Below, piece by piece: positions 1-33,533 of a stretch of DNA of 33,533 bases. The DNA is from a virus: the IMG/VR virus record IMGVR_UViG_3300042549_003835, positions 1 through 33,533 of that record; one strand, given 5' to 3'. How positions within the stretch are numbered: the first letter of the stretch is position 1; every line of letters begins with the position of its first letter. The notes under the pieces are model-generated. The model saw nothing but the letters and a program-made list of their open reading frames with translations. It made no database searches and was not told the origin of the DNA. Made by a program: the position numbers and the translations under genes.

Positions 1-298
1 TTCGTAGAAGTTCAGCAAACTCCCAAGCCCGAAGGTCTTGTCTTTCGTGGCGTTCATCAAGGTCGATGATAGTCAAATCAATGGCCTTGGTCAGCCGCTC
101 GACCTCGGCCTTGAGGCGGGCGTTCTCTGATACAAGTGCATCCTTGTCTTCCGCACATTCATCAAGGGCTACAGGATAGTAATCAACGAAGTCTGAGTAA
201 CGCACCCAAGTCTCGGTAGATGTATACTTTGGCGTAAAGGTCTGCGACCTTACGCAAGAGCCAGTAATAATGAAGAATGGAGGGAGTTGTTTATTCAT
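1..298 (-). CDS. Hypothetical coiled-coil protein, 3' end outside window
   Basis: An open frame begins at the ATG ending at 298 and runs off the left edge without a stop (at least 99 codons). The N-terminus reads MNKQLPPFFIITGSCVRSQT and is followed by an acidic stretch. A heptad-like segment around residues 63-80 (LVSENARLKAEVERLTKAI) suggests a coiled coil. The start lies inside the end of the neighbour at 291-629, giving an 8-base overlap of the ATGAATAA type, which suggests translational coupling. No family was recognised. It belongs to the leftmost cluster of small coiled-coil genes and is possibly structural or regulatory. Confidence 0.6.
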   Translation of the reverse strand, partial: MNKQLPPFFIITGSCVRSQTFTPKYTSTETWVRYSDFVDYYPVALDECAEDKDALVSENARLKAEVERLTKAIDLTIIDLDERHERQDLRAWEFAELLR

Positions 299-629
299 TG
301 TTCTTCTTTCTGGATTTTGCCTTTTTAAGGGCTTCTGTCAATTCCATATTTTCAGAATTTAACTTTTCGTTGTTCTCTGAGAGTTCACGAACCATATGAG
401 AAAGGCGTAGCGTCTCCTTGTTAAGCCACTCAAAGTGCTGTTGACGATAGCCGTAGCCTCCGTTGGCTTCGATGCCTTCTAACTTGGCCTCAAGACGCTT
501 AATCTGCGTGGCTCTCTCCGCAAGATGACCACGCTGTTCCGCAACAGTCATCTCAAGACACTGGATACGGTCTTCTGGAGTCGGCTCTCGTAGTGAGTTA
601 TCGCTTAGAAGGTTTTTTAGCCACTTCAT
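291..629 (-). CDS. Small coiled-coil protein of unknown function
   Basis: 112 residues from the ATG at 629. From about residue 15 onward the sequence is mostly charged heptads (QIKRLEAKLEGIEA, then LSENNEKLNSENMELTEALK), so two coiled-coil helices broken by a GGYGYRQQH turn are likely. The C-terminus is strongly basic (KKAKSRKKNNE). No domain was recognised and no signal peptide or membrane segment is visible. It overlaps the upstream gene by 32 bases and the downstream gene by 8. The sequence before the ATG is A-rich with no Shine-Dalgarno site. The start is plausible rather than certain because of the long upstream overlap. Confidence 0.6.
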   Translation of the reverse strand: MKWLKNLLSDNSLREPTPEDRIQCLEMTVAEQRGHLAERATQIKRLEAKLEGIEANGGYGYRQQHFEWLNKETLRLSHMVRELSENNEKLNSENMELTEALKKAKSRKKNNE

Positions 630-897
630 GTTTTTTTATTGGTTTGGGGTTTAAGTTGTTTTGCACTAACCAAGCCTTACGCTCAAAACGATTAATGCAC
701 TTATCCATCATACGCAACCATTGCATTTGGTCAAGCAAAACTTTATAAGTAATGCCACCTGTCGTCTCTGTCATCTCATACTTCCCGTTGGCAGGATTCC
801 ACTGCCATTTCGGGAGTATGTTTCTGAGTTTCTTTTTGAACTTCTTACGCTTGGATAACGCTGACCGCTTAATCTTCGATTTTGCGGAACGCTTCAT
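598..897 (-). CDS. Basic small protein of unknown function
   Basis: 99 residues from the ATG at 897. A longer in-frame extension reaches 1050, but it only shadows the upstream gene in another frame, so I prefer 897. The first 30 residues are extremely basic (MKRSAKSKIKRSALSKRKKF), followed by a W-rich core (PKWQWNPANGKYEMTETTGG) and a second basic tail. It may bind nucleic acid or another acidic partner; this is inference. It overlaps the neighbours by about 30 bases at each end, an unusually tight arrangement repeated at both junctions. No Shine-Dalgarno site is present. Confidence 0.5.
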   Translation of the reverse strand: MKRSAKSKIKRSALSKRKKFKKKLRNILPKWQWNPANGKYEMTETTGGITYKVLLDQMQWLRMMDKCINRFERKAWLVQNNLNPKPIKKHEVAKKPSKR

Positions 898-1216
898 CAA
901 ACGGGAAGTTCTTAGCCTTTTCAAGTTCTTCTGGCGTGGTCGCAAGAGACATTTTGCTAATCTTGGTGACAAGCATATCGTTCTTGGCCTTGAGGTCGTA
1001 GATTTCGGCACGAAGGGCGTGGTTGTTAGCGATGATTTCGCTACCAGCACGGTTCATCATGGCAAGTTCTTCACGAAAGAAGATAGCATCCTCACCTGCA
1101 AGTTCAAGAATCTTCTCAATCTTACGCATACGCAGGTTAGTGCGTTCGACATTGCCGTAATACTTGTCGGTATTCACATTTTTGTGGCCTTTGCCACCGC
1201 AACAGGAGTTTCCCAT
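869..1216 (-). CDS. Coiled-coil protein with Cys-rich N-terminus
   Basis: 115 residues from the ATG at 1216. The frame is open to 1402 but that extension only shadows the histone-like gene, so the start four bases after that gene's stop is preferred. The N-terminus is MGNSCCGGKGHKNVNTDKYY. Residues 30-100 are largely helical and charged, with likely coiled coil (NNHALRAEIYDLKAKNDMLV). No family was recognised. It directly follows the histone-like gene, probably on the same transcript, so a shared role on phage DNA is conceivable but unsupported. Confidence 0.55.
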   Translation of the reverse strand: MGNSCCGGKGHKNVNTDKYYGNVERTNLRMRKIEKILELAGEDAIFFREELAMMNRAGSEIIANNHALRAEIYDLKAKNDMLVTKISKMSLATTPEELEKAKNFPFDEAFRKIED

Positions 1217-1220
1217 GTGA

Positions 1221-1427
1221 TTACGAGTTTCCGAGGATGAATGCGGCGACAGCCGCATCGAGGGTCTTCTTGCCTCCGTTATGCTCCTTGCAGGAGATGA
1301 GAACCTTATTCTCGATATATCGGTCAAGTGCCATAGCGAAGTCAGCCGAAACACGCTTTCCGTGGGTCTTGGCAAACTTTCGAACAGCGGAAGTCTTGAC
1401 ATAGTTAGTCTTTGTGGGGGAGGCCAT
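1221..1427 (-). CDS. Putative histone-fold DNA-binding protein
   Basis: 68 residues, the usual size of an archaeal HMf-type or short bacterial histone. Seen: helix-like 11-21 (KTSAVRKFAKT), a loop with GKRVS (23-27), a long helix 27-49 (SADFAMALDRYIENKVLIS), a second loop GGKKTLD (51-57) and a short third helix (AAVAAFIL). Known: in archaeal histones the first loop has the pattern (A/G)xRVS and the second has GRKT, whose Lys/Arg and Thr contact DNA backbone; both patterns are present here in the right order and spacing. The central helix is somewhat short, as in bacterial histones of the Bdellovibrio type. Inferred: a dimeric DNA-binding or compacting protein. A generic three-helix protein is the alternative. 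A TTGCTT/CATACT promoter lies upstream. Confidence 0.6.
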   Translation of the reverse strand: MASPTKTNYVKTSAVRKFAKTHGKRVSADFAMALDRYIENKVLISCKEHNGGKKTLDAAVAAFILGNS

Positions 1428-1465
1428 ATTAGTTATATTTGTGGGTGGTTAGTGGTGAGAGATAC

Positions 1466-1493
1466 AGTATGCACAGTTTTTTCAAAAAAGCAA
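1466..1493 (-). promoter_or_regulatory. Promoter for histone-like gene
   Basis: Reading leftward: TTGCTT, 16 bases, CATACT. The ATG follows about 38 bases after the -10 box, so this transcript has a leader. The -35 box is weak, but spacing and the CATACT box match other promoters of the window. The spacer contains TTTTGAAAAAAC, an A/T inverted run also found at the next promoter to the right. Confidence 0.45.
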
Positions 1494-1501
1494 GCACTAT
1501 T

Positions 1502-1840
1502 TTAGTCATTGATGAACTTGGTCAGTTCCGTGCCGAGGCACTCAACATCGTCCTTGAAGTTGCGTAGTTCGGCTTCAAGCAGGTGCAGTTGCTTGACGAC
1601 CTCATCAAGGGAGCGTTCAGCACGGCCAAGGCGGGCTTTGGAGCGTTCAACCTCATCAGCATCCACGCCGTCATCGCTATCGTCCTCAAGGCAAGTCTCG
1701 ACCTCTTCCTTGCACATATCAACCCAGTGCTTGGCATCGTAGACCTCTTCAACCATAGCCGAGAGGTGCTTGGCTTTCTCAGCCATCTTATTAAGGTAAA
1801 AGGACTTATACTTGAGTGCTTCTGTGTTCGTGTTTTTCAT
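1502..1840 (-). CDS. Acidic coiled-coil protein of unknown function
   Basis: 112 residues from the ATG at 1840. An in-frame ATG at 1858 would give 118 residues, but it lies inside the probable -10 box, so 1840 is preferred. Seen: a helical N-terminal half (NKMAEKAKHLSAMVEEVYDA), an acidic loop (EDDSDDGVDADE, about 56-67) and a second helix with heptads (SKARLGRAERSLDEVVKQLH), suggesting an antiparallel coiled-coil hairpin. No family was recognised. It is the first gene of the leftmost transcription unit, after a terminator at about 2030. Confidence 0.6.
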   Translation of the reverse strand: MKNTNTEALKYKSFYLNKMAEKAKHLSAMVEEVYDAKHWVDMCKEEVETCLEDDSDDGVDADEVERSKARLGRAERSLDEVVKQLHLLEAELRNFKDDVECLGTELTKFIND

Positions 1841-1849
1841 AGTCCACTC

Positions 1850-1877
1850 AGTATCCATACTTTTTTAAAAATAGCAA
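1850..1877 (-). promoter_or_regulatory. Promoter for gene 1502-1840
   Basis: Leftward TTGCTA, 16 bases, GATACT, then 9 bases to the ATG at 1840, which predicts a leaderless or nearly leaderless mRNA. It shares a 30-base pattern (CTTGCT, T-run, A-run, then ATACTG) with the promoter at 1466-1493. Confidence 0.5.
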
Positions 1878-1896
1878 GTGCCTTTTTATCTATTTT

Positions 1897-1944
1897 CTTA
1901 TTGAGACAGTATTGAGATTGAGATTGAGTCTCAGTATCAATAAG
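1897..1944 (+). repeat. ATTGAG direct repeats inside an inverted repeat
   Basis: Four ATTGAG units occur at about 1900-1927, three of them in tandem. They are flanked by an inverted pair CTTATTGA (1897-1904) and TCAATAAG (1937-1944), with TGAGAC/GTCTCA as an inner pair. The element lies just upstream of a consensus plus-strand promoter and upstream of a leftward promoter, the position of an operator or of an intrinsically structured DNA site. Function is inferred. Confidence 0.5.
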
Positions 1945-1963
1945 CATCTGCTTGCGAATTGTC

Positions 1964-1992
1964 TTGACAGAAAGCCACAGCCTCAGTATAAT
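1964..1992 (+). promoter_or_regulatory. Perfect consensus sigma70 promoter on the plus strand
   Basis: TTGACA (1964-1969), 17 bases, TATAAT (1987-1992): a full match to the sigma70 consensus in boxes and spacing. No plus-strand coding region follows. The expected transcript starts near 2000 and runs through the hairpin at 2024-2041 into antisense of the genes at 2049-2434. Confidence 0.65.
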
Positions 1993-2023
1993 CTATATAT
2001 TAAGAAACCGAATTACAAAACAA

Positions 2024-2041
2024 GCACCCCGCAGGGGGTGC
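2024..2041 (-). terminator. Rho-independent terminator of leftward accessory operon
   Basis: A 7-bp perfect stem (GCACCCC/GGGGTGC) with a GCAG-type loop. In the leftward direction it is followed by TTGTTTTG. It lies just after the stop of the acidic gene at 2049-2171. The same hairpin would form early in the plus-strand transcript but has no U-run on that side. Confidence 0.65.
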
Positions 2042-2048
2042 GACCTTG

Positions 2049-2171
2049 CTACCTCATTTCCTCATCATCAATATCATAATCCTCATCAAACCAAAGACAA
2101 TGGCTTTCATCTTCATAGTCATCTGAGGATGACCACCCAGAATCATTATCTTCATCGTCTGGGTCTATCAT
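2049..2171 (-). CDS. Very acidic 40-residue protein
   Basis: 40 residues from the ATG at 2171, which overlaps the stop of the SWIM gene as ATGA, a classical coupling junction. 19 of 40 residues are Asp or Glu, with no Lys and a single Arg at the C-terminus. It begins MIDPDDEDND and ends DIDDEEMR. It is followed within 10 bases by a terminator, so it is the last gene of the operon. Charge and size recall DNA-mimic or polymerase-binding phage peptides, but there is no sequence evidence for such a role. Confidence 0.55.
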   Translation of the reverse strand: MIDPDDEDNDSGWSSSDDYEDESHCLWFDEDYDIDDEEMR

Positions 2172-2434
2172 AAAGATATATTATTGGCTATCATAAATGC
2201 CTTACAGGCATTTATATGCTTACACTGATAAGGCTTCATCCATAAAAAGTAATCAGCCTGTCTAAACTCCCAATCCTCGCAAGAACACTGATAACGACCA
2301 TCATTCTCAAGAAGGTCTACCAAATGCACGACCTCTGGTCGTGATTCGCTCCACACCAAGAACCTGTGGTTGCAGTCGTAAAACTCTACCTCAAGGCTCT
2401 TGTGTGATAATGATTGGGGCTTTCTTTCCTGCAT
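2168..2434 (-). CDS. SWIM-type zinc-finger protein
   Basis: 88 residues. The C-terminal half carries C50-x-C52-x18-C71-x-H73 (QCSCEDWEF ... YQCKHINACKAF), the CxCxnCxH signature of SWIM zinc fingers, followed by the usual helix. Known: SWIM domains bind DNA or proteins and occur in MULE transposases, SWI2/SNF2 ATPases and plant regulators. Here the domain stands alone after a 45-residue N-terminus. The only reasonable ATG (2434) lies 44 bases inside the upstream gene. The stop overlaps the next ATG. Role in the phage is unknown; nucleic-acid binding is inferred. Confidence 0.65.
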   Translation of the reverse strand: MQERKPQSLSHKSLEVEFYDCNHRFLVWSESRPEVVHLVDLLENDGRYQCSCEDWEFRQADYFLWMKPYQCKHINACKAFMIANNISL

Positions 2435-2660
2435 ACGCTATTCCCCGAACAGTATTGTATTCGTAAAATTCAAGGGCTTCCTCGTATTCCATCCCATCTA
2501 CATCTTGGAGAGCCAGAAGTATCCTGTTCTCTGAGTAGACTATGCGTCCATCGCTGGTGAGGCCAAGAATAGCACGGTCAAAGGTTTCGTTTGGCTCAAG
2601 CCGTAACGCCTTTGGGTCAGCGTTAGCAAGCAGTTCTTCAATCTTTTGTTTGTTTGTCAT
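2391..2660 (-). CDS. Hypothetical protein, 89 aa
   Basis: 89 residues from the ATG at 2660. It has a helical N-terminus (MTNKQKIEELLANADPKAL), then a compact mixed segment (FDRAILGLTSDGRIVYSENR), an acidic helix (DGMEYEEALEFYEYNTVRG) and a terminal strand (KKAPIIITQEP). It looks like a folded soluble domain with no cysteines. No family was recognised. The 3' end overlaps the SWIM gene by 44 bases and the 5' end follows the metallopeptidase-like gene by 6 bases, so the three are co-transcribed. Confidence 0.6.
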   Translation of the reverse strand: MTNKQKIEELLANADPKALRLEPNETFDRAILGLTSDGRIVYSENRILLALQDVDGMEYEEALEFYEYNTVRGIAYAGKKAPIIITQEP

Positions 2661-2666
2661 TATTAA

Positions 2667-2948
2667 TCAAATTTCAACTTTTCGATAACCCTCACGCCAC
2701 AGGACGGCGGAAATCATTTCAGAAATACGCTCAATGCCTTCTTCTGTGATTTCTGGCTGGGCTTCATGTAAGATTTCGTGGACAAGGGTATCAAGCATTT
2801 CTGAAGGCTCTTGGCGAGGGTCAACTTTAATAATACCATCGCTCCAAATTCCGAACGGAGTCTTGGATTTGCCATTTTTTTGAAGTTTTGGTCGTGAACT
2901 GCCAAGTTTGGCATACACAACTTTTGGTAGGTTTACTTTATCAGCCAT
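2667..2948 (-). CDS. Mini zinc-metallopeptidase-like protein (HExxH)
   Basis: 93 residues from the ATG at 2948. A longer frame to 3068 shadows the neighbouring zinc-ribbon gene and is not used. H57-E-I-L-H61 within DTLVHEILHEAQPE is a canonical HExxH motif on a predicted helix. A Glu-rich helix follows (EEGIERISEMIS, about 69-80), which could supply a third ligand as in gluzincins or SprT-like folds. At 93 residues it is smaller than known active proteases and may be a minimal catalytic core or a degenerate fold. The substrate is unknown. Confidence 0.55.
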   Translation of the reverse strand: MADKVNLPKVVYAKLGSSRPKLQKNGKSKTPFGIWSDGIIKVDPRQEPSEMLDTLVHEILHEAQPEITEEGIERISEMISAVLWREGYRKVEI

Positions 2949-2949
2949 T

Positions 2950-3180
2950 TTATAATACAGGGTCGTATGGTTTGTCTGGGCTAATATGCCAATATGTTTG
3001 CATACCGCATTCTTTGCAGTCGCTTGAACCACGATAGTTCTTACAGATTTCACCAGTAAAGAGGTCAACCCTCTTGGCTACATTGACAGTTGCTATACCC
3101 CAGTTCCTTTTATCACAATACTCGCAAGGCTCATACGGTTGTATGTCCATCGGAATATTATAATTTGGGAATTCGGCCAC
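2950..3180 (-). CDS. Small zinc-ribbon-like protein
   Basis: 76 residues from a GTG at 3180 that shares one base with the preceding TAG stop (TAGTG); the ATG at residue 11 is an alternative. C19-E-Y-C22 and C55-K-E-C58 form two CxxC knuckles, with an extra C46, and suggest a four-cysteine zinc ribbon. The N-terminus is proline- and tyrosine-rich. No specific family was recognised. It lies among other small metal-binding candidates (SWIM and HExxH) in one operon. Confidence 0.55.
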   Translation of the reverse strand: MAEFPNYNIPMDIQPYEPCEYCDKRNWGIATVNVAKRVDLFTGEICKNYRGSSDCKECGMQTYWHISPDKPYDPVL

Positions 3181-3566
3181 TACCTTGCTGAGTGTCTACT
3201 CGGCTTAAAATTAAGTTCCTTCAGATACTTATCACGAATTTTTCGTGCCTTTACATCGTCTTTATCCAAGGGCTTGACTATTACCTTTCCTCCGATTGTA
3301 ACCTTTAGATAGAAGACCCCACGGGGGTCTGGCTTAATCATATGATGGTTTTCGTTCTTAAGAAAATGATTAACATCAAGAACGGGCGGGGCTATTTCAA
3401 TACGAGTTCCGTCTTCATTAAACTCATAGTCCGTCCCAGCCTTAAGGAGATACTTAACACGCTCTGGGTCAATGCCGAGGCCGTTAGCCCTCCACAGCAT
3501 ATCTTGCGTCACAGGGCGGGCCTTCCCGCCCACAAACGGGTTACTTGAATTGGCGTGTAAGGTCAT
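3180..3566 (-). CDS. Hypothetical protein, 128 aa
   Basis: 128 residues from the ATG at 3566, 26 bases inside the upstream gene. Seen: a short helical segment with ITQ-like phasing (PVTQDMLWRANGLGIDPERV), an extended central region, and a C-terminal beta/helix unit (GVFYLKVTIGGKVIVKPLDK then DDVKARKIRDKYLKEL). The C-terminal half superficially resembles AP2 or integrase-type DNA-binding domains in its beta-strand plus basic-helix order, but the match is too weak to assign. The gene is coupled to the downstream zinc-ribbon gene by TAGTG. Confidence 0.55.
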   Translation of the reverse strand: MTLHANSSNPFVGGKARPVTQDMLWRANGLGIDPERVKYLLKAGTDYEFNEDGTRIEIAPPVLDVNHFLKNENHHMIKPDPRGVFYLKVTIGGKVIVKPLDKDDVKARKIRDKYLKELNFKPSRHSAR

Positions 3567-3750
3567 TGATTTTTTCGCAAAGTTCCTTCATGTCCTTGTC
3601 CTTAAAGGAAAGCATCATTTCAAGTTCTAAGATACGCTTTTGCATATCCTCTATGCCGTCTTGGCCTTTAAGCATTGCTTCAACTACTTCTGGACTTGTT
3701 CCAAGAAGCACTGCAACGCCTGTTATTGAATTTGAGCGGGATTTCTTCAC
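3541..3750 (-). CDS. Small coiled-coil protein, leaderless GTG start
   Basis: 69 residues starting at GTG 3750. It has a basic N-terminus (KKSRSNSITGVAVLLGTSPE) followed by a long charged helix with heptads (MQKRILELEMMLSFKDKDMK), probably a coiled coil. No family was recognised. A TTGACA-N16-CATAGT promoter ends 7 bases before the GTG, so translation would begin at the 5' end of the mRNA. It is the first gene of the unit that continues leftward to the terminator at 2024-2041. Confidence 0.6.
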   Translation of the reverse strand: MKKSRSNSITGVAVLLGTSPEVVEAMLKGQDGIEDMQKRILELEMMLSFKDKDMKELCEKINDLTRQFK

Positions 3751-3757
3751 TCAGAAT

Positions 3758-3785
3758 ACTATGCCGATTGTAAAAAGAATGTCAA
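3758..3785 (-). promoter_or_regulatory. Leaderless promoter for gene 3541-3750
   Basis: Leftward TTGACA, 16 bases, CATAGT, 7 bases, GTG. It lies two bases after the stop of the ParB-like gene, so it can restart transcription inside the accessory operon. Confidence 0.6.
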
Positions 3786-3787
3786 GA

Positions 3788-4504
3788 TTATTCCTCAACA
3801 GAACTACGCTTCTTCTTTGGCTTCTTCTTAGTGACCTCAACTGCGTCATCGAGACCAATGCCTCCATCAATTTGCTCATCGGCAACCTTATACCAAGTCA
3901 TTGAGTCTTCTGCTTGCTTCTTGTTATTCTCGATAACCTCCTTGCCATCCACGAAGTCCCAGAGGGTTGGGAGGCGAGTGCGGCCAGACTCAGCGGGAAA
4001 CCACGCTTCAGAGTAAGCCCAATTCTGAACATCCTTGGCTTCGAAAACATCAGACTTCATTAGCAATTGAATTTCGTCAAATGTAGCACCAATATCAACG
4101 GCCAACTTGTCCATTGGAATCTTGTGCTTCTCTACGAGTTCACGAACATACTCGCTCATGCGGAACGCAAGGTGCGTTCCCTTGGCTCTATTAATACGGA
4201 CAGTGATGACCATTGCCTCAACATCAGAAATGTCGAGGACGGCACATGGAACTCTTCCGTGATACTTTGAACGAAGGCTCGGAGAAAGGCGACTGAGCGT
4301 CCAGCGATGGAAGCCGTCTATGATGACATTGTTCTTATTAATTAAAATTGGCTGAATCCATCCTGTGAGAAGAATTGAACGCTCAATGAGGTTCATCTCT
4401 GCATTCATAACCCTGTTCGGGTTATAATGGTTAGCCACAAGTTGGTCGCACTCAATCCATTGAATGTTCTCTACTGGCTCAAGTTTGTTTGGTTCATTTG
4501 TCAT
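3788..4504 (-). CDS. ParB/Srx-domain protein, IbrB-like
   Basis: 238 residues from the ATG at 4504, which overlaps the PAPS-reductase stop as ATGA; an ATG at 4519 is less likely. Residues 12-75 show the ParB N-terminal (ParB/Srx) fold: the VANHYNPNR segment, LIERSILLTGWIQPILI, then IIDGFHRW, whose GxHR box is the nucleotide-binding and catalytic signature of the family. A helical middle and a Lys-rich tail (KKKPKKKR) follow. Known: ParB-type domains act as CTP switches, nucleases or regulators, and stand-alone versions pair with PAPS-reductase-like proteins (IbrA/IbrB in E. coli). This pairing makes a regulatory or DNA-processing role more likely than plasmid-type partition. Confidence 0.8.
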   Translation of the reverse strand: MTNEPNKLEPVENIQWIECDQLVANHYNPNRVMNAEMNLIERSILLTGWIQPILINKNNVIIDGFHRWTLSRLSPSLRSKYHGRVPCAVLDISDVEAMVITVRINRAKGTHLAFRMSEYVRELVEKHKIPMDKLAVDIGATFDEIQLLMKSDVFEAKDVQNWAYSEAWFPAESGRTRLPTLWDFVDGKEVIENNKKQAEDSMTWYKVADEQIDGGIGLDDAVEVTKKKPKKKRSSVEE

Positions 4505-5589
4505 AAAAGTTTTTTCCATTCTTTCTGGTTTTTGCGGAAAGGCAAGAGTAATTTCCAGATTTGTCCACGGACGAAGTATTTGAGGACATAATCATAAGGG
4601 TAGTTATTCATGCCCTTATTTCGCTCAGATTCGCTTAACTTCCCAATCTGCACAAGACGCTGTAAAGCCAAGTCACGAGACTTGCCCTCCTCGTAATGCT
4701 CACAAATATACCTGTGGATACCATCCCAATTCTTTCCATACTTCTCTTGAACAACAGCATCATTACGAGACTCCGAGTATCTATCGTGAGTCGCTTGGTC
4801 TGGAAATATTTTAAGAAGTTGGTCATAGAACTGCGGGTCGATTTGTCGAAGTTTTTTAAGGTGTCTGATTTTCTCTGGGTGGAGGAATGGAGAGGTTCTT
4901 AGTTCCATTTTGGCATAGAGTTGCCAGTCATAAATTTTGCTATAAGGCAGTTTATTGTCGTAAAGATACTTGAGAACATCACGCTCTTCCCAGTCATACA
5001 TCGGCTTGCAAAGGGTAGCCCACTTGCAACCGTTAGACTTGTTGATGTAATTTTCTACGAGTTTATTTACTGACCCACGCCAGCGGAAACGAGACTCAGA
5101 CGCACGGATGCCATTCATCTGGGCTACCTTCCCCGTAAACCATTGACACTGATATTCTTCGATTTCCTTAGCCCACCATTCTAAGTTCCATATTTCTTCG
5201 GTTGGTCGAATTGCATAGTCTGGAATTGGACGCATCGTTTCTCGATTGCGGAAGTCCCACTGCCTGTATTCGATTGGCTTGTTAAATACATATCGTAAGG
5301 AAGGTTCTGGGATGAGTAGATGATGCATACGCACCCAAGGCATTGAGGCGTAGTGTCTAACGAAATCCACCGTGTTCCCGAGGGTAAATTCATCGTGTCT
5401 GAAGACACAGTTGACAAACTTAAGTCCTCTCTCTTGTGCGACCTCCCAAGCAAGGTGAGCAAGAACTTGCGAGTCCTTTCCACCAGAGAATAAGACGATG
5501 GGGGTGTCGTGAATATCATAAATGTGGTGTATTCTTTGCTTTGCGGCAGTAAGAACATCAATCCCCATTGGGGACTTAAATCGGCTCAT
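4501..5589 (-). CDS. PAPS reductase family protein, IbrA-like
   Basis: 362 residues. The N-terminal PP-loop S35-GGKDS-40 (IVLFSGGKDSQVLAHLAWE) is the ATP-pyrophosphatase signature of the PAPS reductase/N-type ATPase superfamily. Family-like features follow: FRHDEFTLGNTVDFVRHYA, the GIRASESRFR segment (an RxxES motif) and CKPMYDWEERDVLKYL. Known: assimilatory PAPS reductases are about 250 residues, so this longer form fits the IbrA/DndC-like branch seen in phages and DNA-modification loci. It is coupled by ATGA overlaps both to the gene upstream (5586-5897) and to the ParB-like gene downstream. Activity on sulfate, nucleotides or DNA cannot be decided from sequence. Confidence 0.8.
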   Translation of the reverse strand: MSRFKSPMGIDVLTAAKQRIHHIYDIHDTPIVLFSGGKDSQVLAHLAWEVAQERGLKFVNCVFRHDEFTLGNTVDFVRHYASMPWVRMHHLLIPEPSLRYVFNKPIEYRQWDFRNRETMRPIPDYAIRPTEEIWNLEWWAKEIEEYQCQWFTGKVAQMNGIRASESRFRWRGSVNKLVENYINKSNGCKWATLCKPMYDWEERDVLKYLYDNKLPYSKIYDWQLYAKMELRTSPFLHPEKIRHLKKLRQIDPQFYDQLLKIFPDQATHDRYSESRNDAVVQEKYGKNWDGIHRYICEHYEEGKSRDLALQRLVQIGKLSESERNKGMNNYPYDYVLKYFVRGQIWKLLLPFRKNQKEWKKLL

Positions 5590-5897
5590 TTGATTTCGCT
5601 GGCTATGGCTATAAGTTTGTCCGCAAGTTTGCGGAGTGCCGATACATTATACTGAACATACTCGCCGTCAAGTTGAAAAGACAACTCTCCAGCAATATTG
5701 CGAAGCGTTTCAATATTGTCTTTTCTTTTATTAAATCTTTTAATAATGTCTTCTGCCTGTGCGAGAGGAATGGTAACTAATGGCTCTTTGTATTCAAGAC
5801 CGTTAGCCTCCATCTTCCTTATGCGTGTCTTTACTCGGGCAATCTGATGCCTTATAAGCGTTTCCCCATCCGTCTTTGGGGAGTAATTATTTGGCAT
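5586..5897 (-). CDS. Hypothetical helical protein coupled to PAPS reductase gene
   Basis: 103 residues from the ATG at 5897; longer in-frame versions to 5951 shadow the upstream gene. Predominantly helical and charged (LIRHQIARVKTRIRKMEANG; LAQAEDIIKRFNKRKDNIET; SALRKLADKLIAIASEIK). No family was recognised. The stop shares the ATGA junction with the PAPS-reductase start, so the three genes 5897-3788 form a translationally linked set and this one may be a partner of the pair. It overlaps the preceding gene by 11 bases. Confidence 0.6.
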   Translation of the reverse strand: MPNNYSPKTDGETLIRHQIARVKTRIRKMEANGLEYKEPLVTIPLAQAEDIIKRFNKRKDNIETLRNIAGELSFQLDGEYVQYNVSALRKLADKLIAIASEIK

Positions 5898-6123
5898 CTT
5901 TATCCTTATTAAGAACTTCGTCTTGGAGGTATCTGTCGATACGCTCTCCAATGGTTCTGATATATGGATACTTCTTGCGACACAGTTTTATAAAGTCGTA
6001 GAAGCGTGTCAGTTCAGCCTCCTCTTGGAATATGATATGATAAGCAACAACTGGCTTACCAACCCATCCGTGTTCACCGCCTTCGGCAAACTTATCGTCA
6101 TTCATTGGTTCGTGATTATCCAT
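5887..6123 (-). CDS. Hypothetical protein, 78 aa
   Basis: 78 residues from the ATG at 6123, giving an ATGGATAA 8-base overlap with the upstream gene; the frame also extends to 6153. It starts MDNHEPMNDDKFAEGGEHGW and contains a hydrophobic strand (KPVVAYHIIF) and an amphipathic helix with aromatic and basic residues (LTRFYDFIKLCRKKYPYIRT). No domain was recognised. Confidence 0.55.
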   Translation of the reverse strand: MDNHEPMNDDKFAEGGEHGWVGKPVVAYHIIFQEEAELTRFYDFIKLCRKKYPYIRTIGERIDRYLQDEVLNKDKDAK

Positions 6124-6538
6124 ATTTAGAGTATTTACCGATGAAAGAGCCATTGTCCGTTTCGGTCAATAAGGGAAGGTCGAACTTTGCGGCATAGTGC
6201 TGTATGTCTCCACGCTGAATATGCGTCCCACTCTTCTCTGAAGCCCACACAGATGCCTGTCGGGCTGTAAGCCCGAGTTCAAGGCCACGATTGTAGCCTT
6301 CCATAATCCATCCGTATCTTGGAGATGGAGACGAACGGTCAATGCCGTCTGGAAATCTAAGATTGTTTTTTCGAAGAAAGCAACGCATTGCACCTTCCGT
6401 GACTGAGTGCTTTTCCGAAATACCCACAAGCGTCATATGAGGAAACTTCTTCCAGTCCTCATAGATAGCCCGCATTAACTTCCGCCTTGGTTCGTGGCGG
6501 TCTTCTTGTGGTGGTTGTGGTGTTTGTTTGTGGCTCAT
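6116..6538 (-). CDS. Putative HTH DNA-binding protein
   Basis: 140 residues from the ATG at 6538, with a Pro/Gln-rich basic lead (MSHKQTPQPPQEDRHEPRRK). Two candidate helix-turn-helix units are visible: MTLVGISEKHSVTEGAMRCF (about 35-54) and GLTARQASVWASEKSGTHIQ (about 89-108), each with the hydrophobic/turn/polar-helix pattern of such motifs. It could be a transcription factor or a terminase-small-like binder. Position far from the packaging genes favours regulator. The assignment rests on pattern only. Confidence 0.45.
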   Translation of the reverse strand: MSHKQTPQPPQEDRHEPRRKLMRAIYEDWKKFPHMTLVGISEKHSVTEGAMRCFLRKNNLRFPDGIDRSSPSPRYGWIMEGYNRGLELGLTARQASVWASEKSGTHIQRGDIQHYAAKFDLPLLTETDNGSFIGKYSKYG

Positions 6539-6543
6539 TTTTA

Positions 6544-6771
6544 TTACTTACTTTCTTTCTTTTCCTTTTTGCTTTCAGCCTTCATAAAGTCTAACTTTGC
6601 CTCTGCTGACATTTTATGATACTTATTCCACTTTTCAGTGATGACAATCATATTCAGAGTTGTCTTGAAAATATGAAAGAATGCGTAAGCACCAAAGCAA
6701 AAGCAGATTACAAAAACGAACGCCCCCATGTATACGAGGACTGTTGACACTAATGTTATTGCGTCCATCAT
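6544..6771 (-). CDS. Small single-pass membrane protein
   Basis: 75 residues from the ATG at 6771 (a second ATG follows immediately). Residues 5-33 are strongly hydrophobic with aromatic and Cys content (TLVSTVLVYMGAFVFVICFC), one long or two short membrane segments. The remainder is a charged cytoplasmic-type tail ending KESKKEKKESK. No family was recognised. It is separated by a single base from the stop of the gene upstream. Roles from superinfection exclusion to lysis are possible; nothing decides. Confidence 0.55.
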   Translation of the reverse strand: MMDAITLVSTVLVYMGAFVFVICFCFGAYAFFHIFKTTLNMIVITEKWNKYHKMSAEAKLDFMKAESKKEKKESK

Positions 6772-6772
6772 T

Positions 6773-6967
6773 TTAAGACTTAATCTGTTGGGCTAAAGAC
6801 TTCTGCTTGCGGTATGCTTCCCACCGCTTAAGGACTGCGGCACGGCAGACCTCTGAAGGTCTACGCTTGCAGTCTCCTCGGCCAGCCATACCGCCGATGC
6901 GACCAAGGATTTTAGCCGCTTCCTTGATTGCTTGGGTTTTCTCTGTGTTGTGTTGCTCTGAGTTCAT
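6773..6967 (-). CDS. Small basic protein, possible DNA binder
   Basis: 64 residues from the ATG at 6967. An in-frame TTG at 6994 lies inside a TTGACA box and is not preferred. The central part (AAKILGRIGGMAGRGDCKRR) resembles the glycine-rich basic motif of small phage proteins of the LGxxGGxA type, followed by a helix (VCRAAVLKRWEAYRKQK). A TTGACA box lies 21 bases before the ATG, with TTGCATACAT between. Nucleic-acid binding is inferred from charge only. Confidence 0.5.
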   Translation of the reverse strand: MNSEQHNTEKTQAIKEAAKILGRIGGMAGRGDCKRRPSEVCRAAVLKRWEAYRKQKSLAQQIKS

Positions 6968-7000
6968 ATGTATGCAAGGGTTTGGGTTTGTCAACCAGAC

Positions 7001-7465
7001 TCACTTGAGTCTTTTGTTTTTCTTCATTTCACGCTTTTGCATACGCAAAAACGCTTCATACTCCGCCTTGTTTTGTGCGTCAAGATTGATTGCCTCCTGC
7101 TTTCGCATTTCACGGAAAACCGCAGGGACTTTATAGATAGCAAAGCAAGCGAGGCAGATAATGAGCAAGGTAAAACTTCCGCCAATACCGCCAAGCATAC
7201 TGTTTGCAAGCGGGGCAAAAACCATTGCAACAACAATGAAGGGGAGAATATACTTGATGATGAAAAAGAAAGCACCGAGAGTGTTTTCTTCGTCAAGTTC
7301 TGGCAGTTTCCTGTTTCTTTGTGCGTTGATATTGTCCCGCAGGTGAAGGTATTCTACAAGGGTGTAATCCTTGTAGACGGAAGGGATGAGGGTTGAGTTT
7401 TCGGCTTCCGTAATGGAAACTTGAACATTTACCTGTTCATCGAAGTCGGAGGAGTAGTTGCTCAT
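7001..7465 (-). CDS. Two-helix membrane protein, leaderless start
   Basis: 154 residues from the ATG at 7465; the frame extends to 7504 but that part holds the promoter. Soluble acidic N-terminus (1-60), two membrane segments at about 64-88 (AFFFIIKYILPFIVVAMVFA) and 93-113 (GGIGGSFTLLIICLACFAIY), then a basic helical tail (AFLRMQKREMKKNKRLK). No family was recognised. A TTGACT-N16-CATACT promoter ends 7 bases before the ATG. It begins the leftward accessory transcription unit and may act at the host membrane. Confidence 0.6.
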   Translation of the reverse strand: MSNYSSDFDEQVNVQVSITEAENSTLIPSVYKDYTLVEYLHLRDNINAQRNRKLPELDEENTLGAFFFIIKYILPFIVVAMVFAPLANSMLGGIGGSFTLLIICLACFAIYKVPAVFREMRKQEAINLDAQNKAEYEAFLRMQKREMKKNKRLK

Positions 7466-7472
7466 AGAAGAC

Positions 7473-7500
7473 AGTATGTATGGGTTGGCCTTAAAGTCAA
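7473..7500 (-). promoter_or_regulatory. Leaderless promoter for gene 7001-7465
   Basis: Leftward TTGACT, 16 bases, CATACT, 7 bases, ATG at 7465. It sits across the 3' end of the upstream gene (7497-7715). Confidence 0.6.
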
Positions 7501-7715
7501 GCACTTCCCTTTGTGTTTATGCCAAGAAGTTCATCGCCCTTGTCGCAAGCCAAGACCGCCATCTTAGACCACACACGGGCTTCATCCTCCTTGGACAGTT
7601 TGTTGCTACCGATGACACCATACTTGGCGGCAAGGATTGCCGCTTCGGCAATAACATCAATTTCGCTGGATTTTAGAAACTTTGTCTTTGGATTCATGGA
7701 AAGTAATTTGGTCAT
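7497..7715 (-). CDS. Hypothetical protein, 72 aa
   Basis: 72 residues from the ATG at 7715; an in-frame GTG at 7742 lies between the promoter boxes and is not used. It starts MTKLLSMNPKTKFLKSSEID, followed by an Ala-rich helix (VIAEAAILAAKYGVIGSNKL) and an acidic/aromatic helix (KEDEARVWSKMAVLACDKGD). No family was recognised. A TTGACA-N16-TATATT promoter ends 6 bases before the ATG. It is divergent from the only plus-strand gene, the arrangement usual for a regulator and its target. Confidence 0.55.
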   Translation of the reverse strand: MTKLLSMNPKTKFLKSSEIDVIAEAAILAAKYGVIGSNKLSKEDEARVWSKMAVLACDKGDELLGINTKGSA

Positions 7716-7721
7716 GTCGTC

Positions 7722-7749
7722 AATATATACAAGCCCAAGCACTTGTCAA
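7722..7749 (-). promoter_or_regulatory. Leaderless promoter for gene 7497-7715
   Basis: Leftward TTGACA, 16 bases, TATATT, 6 bases, ATG at 7715. Its -35 box is back-to-back with that of the plus-strand promoter at 7775-7802, with 25 AT-rich bases between. Confidence 0.6.
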
Positions 7750-7774
7750 CAAGAAATATTACTAATAATTGTGC

Positions 7775-7802
7775 TTGACAACCCAAGCCGTTGACATATA
7801 CC
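7775..7802 (+). promoter_or_regulatory. Plus-strand leaderless promoter for gene 7811-8131
   Basis: TTGACA (7775-7780), 16 bases, TATACC, 8 bases, ATG at 7811. A second TTGACA lies at 7791-7796 inside the spacer, 14 bases before the ATG. Confidence 0.55.
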
Positions 7803-7810
7803 CAAACGGT

Positions 7811-8131
7811 ATGAGCGATAAAGAAATAATTAGAAAGGCATTCGATACCGTTTGCGTTGCGATGGTGGAACTCCAGAACGCAAAGGCACAACTCGTTGAG
7901 TTACACTATAAGGTCGAAAAGGTGGAAGACACCAAAATTGTCCTTGATAGAGTCACCGAGATACTCCCTCCCTCTAGCGATGAGCATGAGGCCGTGTTTA
8001 TACAGCACGAAAGGGCTAAGATTGACCTCAGAGAGGCGGTGGCTATCACCAATAAGGCAACCATCCAGCACTCGCTCGCACAGGCTCACAACGCCTCTAG
8101 CGAGGCTTATTCAGTCCTTAAGCAACTGTAA
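7811..8131 (+). CDS. Only plus-strand gene: helical protein, 106 aa
   Basis: 106 residues from the ATG at 7811; a GTG at 7769 would include the promoter and is rejected. Almost entirely alpha-helical, with heptad-like repeats (VELQNAKAQLVELHYKVEKV; ERAKIDLREAVAITNKATIQ; LAQAHNASSEAYSVLKQL) and one Pro/Ser break (LPPSSDEH). No DNA-binding motif is obvious. It is transcribed against the flow of the whole window from a divergent promoter and ends at a hairpin region that closes both strands. Orientation suggests separately timed expression, for example an early or lysogenic-type function; this is inference. Confidence 0.6.
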   Translation: MSDKEIIRKAFDTVCVAMVELQNAKAQLVELHYKVEKVEDTKIVLDRVTEILPPSSDEHEAVFIQHERAKIDLREAVAITNKATIQHSLAQAHNASSEAYSVLKQL

Positions 8132-8138
8132 AGAAAAC

Positions 8139-8160
8139 CGCCTTAGCGGATGCTAAGGCG
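8139..8160 (-). terminator. Terminator of leftward late operon
   Basis: A 9-bp perfect stem (CGCCTTAGC/GCTAAGGCG) with loop GGAT. In the leftward direction it is followed by GTTTTCTTT, so it stops transcripts coming from the lysis-like genes before they enter the plus-strand gene. A weaker hairpin (AAGACC/GGTCTT, 8164-8182) could serve the plus-strand gene. From 8183 to 8226 I see only a TTGACA box that overlaps the stop codon of the next gene. Confidence 0.65.
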
Positions 8161-8226
8161 TAAAAGACCCACCACAGGTCTTATTGTATGACGAGCCACA
8201 AACAAACCAACAGTGATTGGGGGGTG

Positions 8227-8583
8227 TCAACTTTTTCTCTTACGCAAAGGCTTGGCCTTTGCCTTGGAACGCTTATAAATCCGTATGCAAGTGGCAACGC
8301 AGACAATAAGACCGAAAACAGAAACACAGACACCTACTAACTCAAAGTTATTAATGATTCCACTGACACGCTCCACGCTAACTACGCCGTCCTCAGTCTG
8401 AATCCCCTCGTCCGTAACAATAGCCACCGCACTGTTCAAGTTCCTTAAAGCCGCAAATCCAGCAACAACCGCTGAAGTTGCCATTATCCCTGCCATGCCA
8501 AAGGCAAACAGGAAGAACGACTGAGTAGCGATTATAACCTCACTTACGCTTCCTGTTCCTGCTGGTTTTAGTTTCTTTTTCAT
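8227..8583 (-). CDS. Two-helix membrane protein next to holin-like gene
   Basis: 118 residues from the ATG at 8583. Basic N-terminus, a membrane segment at about 22-46 (SFFLFAFGMAGIMATSAVVA), a periplasmic-type loop with acidic residues, and a second segment at about 81-102 (LVGVCVSVFGLIVCVATCIR), ending in a very basic tail (KRSKAKAKPLRKRKS). It overlaps the holin-like gene by 44 bases. Both termini on the cytoplasmic side by the positive-inside rule would suit a second holin or antiholin. No family was recognised. Confidence 0.55.
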   Translation of the reverse strand: MKKKLKPAGTGSVSEVIIATQSFFLFAFGMAGIMATSAVVAGFAALRNLNSAVAIVTDEGIQTEDGVVSVERVSGIINNFELVGVCVSVFGLIVCVATCIRIYKRSKAKAKPLRKRKS

Positions 8584-8908
8584 CGGTTAATCCCTTTGAG
8601 AAGCGTTTTTTAATCCATTGCATTAGTTCTGGACTTCCAGCACCAGCAGTAGACATGATTATTGATTTATGCAAGCCAGACAGTTCTGTGCCATAAAGTG
8701 CAAAATATGTTATAACTCCGACTATCGCACCAGCGACTATTTTCTTAACCCAGTAAAGAACTGGATGCGTCTCATCGTCAATTAGCATCCGAGCAAGCAT
8801 CCCAGCACCACCAAGCAAGGACACAATCCAGCCACCACGCTTAAAGTCTTCAGCGGCTCTGGCGAAATCTGGGTCTGGCGGAGCAGGGGGTGGAGGTGAC
8901 ATATTCAT
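8540..8908 (-). CDS. Putative holin (LydA/holin superfamily III-like)
   Basis: 122 residues. Pro-rich short N-terminus (MNMSPPPPAPPDPDF), then GGWIVSLLGGAGMLARMLID (26-45), a conserved-looking linker (THPVLYWVKKIV), a second membrane helix (AGAIVGVITYFALYG, 59-73) and a third weaker one (IIMSTAGAGSPELMQWIKKR), with a basic tail. Helix order, the G-rich first segment and the WxxKK start of the second resemble the LydA-type holins. It lies between a lipoprotein gene and another membrane protein gene, matching a lysis cassette. No adjacent endolysin is visible, which weakens the call. Confidence 0.5.
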   Translation of the reverse strand: MNMSPPPPAPPDPDFARAAEDFKRGGWIVSLLGGAGMLARMLIDDETHPVLYWVKKIVAGAIVGVITYFALYGTELSGLHKSIIMSTAGAGSPELMQWIKKRFSKGLTDEKETKTSRNRKRK

Positions 8909-8909
8909 A

Positions 8910-9707
8910 TCAAGATTTATCTTGATTTATATCTATGCACTGATTGTCCACCTTTGAGAAGAAAGACTTATACATAAACACCATAGCCATAAGGACACCA
9001 GAGCCCCCTGCCACATACTTGAACCAAGGCTCTTCGCCAATAAAAGGCACAGAGCCAATGACCATACCAGTAACAGTGAGAGCCATGCCCGTCTTCTTAA
9101 GTATCGGCATGGGCGATATGATTGTCAGCAGTAGTCCAACAGACAGCATACCAATGCCCGCCCAAGTGAATCGCTCCATAGTCTTGGCTATCCGCTCCTG
9201 CTCAAGTTCCATCTTCCTGTTTCTGATTTCAATCTCCTTCTCTGCAAGTTTAGCGTTATATTCGGCTTGCTTTTTTGCCTTCTCTGCCTCATACTTTGCA
9301 TCAGCGTCCTTAAGTTTGTTCCTTAAAGATGCGGCCTCGGCTTGCTCTTTCTCATACAATTTAGCAAGGTCGCCGCCGCCCAAGGCGGCTTCTACACGCT
9401 TCTTTACCGTAACCCAGTCCTTCTCCTCAGACTTGCCAGAAAGAGTCTTAGCAAGCCTTAGTTCAGAGATAAGAACATTGTTATTCAGTGTCTCTTGGTT
9501 ATTCTGGGCAAGGACATAAGATATCCCAATGCTTGCCGAGACCTTTGAGAGCCTTTCTGCGGTAGCCGCATCAAGTTCCTTCTCGGCATTAGAAAGACCA
9601 TTATTGGTTGCTGGCTCTGGAAGCGGTTCTGCTTTCTTTGAAAACATGGAACATCCAGACATTACAACCATTAACAGGCCGACAGCAGTTAAACTTAAGT
9701 AGTTCAT
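8910..9707 (-). CDS. Lipoprotein with coiled coil and C-terminal membrane helices
   Basis: 265 residues. A lipoprotein signal peptide (MNYLSLTAVGLLMVVMSGC) has the lipobox VMSGC with Cys19. Residues 110-178 form a long charged coiled coil (AEKAKKQAEYNAKLAEKEIE region). Three hydrophobic segments follow at about 181-199, 208-223 and 231-248. Known: unimolecular spanins join an outer-membrane lipoprotein end to a C-terminal inner-membrane helix through a rod. This protein has that overall order plus extra helices, and adjoins the holin-like gene. A spanin-like lysis role is inferred, and would imply a Gram-negative host. The start overlaps the previous stop as ATGA. Confidence 0.55.
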   Translation of the reverse strand: MNYLSLTAVGLLMVVMSGCSMFSKKAEPLPEPATNNGLSNAEKELDAATAERLSKVSASIGISYVLAQNNQETLNNNVLISELRLAKTLSGKSEEKDWVTVKKRVEAALGGGDLAKLYEKEQAEAASLRNKLKDADAKYEAEKAKKQAEYNAKLAEKEIEIRNRKMELEQERIAKTMERFTWAGIGMLSVGLLLTIISPMPILKKTGMALTVTGMVIGSVPFIGEEPWFKYVAGGSGVLMAMVFMYKSFFSKVDNQCIDINQDKS

Positions 9708-9892
9708 TGTATTGTTTCTATTTTAATTAATTTTCCAAGGTCGGCTACTGCTGGTTGTGTTTCAAAATGAAACTCTCCAACTTGCCCTCCAAACTCAGCC
9801 CATGATGTTTGAGCCCCACCAAACAGTTCGGCTTGAAGGGAGTTCCAGTCAACCATCGCTATTGCGATGACACTTACTTTGTATTTAAACAT
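9704..9892 (-). CDS. Small protein following tail fibre gene
   Basis: 62 residues from the ATG at 9892; an in-frame TTG at 9907 is less likely. It starts MFKYKVSVIAIAMVDWNSLQ, a beta-like hydrophobic N-terminus, then AELFGGAQTSWAEFGGQVGE and a beta-rich end. It could also start at the internal ATG (MVDWN). It lies 4 bases after the fibre gene and is coupled to the lipoprotein gene by ATGA. No family was recognised; a small fibre-associated protein is possible. Confidence 0.45.
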   Translation of the reverse strand: MFKYKVSVIAIAMVDWNSLQAELFGGAQTSWAEFGGQVGEFHFETQPAVADLGKLIKIETIQ

Positions 9893-9896
9893 AAAA

Positions 9897-11282
9897 TTAC
9901 GGGTCAAATGCTATAAACTTACCACGGGAATGAGTCATTCCGTTAAAAGAACCAGTTGATGCGGCTGATGTTGCTACCTCTTCTTGCCAGACTACAGCCG
10001 TCACATTTGTTTGACCAGTTGGGCCTCCGTTGGTTGTTGCAACTTGAGTTCCGTTCACATAAAGAGTGACCGTCCCAGACCCGTTTGAAATCAAGTCCCA
10101 GTCGAATGCCGCACCGTCCGCAACCGTGTATGTAGATGTAATTGATGTGAGCGTAGTGCCATTGTGGGCTTCAAGAGTAAGAAGGCGTGGTGCAGTTCCG
10201 CCCGTTGCTCTCCATCCGTAACCTCTTCGTGTAAGAATGCCAACGCCATCGTTTTCCGCCTTTCCGTGATAGAAACCCCAAGAGAATACAGAATCGGTTA
10301 GTCCATTGAGGAGAGACCTTCCAGAACACCAAGAAGCATTTGAGAAGTCAAAGAATGATGTTGGATTCGATTTATCTGTCATCGAGAAAGTTTGGTCAAC
10401 TTGGCTTGTTCCAAAAGTTCTCCAACGAGACGAGCAAGCACCAGCAGTCCCAGTGCGTGTATGAGACGAAATCCATCCACCCTGTGTTAATGAAATAGTT
10501 CCAGTGTTTGTTACTTGAAATCCAGCCCGTTGAATCTGAATAATGTTTGGATTCATCATCATCCAGTGAGCCGTATTGGGGCTTAAGAAATTTGTCGTGC
10601 TGTTGCTAAACCGTGCCTCGGACGCTGTTGCGGCTGAAGGCACACCCATCTGTGATGCCGTCCTGTTCTTCCATAGACCGTCCGTATCGTAGCCCAAGAA
10701 GTTGCCAGCCGCAGGTGATGAAATGGCAACATCGTGAAGTTCGTCCATTTCAAATCCGTTGGCTATGCGGAGTTGGATAGCACCTTGGTTCTGGTGAGCG
10801 TATGTAATCGTCCCCAGAAACACCATATGGTTCGGTGCAGACGGCTTTGTAGTCGTCCAACCGCCAGCAACTGTCGGAGATAGGTAAACCTTGTCTCCGT
10901 CAGTGTAGCCATCCGTATTCAGTTTGTTGATGAACCCTGCGATGACGATTGTGCCATTGTTGTTATTGGCTATGTCCGTCTGGACAAGCCCATATGTGCC
11001 AGAGGATGTTGCTTCTGTGTTTGCTTGAGCCAAGACCGCAAGAGCCTTGTTTCCGCTCGCTCCGCTCAAATAAACGACCTGCCCCTTGGTCAAGGTTGAG
11101 CCTGTCTGGTTTCTAACTGTTGCAGTCAGTGATACGGCTGACGCACCAATCTGCACCACATCACCAGCGTCCGTCAGCGTGTAAGCGTTGCCGTTTGTTG
11201 TGTTGATGGCAACCTCGCCCGTAACCAACGCTCCAGCGGTTGGTTCGGTTGTTCCTCTTTTAAGTCGAATTGTATTTGGCAT
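9897..11282 (-). CDS. Tail fibre with lectin-like C-terminus
   Basis: 461 residues. The N-terminus (MPNTIRLKRGTTEPTAGALV ... TGEVAINTTNGNAYT) is the typical fibre attachment signature RxGTxxPTxGxLxxGElAxN found in many tail fibres. The middle is beta-rich with TG/NG turns. The C-terminal 200 residues (GRSLLNGLTDSVFSWGFYHG; GVGILTRRGYGWRATGG; WDLISNGSGTVTLYVNGTQV) look like a concanavalin/laminin-G type jelly roll, suitable for glycan binding. It starts at a TAATG junction with the 979-residue fibre gene. Host receptor recognition is inferred. Confidence 0.75.
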   Translation of the reverse strand: MPNTIRLKRGTTEPTAGALVTGEVAINTTNGNAYTLTDAGDVVQIGASAVSLTATVRNQTGSTLTKGQVVYLSGASGNKALAVLAQANTEATSSGTYGLVQTDIANNNNGTIVIAGFINKLNTDGYTDGDKVYLSPTVAGGWTTTKPSAPNHMVFLGTITYAHQNQGAIQLRIANGFEMDELHDVAISSPAAGNFLGYDTDGLWKNRTASQMGVPSAATASEARFSNSTTNFLSPNTAHWMMMNPNIIQIQRAGFQVTNTGTISLTQGGWISSHTRTGTAGACSSRWRTFGTSQVDQTFSMTDKSNPTSFFDFSNASWCSGRSLLNGLTDSVFSWGFYHGKAENDGVGILTRRGYGWRATGGTAPRLLTLEAHNGTTLTSITSTYTVADGAAFDWDLISNGSGTVTLYVNGTQVATTNGGPTGQTNVTAVVWQEEVATSAASTGSFNGMTHSRGKFIAFDP

Positions 11283-14221
11283 TAGAAAGTTCCTCCGTCA
11301 ATGGTAATATTGTCTATTGTTCCGCCAGTTATTGCAACTGCGGAAGGAATGTATGGGACGACCTGTGTCGCCCCAGTTCCAAAGATAATACCAAATCCGC
11401 TGGTAAGCAAGATGTTTCCATTGTATACGGCAAGTTTATTTGTAGAAGTCCCAGAGACAGCACCACCAATACCAACCCTGCCATCAGCACCGACAATAAA
11501 CGGAGTTGCGTCTGGGGTTGTTTCATCTTCAACGACAAGGCAAGCACCAGAGCCAGTCTGAGTTAGTCTTACAAGTGGCAGTGCAGAACCAGAACCGCTT
11601 TTTATTGCAAGTTTTGCATCAAGAACCCAAGGACTTGCAGGATTATTGCTTACCCCGATTCCGACATTTCCGTTGGCATCAATTATTGTAGCATCAGAAT
11701 CTGGATTTGCTTGGTCTTCGATTACCAAGGAGTATGCTGTTGAGATTGACGACTGATTAGTTATACGAAGAGCGGGAAGCGTAGCCGTTGTTAAGGTAAC
11801 AATTGCCTGTGGCTGTGTAAATGTATTTCCATTTTGGAGTGATGCAAGAACCTTCCAAGCACCAGTTCCATCACGGAAGTTTAGATTAGCACCACCAGTT
11901 GTAATCCAAAGGTCTCCAGCAGTTGTTGCTGATGTGCTTGTCCCTCCGATTCCAATATTTAAACCAGCCGCACCTCCAACAGGTGTAAAGTTTACTTTCC
12001 CAGTAAATGTATCACCAGCAATTTTTGCATAAGAATTTAAGTTTGGATACAAGTCTAGCAAGAATTTGCCAGTAGAAGAGTCAAAAACCAATCCATATTT
12101 TGTTACGCCGCTTGGGTCAAACGAAAACGAGAAAGCCTTCTCACGGATTAACTCTTGTATTAAAGATGGAATAAGACCACGCTTTACCACTGGCTCGTCA
12201 TAACTGTTTGACTTATTTTTCGTGAACTCGTAATTAACTGAATTACTGCTCCACATTATGTCGCTCCAAGATGGCATGACAGTTCCAGAATCAAAAGAAA
12301 CACCAGCACTTGCACTTATCCCCTCTAACAAGTCTTGGTATGTCCAGTTATAAACATCTAAAGATTCGTCAGCATATACGGAAAGTCTATCTCCGTAAGC
12401 CTCTGTTCCAAGATACCAATTTGGCACTGTTTGCGTCCAAGAGTGCATACTTGGCCCACTTCTTGTGCCAAATTCAACAACTCCAGTATTTAATCTAAAT
12501 AAATATTTAGAAAAACTTACGCTTATTGTTACAGTTCCGCTTGATGCATTTCCAAATCCATCATCTTTTGACCAAGTTCCTTGAAAGTATACCATCGGCA
12601 TCGGCTGATTAGAATAAGGAAACACCCAAGAGTTTGACTCCCTTATTGTTACAAAGTTATTTCCGCCGCCAGAGCCTCCATTGTATATTCTTAAGAAACT
12701 TCCGTCAAAATCTGTATGTGGCTCACTGCCTCCGTCAACCTTTTGAAGTTGAAAGAAGTTATGATTATGCCCAACATCCGACTTGTTAGCAAGTGATGTA
12801 TCAACTTGTAAAGTAGAGTATACGCCAATGTTAGACCTTGCTTGCGAAGCATCCGTTATTCCAGAAAGGTTTCCACTTTTTGTAAGATAATTGCTAAGGT
12901 CTGGGTTTGAACCAGAAAGAGATTCCCAATAAGACGGATGTAAAACTGGGTCGTATCCAGCCGCACCAACTGCGACTATCATTCTGTAGATTTTGCCTTC
13001 GTAATATACTTGGTTTCCGACAGTGTATGTCAGACCATTGTTATAGTCTGGAATATTGTTTCCGTCAAGTTCAACTGGAGTCCAAGTGCCGTCTTTTCTT
13101 GCATACTGAATTCCGTTAATCGGGGCTTCTGTTACTAGTGACGGAAGTTCTGTGGGAGAAAATGTCTGATTATCAATCAAGTCATTTACAATAGTAATCG
13201 GCCCTTGGTATGCCGTATGCTTTCCAGCAGAATTACTGACCTCGACCTCTATCGTGGCTGACACGGATGATGCACCAGCAAGAATGTCTTCGACTTCTTC
13301 GTTGTTAAGGCTTAAGAAGCCGTATTTAGACTTGAAACCAACAAGGCCAGTTGAGGAAACAGAGAGTGTCTCGACAGGGCCAGATGTTCTGCTAACATCC
13401 CAGTCGAAAGGCCCGACCTTTAGTGCCGAGTATGTGCTTCCTGTCGGGGTAACAGAGGTATCATTTATTCCGACCAATGTCAGTTCGTTCAGCAACTCGT
13501 CAGATGTTGCGTTGATTGAAATTGGGCCAGTAGTTAGCGTCCCGTTTGAAATTACAAAACTTCCATACTTCGGCTGTGGCTTAATTGAGACACGGGTGAT
13601 GGCTGGAGATGGATAAGAGATTACTATTGTCGGGGCAGGACTGTCGGTAAATGTCTCTTGATAAGCGACAGGAATAACCTTTGGCTTTATGTGTTGAACA
13701 TCCTTTGAGGTCGGAGAACCAACAATAATTCTCTTGTTTAAGGTTGTTGATGTTGGTCTTAGGTTTGTTGAGTCGCAAGTTATTTCAGAGCGAACCCCTG
13801 CCACATTAAACACAATTCTATATGTAAATCCATTGACAAAAGACACCACAACGCCGCCAGCGGCGGCAATTGATGGCATACTATTTATCAATGAATTTAC
13901 TGAAACTGGAACTTGCGTTGTGCTTGTAATTGGTGTCAAGAAAGGAACTTCAACAGTATCCCCCCCATATCCAAAAATAAGGTAGCCAGTAGATGGCTTT
14001 TGGTCGTTTCTGCCAACGGCAACCCTTACAATAGAGTTTGGCTCAAACTCCACTTCTTCCATGAAGGACAAACCTTTTGATGTAGAAACAAGGTGAACCT
14101 CTATTCCGACACTATCACCCTGCTTAAGCGTTGGAAGTATTGCAAGGGATTGTGCCTCCCACCCCGTAAGGAGTGAGTTGTTCTGTCCGTCAATCCAGAG
14201 CGTTAGAAGTGGAGTTGGCAT
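11282..14221 (-). CDS. Large tail fibre protein, paralogue of the next gene
   Basis: 979 residues. Residues 1-360 are paralogous to the N-terminus of the 577-residue neighbour (TLWID, LKQGDSVGIEVHLVST, FKSKYGFLSLNNEEVEDILA, TIVNDLIDN), with two copies of a beta domain containing a y/fxIVFNVA strand. A tryptophan-ended module follows at 392-434 (NNGLTYTVGNQVYYEGKIYR ... AGYDPVLHPSYW), similar to ChtBD3/CBM5_12 carbohydrate-binding modules. Then come the fibre motif ARSNIG (461-466), a long beta region, and a C-terminal section with GDLWITTGGANLNFRDGTG and NVGIG-type repeats. Likely host-binding fibre. It joins both neighbours by TAATG. Confidence 0.75.
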   Translation of the reverse strand: MPTPLLTLWIDGQNNSLLTGWEAQSLAILPTLKQGDSVGIEVHLVSTSKGLSFMEEVEFEPNSIVRVAVGRNDQKPSTGYLIFGYGGDTVEVPFLTPITSTTQVPVSVNSLINSMPSIAAAGGVVVSFVNGFTYRIVFNVAGVRSEITCDSTNLRPTSTTLNKRIIVGSPTSKDVQHIKPKVIPVAYQETFTDSPAPTIVISYPSPAITRVSIKPQPKYGSFVISNGTLTTGPISINATSDELLNELTLVGINDTSVTPTGSTYSALKVGPFDWDVSRTSGPVETLSVSSTGLVGFKSKYGFLSLNNEEVEDILAGASSVSATIEVEVSNSAGKHTAYQGPITIVNDLIDNQTFSPTELPSLVTEAPINGIQYARKDGTWTPVELDGNNIPDYNNGLTYTVGNQVYYEGKIYRMIVAVGAAGYDPVLHPSYWESLSGSNPDLSNYLTKSGNLSGITDASQARSNIGVYSTLQVDTSLANKSDVGHNHNFFQLQKVDGGSEPHTDFDGSFLRIYNGGSGGGNNFVTIRESNSWVFPYSNQPMPMVYFQGTWSKDDGFGNASSGTVTISVSFSKYLFRLNTGVVEFGTRSGPSMHSWTQTVPNWYLGTEAYGDRLSVYADESLDVYNWTYQDLLEGISASAGVSFDSGTVMPSWSDIMWSSNSVNYEFTKNKSNSYDEPVVKRGLIPSLIQELIREKAFSFSFDPSGVTKYGLVFDSSTGKFLLDLYPNLNSYAKIAGDTFTGKVNFTPVGGAAGLNIGIGGTSTSATTAGDLWITTGGANLNFRDGTGAWKVLASLQNGNTFTQPQAIVTLTTATLPALRITNQSSISTAYSLVIEDQANPDSDATIIDANGNVGIGVSNNPASPWVLDAKLAIKSGSGSALPLVRLTQTGSGACLVVEDETTPDATPFIVGADGRVGIGGAVSGTSTNKLAVYNGNILLTSGFGIIFGTGATQVVPYIPSAVAITGGTIDNITIDGGTF

Positions 14222-15954
14222 TAAACTGTAACTATGTTATATTGAGTGCCGTTGATAGTTTCAACAACAATCGTTGCAAGAACCCAACTTCCGTCTTTTC
14301 TTAAATAATATTCACCATTAGATGGTGCATCCGCAAATGTAACTGGTGCTGTGGAAATTTCAGTTCCGTCCGTAAAACTTACCGATGGGACTGTCAATGC
14401 ACCGACATAGAGAACATCTAAGATAGTATGAGTGTGTCCCGTATCAGACTTAAATCCAAGTGCCGTATTAAACGCTACCTCCGTAACATAATCTCCAGCA
14501 CTAAAGTTAATAATGTCAGAAATGCTATGAGTGTGTCCATACGGGGTCTTCGCATCAAGGGATGTCTGGAGGTCAATTATGTCAGATATGTCGTGGCCGT
14601 GAACTGCGGCGGCCCTTGTGTCTACAAGCAGGTGAATGCTCGTAGTTGACATGAACGGGTCTGTTCCGCTTGCGTTAGCAGAAACAATGGCATCAACTTG
14701 GTCTTGCGTAAAAGAACTTACTTCAAGTTGTGCAATTCTTGCCTCAAGAAGCGTGTCTGTCGTTGATAGACCAGAAATATCAGAAGTCCCGACAGCACCG
14801 ATGTTGTTTCTTGCCTGTAGTCTTTCATTGGCGTTAAGAGATTGGCTCGTATCAAATCTTACGACAGAATCGGCTGGCATCAACTCGCCCCACTGAACCG
14901 TGGTATAAGAGTCGTTGTCAATAAGGTCGTTCAGTATATTAACATTTGTCTGGAAAAGAGTCTGCCTTGTATTGTCGGCAAAAATCTCAAGTTCCATGCT
15001 GGTCGTAACGGATGTTCTTCCAGCAAGGAGGTCTTCGACCTCTGCGGTGTTTAAACTGAGAACGCCATACTTTGAGTTGAAAGAGATGATACCACCATCG
15101 TTTATGTCCATCCCTGCGACAGAGGAGTTAGATGTGGAAATATCCCAAGAGAACCTTCCCGTCTTGATACAACCCCAAGATACGAAGTTAGCAACAAGAG
15201 TCAAGGCAGAAACGATTTCAGCGGCATTCGCATCAATCGAGATTGGGAATGTCATAAAGTTACCAGACCCAATAGAGAATGTCAAAAGGAATGTTCCGTC
15301 CCTTGGCTCGGGTGCAATAGAGACTCTCCATACGCTTGAGTCTCCAGAGAACGCCTGTTGATGGATAACAGCCACATTTCCCGCAGAAGGAGACTGGCTA
15401 ACAAATGATGTTATGTTAGCGACAGGTGCTTGCTTGATGTGTATCTGGTATATCTGCTTAATTAAGGCAGTTCCTGTCCTTGCGTTATTAACGCCAATTG
15501 AGGAAGATGGAAATAGTTCATTAGACCCAACCGTTAGCGTATAAGATGGAATCTTGGCAACATTAAAGACCACTCGGTATGAGGTGCTAATCTTAGTAAC
15601 CGTAACACCGCCATCGGCGGTGATTGAGGCAAGTGCATTTAAGGCATCTTGAACTTGTAGTGCGGTTGCCGCAAATCCCAATGATGCTGTCTCACTTGGC
15701 CCGTAAGACAGTTTGAACGAACCAGCGGTTGGTGCTATGTCTATAGCACCGATAGCCAGTGTCATCGCCGCTGAAGGGGGGAATTCGACCTCGCTCATTG
15801 AGCCCCCTTGGAAGGTGGAAACCCAATGGACTTCAACGCCAATGGTATCCCCCTGCTTTAAGACTGGAATTGTTGCGGAAGATACTGACTGCCAACCAGA
15901 TAGAAGTCTGCTGGATGCTGAGTCAATCCAAAGGGTTAATGAGGGATTTGGCAT
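14221..15954 (-). CDS. Tail fibre protein, short paralogue
   Basis: 577 residues. The N-terminal 360 residues share order and motifs with the 979-residue neighbour (MPNPSLTLWIDSASSRLLSG; LKQGDTIGVEVHWVST; FNSKYGVLSLNTAEVEDLLA; NILNDLIDND). Both contain the domain pattern with AxxVQDALNAL and a following VTVTKISTSYRVVFNV strand, found twice. Next come the fibre motif ARNNIG, a helix, two GHxHxISDII segments and a final domain (GEYYLRKDGSWVLATIVVET) resembling the linker that precedes the carbohydrate module in the paralogue. A TTGACA box lies 15 bases before the ATG. It may be a connector or a shorter fibre isoform. Confidence 0.7.
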   Translation of the reverse strand: MPNPSLTLWIDSASSRLLSGWQSVSSATIPVLKQGDTIGVEVHWVSTFQGGSMSEVEFPPSAAMTLAIGAIDIAPTAGSFKLSYGPSETASLGFAATALQVQDALNALASITADGGVTVTKISTSYRVVFNVAKIPSYTLTVGSNELFPSSSIGVNNARTGTALIKQIYQIHIKQAPVANITSFVSQSPSAGNVAVIHQQAFSGDSSVWRVSIAPEPRDGTFLLTFSIGSGNFMTFPISIDANAAEIVSALTLVANFVSWGCIKTGRFSWDISTSNSSVAGMDINDGGIISFNSKYGVLSLNTAEVEDLLAGRTSVTTSMELEIFADNTRQTLFQTNVNILNDLIDNDSYTTVQWGELMPADSVVRFDTSQSLNANERLQARNNIGAVGTSDISGLSTTDTLLEARIAQLEVSSFTQDQVDAIVSANASGTDPFMSTTSIHLLVDTRAAAVHGHDISDIIDLQTSLDAKTPYGHTHSISDIINFSAGDYVTEVAFNTALGFKSDTGHTHTILDVLYVGALTVPSVSFTDGTEISTAPVTFADAPSNGEYYLRKDGSWVLATIVVETINGTQYNIVTV

Positions 15955-15987
15955 TTGATAATGGGTTTATGTCAACAAAATCGCATT

Positions 15988-17370
15988 TTATTCAAACGAA
16001 GAAGCAACTGCCGCAATTCCGATTACAGTCCTTGGGCCAGCCGTATAAGTTGTTTCAGCAACCTTCCAAGGTGTAGTCGAAGAATATGATGAATCTGCGG
16101 TATTAAATGTCGCTGTTCTGAACGAATACGACATTGGGTAAAAGACTTTTTGATAATACACATTTGTAATTGTTTCGCCCGTCTGAGGGTCTGTATAAGT
16201 AACCTCTTCTTTCTTCCAATACCAACTTTGCTGAGAAACTAAAAACCTTAATGTAAATTTTCTTGAATGGAATGTCGGGCAATTGTAGTATGCATAAACT
16301 TCAAATTTTCCTTCATATGATGGAAAAGTATTGTTATTATTCGGGTCTGTATCACCGCCAAAAGCACCAGTGTCGGTTGCGTATGCATTGAATTCAAATC
16401 TGTTTAGATAACTAGACGCACTCCAGTTGTGAGGTTCTTGTTGCCCAATTCTAATGCTTCTTGTTACAAGTTCAATTTCTGAGTCTGGTGCTTCCTGCCA
16501 CATCTCAATTGAAAAACCATAAGACTCAAAAAACACATTTGGATTTGGCTGTCTGTCGTATGCTAAATCTCTAAGAAATGGAAAACCTCCATTACCCAAG
16601 AAATAGCCATTTACATAATCAGTAAAGGCCCATTGCCTGTCGGCAATGTCTCTGTATTCCTTTGCAGTTGAACTATTTGTCTTTGCTATCTGTGCTTTAT
16701 GTATACCCTTCTGTCTATGCTTTTTTCTTCCTCCAAAAGAGTCCTTTTCCCAAAAGTCATAAACTCTTTCATCATAAGGCCCGCCCTCAAAAACAGAAGT
16801 AACTCTAGTTAATGAATTTTTATAGTAATTTGAGTATGGAAAATATATATATTCATCTGGGTTCGTATTGCTTGAGTTTCTTGTATTTGAGTCGTCAACA
16901 ACTTGACCAGTCTTGTTATCAATAGAACCCCAACCTCCACTTTTTTTACGCATTGGGATTGTGAATGTAGTTCCAGTTATCCCGTTTGCCTCAAAGTAAA
17001 GTTCCCATGTTCTTATTCCATCATTGTCCTCTTCCTCATTTGGAGGAGCAGTTCCCCCAAAGTATCTTGGACTAGCAAGATATATGTAGTATTTGGAATA
17101 CTTAGTTGGGTCTCCGACCTCATACCATACCTTGTCCCCTATTTGATATTTTCTTGAGGGACTCCACTCAAGTGCGTAATACTTGTCATATGTCCATCCA
17201 GCGTTTTCTGGAGGGGGCTGTGTGTTTGCCTTGACATAAAGAGAGTTGGCCCTGTAACCGCTTGTTATGCCGTATTGTTTGTAAGAAACCTTACTGCCAA
17301 ATTCATACTTTCCAGCATTATTGTCATTAAGAGACCATTCTGGATATGGCTCTGTTGGTGGTGCTGGCAT
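15988..17370 (-). CDS. Distal tail protein with aromatic modules
   Basis: 460 residues, extremely rich in Tyr, Asn, Thr and Trp. The N-terminal part has WSLNDNNAGKYEFGSKVSYK and WSPSRKYQIGDKVWY ... YIYLASPRYFGGTAPP, two module-like segments resembling carbohydrate-binding ChtBD3/CBM5_12 units. The C-terminal half contains sheet-like Tyr-rich segments, including a hairpin TYTDPQTGETITNVYY. No enzyme motif was seen. It lies between the tape-measure side tail genes and the fibres, so an adhesin or distal tail protein is likely. Confidence 0.55.
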   Translation of the reverse strand: MPAPPTEPYPEWSLNDNNAGKYEFGSKVSYKQYGITSGYRANSLYVKANTQPPPENAGWTYDKYYALEWSPSRKYQIGDKVWYEVGDPTKYSKYYIYLASPRYFGGTAPPNEEEDNDGIRTWELYFEANGITGTTFTIPMRKKSGGWGSIDNKTGQVVDDSNTRNSSNTNPDEYIYFPYSNYYKNSLTRVTSVFEGGPYDERVYDFWEKDSFGGRKKHRQKGIHKAQIAKTNSSTAKEYRDIADRQWAFTDYVNGYFLGNGGFPFLRDLAYDRQPNPNVFFESYGFSIEMWQEAPDSEIELVTRSIRIGQQEPHNWSASSYLNRFEFNAYATDTGAFGGDTDPNNNNTFPSYEGKFEVYAYYNCPTFHSRKFTLRFLVSQQSWYWKKEEVTYTDPQTGETITNVYYQKVFYPMSYSFRTATFNTADSSYSSTTPWKVAETTYTAGPRTVIGIAAVASSFE

Positions 17371-17372
17371 AG

Positions 17373-18002
17373 TTAAACATTATACCACTGAAAATACATT
17401 ATGTTAGAGCCAACCTTAAATCTATTAACTCCAAGGTTTCCAGAAAGATGTATCTGCTGGACAATAACATCTGCGGACGATGATTGCGTTGCAGGGACTC
17501 CAATTACTGTCGCAAGAGGATAAGTGCTTTTATTACTACTGTCTTGCGGCAGAGTTGCCACATACTTTATTTCAAGGATGCTTGGGAAGGGCTTATTTCC
17601 TTCTGGCGTTGCTTCAATAACAATATATCCAGTCGTTCCAGTGATTCTAAGCAACGGGGGTAGATTATTTGTTAATGAATCTATATACTTCCCGTTTATC
17701 TTTGGAATTATACGATTGACAGTTCCAACGCTTACGCCAGCGTAAGCGAGACCTCCATCAATAAAGGCATTTACTTGAAAATTAAACGGAGCAGGGCCAG
17801 AACTGCTTGGCATATTGATTCTCATTACCGAGCCACCAGCATAGTTTGCAATCTGATAGCCGTTTCCAAACCTCGGAGTGCTATTGTCAATGCCTTGAAT
17901 TATCTTACCCATAAACGCTGGCGTAAGCGTTTGGTTTGGCCTTATGCTTGGAAGATAAGCCGAGTGTGGGCTTCTTGTGTTTTGATTGTCGCCGAGTCCC
18001 AT
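17373..18002 (-). CDS. Hypothetical tail protein, 209 aa
   Basis: 209 residues from the ATG at 18002, one base after the neighbour's stop. It starts MGLGDNQNTRSPHSAYLPSI. It is beta-rich with low charge (NGYQIANYAGGSVMRINMPS; NNLPPLLRITGTTGYIVIEA; ADVIVQQIHLSGNLGVNRF), typical of virion surface or fibre-associated proteins. The pattern ppLLRITGTTGYIVIE occurs in capsid- or tail-decorating proteins but no specific family was recognised. Position after the tape measure supports a distal tail role. Confidence 0.5.
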   Translation of the reverse strand: MGLGDNQNTRSPHSAYLPSIRPNQTLTPAFMGKIIQGIDNSTPRFGNGYQIANYAGGSVMRINMPSSSGPAPFNFQVNAFIDGGLAYAGVSVGTVNRIIPKINGKYIDSLTNNLPPLLRITGTTGYIVIEATPEGNKPFPSILEIKYVATLPQDSSNKSTYPLATVIGVPATQSSSADVIVQQIHLSGNLGVNRFKVGSNIMYFQWYNV

Positions 18003-18003
18003 A

Positions 18004-18717
18004 TTAACTCAATTGTTCATACATATCGACATTGTGAGGCTTACCAAGGACTGATAATGTGAAGTCGAGGTCTACCTTGAATATGTTTGCATATTCATTT
18101 ACTGATGTGCTGGTTAACAGCCAAGAAAGTTTAGCAACAGATGCGTTGAGGTATGCAGGGCCAAAGGATGGGGTTGCAGTCCACTTGCCGAGACCGCCAA
18201 TTGACTTCTTGAACCATAACTCCTTTGACTTGGTATAGAAGGAAACCTTGCAAGAACCGCTTGGAGCAACGAACTGTTCAACTGCTGGGACTTTGGGATG
18301 CTTTGGGCCGAAACTAACAAAGTAACCCTGTTCGTCAAGTCGAATCTTCGTCTTCTCCTTGTTAGCCATAGTTACCCAAGAGTCAAACTTTGGGTGAAAT
18401 CGGATGCTCTGCTCTGATGCCGCACCACTCATAGTCCACTCTGGGTCTGTCATAACGCCATTTTCAATTCCAACATATTTTGCAGTAGTGGTGGCTATCC
18501 CGTTCCTTCCATATGTAGTCTCAACATCCCAGCAGGTCAGTCTGGCATCGTTTGGATGTGAAGACAATCTTGACACAGGAATATTCGGTGAGGCCGTGCC
18601 GCTATGTGATAGTTTAAATATGGCTACACCCTCAAGCAGTCCACGGCCATTGTTGGTGATATTCCAGTCTGGCTGTTCGATTAAACCAGCAATATTTCCG
18701 AATGATTGATAAGCCAT
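18004..18717 (-). CDS. Hypothetical distal tail protein downstream of tape measure
   Basis: 237 residues from the ATG at 18717. Mixed beta protein (NITNNGRGLLEGVAIFKLSH; CWDVETTYGRNGIATTTAKY; KTKIRLDEQGYFVSFGPKHP; SCKVSFYTKSKELWFKKSIG) without low-complexity regions. In siphoviruses the gene after the tape measure usually encodes the distal tail (Dit-like) or minor tail protein. The size fits, but no Dit motif was recognised. It is separated from the tape measure gene by only 5 bases and has no Shine-Dalgarno site. Confidence 0.55.
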   Translation of the reverse strand: MAYQSFGNIAGLIEQPDWNITNNGRGLLEGVAIFKLSHSGTASPNIPVSRLSSHPNDARLTCWDVETTYGRNGIATTTAKYVGIENGVMTDPEWTMSGAASEQSIRFHPKFDSWVTMANKEKTKIRLDEQGYFVSFGPKHPKVPAVEQFVAPSGSCKVSFYTKSKELWFKKSIGGLGKWTATPSFGPAYLNASVAKLSWLLTSTSVNEYANIFKVDLDFTLSVLGKPHNVDMYEQLS

Positions 18718-18722
18718 TAGTG

Positions 18723-20933
18723 TTAGTCTTTTATGTTTCGTCCTTGTAGTTGAAGTGGGTAGTATTGGAAATTCTTTCCAGACTGACCAGAGGAGTCAAG
18801 AATTGCCTCATACATTTTCTTTAGATAATTAAGTTGCTCTTTGTTAATGTCAATAAGATTATTTGTCTCGCTGATACCGCCACCCATACCCGCCTTGGCG
18901 GCGTTGGATGAAACAAAGTTATATTGCATTGCCATCAGTTTGTCCATTTCACCAGCCGCTCCAAAGGTCTTCTTTTGAATTACATCTTTTTGCTTTTCCT
19001 TTTCTGCGTGTGTAGCCAATGGGTTTTGCTCCATTATGGCAAGTTTTTCCTCTTCACGCTTAATACCCTCAATCTGGAACTCAAGTTCCTTGGTCTGCTG
19101 GTCAATGGCTGACACGCCTTTAATCTTGTCAGCATATCTTTCTCTTTCACGAACGGCATCAATTGCCGAAAGTTGCCTGTCTCTGTCAGCGTCAGAGATG
19201 ACCTTGTTTTGCTCCTTGGCCCACTGGTTAACCTTCATTTCTGCCCGCATTCTTGCTTGAGCGGATTCCTCTGCCTTGTTTTCAAGTTCGTTTTCACGGG
19301 CTTCATCTCTCTTGCTTGTGAAGCCTCCAGCCTCGACTGCGGCCTTTTCATCATCAGTAAACCCAAAGCCCTGTGCTTCCAAGTCTGCATACTTATCGCT
19401 TCGCTCGTTTGCAGTCATTCTAGAAAGTTGCAACTTTGCAAGTTCTTTTTCTGCCGTAACTTGTTTCTCTGTGGCAACTCTTGCCTCAAGCATATCTTTA
19501 GCAATCTGCGGGCCACCTTCAAGCATGATACGCTCTCTGTCAAGGGCAAGCCCCTGCTTCTTCAGTCTGTCCGCCTCACGCATATCCTCGACTGCGTTTG
19601 AGTCCTGTCTGACATCCCCCTTTTCGTCTGGGGCTAACTGTAGTTCCCTCAACTGTTTTTCAAGTTTGAGTTGCTCTTCCTTCTTTTTGTTAAAAGAATC
19701 CTGTATGCCATATAAAACCTTTAAATCATTTGCAGTATCCTTGCCGTCTTTTCTTTTTTGTTCTATTAATTCACGCTGTCTTCTTGCTTGGTCTGCTAAC
19801 ACTTCTTGTTGCAATTTAAGTTCTTTAAGTTCAGTTTCAGCCGCTTCCTTTGTTCCCTCCATACCAAGAGACTCTCCAAGGGCCATAACCGAAGCACCCC
19901 CTTTAAGGAGTCTCGATTCCATGTTTTTAACATCTTTGGGGTCAAATCCCTTGACCATTCTGGCCGCTCCATGCTTTATTCCGCTTGTTTCCATTGTCTT
20001 AAGCATTTCGGACTCTCTCTCCTTGTTCTTCTGTTCCATTTCCTCATCAGACAATAAACCGATTAGATTCTGACCCTTATCAACAAGCCATGAAAGGCCA
20101 CTCGACGCCGCTTGTATTGCCATTTTCACTGAACCAATTATTATTTCAACAAGCCCCATGATAACATCAATAACTACACCAAAGAACATCTTTGCACCTT
20201 GAACTACGATTGCAATAACTTGAACAATAACCCCCGCAAGTGCGGCTACGAATCCATAAATCGGCTTTAAGTCTTCGTTGATTTCGTCTAGGGCATCAAG
20301 CGTTTCTGAGTTATTTTTTGTTAGTGCATCGGAGTATACATATGCACCAGAAGCCGCCCCATCGGCGGCTTCCTTGCTTCGCTTAAGCATATCAACGACA
20401 GCATCTCCATTGCCAGCATACAACTCAGATACAGCCGCAGAACGCTCTCCTTCATCGCCGAATTTTCTTAGTCTTGCGTTAATTGCTTCAAACGCAACAT
20501 CAGTTCTGCCAGACCAAGAAATGATTTCCTGTTGGCTAAATCCGAGTTTCTGAAGCGTTCTTGATGCGTCCATCCCCGGCCTAGTAATAGCATTGTTGAT
20601 TGACTTTTCCAAAGCACCCATTGCCCCTCCAAGCCCGTTTGCATCCATACCAAAACTTTTAGCAACCTGTCTGAGTTGTCCAAGTTTATTAATTGGTATG
20701 TCAAATCTTGTTGACATTGTTATTATTTCCTTGGACTCATTTACAAGTTCTTGAGCCCCCTTTACGACAGCCATGATGGCCTCTTTCATCAGATTAAAGA
20801 CATTGAAGGACTTTAAAAGTTTACCAGTAAAGGCATCCGCAAGTTTTGTTGATGCGTCAGTAAGATTGCCAAGCGTTGCTTGGGCATTTATGTCCTTAAT
20901 CTTAAACCATGCTGTCCATGATGCTCCAGCCAT
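18723..20933 (-). CDS. Tape measure protein
   Basis: 736 residues. The N-terminal 200 residues have tape-measure features (ITMSTRFDIPINKLGQLRQV AK, GMDANGLGGAMGALEKS, a GxxTxxxF-like helix pattern). A hydrophobic stretch at about 226-275 (GFVAALAGVIVQVIAIVVQG; VVIDVIMGLVEIIIG) is followed by a long charged coiled coil (EQLKLEKQLRELQLAPDEKG and similar) to about residue 680. Known: tape measures set tail length and enter the host membrane on injection. At roughly 0.15 nm per residue the tail would be about 110 nm. The start shares TAATG with the chaperone-position gene. Confidence 0.85.
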   Translation of the reverse strand: MAGASWTAWFKIKDINAQATLGNLTDASTKLADAFTGKLLKSFNVFNLMKEAIMAVVKGAQELVNESKEIITMSTRFDIPINKLGQLRQVAKSFGMDANGLGGAMGALEKSINNAITRPGMDASRTLQKLGFSQQEIISWSGRTDVAFEAINARLRKFGDEGERSAAVSELYAGNGDAVVDMLKRSKEAADGAASGAYVYSDALTKNNSETLDALDEINEDLKPIYGFVAALAGVIVQVIAIVVQGAKMFFGVVIDVIMGLVEIIIGSVKMAIQAASSGLSWLVDKGQNLIGLLSDEEMEQKNKERESEMLKTMETSGIKHGAARMVKGFDPKDVKNMESRLLKGGASVMALGESLGMEGTKEAAETELKELKLQQEVLADQARRQRELIEQKRKDGKDTANDLKVLYGIQDSFNKKKEEQLKLEKQLRELQLAPDEKGDVRQDSNAVEDMREADRLKKQGLALDRERIMLEGGPQIAKDMLEARVATEKQVTAEKELAKLQLSRMTANERSDKYADLEAQGFGFTDDEKAAVEAGGFTSKRDEARENELENKAEESAQARMRAEMKVNQWAKEQNKVISDADRDRQLSAIDAVRERERYADKIKGVSAIDQQTKELEFQIEGIKREEEKLAIMEQNPLATHAEKEKQKDVIQKKTFGAAGEMDKLMAMQYNFVSSNAAKAGMGGGISETNNLIDINKEQLNYLKKMYEAILDSSGQSGKNFQYYPLQLQGRNIKD

Positions 20934-21550
20934 TATCGTTTAATGGCCTCCCTTGCCATTTTCTCTATTTCTTCAAGTTCAGCCTTGTCTTTCTCAACCC
21001 TGTCTTCTTCATCAGTTGAAATAACATCAATTTCGCCAGACTCCTGTGAGGCAAATCCAATCGAATACCATATTGCTCTTGAAAATGGCATATTCCAAGC
21101 ATCCTCTTCTGAGAAGTTAAATTTTGTCATTAAAAGTGTGACAAGAGATAATGTTGGTGGAATCTTTTCCTTCTTCTTTTTCTGAGTGTTTTCGCTTCCG
21201 CTTGTAGATACCCATATTTTAGGAACAGACATTGATTCCTTCATGTATAAAACAAATTCTTGGAAAGCATTTGCTTGTGATACGATGCTTAGTGTTAAAA
21301 GATTAAACCTTAACTTTTGACTTAACGGTATGTTTGATGTTGCGTCATACCAGTTTGGAGTTGAGCAGACTCTGATTGCTATGATTAAATCAAATACGCT
21401 CGGAGTCTTGTTCTCTGGATTGTTAGAAGAGAATGGAGACTTTAATGCCTCAAGGGTAATCATGTGGCGACAGCAAAAAGCATCAAGGTAGACTCCTGCT
21501 ACCTTGTGCTTCTTTGGTGAGAGAAACGCTGTTAAATATCTAGCATCCAC
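20933..21550 (-). CDS. Putative tail assembly chaperone
   Basis: 205 residues from a GTG at 21550; the first ATG is at residue 30. Position between the tube candidate and the tape measure is that of the G/GT-type tail assembly chaperones. Content supports this: FDLIIAIRVCSTPNWYD, LSLVTLLMTKFNFSEEDAWN, then MPFSRAIWYSIGFASQ, followed by a highly acidic/basic helical tail (EEDRVEKDKAELEEIEKM). The segment FSEEDAWNMP followed by a hydrophobic helix is typical of such C-terminal parts. No slippery site or second frame was found, since the tape measure starts at its stop codon. Confidence 0.55.
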   Translation of the reverse strand: MDARYLTAFLSPKKHKVAGVYLDAFCCRHMITLEALKSPFSSNNPENKTPSVFDLIIAIRVCSTPNWYDATSNIPLSQKLRFNLLTLSIVSQANAFQEFVLYMKESMSVPKIWVSTSGSENTQKKKKEKIPPTLSLVTLLMTKFNFSEEDAWNMPFSRAIWYSIGFASQESGEIDVISTDEEDRVEKDKAELEEIEKMAREAIKR

Positions 21551-21571
21551 GGCTTAATCAGCCGCAGAGGC

Positions 21572-21979
21572 TTAGAGGTTTACAGCAAGACCAGAAACAT
21601 TCTCGTAAGCGGTGGCCTTGATGTCGAGTTTAACGAAATCCTTAGAGCCAGCCGAAAGAGAAATGTCAGTGATTACGCCAGTGTCGCCTTGGAGAGAAAG
21701 AAGGCTTCCGACCTTTGCAATTGTTGTTGCTGTTGCCTTGATTCTTCCAGAAACAGAAATCTCGACACGAACATCAGACATACGAAGTCCTTGAACAATG
21801 CCATCCTGTCCAATGATTTCATCGGAGGCGGCATACTTGACGCTTCTTGAATAAGAATCAACGAGAAGTCCAACAATAACAATGTCGTCAACGCCATACT
21901 TAAGGATTGTTCCGTGGGTGACAACGCTTGGAAGGATGCCCTCAAACTTTGGAGGGTTTAATGAAAAGTCTTCAGCCAT
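21572..21979 (-). CDS. Putative major tail tube protein
   Basis: 135 residues. Nearly all beta-strand and loop: HGTILKYGVDDIVIVGLLVD, SDVRVEISVSGRIKATATTI, LSLQGDTGVITDISLSAGSK, DFVKLDIKATAYENVSG. A leading KYG and the final strand pattern recall small tube or baseplate-tube folds. It lies between the tail completion genes and the chaperone/tape-measure pair, where the tube gene is found in lambda-like phages. It is shorter than gpV (246). The alternative is a tail-associated minor protein. The start has no Shine-Dalgarno site but an A-rich lead (AAACTAAA). Confidence 0.5.
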   Translation of the reverse strand: MAEDFSLNPPKFEGILPSVVTHGTILKYGVDDIVIVGLLVDSYSRSVKYAASDEIIGQDGIVQGLRMSDVRVEISVSGRIKATATTIAKVGSLLSLQGDTGVITDISLSAGSKDFVKLDIKATAYENVSGLAVNL

Positions 21980-21990
21980 TTTAGTTTATG

Positions 21991-22113
21991 TTATTTTTTG
22001 AATTGATTGGCAACGGCCTTGACGGCCTCAACTTTTGAGGACTTGGCATTCTTCACGCCAGCAATGAAGCCAGCGACTCCACCGATTACGAATGAAATAA
22101 GGGCAATAACCAT
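21991..22113 (-). CDS. 40-residue membrane microprotein
   Basis: 40 residues from the ATG at 22113. Residues 2-20 form one membrane helix with small-residue packing (VIALISFVIGGVAGFIAGVK), followed by a basic helical tail (KSSKVEAVKAVANQFKK). It lies inside the tail operon, just before the tube gene. A TTGACA box ends 15 bases upstream, divergent from the plus-strand small-RNA promoter. No family was recognised; a membrane-targeting accessory, for example in superinfection exclusion, is a guess. Confidence 0.55.
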   Translation of the reverse strand: MVIALISFVIGGVAGFIAGVKNAKSSKVEAVKAVANQFKK

Positions 22114-22148
22114 ATGCGAATGGCTTACTGTCAACTCGGTTTAATTGC

Positions 22149-22176
22149 TTGACAATTCTTAGAGGATAGCCATACT
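22149..22176 (+). promoter_or_regulatory. Plus-strand promoter of candidate small RNA
   Basis: TTGACA (22149-22154), 16 bases, CATACT (22171-22176): an exact match to the phage promoter pattern deduced from leftward genes. The -35 box is paired back-to-back with a leftward TTGACA at 22129-22134, forming an inverted repeat. Confidence 0.6.
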
Positions 22177-22182
22177 GTCTTT

Positions 22183-22294
22183 TATGACCAATAAAGAACA
22201 TTGACTGCCCGTAGTCCATCCCGACTGAGGGTTCTAAAGGCAAGGACGCTTGCCGAGAGGGGTTAATCGCAGGGATAGCGGTTAACCCTTCTTT
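22183..22294 (+). ncRNA. Candidate phage small RNA, about 110 nt
   Basis: Predicted start near 22183, seven bases after CATACT. The transcript begins at ATGACCAATAAAGAACATTG, which encodes only MTNKEH before a stop at 22202-22204. It contains a GACT/AGTC hairpin (22203-22216), a GGCAAG/CTTGCC hairpin with loop GACG (22239-22254) and ends at an 11-bp terminator hairpin. No plus-strand gene is present. Its 3' end touches the stop codon of the convergent tail completion gene. A regulatory RNA is inferred; the short leader peptide may be an accident of the leaderless pattern. Confidence 0.5.
22260..22294 (+). terminator. Terminator of candidate plus-strand small RNA
   Basis: Stem GGGTTAATCGC (22260-22270) pairs with GCGGTTAACCC (22278-22288), 11 bp with one G-U pair and a 7-base loop, followed by TTCTTT on the plus strand. 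On the minus strand no U-run follows, so it works only for rightward transcription. Confidence 0.6.
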
Positions 22295-22721
22295 ATGTCT
22301 CTGGATAAGGGCTGTAGTTGCAAACGCACTTATATGTGATTGATGTAGCAAGTTTACGCTCTGCGTATTCCTCGATTGTATTTGAGAAAAATGTATCGTA
22401 AAGGTGTAGATGTTGAATTACTGACTTTTTTCTTGAGTCACGCTCATTCATCTTTCGCAAGCACTTGTCAACAATGTCTTTATGCTCATTGACAGTCATA
22501 TCGTCAATGTTTGTTAAAACAAGTATATCAAAGGTTATCTCAAAGTTTGTCATAGCGTCTGGATGCTCAACCGCAAGAGTAGCATCACCGCCATTGATGA
22601 TTATGCATGGGAGGATTCTTTCCTCAAGCCGTGTTGACTCAAAGATGTTAACATTTGAGTTCTGGAAAACCTCATCTAGCCTTACTTTGAAATTATACTC
22701 TAATGCTCTTTTTACGCTCAT
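22293..22721 (-). CDS. Putative tail terminator/completion protein
   Basis: 142 residues from the ATG at 22721. Helical start (SVKRALEYNFKVRLDEVFQN), then strands (LEERILPCIIINGGDATLAV; NFEITFDILVLTNIDDMTVN), the helix EHKDIVDKCLRKMNERD, and a final strand region. This alpha-beta order with an ILPCIII strand and a central FEITFDILV strand is characteristic of gpU-like tail terminators. Its position before the tube gene agrees. A TTGACA box lies 13 bases before the ATG and overlaps the stop of the preceding gene. Confidence 0.55.
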   Translation of the reverse strand: MSVKRALEYNFKVRLDEVFQNSNVNIFESTRLEERILPCIIINGGDATLAVEHPDAMTNFEITFDILVLTNIDDMTVNEHKDIVDKCLRKMNERDSRKKSVIQHLHLYDTFFSNTIEEYAERKLATSITYKCVCNYSPYPET

Positions 22722-22736
22722 AAGTATGTAATACTG

Positions 22737-23624
22737 TCAAGCATTGTTCTTTGTTTCAAACCCAGTCGCCTTGACGGCATCATCCCATATTTGGGAAAAC
22801 CATAAATTCATTGTGTCATGCCTTTTCTTAACTGCCGCCCTTGGGGAAGGATTGTTCATCCAGTTCCCAATATTGGCATAGTCGTTTGTAATCGAAATTG
22901 ATGTTTCGCTTTCACTGTCTTTTACTTCAACGCTACCCCTTCCCTTGTTTTGCAACCAAACGACTCCCGTCACCTTCTTGGTTCGCTTGTCTGGTTTGTT
23001 GCCAAGAGCCTTGGCCGCAATCATCCATCCGCCAGCCATCAACCCCACCCTTGTCGCAACACTATTGTTGGTCATTAATGTCTGGATGCTCTGCGGCTTT
23101 CTAACATAAATTGGAGGTTTTTTACTGCCTTTTGGCTTTCTTCCCTTTTTCCACTTATATAGCATTTCAAGGTCAGCCCTGTCTTCAACCTGCTGTCTAC
23201 CAAGTCCATCTGGAGTTATGCCACCTCTACGCATGAATTCTTGTAAAACATCAGCCCACTTCTTTTGGGAAATAAGAGAGTTTATTGTTTTATTTGTGCT
23301 TTTGAATCCATAAGCCTCACATGATGCCCAATCTTGATTTAAAAGATATTGACCAAATGTTCTGCTCTTGATTGGTCTAAATGCAATACCAACTGTTTTT
23401 TGATGGTTTTTCATAACCTTATCAAAAGACCAAGCCATTGCCGCTCCCTTTGTTGAAAGGGGGAGTGAGGACTTAATCAAGTCATGGCACATACCAGTGG
23501 CGTGTTCAGTGAGGAATACCTTTGCAAGTTCTCTATACTTGTCCTTTAATGCCCGTGTAGCGGGCATATAAGACTCCTCTATCTGGACAACGCCAGTCCC
23601 ACGCTTATTTACCGTTGTTGTCAT
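22737..23624 (-). CDS. Putative neck/minor tail protein, 295 aa
   Basis: 295 residues, occupying the position of lambda gpZ or of HK97 gp10-like neck proteins. Helical N-terminus (MPATRALKDKYRELAKVFLT; HDLIKSSLPLSTKGAAMAWS), aromatic middle, basic linker (WKKGRKPKGSKKPPIYVRKP) and a C-terminal part with NWMNNPSPRAAVKKRHDTMN. No domain was firmly recognised. The basic linker could touch DNA in the neck. It starts at a TAATG junction with the head-tail joining gene and its stop lies in a TTGACA box. Confidence 0.5.
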   Translation of the reverse strand: MTTTVNKRGTGVVQIEESYMPATRALKDKYRELAKVFLTEHATGMCHDLIKSSLPLSTKGAAMAWSFDKVMKNHQKTVGIAFRPIKSRTFGQYLLNQDWASCEAYGFKSTNKTINSLISQKKWADVLQEFMRRGGITPDGLGRQQVEDRADLEMLYKWKKGRKPKGSKKPPIYVRKPQSIQTLMTNNSVATRVGLMAGGWMIAAKALGNKPDKRTKKVTGVVWLQNKGRGSVEVKDSESETSISITNDYANIGNWMNNPSPRAAVKKRHDTMNLWFSQIWDDAVKATGFETKNNA

Positions 23625-23944
23625 TACTGATTGGACGCTATCACGAACACATCAATCCAAGGGCTTGGCGGCCTTCTAGTGACCTGTCTGATGGTATACT
23701 GGTCGTTGTATATGTTCATCGACTCCCCGTGCTTTGGAGGGGCAAGGAAGTAGACAGACCCCTCTTTGGCTAATAGTCTAACCCTGTATCCAGACTTATA
23801 CACAAAGCCACCATCCCCCAGCGTTTCCTCGATTGGGTTTGTGTCTATGAGTGCGATTACGCTTTGGTTGCGAAATTTGATTTCACGACCAAACTCAGTT
23901 AAAAATTCATTGCCGTCTGCGGCTATCTCGTCCCAAAGTGACAT
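23624..23944 (-). CDS. Putative head-tail joining protein (gpFII-like)
   Basis: 106 residues from the ATG at 23944. The frame can be read from a GTG at 23968, but those eight codons are the arm of a terminator, so 23944 is preferred. Sequence is beta-rich (REIKFRNQSVIALIDTNPIE; GGFVYKSGYRVRLLAKEGSV; DQYTIRQVTRRPPSPWIDVF), like the compact beta fold of gpFII-type stoppers with final strands IRQVTRRPP and VFVIAS. Its place between capsid and tail terminator genes fits. The start follows the terminator U-run directly, so expression needs read-through. Confidence 0.55.
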   Translation of the reverse strand: MSLWDEIAADGNEFLTEFGREIKFRNQSVIALIDTNPIEETLGDGGFVYKSGYRVRLLAKEGSVYFLAPPKHGESMNIYNDQYTIRQVTRRPPSPWIDVFVIASNQ

Positions 23945-23970
23945 AAAAAAGGGTGGCGTTTCCGCCACCC
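23945..23970 (-). terminator. Terminator abutting the head-tail joining gene
   Basis: Stem GGGTGGCG/CGCCACCC (8 bp), loop of four, then TTTTTT leftward, followed at once by the ATG at 23944. It can cut expression of the tail genes relative to the upstream structural genes. Confidence 0.75.
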
Positions 23971-23985
23971 ATTGTTACCTGTCAA

Positions 23986-24189
23986 TTAAGCAGGAGGTGG
24001 GGTATAAGACAGGCCAAGTGCCTCAATTTCAGCCATTAGTTCAGCCTTTGTGGGCTTCGTAACGACAGAGAGGGCGGTCTTAGCCTTGCCCCCGTTCTTG
24101 AGTTCGCTCATGCCATATACCTTCTTCTGGGATGGGTTATAAAACATAGTCCATCCAGCAGGTATGGTGATATCAATTAGTGTATTCAT
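23986..24189 (-). CDS. Small virion-region protein, 67 aa
   Basis: 67 residues from the ATG at 24189, three bases after the fibre gene. Two parts: a beta-like unit MNTLIDITIPAGWTMFYNPS QKKVYGMSEL and a helix KPTKAELMAEIEALGLSY ending in PPPA. The C-terminal KPTKAELMAEIEALG pattern resembles the SAP/HeH-like helix-extended-loop-helix seen at the end of many small phage head proteins (TKAELIAxLxxxG), although the PPPA end truncates it. Followed by a terminator, so it is the last gene of the capsid-side unit. Confidence 0.55.
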   Translation of the reverse strand: MNTLIDITIPAGWTMFYNPSQKKVYGMSELKNGGKAKTALSVVTKPTKAELMAEIEALGLSYTPPPA

Positions 24190-24192
24190 GGG

Positions 24193-24855
24193 TTAAGAAA
24201 AAGTGTAGTATCCTCCGTTGCCATCGGAGTAGTAATAAGTGTAAATATCAGTCATGCTTCCATCGTCATAGTAAGACTGTGAGCCAAAGTAAGTTCCGTA
24301 TGAGGCATATGATGTTGATGAATCGGTGTAGTATCCTCCCATTCCGTCATGGTATTCTGTGTATGAGTAAGTTCCGTTTTCATACTGAGTTCCGTTTATG
24401 TCTATGTAGTTTGGATAACTATCGCCATTACCCGTTGGTTCTCCGTATGAAGGATATCCGCCACCTCCTCCAGTATATTCGCCTTGATAATAACTGCCCT
24501 CTCCATTTGAGTAATAATTATAGTCGTTGCAATTTCCGAGATACTGACCATACTCATAATAACTATTTCCGCTTTCCGAGTAAGTTCCTCCCATGCCATC
24601 TGCATAAATACTGTAGTCGCTACTTCCGACCTGCCAATCGCTACATCCAGCATTAGCATATATTGGAGAACTATTCCCTTCAATGTATGTTCCATATGCT
24701 GGATATTCGCCACCCCCACCCGTGTATTCGCCTTGATATGAGCCACCTTGGCCGTCCGCATAGTAGTTGTAATCATTGCAGTTGCCAATTGAAGTTCCGT
24801 AAGAATAGTAATTATTGCCGCCGCTTGTGTATGTTCCACCCATGCCGTCAGCGTA
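24193..24855 (-). repeat. Three tandem 250-bp coding repeats
   Basis: Direct repeats inside the 794-residue fibre gene: units begin at residues 575, 658 and 742 (about 24855, 24606 and 24354), each opening with xYxDGMGGxY; the first two continue with NYYxYG and GNCNDYNYY. Period is 83-84 codons; the last copy is truncated by the stop codon. A more diverged copy precedes them (residues 445-560). Such repeats can expand or contract by recombination. Confidence 0.8.
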
Positions 24856-26577
24856 TGTAGTAGAACTGTAAGTTCCAGTAGTGAAACTTCCGCAACCAAC
24901 ATCAACAGTATAGTTTCCGCCATCACTGCTTAACTCAGTGCCATAAGGCGGGAATGCGTTGACTTCTTCCGTATAATAACTTCCAGAGCCGTTTGTATAA
25001 TATCTATAAGTAGAGTCCTCTGTCAATAGAGTTCCGCTCGGAATATATGAACTTGAAATCTCAACTCCACTGCTTCCGCAGTTTCCATCAGCGATAGTGT
25101 CTTCGTATTGATACCCGACAGTATATGTTCCTGCGTTAATTATGATGGTTAAATCGGTAGTAACTCTTCCGATTGAAGTTCCAGCGGCTGGGCAGTTGTT
25201 TGTCTTTGGTTCAGAGTAATAACTGCCAGCACCATCAGAGTAGTAATAATTGTCAAGTCCATCGTGAACCTGTTGTCCGTTAGGAACATAAACCATGCCC
25301 GTGCATTCACCCCAGATAACATATCCATATCCATCATCCATTCCACGCTTCGTGTTCGTTCCAAGAGTAACGCTGACACCCTCAATCTGAACTACAATTG
25401 GTTCTGCACAATTCTCGTAAACGCTAAACGGATAAACAATAGTTGGGTCACACTCATCTGTTGCTCCACCATTAACAGGGTTTATAAGCGGTCTCCTCAC
25501 TGAGCATGGAGGGGGAGGAGGTTGGTCTGGCGTTTCTGCCTCAAACTTCCAGACAACCGTCCCTTCCTGCACATTGTCAATTCTGCCAACCCAAGCACCA
25601 GAATGAATTCTTTCATCTCCATCGACTTTATATGTAACTAAGTATCTACCATTTGGAATTGGTTGCCCAATTTGGTCTGTTATTGAAAGGTCGTTATCAA
25701 ACTTATATGGAGCATCCCCAACAATATAATTAACCCAAGTTGTTTGATACCTTCCATCTTTATCTTCTCTTCGCTTCACGCCAGTCTCTTTCACTTCTGT
25801 CGTTCCACCATTGCCATCCGCAACTATATATGTTGTTGGGGATTTTGTAATATATCTTGGATTATAATAAGGGCCGTATGCAGTTCCTCCGAAATCAAGC
25901 GAATATATTGTCTTTGTTTCTATTTTAAATTCACTGATAATGTCTTGGAAGTCTATCCTGTATCCATTGGGGTAGAAACATGGGCTGTTTCCTTCTCCAG
26001 TCGTTTGATGCTCAATTCTTCCGCTAGAATATCTTTTTACGGTTTTATTTATATAAGACCCGTTAAAGACAGTTCCATCTCTGTCGTATCCCAAAACAAA
26101 TCCACATTCTTCCGTTGTAGATAAGAGAGTGTCATTAGCATCTGCAAAAGGGCTAGACCCGTTGGCTAACTGATTGACATTGAATGCCATCCCCTTGCTT
26201 GCTCCATCATTTAATCCAGTGCTTGAAATTGGGGGGGCTGGCGGTGGCAATGTAACATTAGTTGTCCAAGCGGAAGGATGGGTAACTGGGCCGTATCCGC
26301 CAGCCCCGATGAAGTTAATTAACTTGTAAACTGTTCCGTTGAGTTTAACTAATGCTCCAGTGCCATATGTTGCCCCGTTGTTATATTCTGGGATAGAGTC
26401 TGAGAGATTACCAAAGTCTAAACTAGCCTTGGGTGCGGCATAAAGGTAAGCCACGCCATCCGTGGTTATCGTCTTGTAGAAGTCCTTGGCCTCGGACATT
26501 GTATTGAACTGCTTCACATAGCCGCCACCATCGGAATTGACGACTATAATAACTGGATGATTTGGTCTATATGCCAT
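24193..26577 (-). CDS. Tyr/Gly-rich repeat fibre in the head gene region
   Basis: 794 residues. Residues 1-55 are a small domain shared with the next genes upstream (VIIVVNSDGGG ... AYLYAAP). Residues 64-104 are a Trp-ended module (EYNNGATYGTGALVKLNG ... GYGPVTHPSAW) also present in the 979-residue tail fibre. Residues 120-440 are a beta-rich region with Cys residues near 358-433. From about 445 to the end it is a Tyr/Gly/Asp repeat with at least eight YxDGxGxxY units and three copies of an 83-84-residue unit. It lies between capsid and neck genes, not with the tail fibres, so a head fibre or capsid-decorating adhesin is inferred. Joined to the upstream gene by TGATG. Confidence 0.65.
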   Translation of the reverse strand: MAYRPNHPVIIVVNSDGGGYVKQFNTMSEAKDFYKTITTDGVAYLYAAPKASLDFGNLSDSIPEYNNGATYGTGALVKLNGTVYKLINFIGAGGYGPVTHPSAWTTNVTLPPPAPPISSTGLNDGASKGMAFNVNQLANGSSPFADANDTLLSTTEECGFVLGYDRDGTVFNGSYINKTVKRYSSGRIEHQTTGEGNSPCFYPNGYRIDFQDIISEFKIETKTIYSLDFGGTAYGPYYNPRYITKSPTTYIVADGNGGTTEVKETGVKRREDKDGRYQTTWVNYIVGDAPYKFDNDLSITDQIGQPIPNGRYLVTYKVDGDERIHSGAWVGRIDNVQEGTVVWKFEAETPDQPPPPPCSVRRPLINPVNGGATDECDPTIVYPFSVYENCAEPIVVQIEGVSVTLGTNTKRGMDDGYGYVIWGECTGMVYVPNGQQVHDGLDNYYYSDGAGSYYSEPKTNNCPAAGTSIGRVTTDLTIIINAGTYTVGYQYEDTIADGNCGSSGVEISSSYIPSGTLLTEDSTYRYYTNGSGSYYTEEVNAFPPYGTELSSDGGNYTVDVGCGSFTTGTYSSTTYADGMGGTYTSGGNNYYSYGTSIGNCNDYNYYADGQGGSYQGEYTGGGGEYPAYGTYIEGNSSPIYANAGCSDWQVGSSDYSIYADGMGGTYSESGNSYYEYGQYLGNCNDYNYYSNGEGSYYQGEYTGGGGGYPSYGEPTGNGDSYPNYIDINGTQYENGTYSYTEYHDGMGGYYTDSSTSYASYGTYFGSQSYYDDGSMTDIYTYYYSDGNGGYYTFS

Positions 26578-26777
26578 CAGAGTGTTAATTCAATTGGGTT
26601 CGGGTTGCCAATAGCAGACTTTCTCTTTGATGGCGTAAAATAATAATAAGCATCTAGCCCGTCTGAAATCGCCTGTTTGTAAGCAATCTGACATTCGGTA
26701 GAGTTTTCATACTGCTTCACCTTGATTGTATTGTCAAGATTAACTATAATCAATGTTGAGTATTTTTTGATATACAT
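26577..26777 (-). CDS. Stand-alone copy of the fibre N-terminal domain
   Basis: 66 residues from the ATG at 26777. Core STLIIVNLDNTIKVKQYENS then CQIAYKQAISDGLDAYYYFT matches in order the N-terminus of the adjoining fibre (VIIVVNSDGG, KQF, FYKTITTDGVAYLYAAP). It shares a single base with the fibre start (TGATG), as if a gene fusion had been split or a domain duplicated. Family unknown. Inferred role: a competing or partner subunit for the same virion attachment site. A terminator lies directly upstream of its start. Confidence 0.6.
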   Translation of the reverse strand: MYIKKYSTLIIVNLDNTIKVKQYENSTECQIAYKQAISDGLDAYYYFTPSKRKSAIGNPNPIELTL

Positions 26778-26785
26778 ATACCAAT

Positions 26786-26813
26786 AAAAAGGGGTGGCTT
26801 GATGCCACCCCTT
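26786..26813 (-). terminator. Strong terminator between paralogous small genes
   Basis: 10-bp perfect stem (AAGGGGTGGC/GCCACCCCTT), 5-base loop, then leftward TTTTTATT. It separates the 115-residue gene from the fibre unit and should reduce fibre expression relative to the genes upstream. Confidence 0.8.
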
Positions 26814-26834
26814 GATATCTGTCCACCGATATTG

Positions 26835-27182
26835 TTATTCTAAGTCGATAGCCACATCCGAAGATGTTGCTTTCGGGTTGAATGACTTTCCAGAGAACTT
26901 TTCCTTTGTCTTAACAACCCATCCGCTTTGTTTGGCTTCCTGCTTAACTTCCTGTGCTTCGGCTGGCTTATTATAGACCATCTTAGCCAACTCCTTTGTT
27001 TCAGCCGCCGACTTGCACCGCTTGTCGGCTACTGGGTGCTGATAGAAGTATGCTTCCTTGCCTTCTTCACGGGCTTTAACGAAATCATTGATTCCGACTT
27101 GGCTATCCTTCTTGTCATACGCTTTTGAGGTAAGGTTTCCCTTCGCATCAACTGTAACAAGGAACGAGAATGTTTTAGACAT
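26835..27182 (-). CDS. Paralogous small domain protein with Lys-rich tail
   Basis: 115 residues. Residues 4-55 follow the shared pattern: FSFLVTVDAKGN strand, SKAYDKKDSQVG, helix INDFVKAREEG, then KEAYFYQHP, ending as in the fibre domain with AY-aromatic-x-x-P. The rest is helical and Lys/Glu-rich (KSAAETKELAKMVYNKPAEA). A TTGACA box ends 28 bases before the ATG, with only a weak CACCAT -10 candidate. It lies close to the capsid gene, so a virion decoration or assembly role is inferred. Confidence 0.6.
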   Translation of the reverse strand: MSKTFSFLVTVDAKGNLTSKAYDKKDSQVGINDFVKAREEGKEAYFYQHPVADKRCKSAAETKELAKMVYNKPAEAQEVKQEAKQSGWVVKTKEKFSGKSFNPKATSSDVAIDLE

Positions 27183-27224
27183 ATTGGTATGGTGAGTGGT
27201 TTGTGGCTGGTGTCAAGGACTAAA

Positions 27225-27455
27225 TTAGTCCCACTGGTCGAGATTTGTCGGAATAGAAACCGTATCATCTCGATGGAACTTTGTTGGCTGGGGCTGTTCA
27301 AAAAGTAGAACCCGAGTGTTGGCATTGCCAACTTCGACCTTGAAAGCCTGTCTAGCATCCTTTACATTTGAGAAAATGTAAGAATCACGAGAAACAGTGT
27401 CTAGAACGGGGTCGAATCTTTCAACAATAATTAACGAATAGTCTGGATGAGCCAT
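27225..27455 (-). CDS. Paralogous small domain protein, first after capsid gene
   Basis: 76 residues from the ATG at 27455. The shared pattern is visible but more diverged: SLIIVERFDP strand, RDSYIF, helix DARQAFKVEV, then VLLFEQP, with the aromatic-x-x-P ending. It directly follows the major capsid gene and its terminator. A TTGACA box lies 14 bases before the ATG. By position it matches the FI-like site between capsid and neck genes, but the sequence is not FI-like. A capsid-associated role is inferred. Confidence 0.55.
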   Translation of the reverse strand: MAHPDYSLIIVERFDPVLDTVSRDSYIFSNVKDARQAFKVEVGNANTRVLLFEQPQPTKFHRDDTVSIPTNLDQWD

Positions 27456-27485
27456 TTGTTCTGGACTATTGTCAACTATACAAAC

Positions 27486-27510
27486 AAAAGACCCCCATTT
27501 CTGGGGGTCT
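27486..27510 (-). terminator. Terminator after major capsid gene
   Basis: 8-bp stem AGACCCCC/GGGGGTCT with a 6-base loop, followed leftward by TTTGTTTG (four T counting the last stem base). It lies 23 bases after the capsid stop and just before a TTGACA box, the usual end of a highly expressed capsid transcript. Confidence 0.75.
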
Positions 27511-27532
27511 CGTTAGTTATCTAACCTTTAGA

Positions 27533-28480
27533 TTAGATAGCGATAATCTTACCGAGAGTGCCTGTCGAACCAATCTGCACACCGTAAAGGATGCTCATCG
27601 ACAGTTTCTGCTTGCCCGAGTCACCATCATACCATTCACGGACTTGGACGGTAAGGCCAGACTTTTCGTCTGTGGCCGAGGCGACATTGCCATACCAGTT
27701 CTGAGGAAGGGCTGGCTGGCGTGTGGCGATAAGGATGGACTCTGGGGTGCAAGCGATGCCCTTCATGTTGGCAACGGAAGCAGGGAGAGCGGTATACTGA
27801 TTGACTTCGAAGCCGTGGATACGGGGCAGAAGGTTCTCAGTCAGAGGGGCATTTGTGCCAGACGCATACTGGGCAGAAATGGCGTTGTCCTTAGCGAGTG
27901 ATGTGTAAAGCGAGGGCTTGACAATCAGAATGCGGTTGGCTTGAGGAACATTGCGGTTCGTCAGAGCCTCGGAGATGGAAGCCACAGCGTCAGCATCGAA
28001 GGCGGCAACTGTGCCGTTGTAAGCGTGGACGGTGGGGTTAGTGACAGCATCCCAATCAAGACCATCGACCGTTTCACGGTAGTTGGCGTTGGTGACGAGG
28101 GCGAAGATATCATCAAGGACGGCCTTGGAGACGGCGTGAGCCGCAGGACGGATGAAGGTGCGGCGAAGCACATCATAACCACCCTTAGCGACTTCACCAT
28201 CGGAGAAGCCCATCACGAAGCCTTTATGCTTGTCGAGGGTGATTTTGCGTTCCAGAGACTCAACATCAGTGACTTGGTAGCCGTTAGCACCAATGTCAGT
28301 GATTGTCGTGACTGGAGAAGCGATGCGGGTAGCAACGGTTTCGCCACGGGTAGCGATTTCACCGCCGAAGTTCGTAGTGAACTTAGAGATGAGTGGGAAC
28401 TCAGCAAGGAGCGTTGAAAGCGAATCCTGTGCGATGAGATTGAGGTTAATGCCCCCAATTGCGTTAGTGCCAAGTGACAT
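27533..28480 (-). CDS. Major capsid protein
   Basis: 315 residues, in lambda E position. Features of an HK97-fold coat: N-terminal arm (LNLIAQDSLSTLLAEFPLIS), E-loop-like segment (GETVATRIASPVTTITDIGA), long spine helix after RRTFIRPAAHAVSKAVLDDI, P-domain (DADAVASISEALTNRNVPQA NRILIVKPSLY) and an A-domain strand set (GFEVNQYTALPASVANMKGI; VQVREWYDGDSGKQKLSMSI). The pattern is close to small P22/lambda-like coat proteins that use a separate scaffold, which lies upstream. It sits between two terminators and has its own TTGACA box, suggesting separately controlled, strong expression. Confidence 0.85.
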   Translation of the reverse strand: MSLGTNAIGGINLNLIAQDSLSTLLAEFPLISKFTTNFGGEIATRGETVATRIASPVTTITDIGANGYQVTDVESLERKITLDKHKGFVMGFSDGEVAKGGYDVLRRTFIRPAAHAVSKAVLDDIFALVTNANYRETVDGLDWDAVTNPTVHAYNGTVAAFDADAVASISEALTNRNVPQANRILIVKPSLYTSLAKDNAISAQYASGTNAPLTENLLPRIHGFEVNQYTALPASVANMKGIACTPESILIATRQPALPQNWYGNVASATDEKSGLTVQVREWYDGDSGKQKLSMSILYGVQIGSTGTLGKIIAI

Positions 28481-28534
28481 AGTTTATAAGATGTATTTTT
28501 GAGTTACAGTTTTTGGCTACTGTCAACCGTCACA

Positions 28535-28560
28535 AATAAAAGAGCCCCTTTCGGGGCTCT
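28535..28560 (-). terminator. Terminator upstream of capsid transcript
   Basis: 8-bp stem AGAGCCCC/GGGGCTCT, loop of four, followed leftward by TTTTATTTG; on the plus strand GTTTTT follows, so it may work in both directions. It isolates the capsid gene from the basic gene upstream. Confidence 0.75.
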
Positions 28561-28580
28561 GTTTTTGATTCATTTAAGGC

Positions 28581-29186
28581 TTACTTCCCGCCCTTTTTAG
28601 CGGCCTTACGAGCGGCGGCTTTTTCCTTGCTTCGGCGAACCTTTTCCTTCTTTCGAAGTTGCTTGGTTCGGAGAGCGACCTGCTTCTTGCTTTTAAGGGG
28701 CTTTCCGCCAGTAACTGCTCCTTGGTTCTTGGGGGTCATTACGCCAAAGCCTCTTGGGAAACGAGGGGCTTTACCGCTACCCGCACCACGGGACTTCTTC
28801 TCAGCACCATCCTTAAAGACTCGCTCAGAACCACGCTTAAGGGCCACACCTTCCTTGCCGAAGTCAGACTGGACTGGGCGGAATGTTGGCTTCATCGTGC
28901 CTTCCTTACGACCAAGGATTTGGTCACGGTTATCAGCAGTCACCTTAACTCGCTCAACCTTGCCGTCTTTGCCCTTGATGGCAATAATGTCGCCATTCTT
29001 GACAACATCGCCCGCTCGGCTTGGCTCAATTTCGCCAGTAGACCGACCAGCAGTTCCGAAGTTAGAATTGGTAACAACGAGTTGTCCCGTCTTCTTGCCT
29101 TCACGCAGTTTTGCGTTGTGAGAGCGAACCTTAGCGGCTCGGGTTAGAGAGCCGTCAGCGGCTTGATAGAATGTTCTTCCTGCCAT
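28581..29186 (-). CDS. Basic protein in decoration-protein position
   Basis: 201 residues. The N-terminal half begins MAGRTFYQAADGSLTRAAKV, with a beta-rich core (GDVVKNGDIIAIKGKDGKVE RVKV) resembling a small barrel. The second half is basic and glycine-rich, ending in a dense Lys/Arg tail (KKEKVRRSKEKAAARKAAKK). Lambda has the decoration protein gpD here, but the sequence does not look like gpD. The tail could contact packaged DNA or the acidic scaffold; this is inference. A TTGACA-N16-CATAGT promoter precedes it, with a leader of about 27 bases. Confidence 0.55.
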   Translation of the reverse strand: MAGRTFYQAADGSLTRAAKVRSHNAKLREGKKTGQLVVTNSNFGTAGRSTGEIEPSRAGDVVKNGDIIAIKGKDGKVERVKVTADNRDQILGRKEGTMKPTFRPVQSDFGKEGVALKRGSERVFKDGAEKKSRGAGSGKAPRFPRGFGVMTPKNQGAVTGGKPLKSKKQVALRTKQLRKKEKVRRSKEKAAARKAAKKGGK

Positions 29187-29220
29187 ATTAGTGTGTGTTT
29201 GTTAGTGGGTTGAGGTTGTA

Positions 29221-29248
29221 ACTATGCACAACCCCTCCCCGTTGTCAA
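29221..29248 (-). promoter_or_regulatory. Promoter for gene 28581-29186
   Basis: Leftward TTGACA, 16 bases, CATAGT, then about 34 bases to the ATG. It starts 7 bases after the stop of the scaffold gene. Confidence 0.6.
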
Positions 29249-29255
29249 GCGTTAA

Positions 29256-30356
29256 TTAAGAACGCTTGGAACGGAGGATGGAAGAGGCGTGACGCTCAAT
29301 TGTCTGCTTGTTAGCCAGATAGAACTTACGCTGTTCAACGCCAGCAAGGGCTTCGAACTTCTTATAGATATCGGAGTCGGTTTCAGCGACAACTTCTTGG
29401 TCAACCGAGATGGCGACCGCTTCCGTGCCTTGCTTGGAGACGATTTGAGCGGCCTTAGTTTCGACCGTGCTGGCTGACTTCTCAAGAGAGCCGACCTTAG
29501 CCATAAGGGCTTCAAACTTATCTTCCAGAGCCTTGTAAGCCTTGGTTTCGAGTGCAACTGCCTGTGAGACAGCGACTTCCGTGGAAGCCTGTGGCTTCGA
29601 AATGGTCAAGGAAGCCAGTTTTTCAAGAGCCGCTTCAATTTTGGAGTTAAGAACTTCAACAGCCGAGGGAGCAGGGGCTTCAGAAGCGACAGGAGCGGAA
29701 ACAGTCGTTTCAGCAACGGGAGTCTGGACGACTTCTTCCGCTTGAGGGGCTTCGGTTGTTTCTTGGGCCGAGGGTTCTGCACCATCGACGATGAGTTTCT
29801 TGTCTGACGCATTGTTACGAGGTTTGCCGAGAGGGTTTTCACGATGACGCTTCTGGTTCATCGGAGCATTGACGGTCTGGTTCTTGTTGATACCACCGAG
29901 TTGGTTGGCGGCTTCTTTTTCGCCTTCATCTTCGGATTCTTCGTCTTCCATTTCGCCACCGTCTTCAGCCTTCTTTTCTGGCTCAGACTTGACTTCTTCT
30001 TCCTTAGTCATTGGCTTTGGCTTTTCTTCAGACTTCTCTTCCTTGGAGTCTTCCTTCTTTTCGTCAGCAGGAGCATCCTTCTTGTCTTCATCCTTCTTGG
30101 GCTCAAACATAGCACAATACTTGGCTTCCATTTCTTCAACCTTACCGCCCATAGCCTTATGGTAGTCCTTGATGTTGGTGTCCATCTCCAGAACCTTCTT
30201 CATGGCTTCTGTGAGGTTTTCTTCCATCTTCTTCATACGCTCAGTGTATGTGTTGTTTTCACCAGCAAAAGCGGTGAACTTTTCCTCAAAAGCCTTAGTC
30301 TGGGCTTCCTGTGAGTCGAGGAGTTGCTTGAGGAGATTGTCAATGGATTTGCTCAT
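29256..30356 (-). CDS. Putative scaffolding protein
   Basis: 366 residues, between the protease and the head genes. Strongly acidic and low-complexity: helical N-terminus with heptads (LLKQLLDSQEAQTKAFEEKF), a Lys/Glu region (about 85-150), an Ala/Pro/Val/Glu region (about 195-245), then two helices (LNSKIEAALEKLASL; AYKALEDKFEALMAKVGSLE) and a basic C-terminus (RHASSILRSKRS). Known: lambda Nu3-type and other scaffolds have coiled coils with a basic C-terminal coat-binding end. In lambda the scaffold is nested in the protease gene; here it is separate and has its own leaderless promoter. Confidence 0.7.
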   Translation of the reverse strand: MSKSIDNLLKQLLDSQEAQTKAFEEKFTAFAGENNTYTERMKKMEENLTEAMKKVLEMDTNIKDYHKAMGGKVEEMEAKYCAMFEPKKDEDKKDAPADEKKEDSKEEKSEEKPKPMTKEEEVKSEPEKKAEDGGEMEDEESEDEGEKEAANQLGGINKNQTVNAPMNQKRHRENPLGKPRNNASDKKLIVDGAEPSAQETTEAPQAEEVVQTPVAETTVSAPVASEAPAPSAVEVLNSKIEAALEKLASLTISKPQASTEVAVSQAVALETKAYKALEDKFEALMAKVGSLEKSASTVETKAAQIVSKQGTEAVAISVDQEVVAETDSDIYKKFEALAGVEQRKFYLANKQTIERHASSILRSKRS

Positions 30357-30362
30357 TTGAAT

Positions 30363-30390
30363 ATTATGATTGTAAATGTTCTATTGTCAA
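30363..30390 (-). promoter_or_regulatory. Leaderless promoter for scaffold gene
   Basis: Leftward TTGACA, 16 bases, CATAAT (one mismatch to TATAAT), 6 bases, ATG at 30356. The strongest match to the leaderless pattern among the leftward genes. Confidence 0.7.
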
Positions 30391-30415
30391 CCGAAAATGC
30401 TCGGTTGCGTATGCA

Positions 30416-31381
30416 TTAGATGCCGATTTTGGCCGCTAACTTGGACTGTGCAACTGACTGCATCATAGCACGATTGGCCTTGATGATTTCCTTGGCTTGC
30501 TTCCATTCATCCACAAGCGTGGTAGCCATTCCAATTCGAACGGCTTCATCGCCGTAGAAGGACTGACCTTGGAGGTTTGCCTCGTCCACGAAGGCACGAA
30601 CGGACTTAACATCACGGATAAACCTGCGGTGAAGTTCAATAACTTCATCTTGAAGACGCTGGAATTGCAGGTCTGTGAGGGGGAGGTGTTCGACCCCTGC
30701 CGCTTTGTATTCGCCAGACTTAATTACCGTAATTTTGACACCATCTTCTTCATATTTAGCCGATAAGTCCTTGACAACCAGATAGATACCGCAAGCACCA
30801 ATGCTTGAAGATGGGGTAACAATGAATCTATCGCACTGCGAGGCGAGCCAGAATGCGGCAGAGCCGCAGTCGCCTTCACAATATGCAGTAGTGGGCTTAG
30901 AAAATGTTCTAATCTTCTTAGCGACTTCTTCCAGACCTGTTGTAGAGCCACCGCCAGAATTAAATTTAAATACAACATCTTTAACATCGTCACGCTTTTC
31001 CCACGCATCGAGTGTGCAGGAAATGTCGCAAAGGTCTGAGCATCCAAGCATACGCTCGACTTTAGTCAAGCCCTTGCCGATAACGCCATTGACCTCAATG
31101 CAACCGATATTATCATCAACCTTTGGTTCAATGAGTTCGGAGAAGAAATTCTCCATATCGTTGGCTGAAGAATCCTCATCACCCCAAGGCGATGCCGCTC
31201 TGCGGTTTGACGAACGACCCTTCTTCTTCTCATACTTATCCGACCAAGCGGACATATGATATGCAATATCTGGGTTAGATAAGATTAGATTTGCGTTATC
31301 AAGGAAAGCCTGTGCCTTCAGCGGGTCAATAAGCATCGGCCTTCCAGCCGCAATTGCATAACATAAGTCGTTTCTAATCAT
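30416..31381 (-). CDS. S49-family head maturation protease (gpC-like)
   Basis: 321 residues. SppA/protease IV fold: GCIEVNGVIGKGLTK (about 93-107), FKFNSGGGSTTGLEEVAKKI, CEGDCGSAAFWLASQCDRF with the catalytic Ser174, TPSSSIGACGIY, and SGEYKAAG with the catalytic Lys226. Spacing of the Ser/Lys dyad fits the family. Known: S49 phage proteases cleave scaffold and portal during prohead maturation. It lies directly after the portal, as C does in lambda. The N-terminal 85 residues are unlike other S49 proteins and contain a basic RSSNRRAASPWG segment. No Shine-Dalgarno site. Confidence 0.85.
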   Translation of the reverse strand: MIRNDLCYAIAAGRPMLIDPLKAQAFLDNANLILSNPDIAYHMSAWSDKYEKKKGRSSNRRAASPWGDEDSSANDMENFFSELIEPKVDDNIGCIEVNGVIGKGLTKVERMLGCSDLCDISCTLDAWEKRDDVKDVVFKFNSGGGSTTGLEEVAKKIRTFSKPTTAYCEGDCGSAAFWLASQCDRFIVTPSSSIGACGIYLVVKDLSAKYEEDGVKITVIKSGEYKAAGVEHLPLTDLQFQRLQDEVIELHRRFIRDVKSVRAFVDEANLQGQSFYGDEAVRIGMATTLVDEWKQAKEIIKANRAMMQSVAQSKLAAKIGI

Positions 31382-31386
31382 ATATT

Positions 31387-33087
31387 TTAGCCGTAGAAGG
31401 ATTGGTCAACAGGCCGTGATAGCCCGCCGTTCTGTTTTGGTATAGCGTCAACTGGCATTTCTGTTTTTTCTACCGCAGAAATGCCCTTTGAAACTTTTGG
31501 TTCGGCTGTTTCTGGCTCGCCCTCACCAACCCTGTCCTTGATTTCGTCATACCCCATGTCTCCTGCAACATCTTTGGTCTCAAAGACAGGCTTGCCGTCT
31601 GGGCCGATGATTGGTTTACCATCTGCGTCCAGTTTGGGTTGCATATTGCTATTTGTGTTTCCTCCGCCCTGCGGAGAGAAACGGAAGAGGTCTTCTCTTG
31701 ACAATCCAGTGTCCTTGGCTAACTTCTCAAGGAACAGGAAGTTCTTGGCTCTCTTACGCATGGACTTCTCATACTGATAGCCACGCATCGCAAAGTCGTC
31801 TTCAATTGTAACACGACCCATTTCAAGGTCGGCTCGTTCATTGGCTGAATCACGGCCAGCATCAACGGTGACGGGCTTGGTCGTCATCCAATCAACCTTC
31901 CACCAGTTACGAGCAGAAGGGAGGTCGCCACGGGAAATCTTAGTTCCAAGCCAATACTTAAAGTATTCATTAAGGAATCGCTTTATGATGATATTCTGAC
32001 GCTTTGCGAAATATCGTCCAGCCTTGGCTACGACAAGGCGGACTGCACTGCCGCCAGCCTTTGTTGGGTCTGCAAGGAATTCGTAAGGAAGTGAACCGAG
32101 AACGGAATCTCGTCTTAGATGTTCAATGAATCCAGTAAATGCTGTTGTTGGTCGGGCTGGTTGGTGGGCAATTAATTCTTCATTTGGCTGAAGAACGGCG
32201 GTTACACCGCCGAGAATGCGGTTCATCTCGGTAGTGTTGCTTGGTTGGGTGCTATTGGTTGGAACACCAAGACCAATGTCTCCATTGTCTGGCCCAAGTT
32301 CGTGAGTCTTGAGGATTCGGCTTATACGGGCGTTGTCCTTTGCGGCGACCTTCTCCATCGCAAGCAAGTCCATCTCGTCTCTGAGGTTCGTTATGGCGTG
32401 TTGGTGAGGGGGATACGCACGGGATGCTGTCGCATGACTAGCATCGTAGATGTGCATCATGGCGGATGCTGGAACTTGGCTAAACTCCCCATTTGACTGC
32501 TTTACATAATAGATGGTAGGAACTCCAAACTTATTATACTTAATGCCGTCATTGATAGTCGTATCGCTAATCATTGTCGGAGGAGTCTCAATTCTATGAG
32601 TTTCGACAATCTGGAATTTTGGAATACCGCCACGCTTGGCCTTAATTGCAAAGATTTCGCCATCTCGGTCAAGTGCTTGACAGATTATATAAAGCGATTC
32701 TAACATCGAAAACCGACCCGTAACCTCTGGGTTCTCGCATTCCTGCTCCCATTCAGCCTCAATGAGCGACTGCCAGTCAAAATCTCCACCATTGGCTTGC
32801 ATATTTATGCCATCGCCAATCGTGTAAATAGCCGTGTCAGAAATCATCTGACGGAACAGGCCGTTATTCTTTTCAAGCCAGCGAGAAAGACGAACCATCT
32901 CTCGTCTGACCGAATCCGTCATCTCCGCACGGAAGTCCGTGGGGGGAGGAGCGTCTACTCGGGTTCTATGGACAGACTGCCTTGCAGACTCCCATGCTCC
33001 CATATACGCTTTTGGGCGTATGGCATTAGAGATAGCCAGTCTGGCTCTCTCAAAAAATCCGAGTGGTTTCTTTTGTGGTTCGTTCAT
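31387..33087 (-). CDS. Portal protein (lambda gpB type)
   Basis: 566 residues. Family features: FFERARLAISNAIRPKAY, the SVRREMVRLSRWLEKNNGLF region, IYTIGDGINMQANGGD, the segment ESLYIICQALDRDGEIFAIK, QIVETHRIETPP, DMLAMEKVAAKDNAR-like helix, and PYEFLADPTKAGGSAVRLVV. Known: Phage_portal_2 proteins of this length form the 12-mer entry pore. The C-terminus is disordered (GQ/PT-rich, KPIIGPDGKPVFETK). The start overlaps the gpW-like stop as ATGA, so the two are translationally linked, as befits joining proteins. Confidence 0.85.
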   Translation of the reverse strand: MNEPQKKPLGFFERARLAISNAIRPKAYMGAWESARQSVHRTRVDAPPPTDFRAEMTDSVRREMVRLSRWLEKNNGLFRQMISDTAIYTIGDGINMQANGGDFDWQSLIEAEWEQECENPEVTGRFSMLESLYIICQALDRDGEIFAIKAKRGGIPKFQIVETHRIETPPTMISDTTINDGIKYNKFGVPTIYYVKQSNGEFSQVPASAMMHIYDASHATASRAYPPHQHAITNLRDEMDLLAMEKVAAKDNARISRILKTHELGPDNGDIGLGVPTNSTQPSNTTEMNRILGGVTAVLQPNEELIAHQPARPTTAFTGFIEHLRRDSVLGSLPYEFLADPTKAGGSAVRLVVAKAGRYFAKRQNIIIKRFLNEYFKYWLGTKISRGDLPSARNWWKVDWMTTKPVTVDAGRDSANERADLEMGRVTIEDDFAMRGYQYEKSMRKRAKNFLFLEKLAKDTGLSREDLFRFSPQGGGNTNSNMQPKLDADGKPIIGPDGKPVFETKDVAGDMGYDEIKDRVGEGEPETAEPKVSKGISAVEKTEMPVDAIPKQNGGLSRPVDQSFYG

Positions 33088-33332
33088 CTGTCTACTTGTC
33101 GGTTATAGTTCGTGTAAAGTCCTCTAACTTGCTTCTTATCAAGGAGTTCCAGAGCAAATTGTGCTTCGTGGAGGGTTTCTTTGGGGGATAGTGCAAACTG
33201 CTTAGATGCACTTGTAACCCCATCTCCATAAGACATAATTGTTTTCCCCTCAAGAATCAAGGCAACAGCCTTATCTCGCATTGCCTCGATTGTGGCACGG
33301 GGAAGACCAACAAATAATCCGATTGCTGACAT
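33084..33332 (-). CDS. Putative gpW-like head-tail joining protein
   Basis: 82 residues. Two helices around a short beta hairpin: ATIEAMRDKAVALILEGKTI, MSYGDGVTSASKQFALSP, KETLHEAQFALELLDKKQ. This is the order of gpW (68 residues): helix, hairpin of GK(R/T)xxxY type, helix. Position before the portal is that of W in lambda. It carries a TTGACA box 13 bases upstream of the ATG. It overlaps the portal by ATGA. Confidence 0.6.
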   Translation of the reverse strand: MSAIGLFVGLPRATIEAMRDKAVALILEGKTIMSYGDGVTSASKQFALSPKETLHEAQFALELLDKKQVRGLYTNYNRQVDR

Positions 33333-33361
33333 AAGTGTTGGCTTATGTCAACAAAAGTTAT

Positions 33362-33532
33362 TTATGAGCGTTTCTCAAAGCGTTTCTTAACTTCGTCAAT
33401 CAACTTATCGACACGGAGGCTTTCCTCTGGAGCGACATACTTCTTGTGAATTTTGTCGGTTTTTGTGTCTTTTGGGTTGAAAAACGAGCCATCGTCTCGC
33501 TTTGATGTATCTTTATCTTTTTTATTAGTCAT
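33362..33532 (-). CDS. Small charged protein, 56 aa
   Basis: 56 residues from the ATG at 33532. Extremely charged, beginning MTNKKDKDTSKRDDGSFFNP, then a helix near the C-terminus (VDKLIDEVKKRFEKRS). Complete within the window by its own ATG and stop; the ATG is two bases from the right edge, so a longer start outside cannot be excluded. No family was recognised. It lies between an unseen gene (terminase expected) and the gpW-like gene. Confidence 0.5.
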   Translation of the reverse strand: MTNKKDKDTSKRDDGSFFNPKDTKTDKIHKKYVAPEESLRVDKLIDEVKKRFEKRS

Positions 33533-33533
33533 T

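Follow-up and report, generated by a model that had tools for sequence, protein, structure and literature searches.

We identified a 68-residue protein, encoded in a virus-derived stretch of DNA, that is likely to be a minimal, stand-alone histone of a tailed phage, predicted to be dimeric and to bind DNA. The whole stretch that was analysed, which we call the window, is a linear fragment of 33,533 bases (IMG/VR record IMGVR_UViG_3300042549_003835, positions 1–33,533). The gene lies on its minus strand, from an ATG at 1427 to a TAA at 1221, and the product (MASPTKTNYVKTSAVRKFAKTHGKRVSADFAMALDRYIENKVLISCKEHNGGKKTLDAAVAAFILGNS) has a pI of 9.9 and a net charge of +7; the plus-strand frame over 1221–1427 is unrelated to it. 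An earlier note on this DNA had placed a 68-residue reading frame at these positions with its strand unstated, and the frame is indeed there. The assignment draws on the open reading frame, its homologues, an AlphaFold2 model, Foldseek and profile searches of the PDB, which document the fold, the charge, the conserved contact residues, a single gene copy, the absence of the histone arginine–aspartate (R-D) clamp and the lack of any extra domain.

The window is, by its gene content, a tailed phage whose host probably lies in the Verrucomicrobiota, because its portal gene resembles phage portal proteins (best matches Verrucomicrobia phage P8625 and an Akkermansia phage) and its putative capsid gene has phage P8625 as its sole match (28% identity, 96% coverage). 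The large genes of the window share the minus strand with the histone gene. Shine-Dalgarno-like sites precede three of the 22 window genes checked, with none at the histone gene, and this scarcity points to a host in which translation mostly starts without such sites.

Iterated searches recovered homologues at 34 or more viral loci beyond the window (at least 34, on uncultured virus contigs) and on one contig outside the viral records, L036, titled Candidatus Aquidulcis, which belongs to a Chloroflexota metagenome-assembled genome (MAG) and is possibly phage DNA that was binned there. A re-scan with 29 family sequences added zero further loci. Each of the 33 records searched (32 viral and the one MAG) holds exactly one copy. 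The 29 distinct proteins align across their whole length, measure 62–70 residues and carry nearly invariant GKR and EHNGGKKT motifs, and every listed member has a pI of 9.6–10.3. The window gene differs from its nearest homologues mostly at third codon positions; compared with locus L001, there are 10, 3 and 34 differences at codon positions 1, 2 and 3, and of the codon changes 23 are synonymous and 14 non-synonymous. The open reading frame is a real, conserved gene and not a chance one, and it belongs to a strongly basic, single-copy family under purifying selection.

The protein lacks a significant match in Pfam or PHROGs. Single-sequence searches with the window protein against Pfam, PHROGs and the PDB gave nothing useful, and the isolate phage and plasmid collections searched held no credible homologue. 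The CBFD_NFYB_HMF-type profile (PF00808), which the earlier note had pointed to, did not reach its gathering threshold: none of the 11 family members scanned has a Pfam histone match, and PF00808 had no match in five records holding relatives. PHROG matches were weak (best E 0.017), differed between members and were not accepted. Among 400 genomes of the MAG contig's phylum the sole match was the MAG itself, apart from a weak 40-residue match (L038) that we rejected on reading its open reading frames. In a viral structure library, two proteins of uncultured Caudovirales phages, A0A6J5MS37 and A0A6J5QYV5 (61–63% identity, E 3e-6 and 2e-5), are by structure and identity members of the window histone's own family; both are labelled "uncharacterized protein", with no histone name in the returned table.

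The AlphaFold2 model built from 29 homologues is confident (pLDDT 90.4, pTM 0.72) and has the short-long-short arrangement of a histone fold, with helices at residues 12–21, 28–47 and 58–65 separated by loops L1 and L2. Helix, GKRVS (residues 23–27), long helix, GGKKTL (51–56) and short helix follow one another as had been read from the letters alone. When the model was searched with Foldseek against 350,542 PDB chains, nearly all of the 48 matches were histone folds or histone-containing complexes (8btg is the clear exception), led by Bdellovibrio HBb (probability 0.99; TM 0.69/0.74) and Leptospira HLp (0.93 and 0.87; TM 0.66/0.79) as the top three, and a shallower, 11-sequence model returned the same leaders. 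None of these Foldseek E-values fell under about 0.4, in part owing to the short chain, and the argument therefore rests on consistency of rank.

Profile comparison, which shares one alignment with the structural evidence, points the same way. Searched against 177,635 distinct PDB sequences, the 29-sequence profile gave three matches at E≤10, all of them α3 histones (HTkC, 9F2C, E 0.0031; HBb, E 0.25 and 0.28). In hhalign against six solved histones it scored 30.2 with a probability of 84% (74.8% when run in standard form), while the best of 200 column-shuffled controls reached 17.5 and 6.6%. The earlier proposal of a histone fold in a tailed phage is thus borne out by a confident predicted fold like that of histones, and the outcome that would have spoken against it, an unrelated three-helix family as the best profile match, did not appear in the PDB, which returned histones only. 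TAL-effector repeats headed the PDB search with an 11-sequence profile; we rejected them as sums over tandem G-G-K repeats, no single stretch of which passed, and they were gone with the 29-sequence profile.

We then aligned the family to HMfB, HBb and HTkC and counted residues over the 29 distinct sequences. Helix α1 (residues 12–21; 1365–1394, minus strand, as are all features of the gene) is basic, with K or R at position 16 in 29/29, K17 in 21/29 and K20 in 22/29. In loop L1 (H-G-K-R-V-S, residues 22–27; 1347–1364), R25 is invariant (29/29) and aligns to R19 of HMfB, the L1 arginine that reaches into the minor groove. Helix α2 (residues 28–47; 1287–1346) is followed by the stretch E-H-N-G-G-K-K-T-L-D (residues 48–57; 1257–1286), which includes loop L2; here E48, H49, N50, G52, K53 and T55 are invariant, K54 is present in 28 of 29, and the family signature is E-H-N-x-G-K-x-T. 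The L1 arginine and the L2 lysine-threonine pair expected of a DNA-binding histone are therefore conserved. The G-R-K-T of HMfB-type L2 loops instead reads G-K-K-T, with K for R in all 29 sequences, and the aspartate of the clamp is absent from the short helix α3 (residues 58–65; 1233–1256), since there is no D at +4 or +5 of T55 (position 59 is A, S or G and position 60 V, L or I). From the L1 serine (S27) to the L2 glycine the family spans 25 residues, compared with 30 in HMfB and 26 in HTkC and HBb. The predicted α3 has 8 residues in the 29-sequence model and 10 in the shallower one, and in all 29 proteins the chain ends no more than nine residues beyond it, with no C-terminal domain.

The HMf-type signature proposed in the earlier note does not hold, since α2 falls five residues short of its length in HMfB and there is no R-D clamp; neither the full-length α2 nor the G-R-K-T...D clamp of nucleosomal HMf-type histones is present, and the likeness is to bacterial and face-to-face (FtF) α3 histones. 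The best structural match is HBb (Bd0055 of Bdellovibrio bacteriovorus; 8FVX, 8CMP and 9F0E), an α3 histone of the "bacterial dimer" type with 31% identity over 54 columns, which also matches by profile and shares a single short histone fold, a shortened α2 and basic residues in α1 and L2. However, HBb has G-R-K-T and a following Asp (the R-D clamp), carries N at the position of the family's invariant L1 arginine, lacks the E-H-N-G-G signature and is encoded on a chromosome, unlike the phage-borne family. HTkC of Thermococcus kodakarensis (9F2C), a face-to-face α3 histone, is the best PDB profile match and shares R-V-S-x-x-F and K-T-L; histones of its type tetramerise via conserved residues of the α2 C-terminus, L2 and α3 that include an R-D pair, whereas the phage family has K in place of the R and no D. 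The second-best structural match, HLp of Leptospira perolatii (9QT0–9QT2), is a DNA-wrapping tetramer with an R55–D62 clamp, again absent from the phage family. The clamp is common to HMf, FtF and HBb histones, and the phage family is set apart by its loss.

Histones in tailed phages, which the earlier note thought would be unusual, had been predicted before. Schwab et al. (2024; PMC11390915), in a survey that started from InterPro histone-fold entries, defined groups of prokaryotic histones that include predicted "phage histones" (e.g., A0A2E7QIQ9), which carry a C-terminal α-helical tetramerisation domain and lack the RxTxxxD motif. The same work describes α3 histones as having an α2 that is 4–5 residues shorter than in nucleosomal histones and an α3 truncated to 3–4 residues. 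Our family has the shortened α2 (25 versus 30 residues), but its modelled α3 has 8 residues; because of this length and the missing tetramerisation domain, it fits no named subgroup. That the survey did not recover it is probably explained by the absence of Pfam histone matches among its members. A possible but unlikely alternative is kinship with the published "phage histones": the family would be a shortened form that has shed their C-terminal tetramerisation helix, and it would form tetramers or bridge DNA by some other route. Both groups come from tailed phages, have an α3-like fold and lack the RxTxxxD motif; yet 0/29 members carry the C-terminal domain that, in the published description, sets those proteins apart. 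We read the family as a separate, stand-alone phage histone family, which probably works like an α3 histone while standing outside every named subgroup.

In the window, the gene sits among small genes without assigned function. An acidic 118-residue protein (1502–1858, minus strand; net charge −13), called coiled-coil in the earlier note, lies upstream and has no homologue that we found beside the histone relatives; a small protein (869–1216, minus strand), starting 4 nt past the histone stop, was likewise not seen beside them, and the direct neighbours in the window were not found next to most relatives. The capsid gene of the window is recognisable in 5 of the 33 records that hold histone relatives, and the capsid protein of a second lineage (L009, L012, L029, L030 and others), seen in the record of L030, is a different one. 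The histone gene is accordingly found alongside two or more unrelated capsid types, in loci whose GC content ranges from 42 to 65%. In the lineage of L009, L012, L029 and L030, genes for recombination endonuclease VII, exonuclease VIII and an O-like replication-initiation protein lie downstream of the histone and form a DNA-metabolism module. No HU/IHF family member and no tyrosine integrase was found in the 33 records, with positive controls in both cases; because the records are mostly fragments, the absence of HU/IHF is weak evidence.

The histone-fold dimer could be aimed at the host, as a takeover factor that forms heterodimers with a nucleoid protein or histone of the host, displaces it or poisons it, or that stops host transcription. 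A small single-copy gene among others of unassigned function, its position beside early replication and recombination genes in one lineage, and the loss of the R-D clamp, which could mean altered self-assembly, are consistent with this reading. We consider it unlikely, however, since a DNA ligand would account for the near-invariant DNA-contact residues and the strong positive charge, and the spread across unrelated capsid types and a wide range of GC content points to a target as generic as DNA. A further reading, which we regard as quite unlikely, is that of a phage chromatin module, in which a clamp-less dimeric histone would coat or bend phage DNA during replication or packaging, with a strongly acidic chaperone or off-switch (net −13 to −27) encoded nearby. 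In 12 of 25 loci, one of the three genes upstream of the histone encodes a strongly acidic protein (net −13 or lower), compared with about 6% of genes overall, a count in which 9 of the 12 loci represent one phage lineage and genes were called crudely. For the suggestion in the earlier note that adjacent coiled-coil genes may be partners, this count is no more than a lead.

Several other features of these loci were observed. A 40-residue, extremely acidic protein (MIDPDDEDNDSGWSSSDDYEDESHCLWFDEDYDIDDEEMR; net −18) is encoded at 2049–2171 (minus strand) and kept in L001 and L002; it could be a DNA mimic or a histone chaperone. At 2168–2434 (minus strand) lies a gene for a small SWIM-zinc-finger-like protein, with homologues near the histone in eight loci (L001, L002, L003, L008, L014, L021, L027 and L036). 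An overlapping gene pair at 3788–5589 (minus strand), kept in L001, L002 and L021, encodes a PAPS-reductase-domain protein and a ParB_N-like protein, a pair that we take to be IbrA/IbrB-like. A perfect sigma-70 promoter (TTGACA-N17-TATAAT, 12/12) occupies the same intergenic place in the three closest phages (window 1964–1992, plus strand; L001 4159–4187 and L002 4196–4224, minus strand) and in no other fetched locus; it is oriented against the neighbouring genes, has a hairpin-like stretch shortly downstream and possibly drives an antisense or small RNA. Short G-rich/C-rich hairpins flank the histone gene on both sides in L009, L012, L013, L016, L023–L025, L028 and L029, where the gene has no Shine-Dalgarno site and is preceded by a pyrimidine-rich leader (CTTTCTGTTCTTTCACATCCGCATATG); a leader of similar kind also stands ahead of the next gene in L013 and L016. 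In L003, a C-5 cytosine methylase gene (5759–7408, plus strand) lies immediately downstream of the histone, and the same stretch also matches a PHROG family named primase.

It is very improbable that the likeness to a histone is superficial, in a three-helix protein with a DNA-binding or structural role whose K-R and G-K-K-T motifs arose by chance: the lack of a curated family match, the weak E-values, the missing clamp residues and the chance hits that one consensus sequence gave in the PDB (to engineered repeat proteins and SPT6, which we rejected as repeat sums or chance) would favour this, but the family profile retrieves only histones from the PDB, two models of different depth have almost exclusively histone folds as neighbours, and column-shuffled controls come nowhere near the real match. 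Against the histone reading itself stand the modest E-values (0.003 for the best PDB sequence match), the lack of a Pfam histone match, the missing clamp and an α3 longer than 3–4 residues.

For the stand-alone phage histone that we favour, we propose that two chains would pair as a handshake homodimer, in which R25 and the L1 and L2 loops would grip the minor groove and backbone while the α1 lysines provide a second contact. Such a dimer may bend or coat DNA without sequence specificity, much like HBb and not as a nucleosome-like stack. Its target would be phage DNA, during replication or in the packaged state, or else the host nucleoid, and it would serve as the phage's own nucleoid protein.

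In the literature that we found, histones in tailed phages are represented by the 2024 structure predictions only, of one C-terminally extended group drawn from InterPro annotations (PMC11390915). A second, stand-alone group extends phage histones to a minimal form of 62–70 residues, now seen in phages with two or more unrelated types of capsid, and yields a residue-level prediction of a histone that lacks the R-D clamp yet keeps the minor-groove arginine. It thus appears that some bacterial viruses encode a tiny histone of their own for bending or packaging DNA, and these small proteins offer a direct test of whether phages organise their own DNA with histones.

Follow-up and report, generated by a model that had tools for sequence, protein, structure and literature searches.

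Decoration proteins are mostly described as products of single genes, and the head fibre gene of phi29 follows the capsid gene. In T5 pb10 and T4 Hoc, a small capsid-binding domain is fused to outward surface-binding modules, with a role in adhesion and not in stability (PMC7602432, PMC5292684, PMC10385173). The phi29 gp8.5 head fibre and SPP1 gp12 are head fibres or spikes suggested to help adsorption (PMC7602432); the HFTV1 turret consists of a gp30 base on capsid hexamers and a trimeric gp31 head with a proposed carbohydrate-binding module (PMC12494034); and Sf14 carries two different decoration proteins, gp33 and gp20, on one head (PMC11821841).

The stretch of DNA analysed here (the window, 33,533 nt, IMG/VR record IMGVR_UViG_3300042549_003835) comes from an uncultured phage and encodes a family that is like pb10 and Hoc in joining a small anchor, putatively capsid-binding, to outward modules. 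Unlike this family, pb10 and Hoc have Ig-like modules, are each one gene with no free paralogue set and use a different anchor, and no homology to them was detected. In phi29 the fibre forms a helical coiled coil, and SPP1 gp12 is collagen-like, whereas the fibre protein of the window (F) has a stalk of beta repeats and is one of several paralogues. HFTV1 is an archaeal virus with no sequence link found to the window family; its consecutively numbered gp30 and gp31 suggest how the coupled E-F pair described below could function. Sf14 gp33 and gp20 have unrelated folds and are not paralogues, unlike the members of the window family.

Four domain genes lie directly behind the major capsid protein (MCP) gene in the window and in its relatives. 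The four open reading frames are present where the initial annotation had placed them, all on the minus strand, and the features of the region are as follows.

27533-28480, minus strand: MCP gene, HK97/P22-type major head protein (phrog_283, E 4.8e-27; weak Pfam P22_CoatProtein match, 4.6e-4)
27488-27511, minus strand: terminator-like hairpin between the MCP gene and A
27470-27476, minus strand: GTTGACA element, 14 nt before the A start codon
27225-27455, minus strand: class A free copy, 76 aa; domain at about residues 4-56, then a PTKFHRDD tail motif
27211-27216, minus strand: TTGACA element, 28 nt before the C start codon
26835-27182, minus strand: class C free copy, 115 aa; domain at about residues 5-51, followed by PVADKRCKS, a linker of charged residues and an acidic C-terminal end (AIDLE)
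26789-26813, minus strand: terminator-like hairpin between C and the E-F pair
26577-26777, minus strand: class E free copy, 66 aa; beta-beta-alpha-beta domain and conserved P-x-KRK...PIxxTL tail, with a 1-nt overlap with the F start
24193-26577, minus strand: class F fibre-linked copy, 794 aa
26413-26577, minus strand: F N-terminal anchor domain, residues 1-55 (HMM E 2e-13)
26254-26397, minus strand: F CBM5/12-like (chitin-binding-type) module, residues 61-108 (VIA-align)
24196-25272, minus strand: F repeat stalk, four beta repeats of about 82 residues (AlphaFold2 strand positions and motifs)
23986-24189, minus strand: 67-residue gene after F, tried as a family member and rejected, as no profile recovered it

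The initial annotation had proposed that the four adjacent genes share one domain with a common set of motifs, each copy slightly different. Inspection of the sequences bears out the motifs in all four: a strand IIV/FLV; a K/R-x-Y/F segment read as KVKQY, TSKAY or YVKQF, and as RDSYIF in A; a helix AxxxYK/FK in the forms IAYK, NDFVK, QAFK and DFYK; and a closing aromatic-x-x-P in the forms YFTP, YQHP, FEQP and YAAP, over a common length of about 50 residues. Pairwise BLAST among the four links only E and F (E ~1e-7), and with profiles built through relatives the window members score E 1e-10 to 1e-20. Iterative profile searches from each of the four seeds converged on one identical set of 59 ORFs, and inside the window these matches are the four post-capsid ORFs only, the tail genes being without a match. 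Against a profile built without its own class, each window domain still reaches 20-45 bits, and the best of 2000 shuffles gives no more than 13.0, so that 0 of 2000 shuffles equals the real score in any of the four. Profile-profile probabilities between class groups are 92-97%. The proposal of one domain family is thus confirmed by the convergent profiles and the leave-one-class-out shuffles, which rule out chance similarity. A stricter test of window A against classes C, E and F only gives a weak 8.4 bits, reached by 1 of 2000 shuffles; A joins the family through classes B and D.

AlphaFold2 predicts a beta-beta-alpha-beta fold for the domain, and the anchor in the F model has the same strand-strand-helix-strand order at low pLDDT. 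No meaningful match was found for the domain in Pfam and NCBIfam and none in a PDB sequence/profile search; in PHROGs, 1 of 44 members gives a marginal match. Fold searches returned no significant relative (Foldseek PDB, best E 0.59; Foldseek BFVD, best E 0.019; VIA-align, best Z 4.8), which means little because the beta-beta-alpha-beta domain is a small, common arrangement. None of the searches with Pfam, NCBIfam, PHROGs, PDB profile, VIA-align or Foldseek turned up a known decoration protein at significant similarity of sequence or fold. The earlier impression that no described family has this pattern holds across Pfam, NCBIfam, PHROG and PDB, and the family appears undescribed.

In this clade, all MCP loci whose sequence continues past the capsid gene carry 1-6 domain copies. 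They sort into orthologous classes A-F, with some viruses keeping all six and C being near-universal; the tree supports the groupings C, D, F, EF and ABD, E and F being sister classes. The classes have their own tail motifs (PxxDKRCKS in C, PTKFxRND in A/B/D, PxKRK in E), and class-specific motifs are kept separately across divergent viruses, with purifying selection in each class (dN/dS 0.04-0.21 where finite). The duplication of one domain suggested initially is supported. A 127-residue gene between F and an A-like copy in L020 and L042 is similar by eye and was not supported as a member. The more distant capsid relatives L092 and L093 are without the domain. The nearest cultured phages found are Verrucomicrobia phage P8625 (capsid 28%, portal 24%) and Akkermansia phage Moulinsart (portal 23%); no homologue of F, C or D was found in cultured phages and no family member was detected in P8625, where P8625_12, behind the capsid gene, is a weak lookalike (single-sequence hhalign E 0.027) and was rejected as a distant member. 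Genome contigs searched with the capsid and class-C profiles yielded nothing and gave no prophage or host link. The domain marks a clade of uncultured phages distantly related to Verrucomicrobiota phages; bacteria of this phylum are uncertain candidates for its hosts.

The domain is always N-terminal, and behind it stands nothing, a charged tail or a fibre of 550-940 residues. The initial annotation had described free copies and a fibre-linked copy, a reading that stands and extends in relatives to two fibre-linked classes, D and F, which are the N-terminal anchors of repeat fibres of 600-995 residues and sit on separate branches of the domain tree. Their stalks contain common repeat material (phmmer down to 1e-14, with a risk of low complexity), leaving two fusions, or a single ancestral fibre that was lost repeatedly, as the alternatives. 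The F stalk repeats carry YxDGxGxYY / ADGxCGTY motifs, in 8 copies vs at most 2 in 300 shuffles; their period was read from strand positions in a model with pLDDT mostly 55-85 in the stalk, a mean of 52.6 and weak prediction outside the repeats. Residues 61-108 of F, directly behind the anchor, are modelled with a CBM5/12 fold: the top 14 VIA-align rows (Z 5.6-6.5; next row 3.2) comprise 13 entries for chitin-active enzymes plus a single phage tail fibre, and include the chitinase B module and the tail fibre of cyanophage A-1(L), a Z under 8 indicating fold likeness and not proof of function. In F the module stands behind a putative capsid anchor, unlike in these two proteins. Pfam CBM_5_12 (PF02839) finds no match in window F and a match in the L005 F orthologue (E 5.5e-4, 20.4 bits) below the curated cut-off of 26.2; by alignment, the module is absent from F of L020, L042 and L032.

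Classes E and F always occur together. E is upstream of F at all eight junctions, with a 1-nt overlap or gap in each. The pair directly follows the capsid gene in L020, L032, L042 and L083 and follows C or D in the window, L005 and L007; in the L004 virus it lies at ~42.3-42.7 kb, about 16 kb from the capsid gene (~26 kb), and is near a replication-like gene. The two proteins are probably co-translated, E as a small base subunit for the fibre F, and the pair probably moves as one cassette.

We consider it likely, with appreciable room for other readings, that the domain anchors proteins to the capsid surface, is specific to the clade and was duplicated to give both free decoration subunits and the anchors of fibres. 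Gene position and architecture suggest head attachment; virion location, capsid binding, outward orientation and adhesion are likewise inferred. The position behind the capsid gene, the constant co-occurrence with this capsid type and the N-terminal placement on fibres make attachment to the virion plausible; the E-F pair of L004, far from the head genes, is the exception to the head-module location and counts against a head anchor, as do the missing match to known decoration proteins and the weak F model outside the repeats. The small anchor would fix proteins to the outer head of these tailed phages and would have been duplicated into a set of specialised subunits, with A, B, C and E as decoration or base subunits and the same fold in D and F as the N-terminal foot of long repeat fibres pointing outwards. 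In window F, the chitin-binding-type module directly above the foot would suit weak adhesion to surface glycans, and E-F would act as co-translated base and fibre, moving together. That related phages carry 1-6 copies looks like a modular dressing of the virus head. The fuller proposal that one anchor fold radiated into up to six subunits at different head positions, some being plugs and two the feet of different adhesive fibres, with E-F as a mobile surface-display cassette, is tentative.

Neck or connector parts can likewise be encoded between capsid and head-tail genes, and the domain might attach to the neck, connector or tail instead of the head shell, its fibres then serving as whiskers or as side fibres of the tail. 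Head-tail joining genes also adjoin the block (a 114 aa gene at 23624-23968, with a weak match to the phrog_2551 minor tail protein), and the CBM5/12 module recurs in a 979-residue tail-region protein of the window as well as in the A-1(L) tail fibre; against this, the domain is never in tail genes, it comes first after the capsid gene, and its paralogues, up to six in number, exceed the usual need of a neck ring; we regard this attachment as unlikely. Alternatively, the free copies, E for F in particular, could be chaperones or adaptors that help assemble the fibre-linked copies and are not virion parts. The apparent translational coupling of E to F in 8/8 pairs and the sister relationship of the two classes agree with such a role, but many loci hold C without a detected fibre-linked copy (L006, L008 and L009 hold C only), and genes for known fibre chaperones usually come after the gene of the fibre, to whose foot the chaperones have no homology. 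Being encoded upstream of F, E does not fit a tail-fibre assembly chaperone of the gp38/Tfa type, and helpers in general seem rather improbable.

The initial annotation had further proposed a single capsid site for which the free copies and the fibre-linked copy compete or at which they alternate; under such a model their ratio would set the fibre number. The shared fold, together with hairpins that could set such ratios, speaks for this; however, one-site competition finds no support because every class keeps its own identity and is maintained in its own right by purifying selection, with all six coexisting in some viruses. We consider it quite improbable, and the class pattern would better fit different positions or roles than interchangeable occupants. 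It is very improbable that the small proteins act in the cell, in host take-over or immunity, leaving only F and D structural: small genes between structural genes can be accessory, and the replication-like neighbour of the L004 pair would fit, but the same domain forms the foot of long fibre-like proteins, C occurs in every locus that reaches far enough, and no match to a toxin or enzyme family was seen.

With the head anchor as the preferred reading, a conserved set of 1-6 paralogues on one anchor would raise the question of how a quasi-symmetric shell assigns similar feet to different sites, and that of how head fibres are acquired and exchanged by phages. Should capsid binding be confirmed, the E-F cassette and the anchor might also be used as a display tag.

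The terminator-like hairpins between the MCP gene, the free copies and E-F could allow different output levels; L005 has equivalents in a hairpin like the MCP/A one and another before E. A single-subunit RNA polymerase behind the TTGACA element was searched for with PF00940, which gave no match; the control gave none either, which makes this search uninformative. The (G)TTGACA element itself stands before a large share of the start codons in the clade.

The window is a 33.5 kb IMG/VR virus record. Its four genes behind the major head protein gene lie on the minus strand and were proposed in the initial annotation to share one small domain:

27533-28480, minus: major head protein (capsid) gene
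27225-27455, minus: gene A, free copy
26835-27182, minus: gene C, free copy
26577-26777, minus: gene E, free copy
24193-26577, minus: gene F, fibre-linked, domain N-terminal

Direct BLAST connects E and F alone (E-value about 1e-7), so the neighbourhoods of related capsid genes were fetched and a separate profile was built from each window domain. Searches from all four seeds reached an identical set of 59 ORFs that includes the four window genes (E-values 1e-10 to 1e-20). Against profiles excluding their own class, A, C, E and F score 31.4, 19.6, 45.0 and 29.0 bits, values attained by none of 2000 shuffles, and profile-profile comparison of class groups gives probabilities of 92-97%; the proposed common domain is thus borne out. 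Against a profile without classes A, B and D, window A falls to 8.4 bits (exceeded by 1 of 2000 shuffles) and D and B members still reach 28-33 bits, indicating that the tie of A to the family goes via B and D.

An AlphaFold2 model of the 66-residue E protein, built with 44 family rows, predicts strands at residues 7-12 and 18-23, a helix at 26-38 and a strand at 42-46 (mean pLDDT 81; 87-93 across residues 11-50); the predicted N-terminus of F has the same element order at low confidence. The domain is followed by a proline and a basic motif particular to each class.

Classes of the domain: length, form and following motif
A: 76-83 aa; free; PTKFxRND
B: 66-69 aa; free; PTKFxRND
C: 70-127 aa; free, charged tail, acidic motif often last; PxxDKRCKS or PxxDRRSKS
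D: 639-673 aa; fused; PTKFxRND
E: 66 aa; free; PxKRKxT
F: 607-995 aa; fused; PxKSL

The C-terminus of class C (window 26835-26850 and orthologues) often carries AIDLE, LDIE, VDLE or TDLD after a charged linker, possibly a second binding peptide.

This single domain, in many paralogues and N-terminal on two fibre classes, always accompanies this capsid type: among loci whose capsid protein shares 63% identity or more with that of the window, at least one copy is present in every locus that runs past the capsid gene (L078 and L091 stop before this region). No copy was found in the loci of two more distant capsid relatives (28-29% identity).

Arrangement of classes in the window and related loci
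Window: A, C, E, F
L005, L007: A-B-C-D-E-F consecutively
L023: A-B-C-D
L004 virus: B-C-D after the capsid gene, and a distant E-F pair
L020, L032, L042: capsid gene, then E-F immediately, then a divergent A-like copy and C
L006, L008, L009: only C
Most remaining loci: A-like copy and C

In L042 (5167-5550) and L020 (10031-10414), F is separated from the A-like copy by a gene of 127 residues that resembles the family by eye (FSVAIFAT...), and hhalign gives no support for it as a further divergent copy.

The domain tree is unrooted and derives from a short alignment (61 columns) with long branches, and its supported groups are single sides of branches: C (99/98), F (100/100), D (97/96), E plus F (98/99) and A plus B plus D (100/99). 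The A-like copies of distant viruses fall apart from true A. Since D and F stand in separate supported groups, the fibre-linked classes belong to different groups; their stalks have repeat material in common, and either two fusions or one old fibre with repeated stalk loss would fit.

In all eight E-F pairs the junction is TGATG, TAATG or TGATATG, a 1-nt overlap or gap, which suggests that E and F are translationally coupled in a fixed partnership. In the L004 virus the pair lies at about 42.3-42.7 kb of an 80.6 kb contig (L062, contig position about 40.6-42.7 kb), about 16 kb away from the capsid gene and beside an ORF of 676 residues that looks primase-like by eye, suggesting that the pair moves as a cassette. 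Pairwise dN/dS of E, F, C, A, B and D between related viruses is 0.04-0.21 where dS is finite, near that of the capsid gene (0.09), so the family genes are real and under purifying selection.

Behind its anchor domain, F has a segment structurally similar to CBM5/12 chitin-binding modules (Z 5.6-6.5 over 45-50 residues, 17-32% identity), the matches being 13 entries of the chitinase/deacetylase kind plus the tail fibre of cyanophage A-1(L), with the next one at Z 3.2; Pfam agreement is weak (E-value 5.5e-4 in L005, under the cut-off). The segment is missing from F of L020, L042 and L032, and the anchor-adjacent part is therefore exchangeable. For the final ~360 residues the model predicts four beta repeats, each about 82 residues long (pLDDT mostly 55-85), with eight DGxGxxY-type motifs versus at most two in shuffles. 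Foldseek against BFVD returned two high-scoring uncultured phage proteins (E-values 3e-20 and 6e-10), probably reflecting sequence and repeat likeness because superposition is poor. Elsewhere in the window, a 979-residue tail-region protein (11282-14221) has a second CBM5/12-like segment (residues 393-432, Pfam E-value 2e-4), a 577-residue one (14221-15954) a phage tail repeat (PTR, PF12789, residues 448-514, E-value 5e-19), and a 461-residue protein (9897-11282) a weak match to Mtd_N, the N-terminal domain of the major tropism determinant (E-value 0.02).

We infer that the domain binds the head. In the best model it would be a capsid-surface anchor of free decoration subunits that also serves as a fibre foot, F contributing a glycan-binding-type module to a putative head fibre. 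The competition or alternation of copies at one capsid site proposed initially is possible but not favoured, because every class retains its own conserved features. Capsid anchors bearing adhesive parts, as in the anchor model, are a known kind of system, including pb10, Hoc, gp8.5 and gp12 (PMC7602432) and the HFTV1 turret (PMC12494034); in phage 7-7-1 capsid fibres make first contact with the flagellum (PMC12796354). What seems new is the anchor family as such, its growth to up to six classes and the mobile base-plus-fibre pair; a search of the open-licence literature turned up no account of a comparable set of paralogues.

Terminator-like hairpins, often with a TTGACA element immediately after, lie between consecutive late structural genes, as though every such gene or gene pair were expressed separately. 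The hairpin ahead of A and the one ahead of E-F, consensus matches that do not in themselves show termination, may reduce fibre output relative to capsid.

27488-27511: hairpin between capsid gene and A; consensus match, equivalent in L005
26789-26813: hairpin between C and E-F; consensus match, equivalent in L005
28541-28560: hairpin among successive late structural genes
23951-23970: hairpin among successive late structural genes
27470-27476, 27211-27216, 15970-15976, 8225-8231: (G)TTGACA examples

The element occurs throughout the window and also in L003-L045. Among hexamers in the 60 nt upstream of 298 ATG ORFs, picked mechanically in 19 related sequences, TTGACA shows the strongest enrichment (115 genes versus 13.8 expected, 8.3-fold, the counts being non-independent through kinship), and Shine-Dalgarno-like 4-mers are depleted (13 versus 29 in shuffled upstream sequence). 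The whole window holds 52 TTGACA versus 27 expected, reached by none of 100 shuffles. Its distance to the start codon is either 13-17 nt (near class) or about 27-40 nt. The near-class element extends to TTGACA-N5-C(C/A)A and leaves no room for a -10 box ahead of the ATG, so it is not an ordinary sigma-70 promoter; (G)TTGACA is a candidate initiation or promoter signal. The element lies 13-23 nt from the start in every true A and B copy, in three of the four D copies and in the capsid-adjacent E copies of L020, L032 and L042; in the L004 D copy it lies 12 nt ahead of an internal GTG start.
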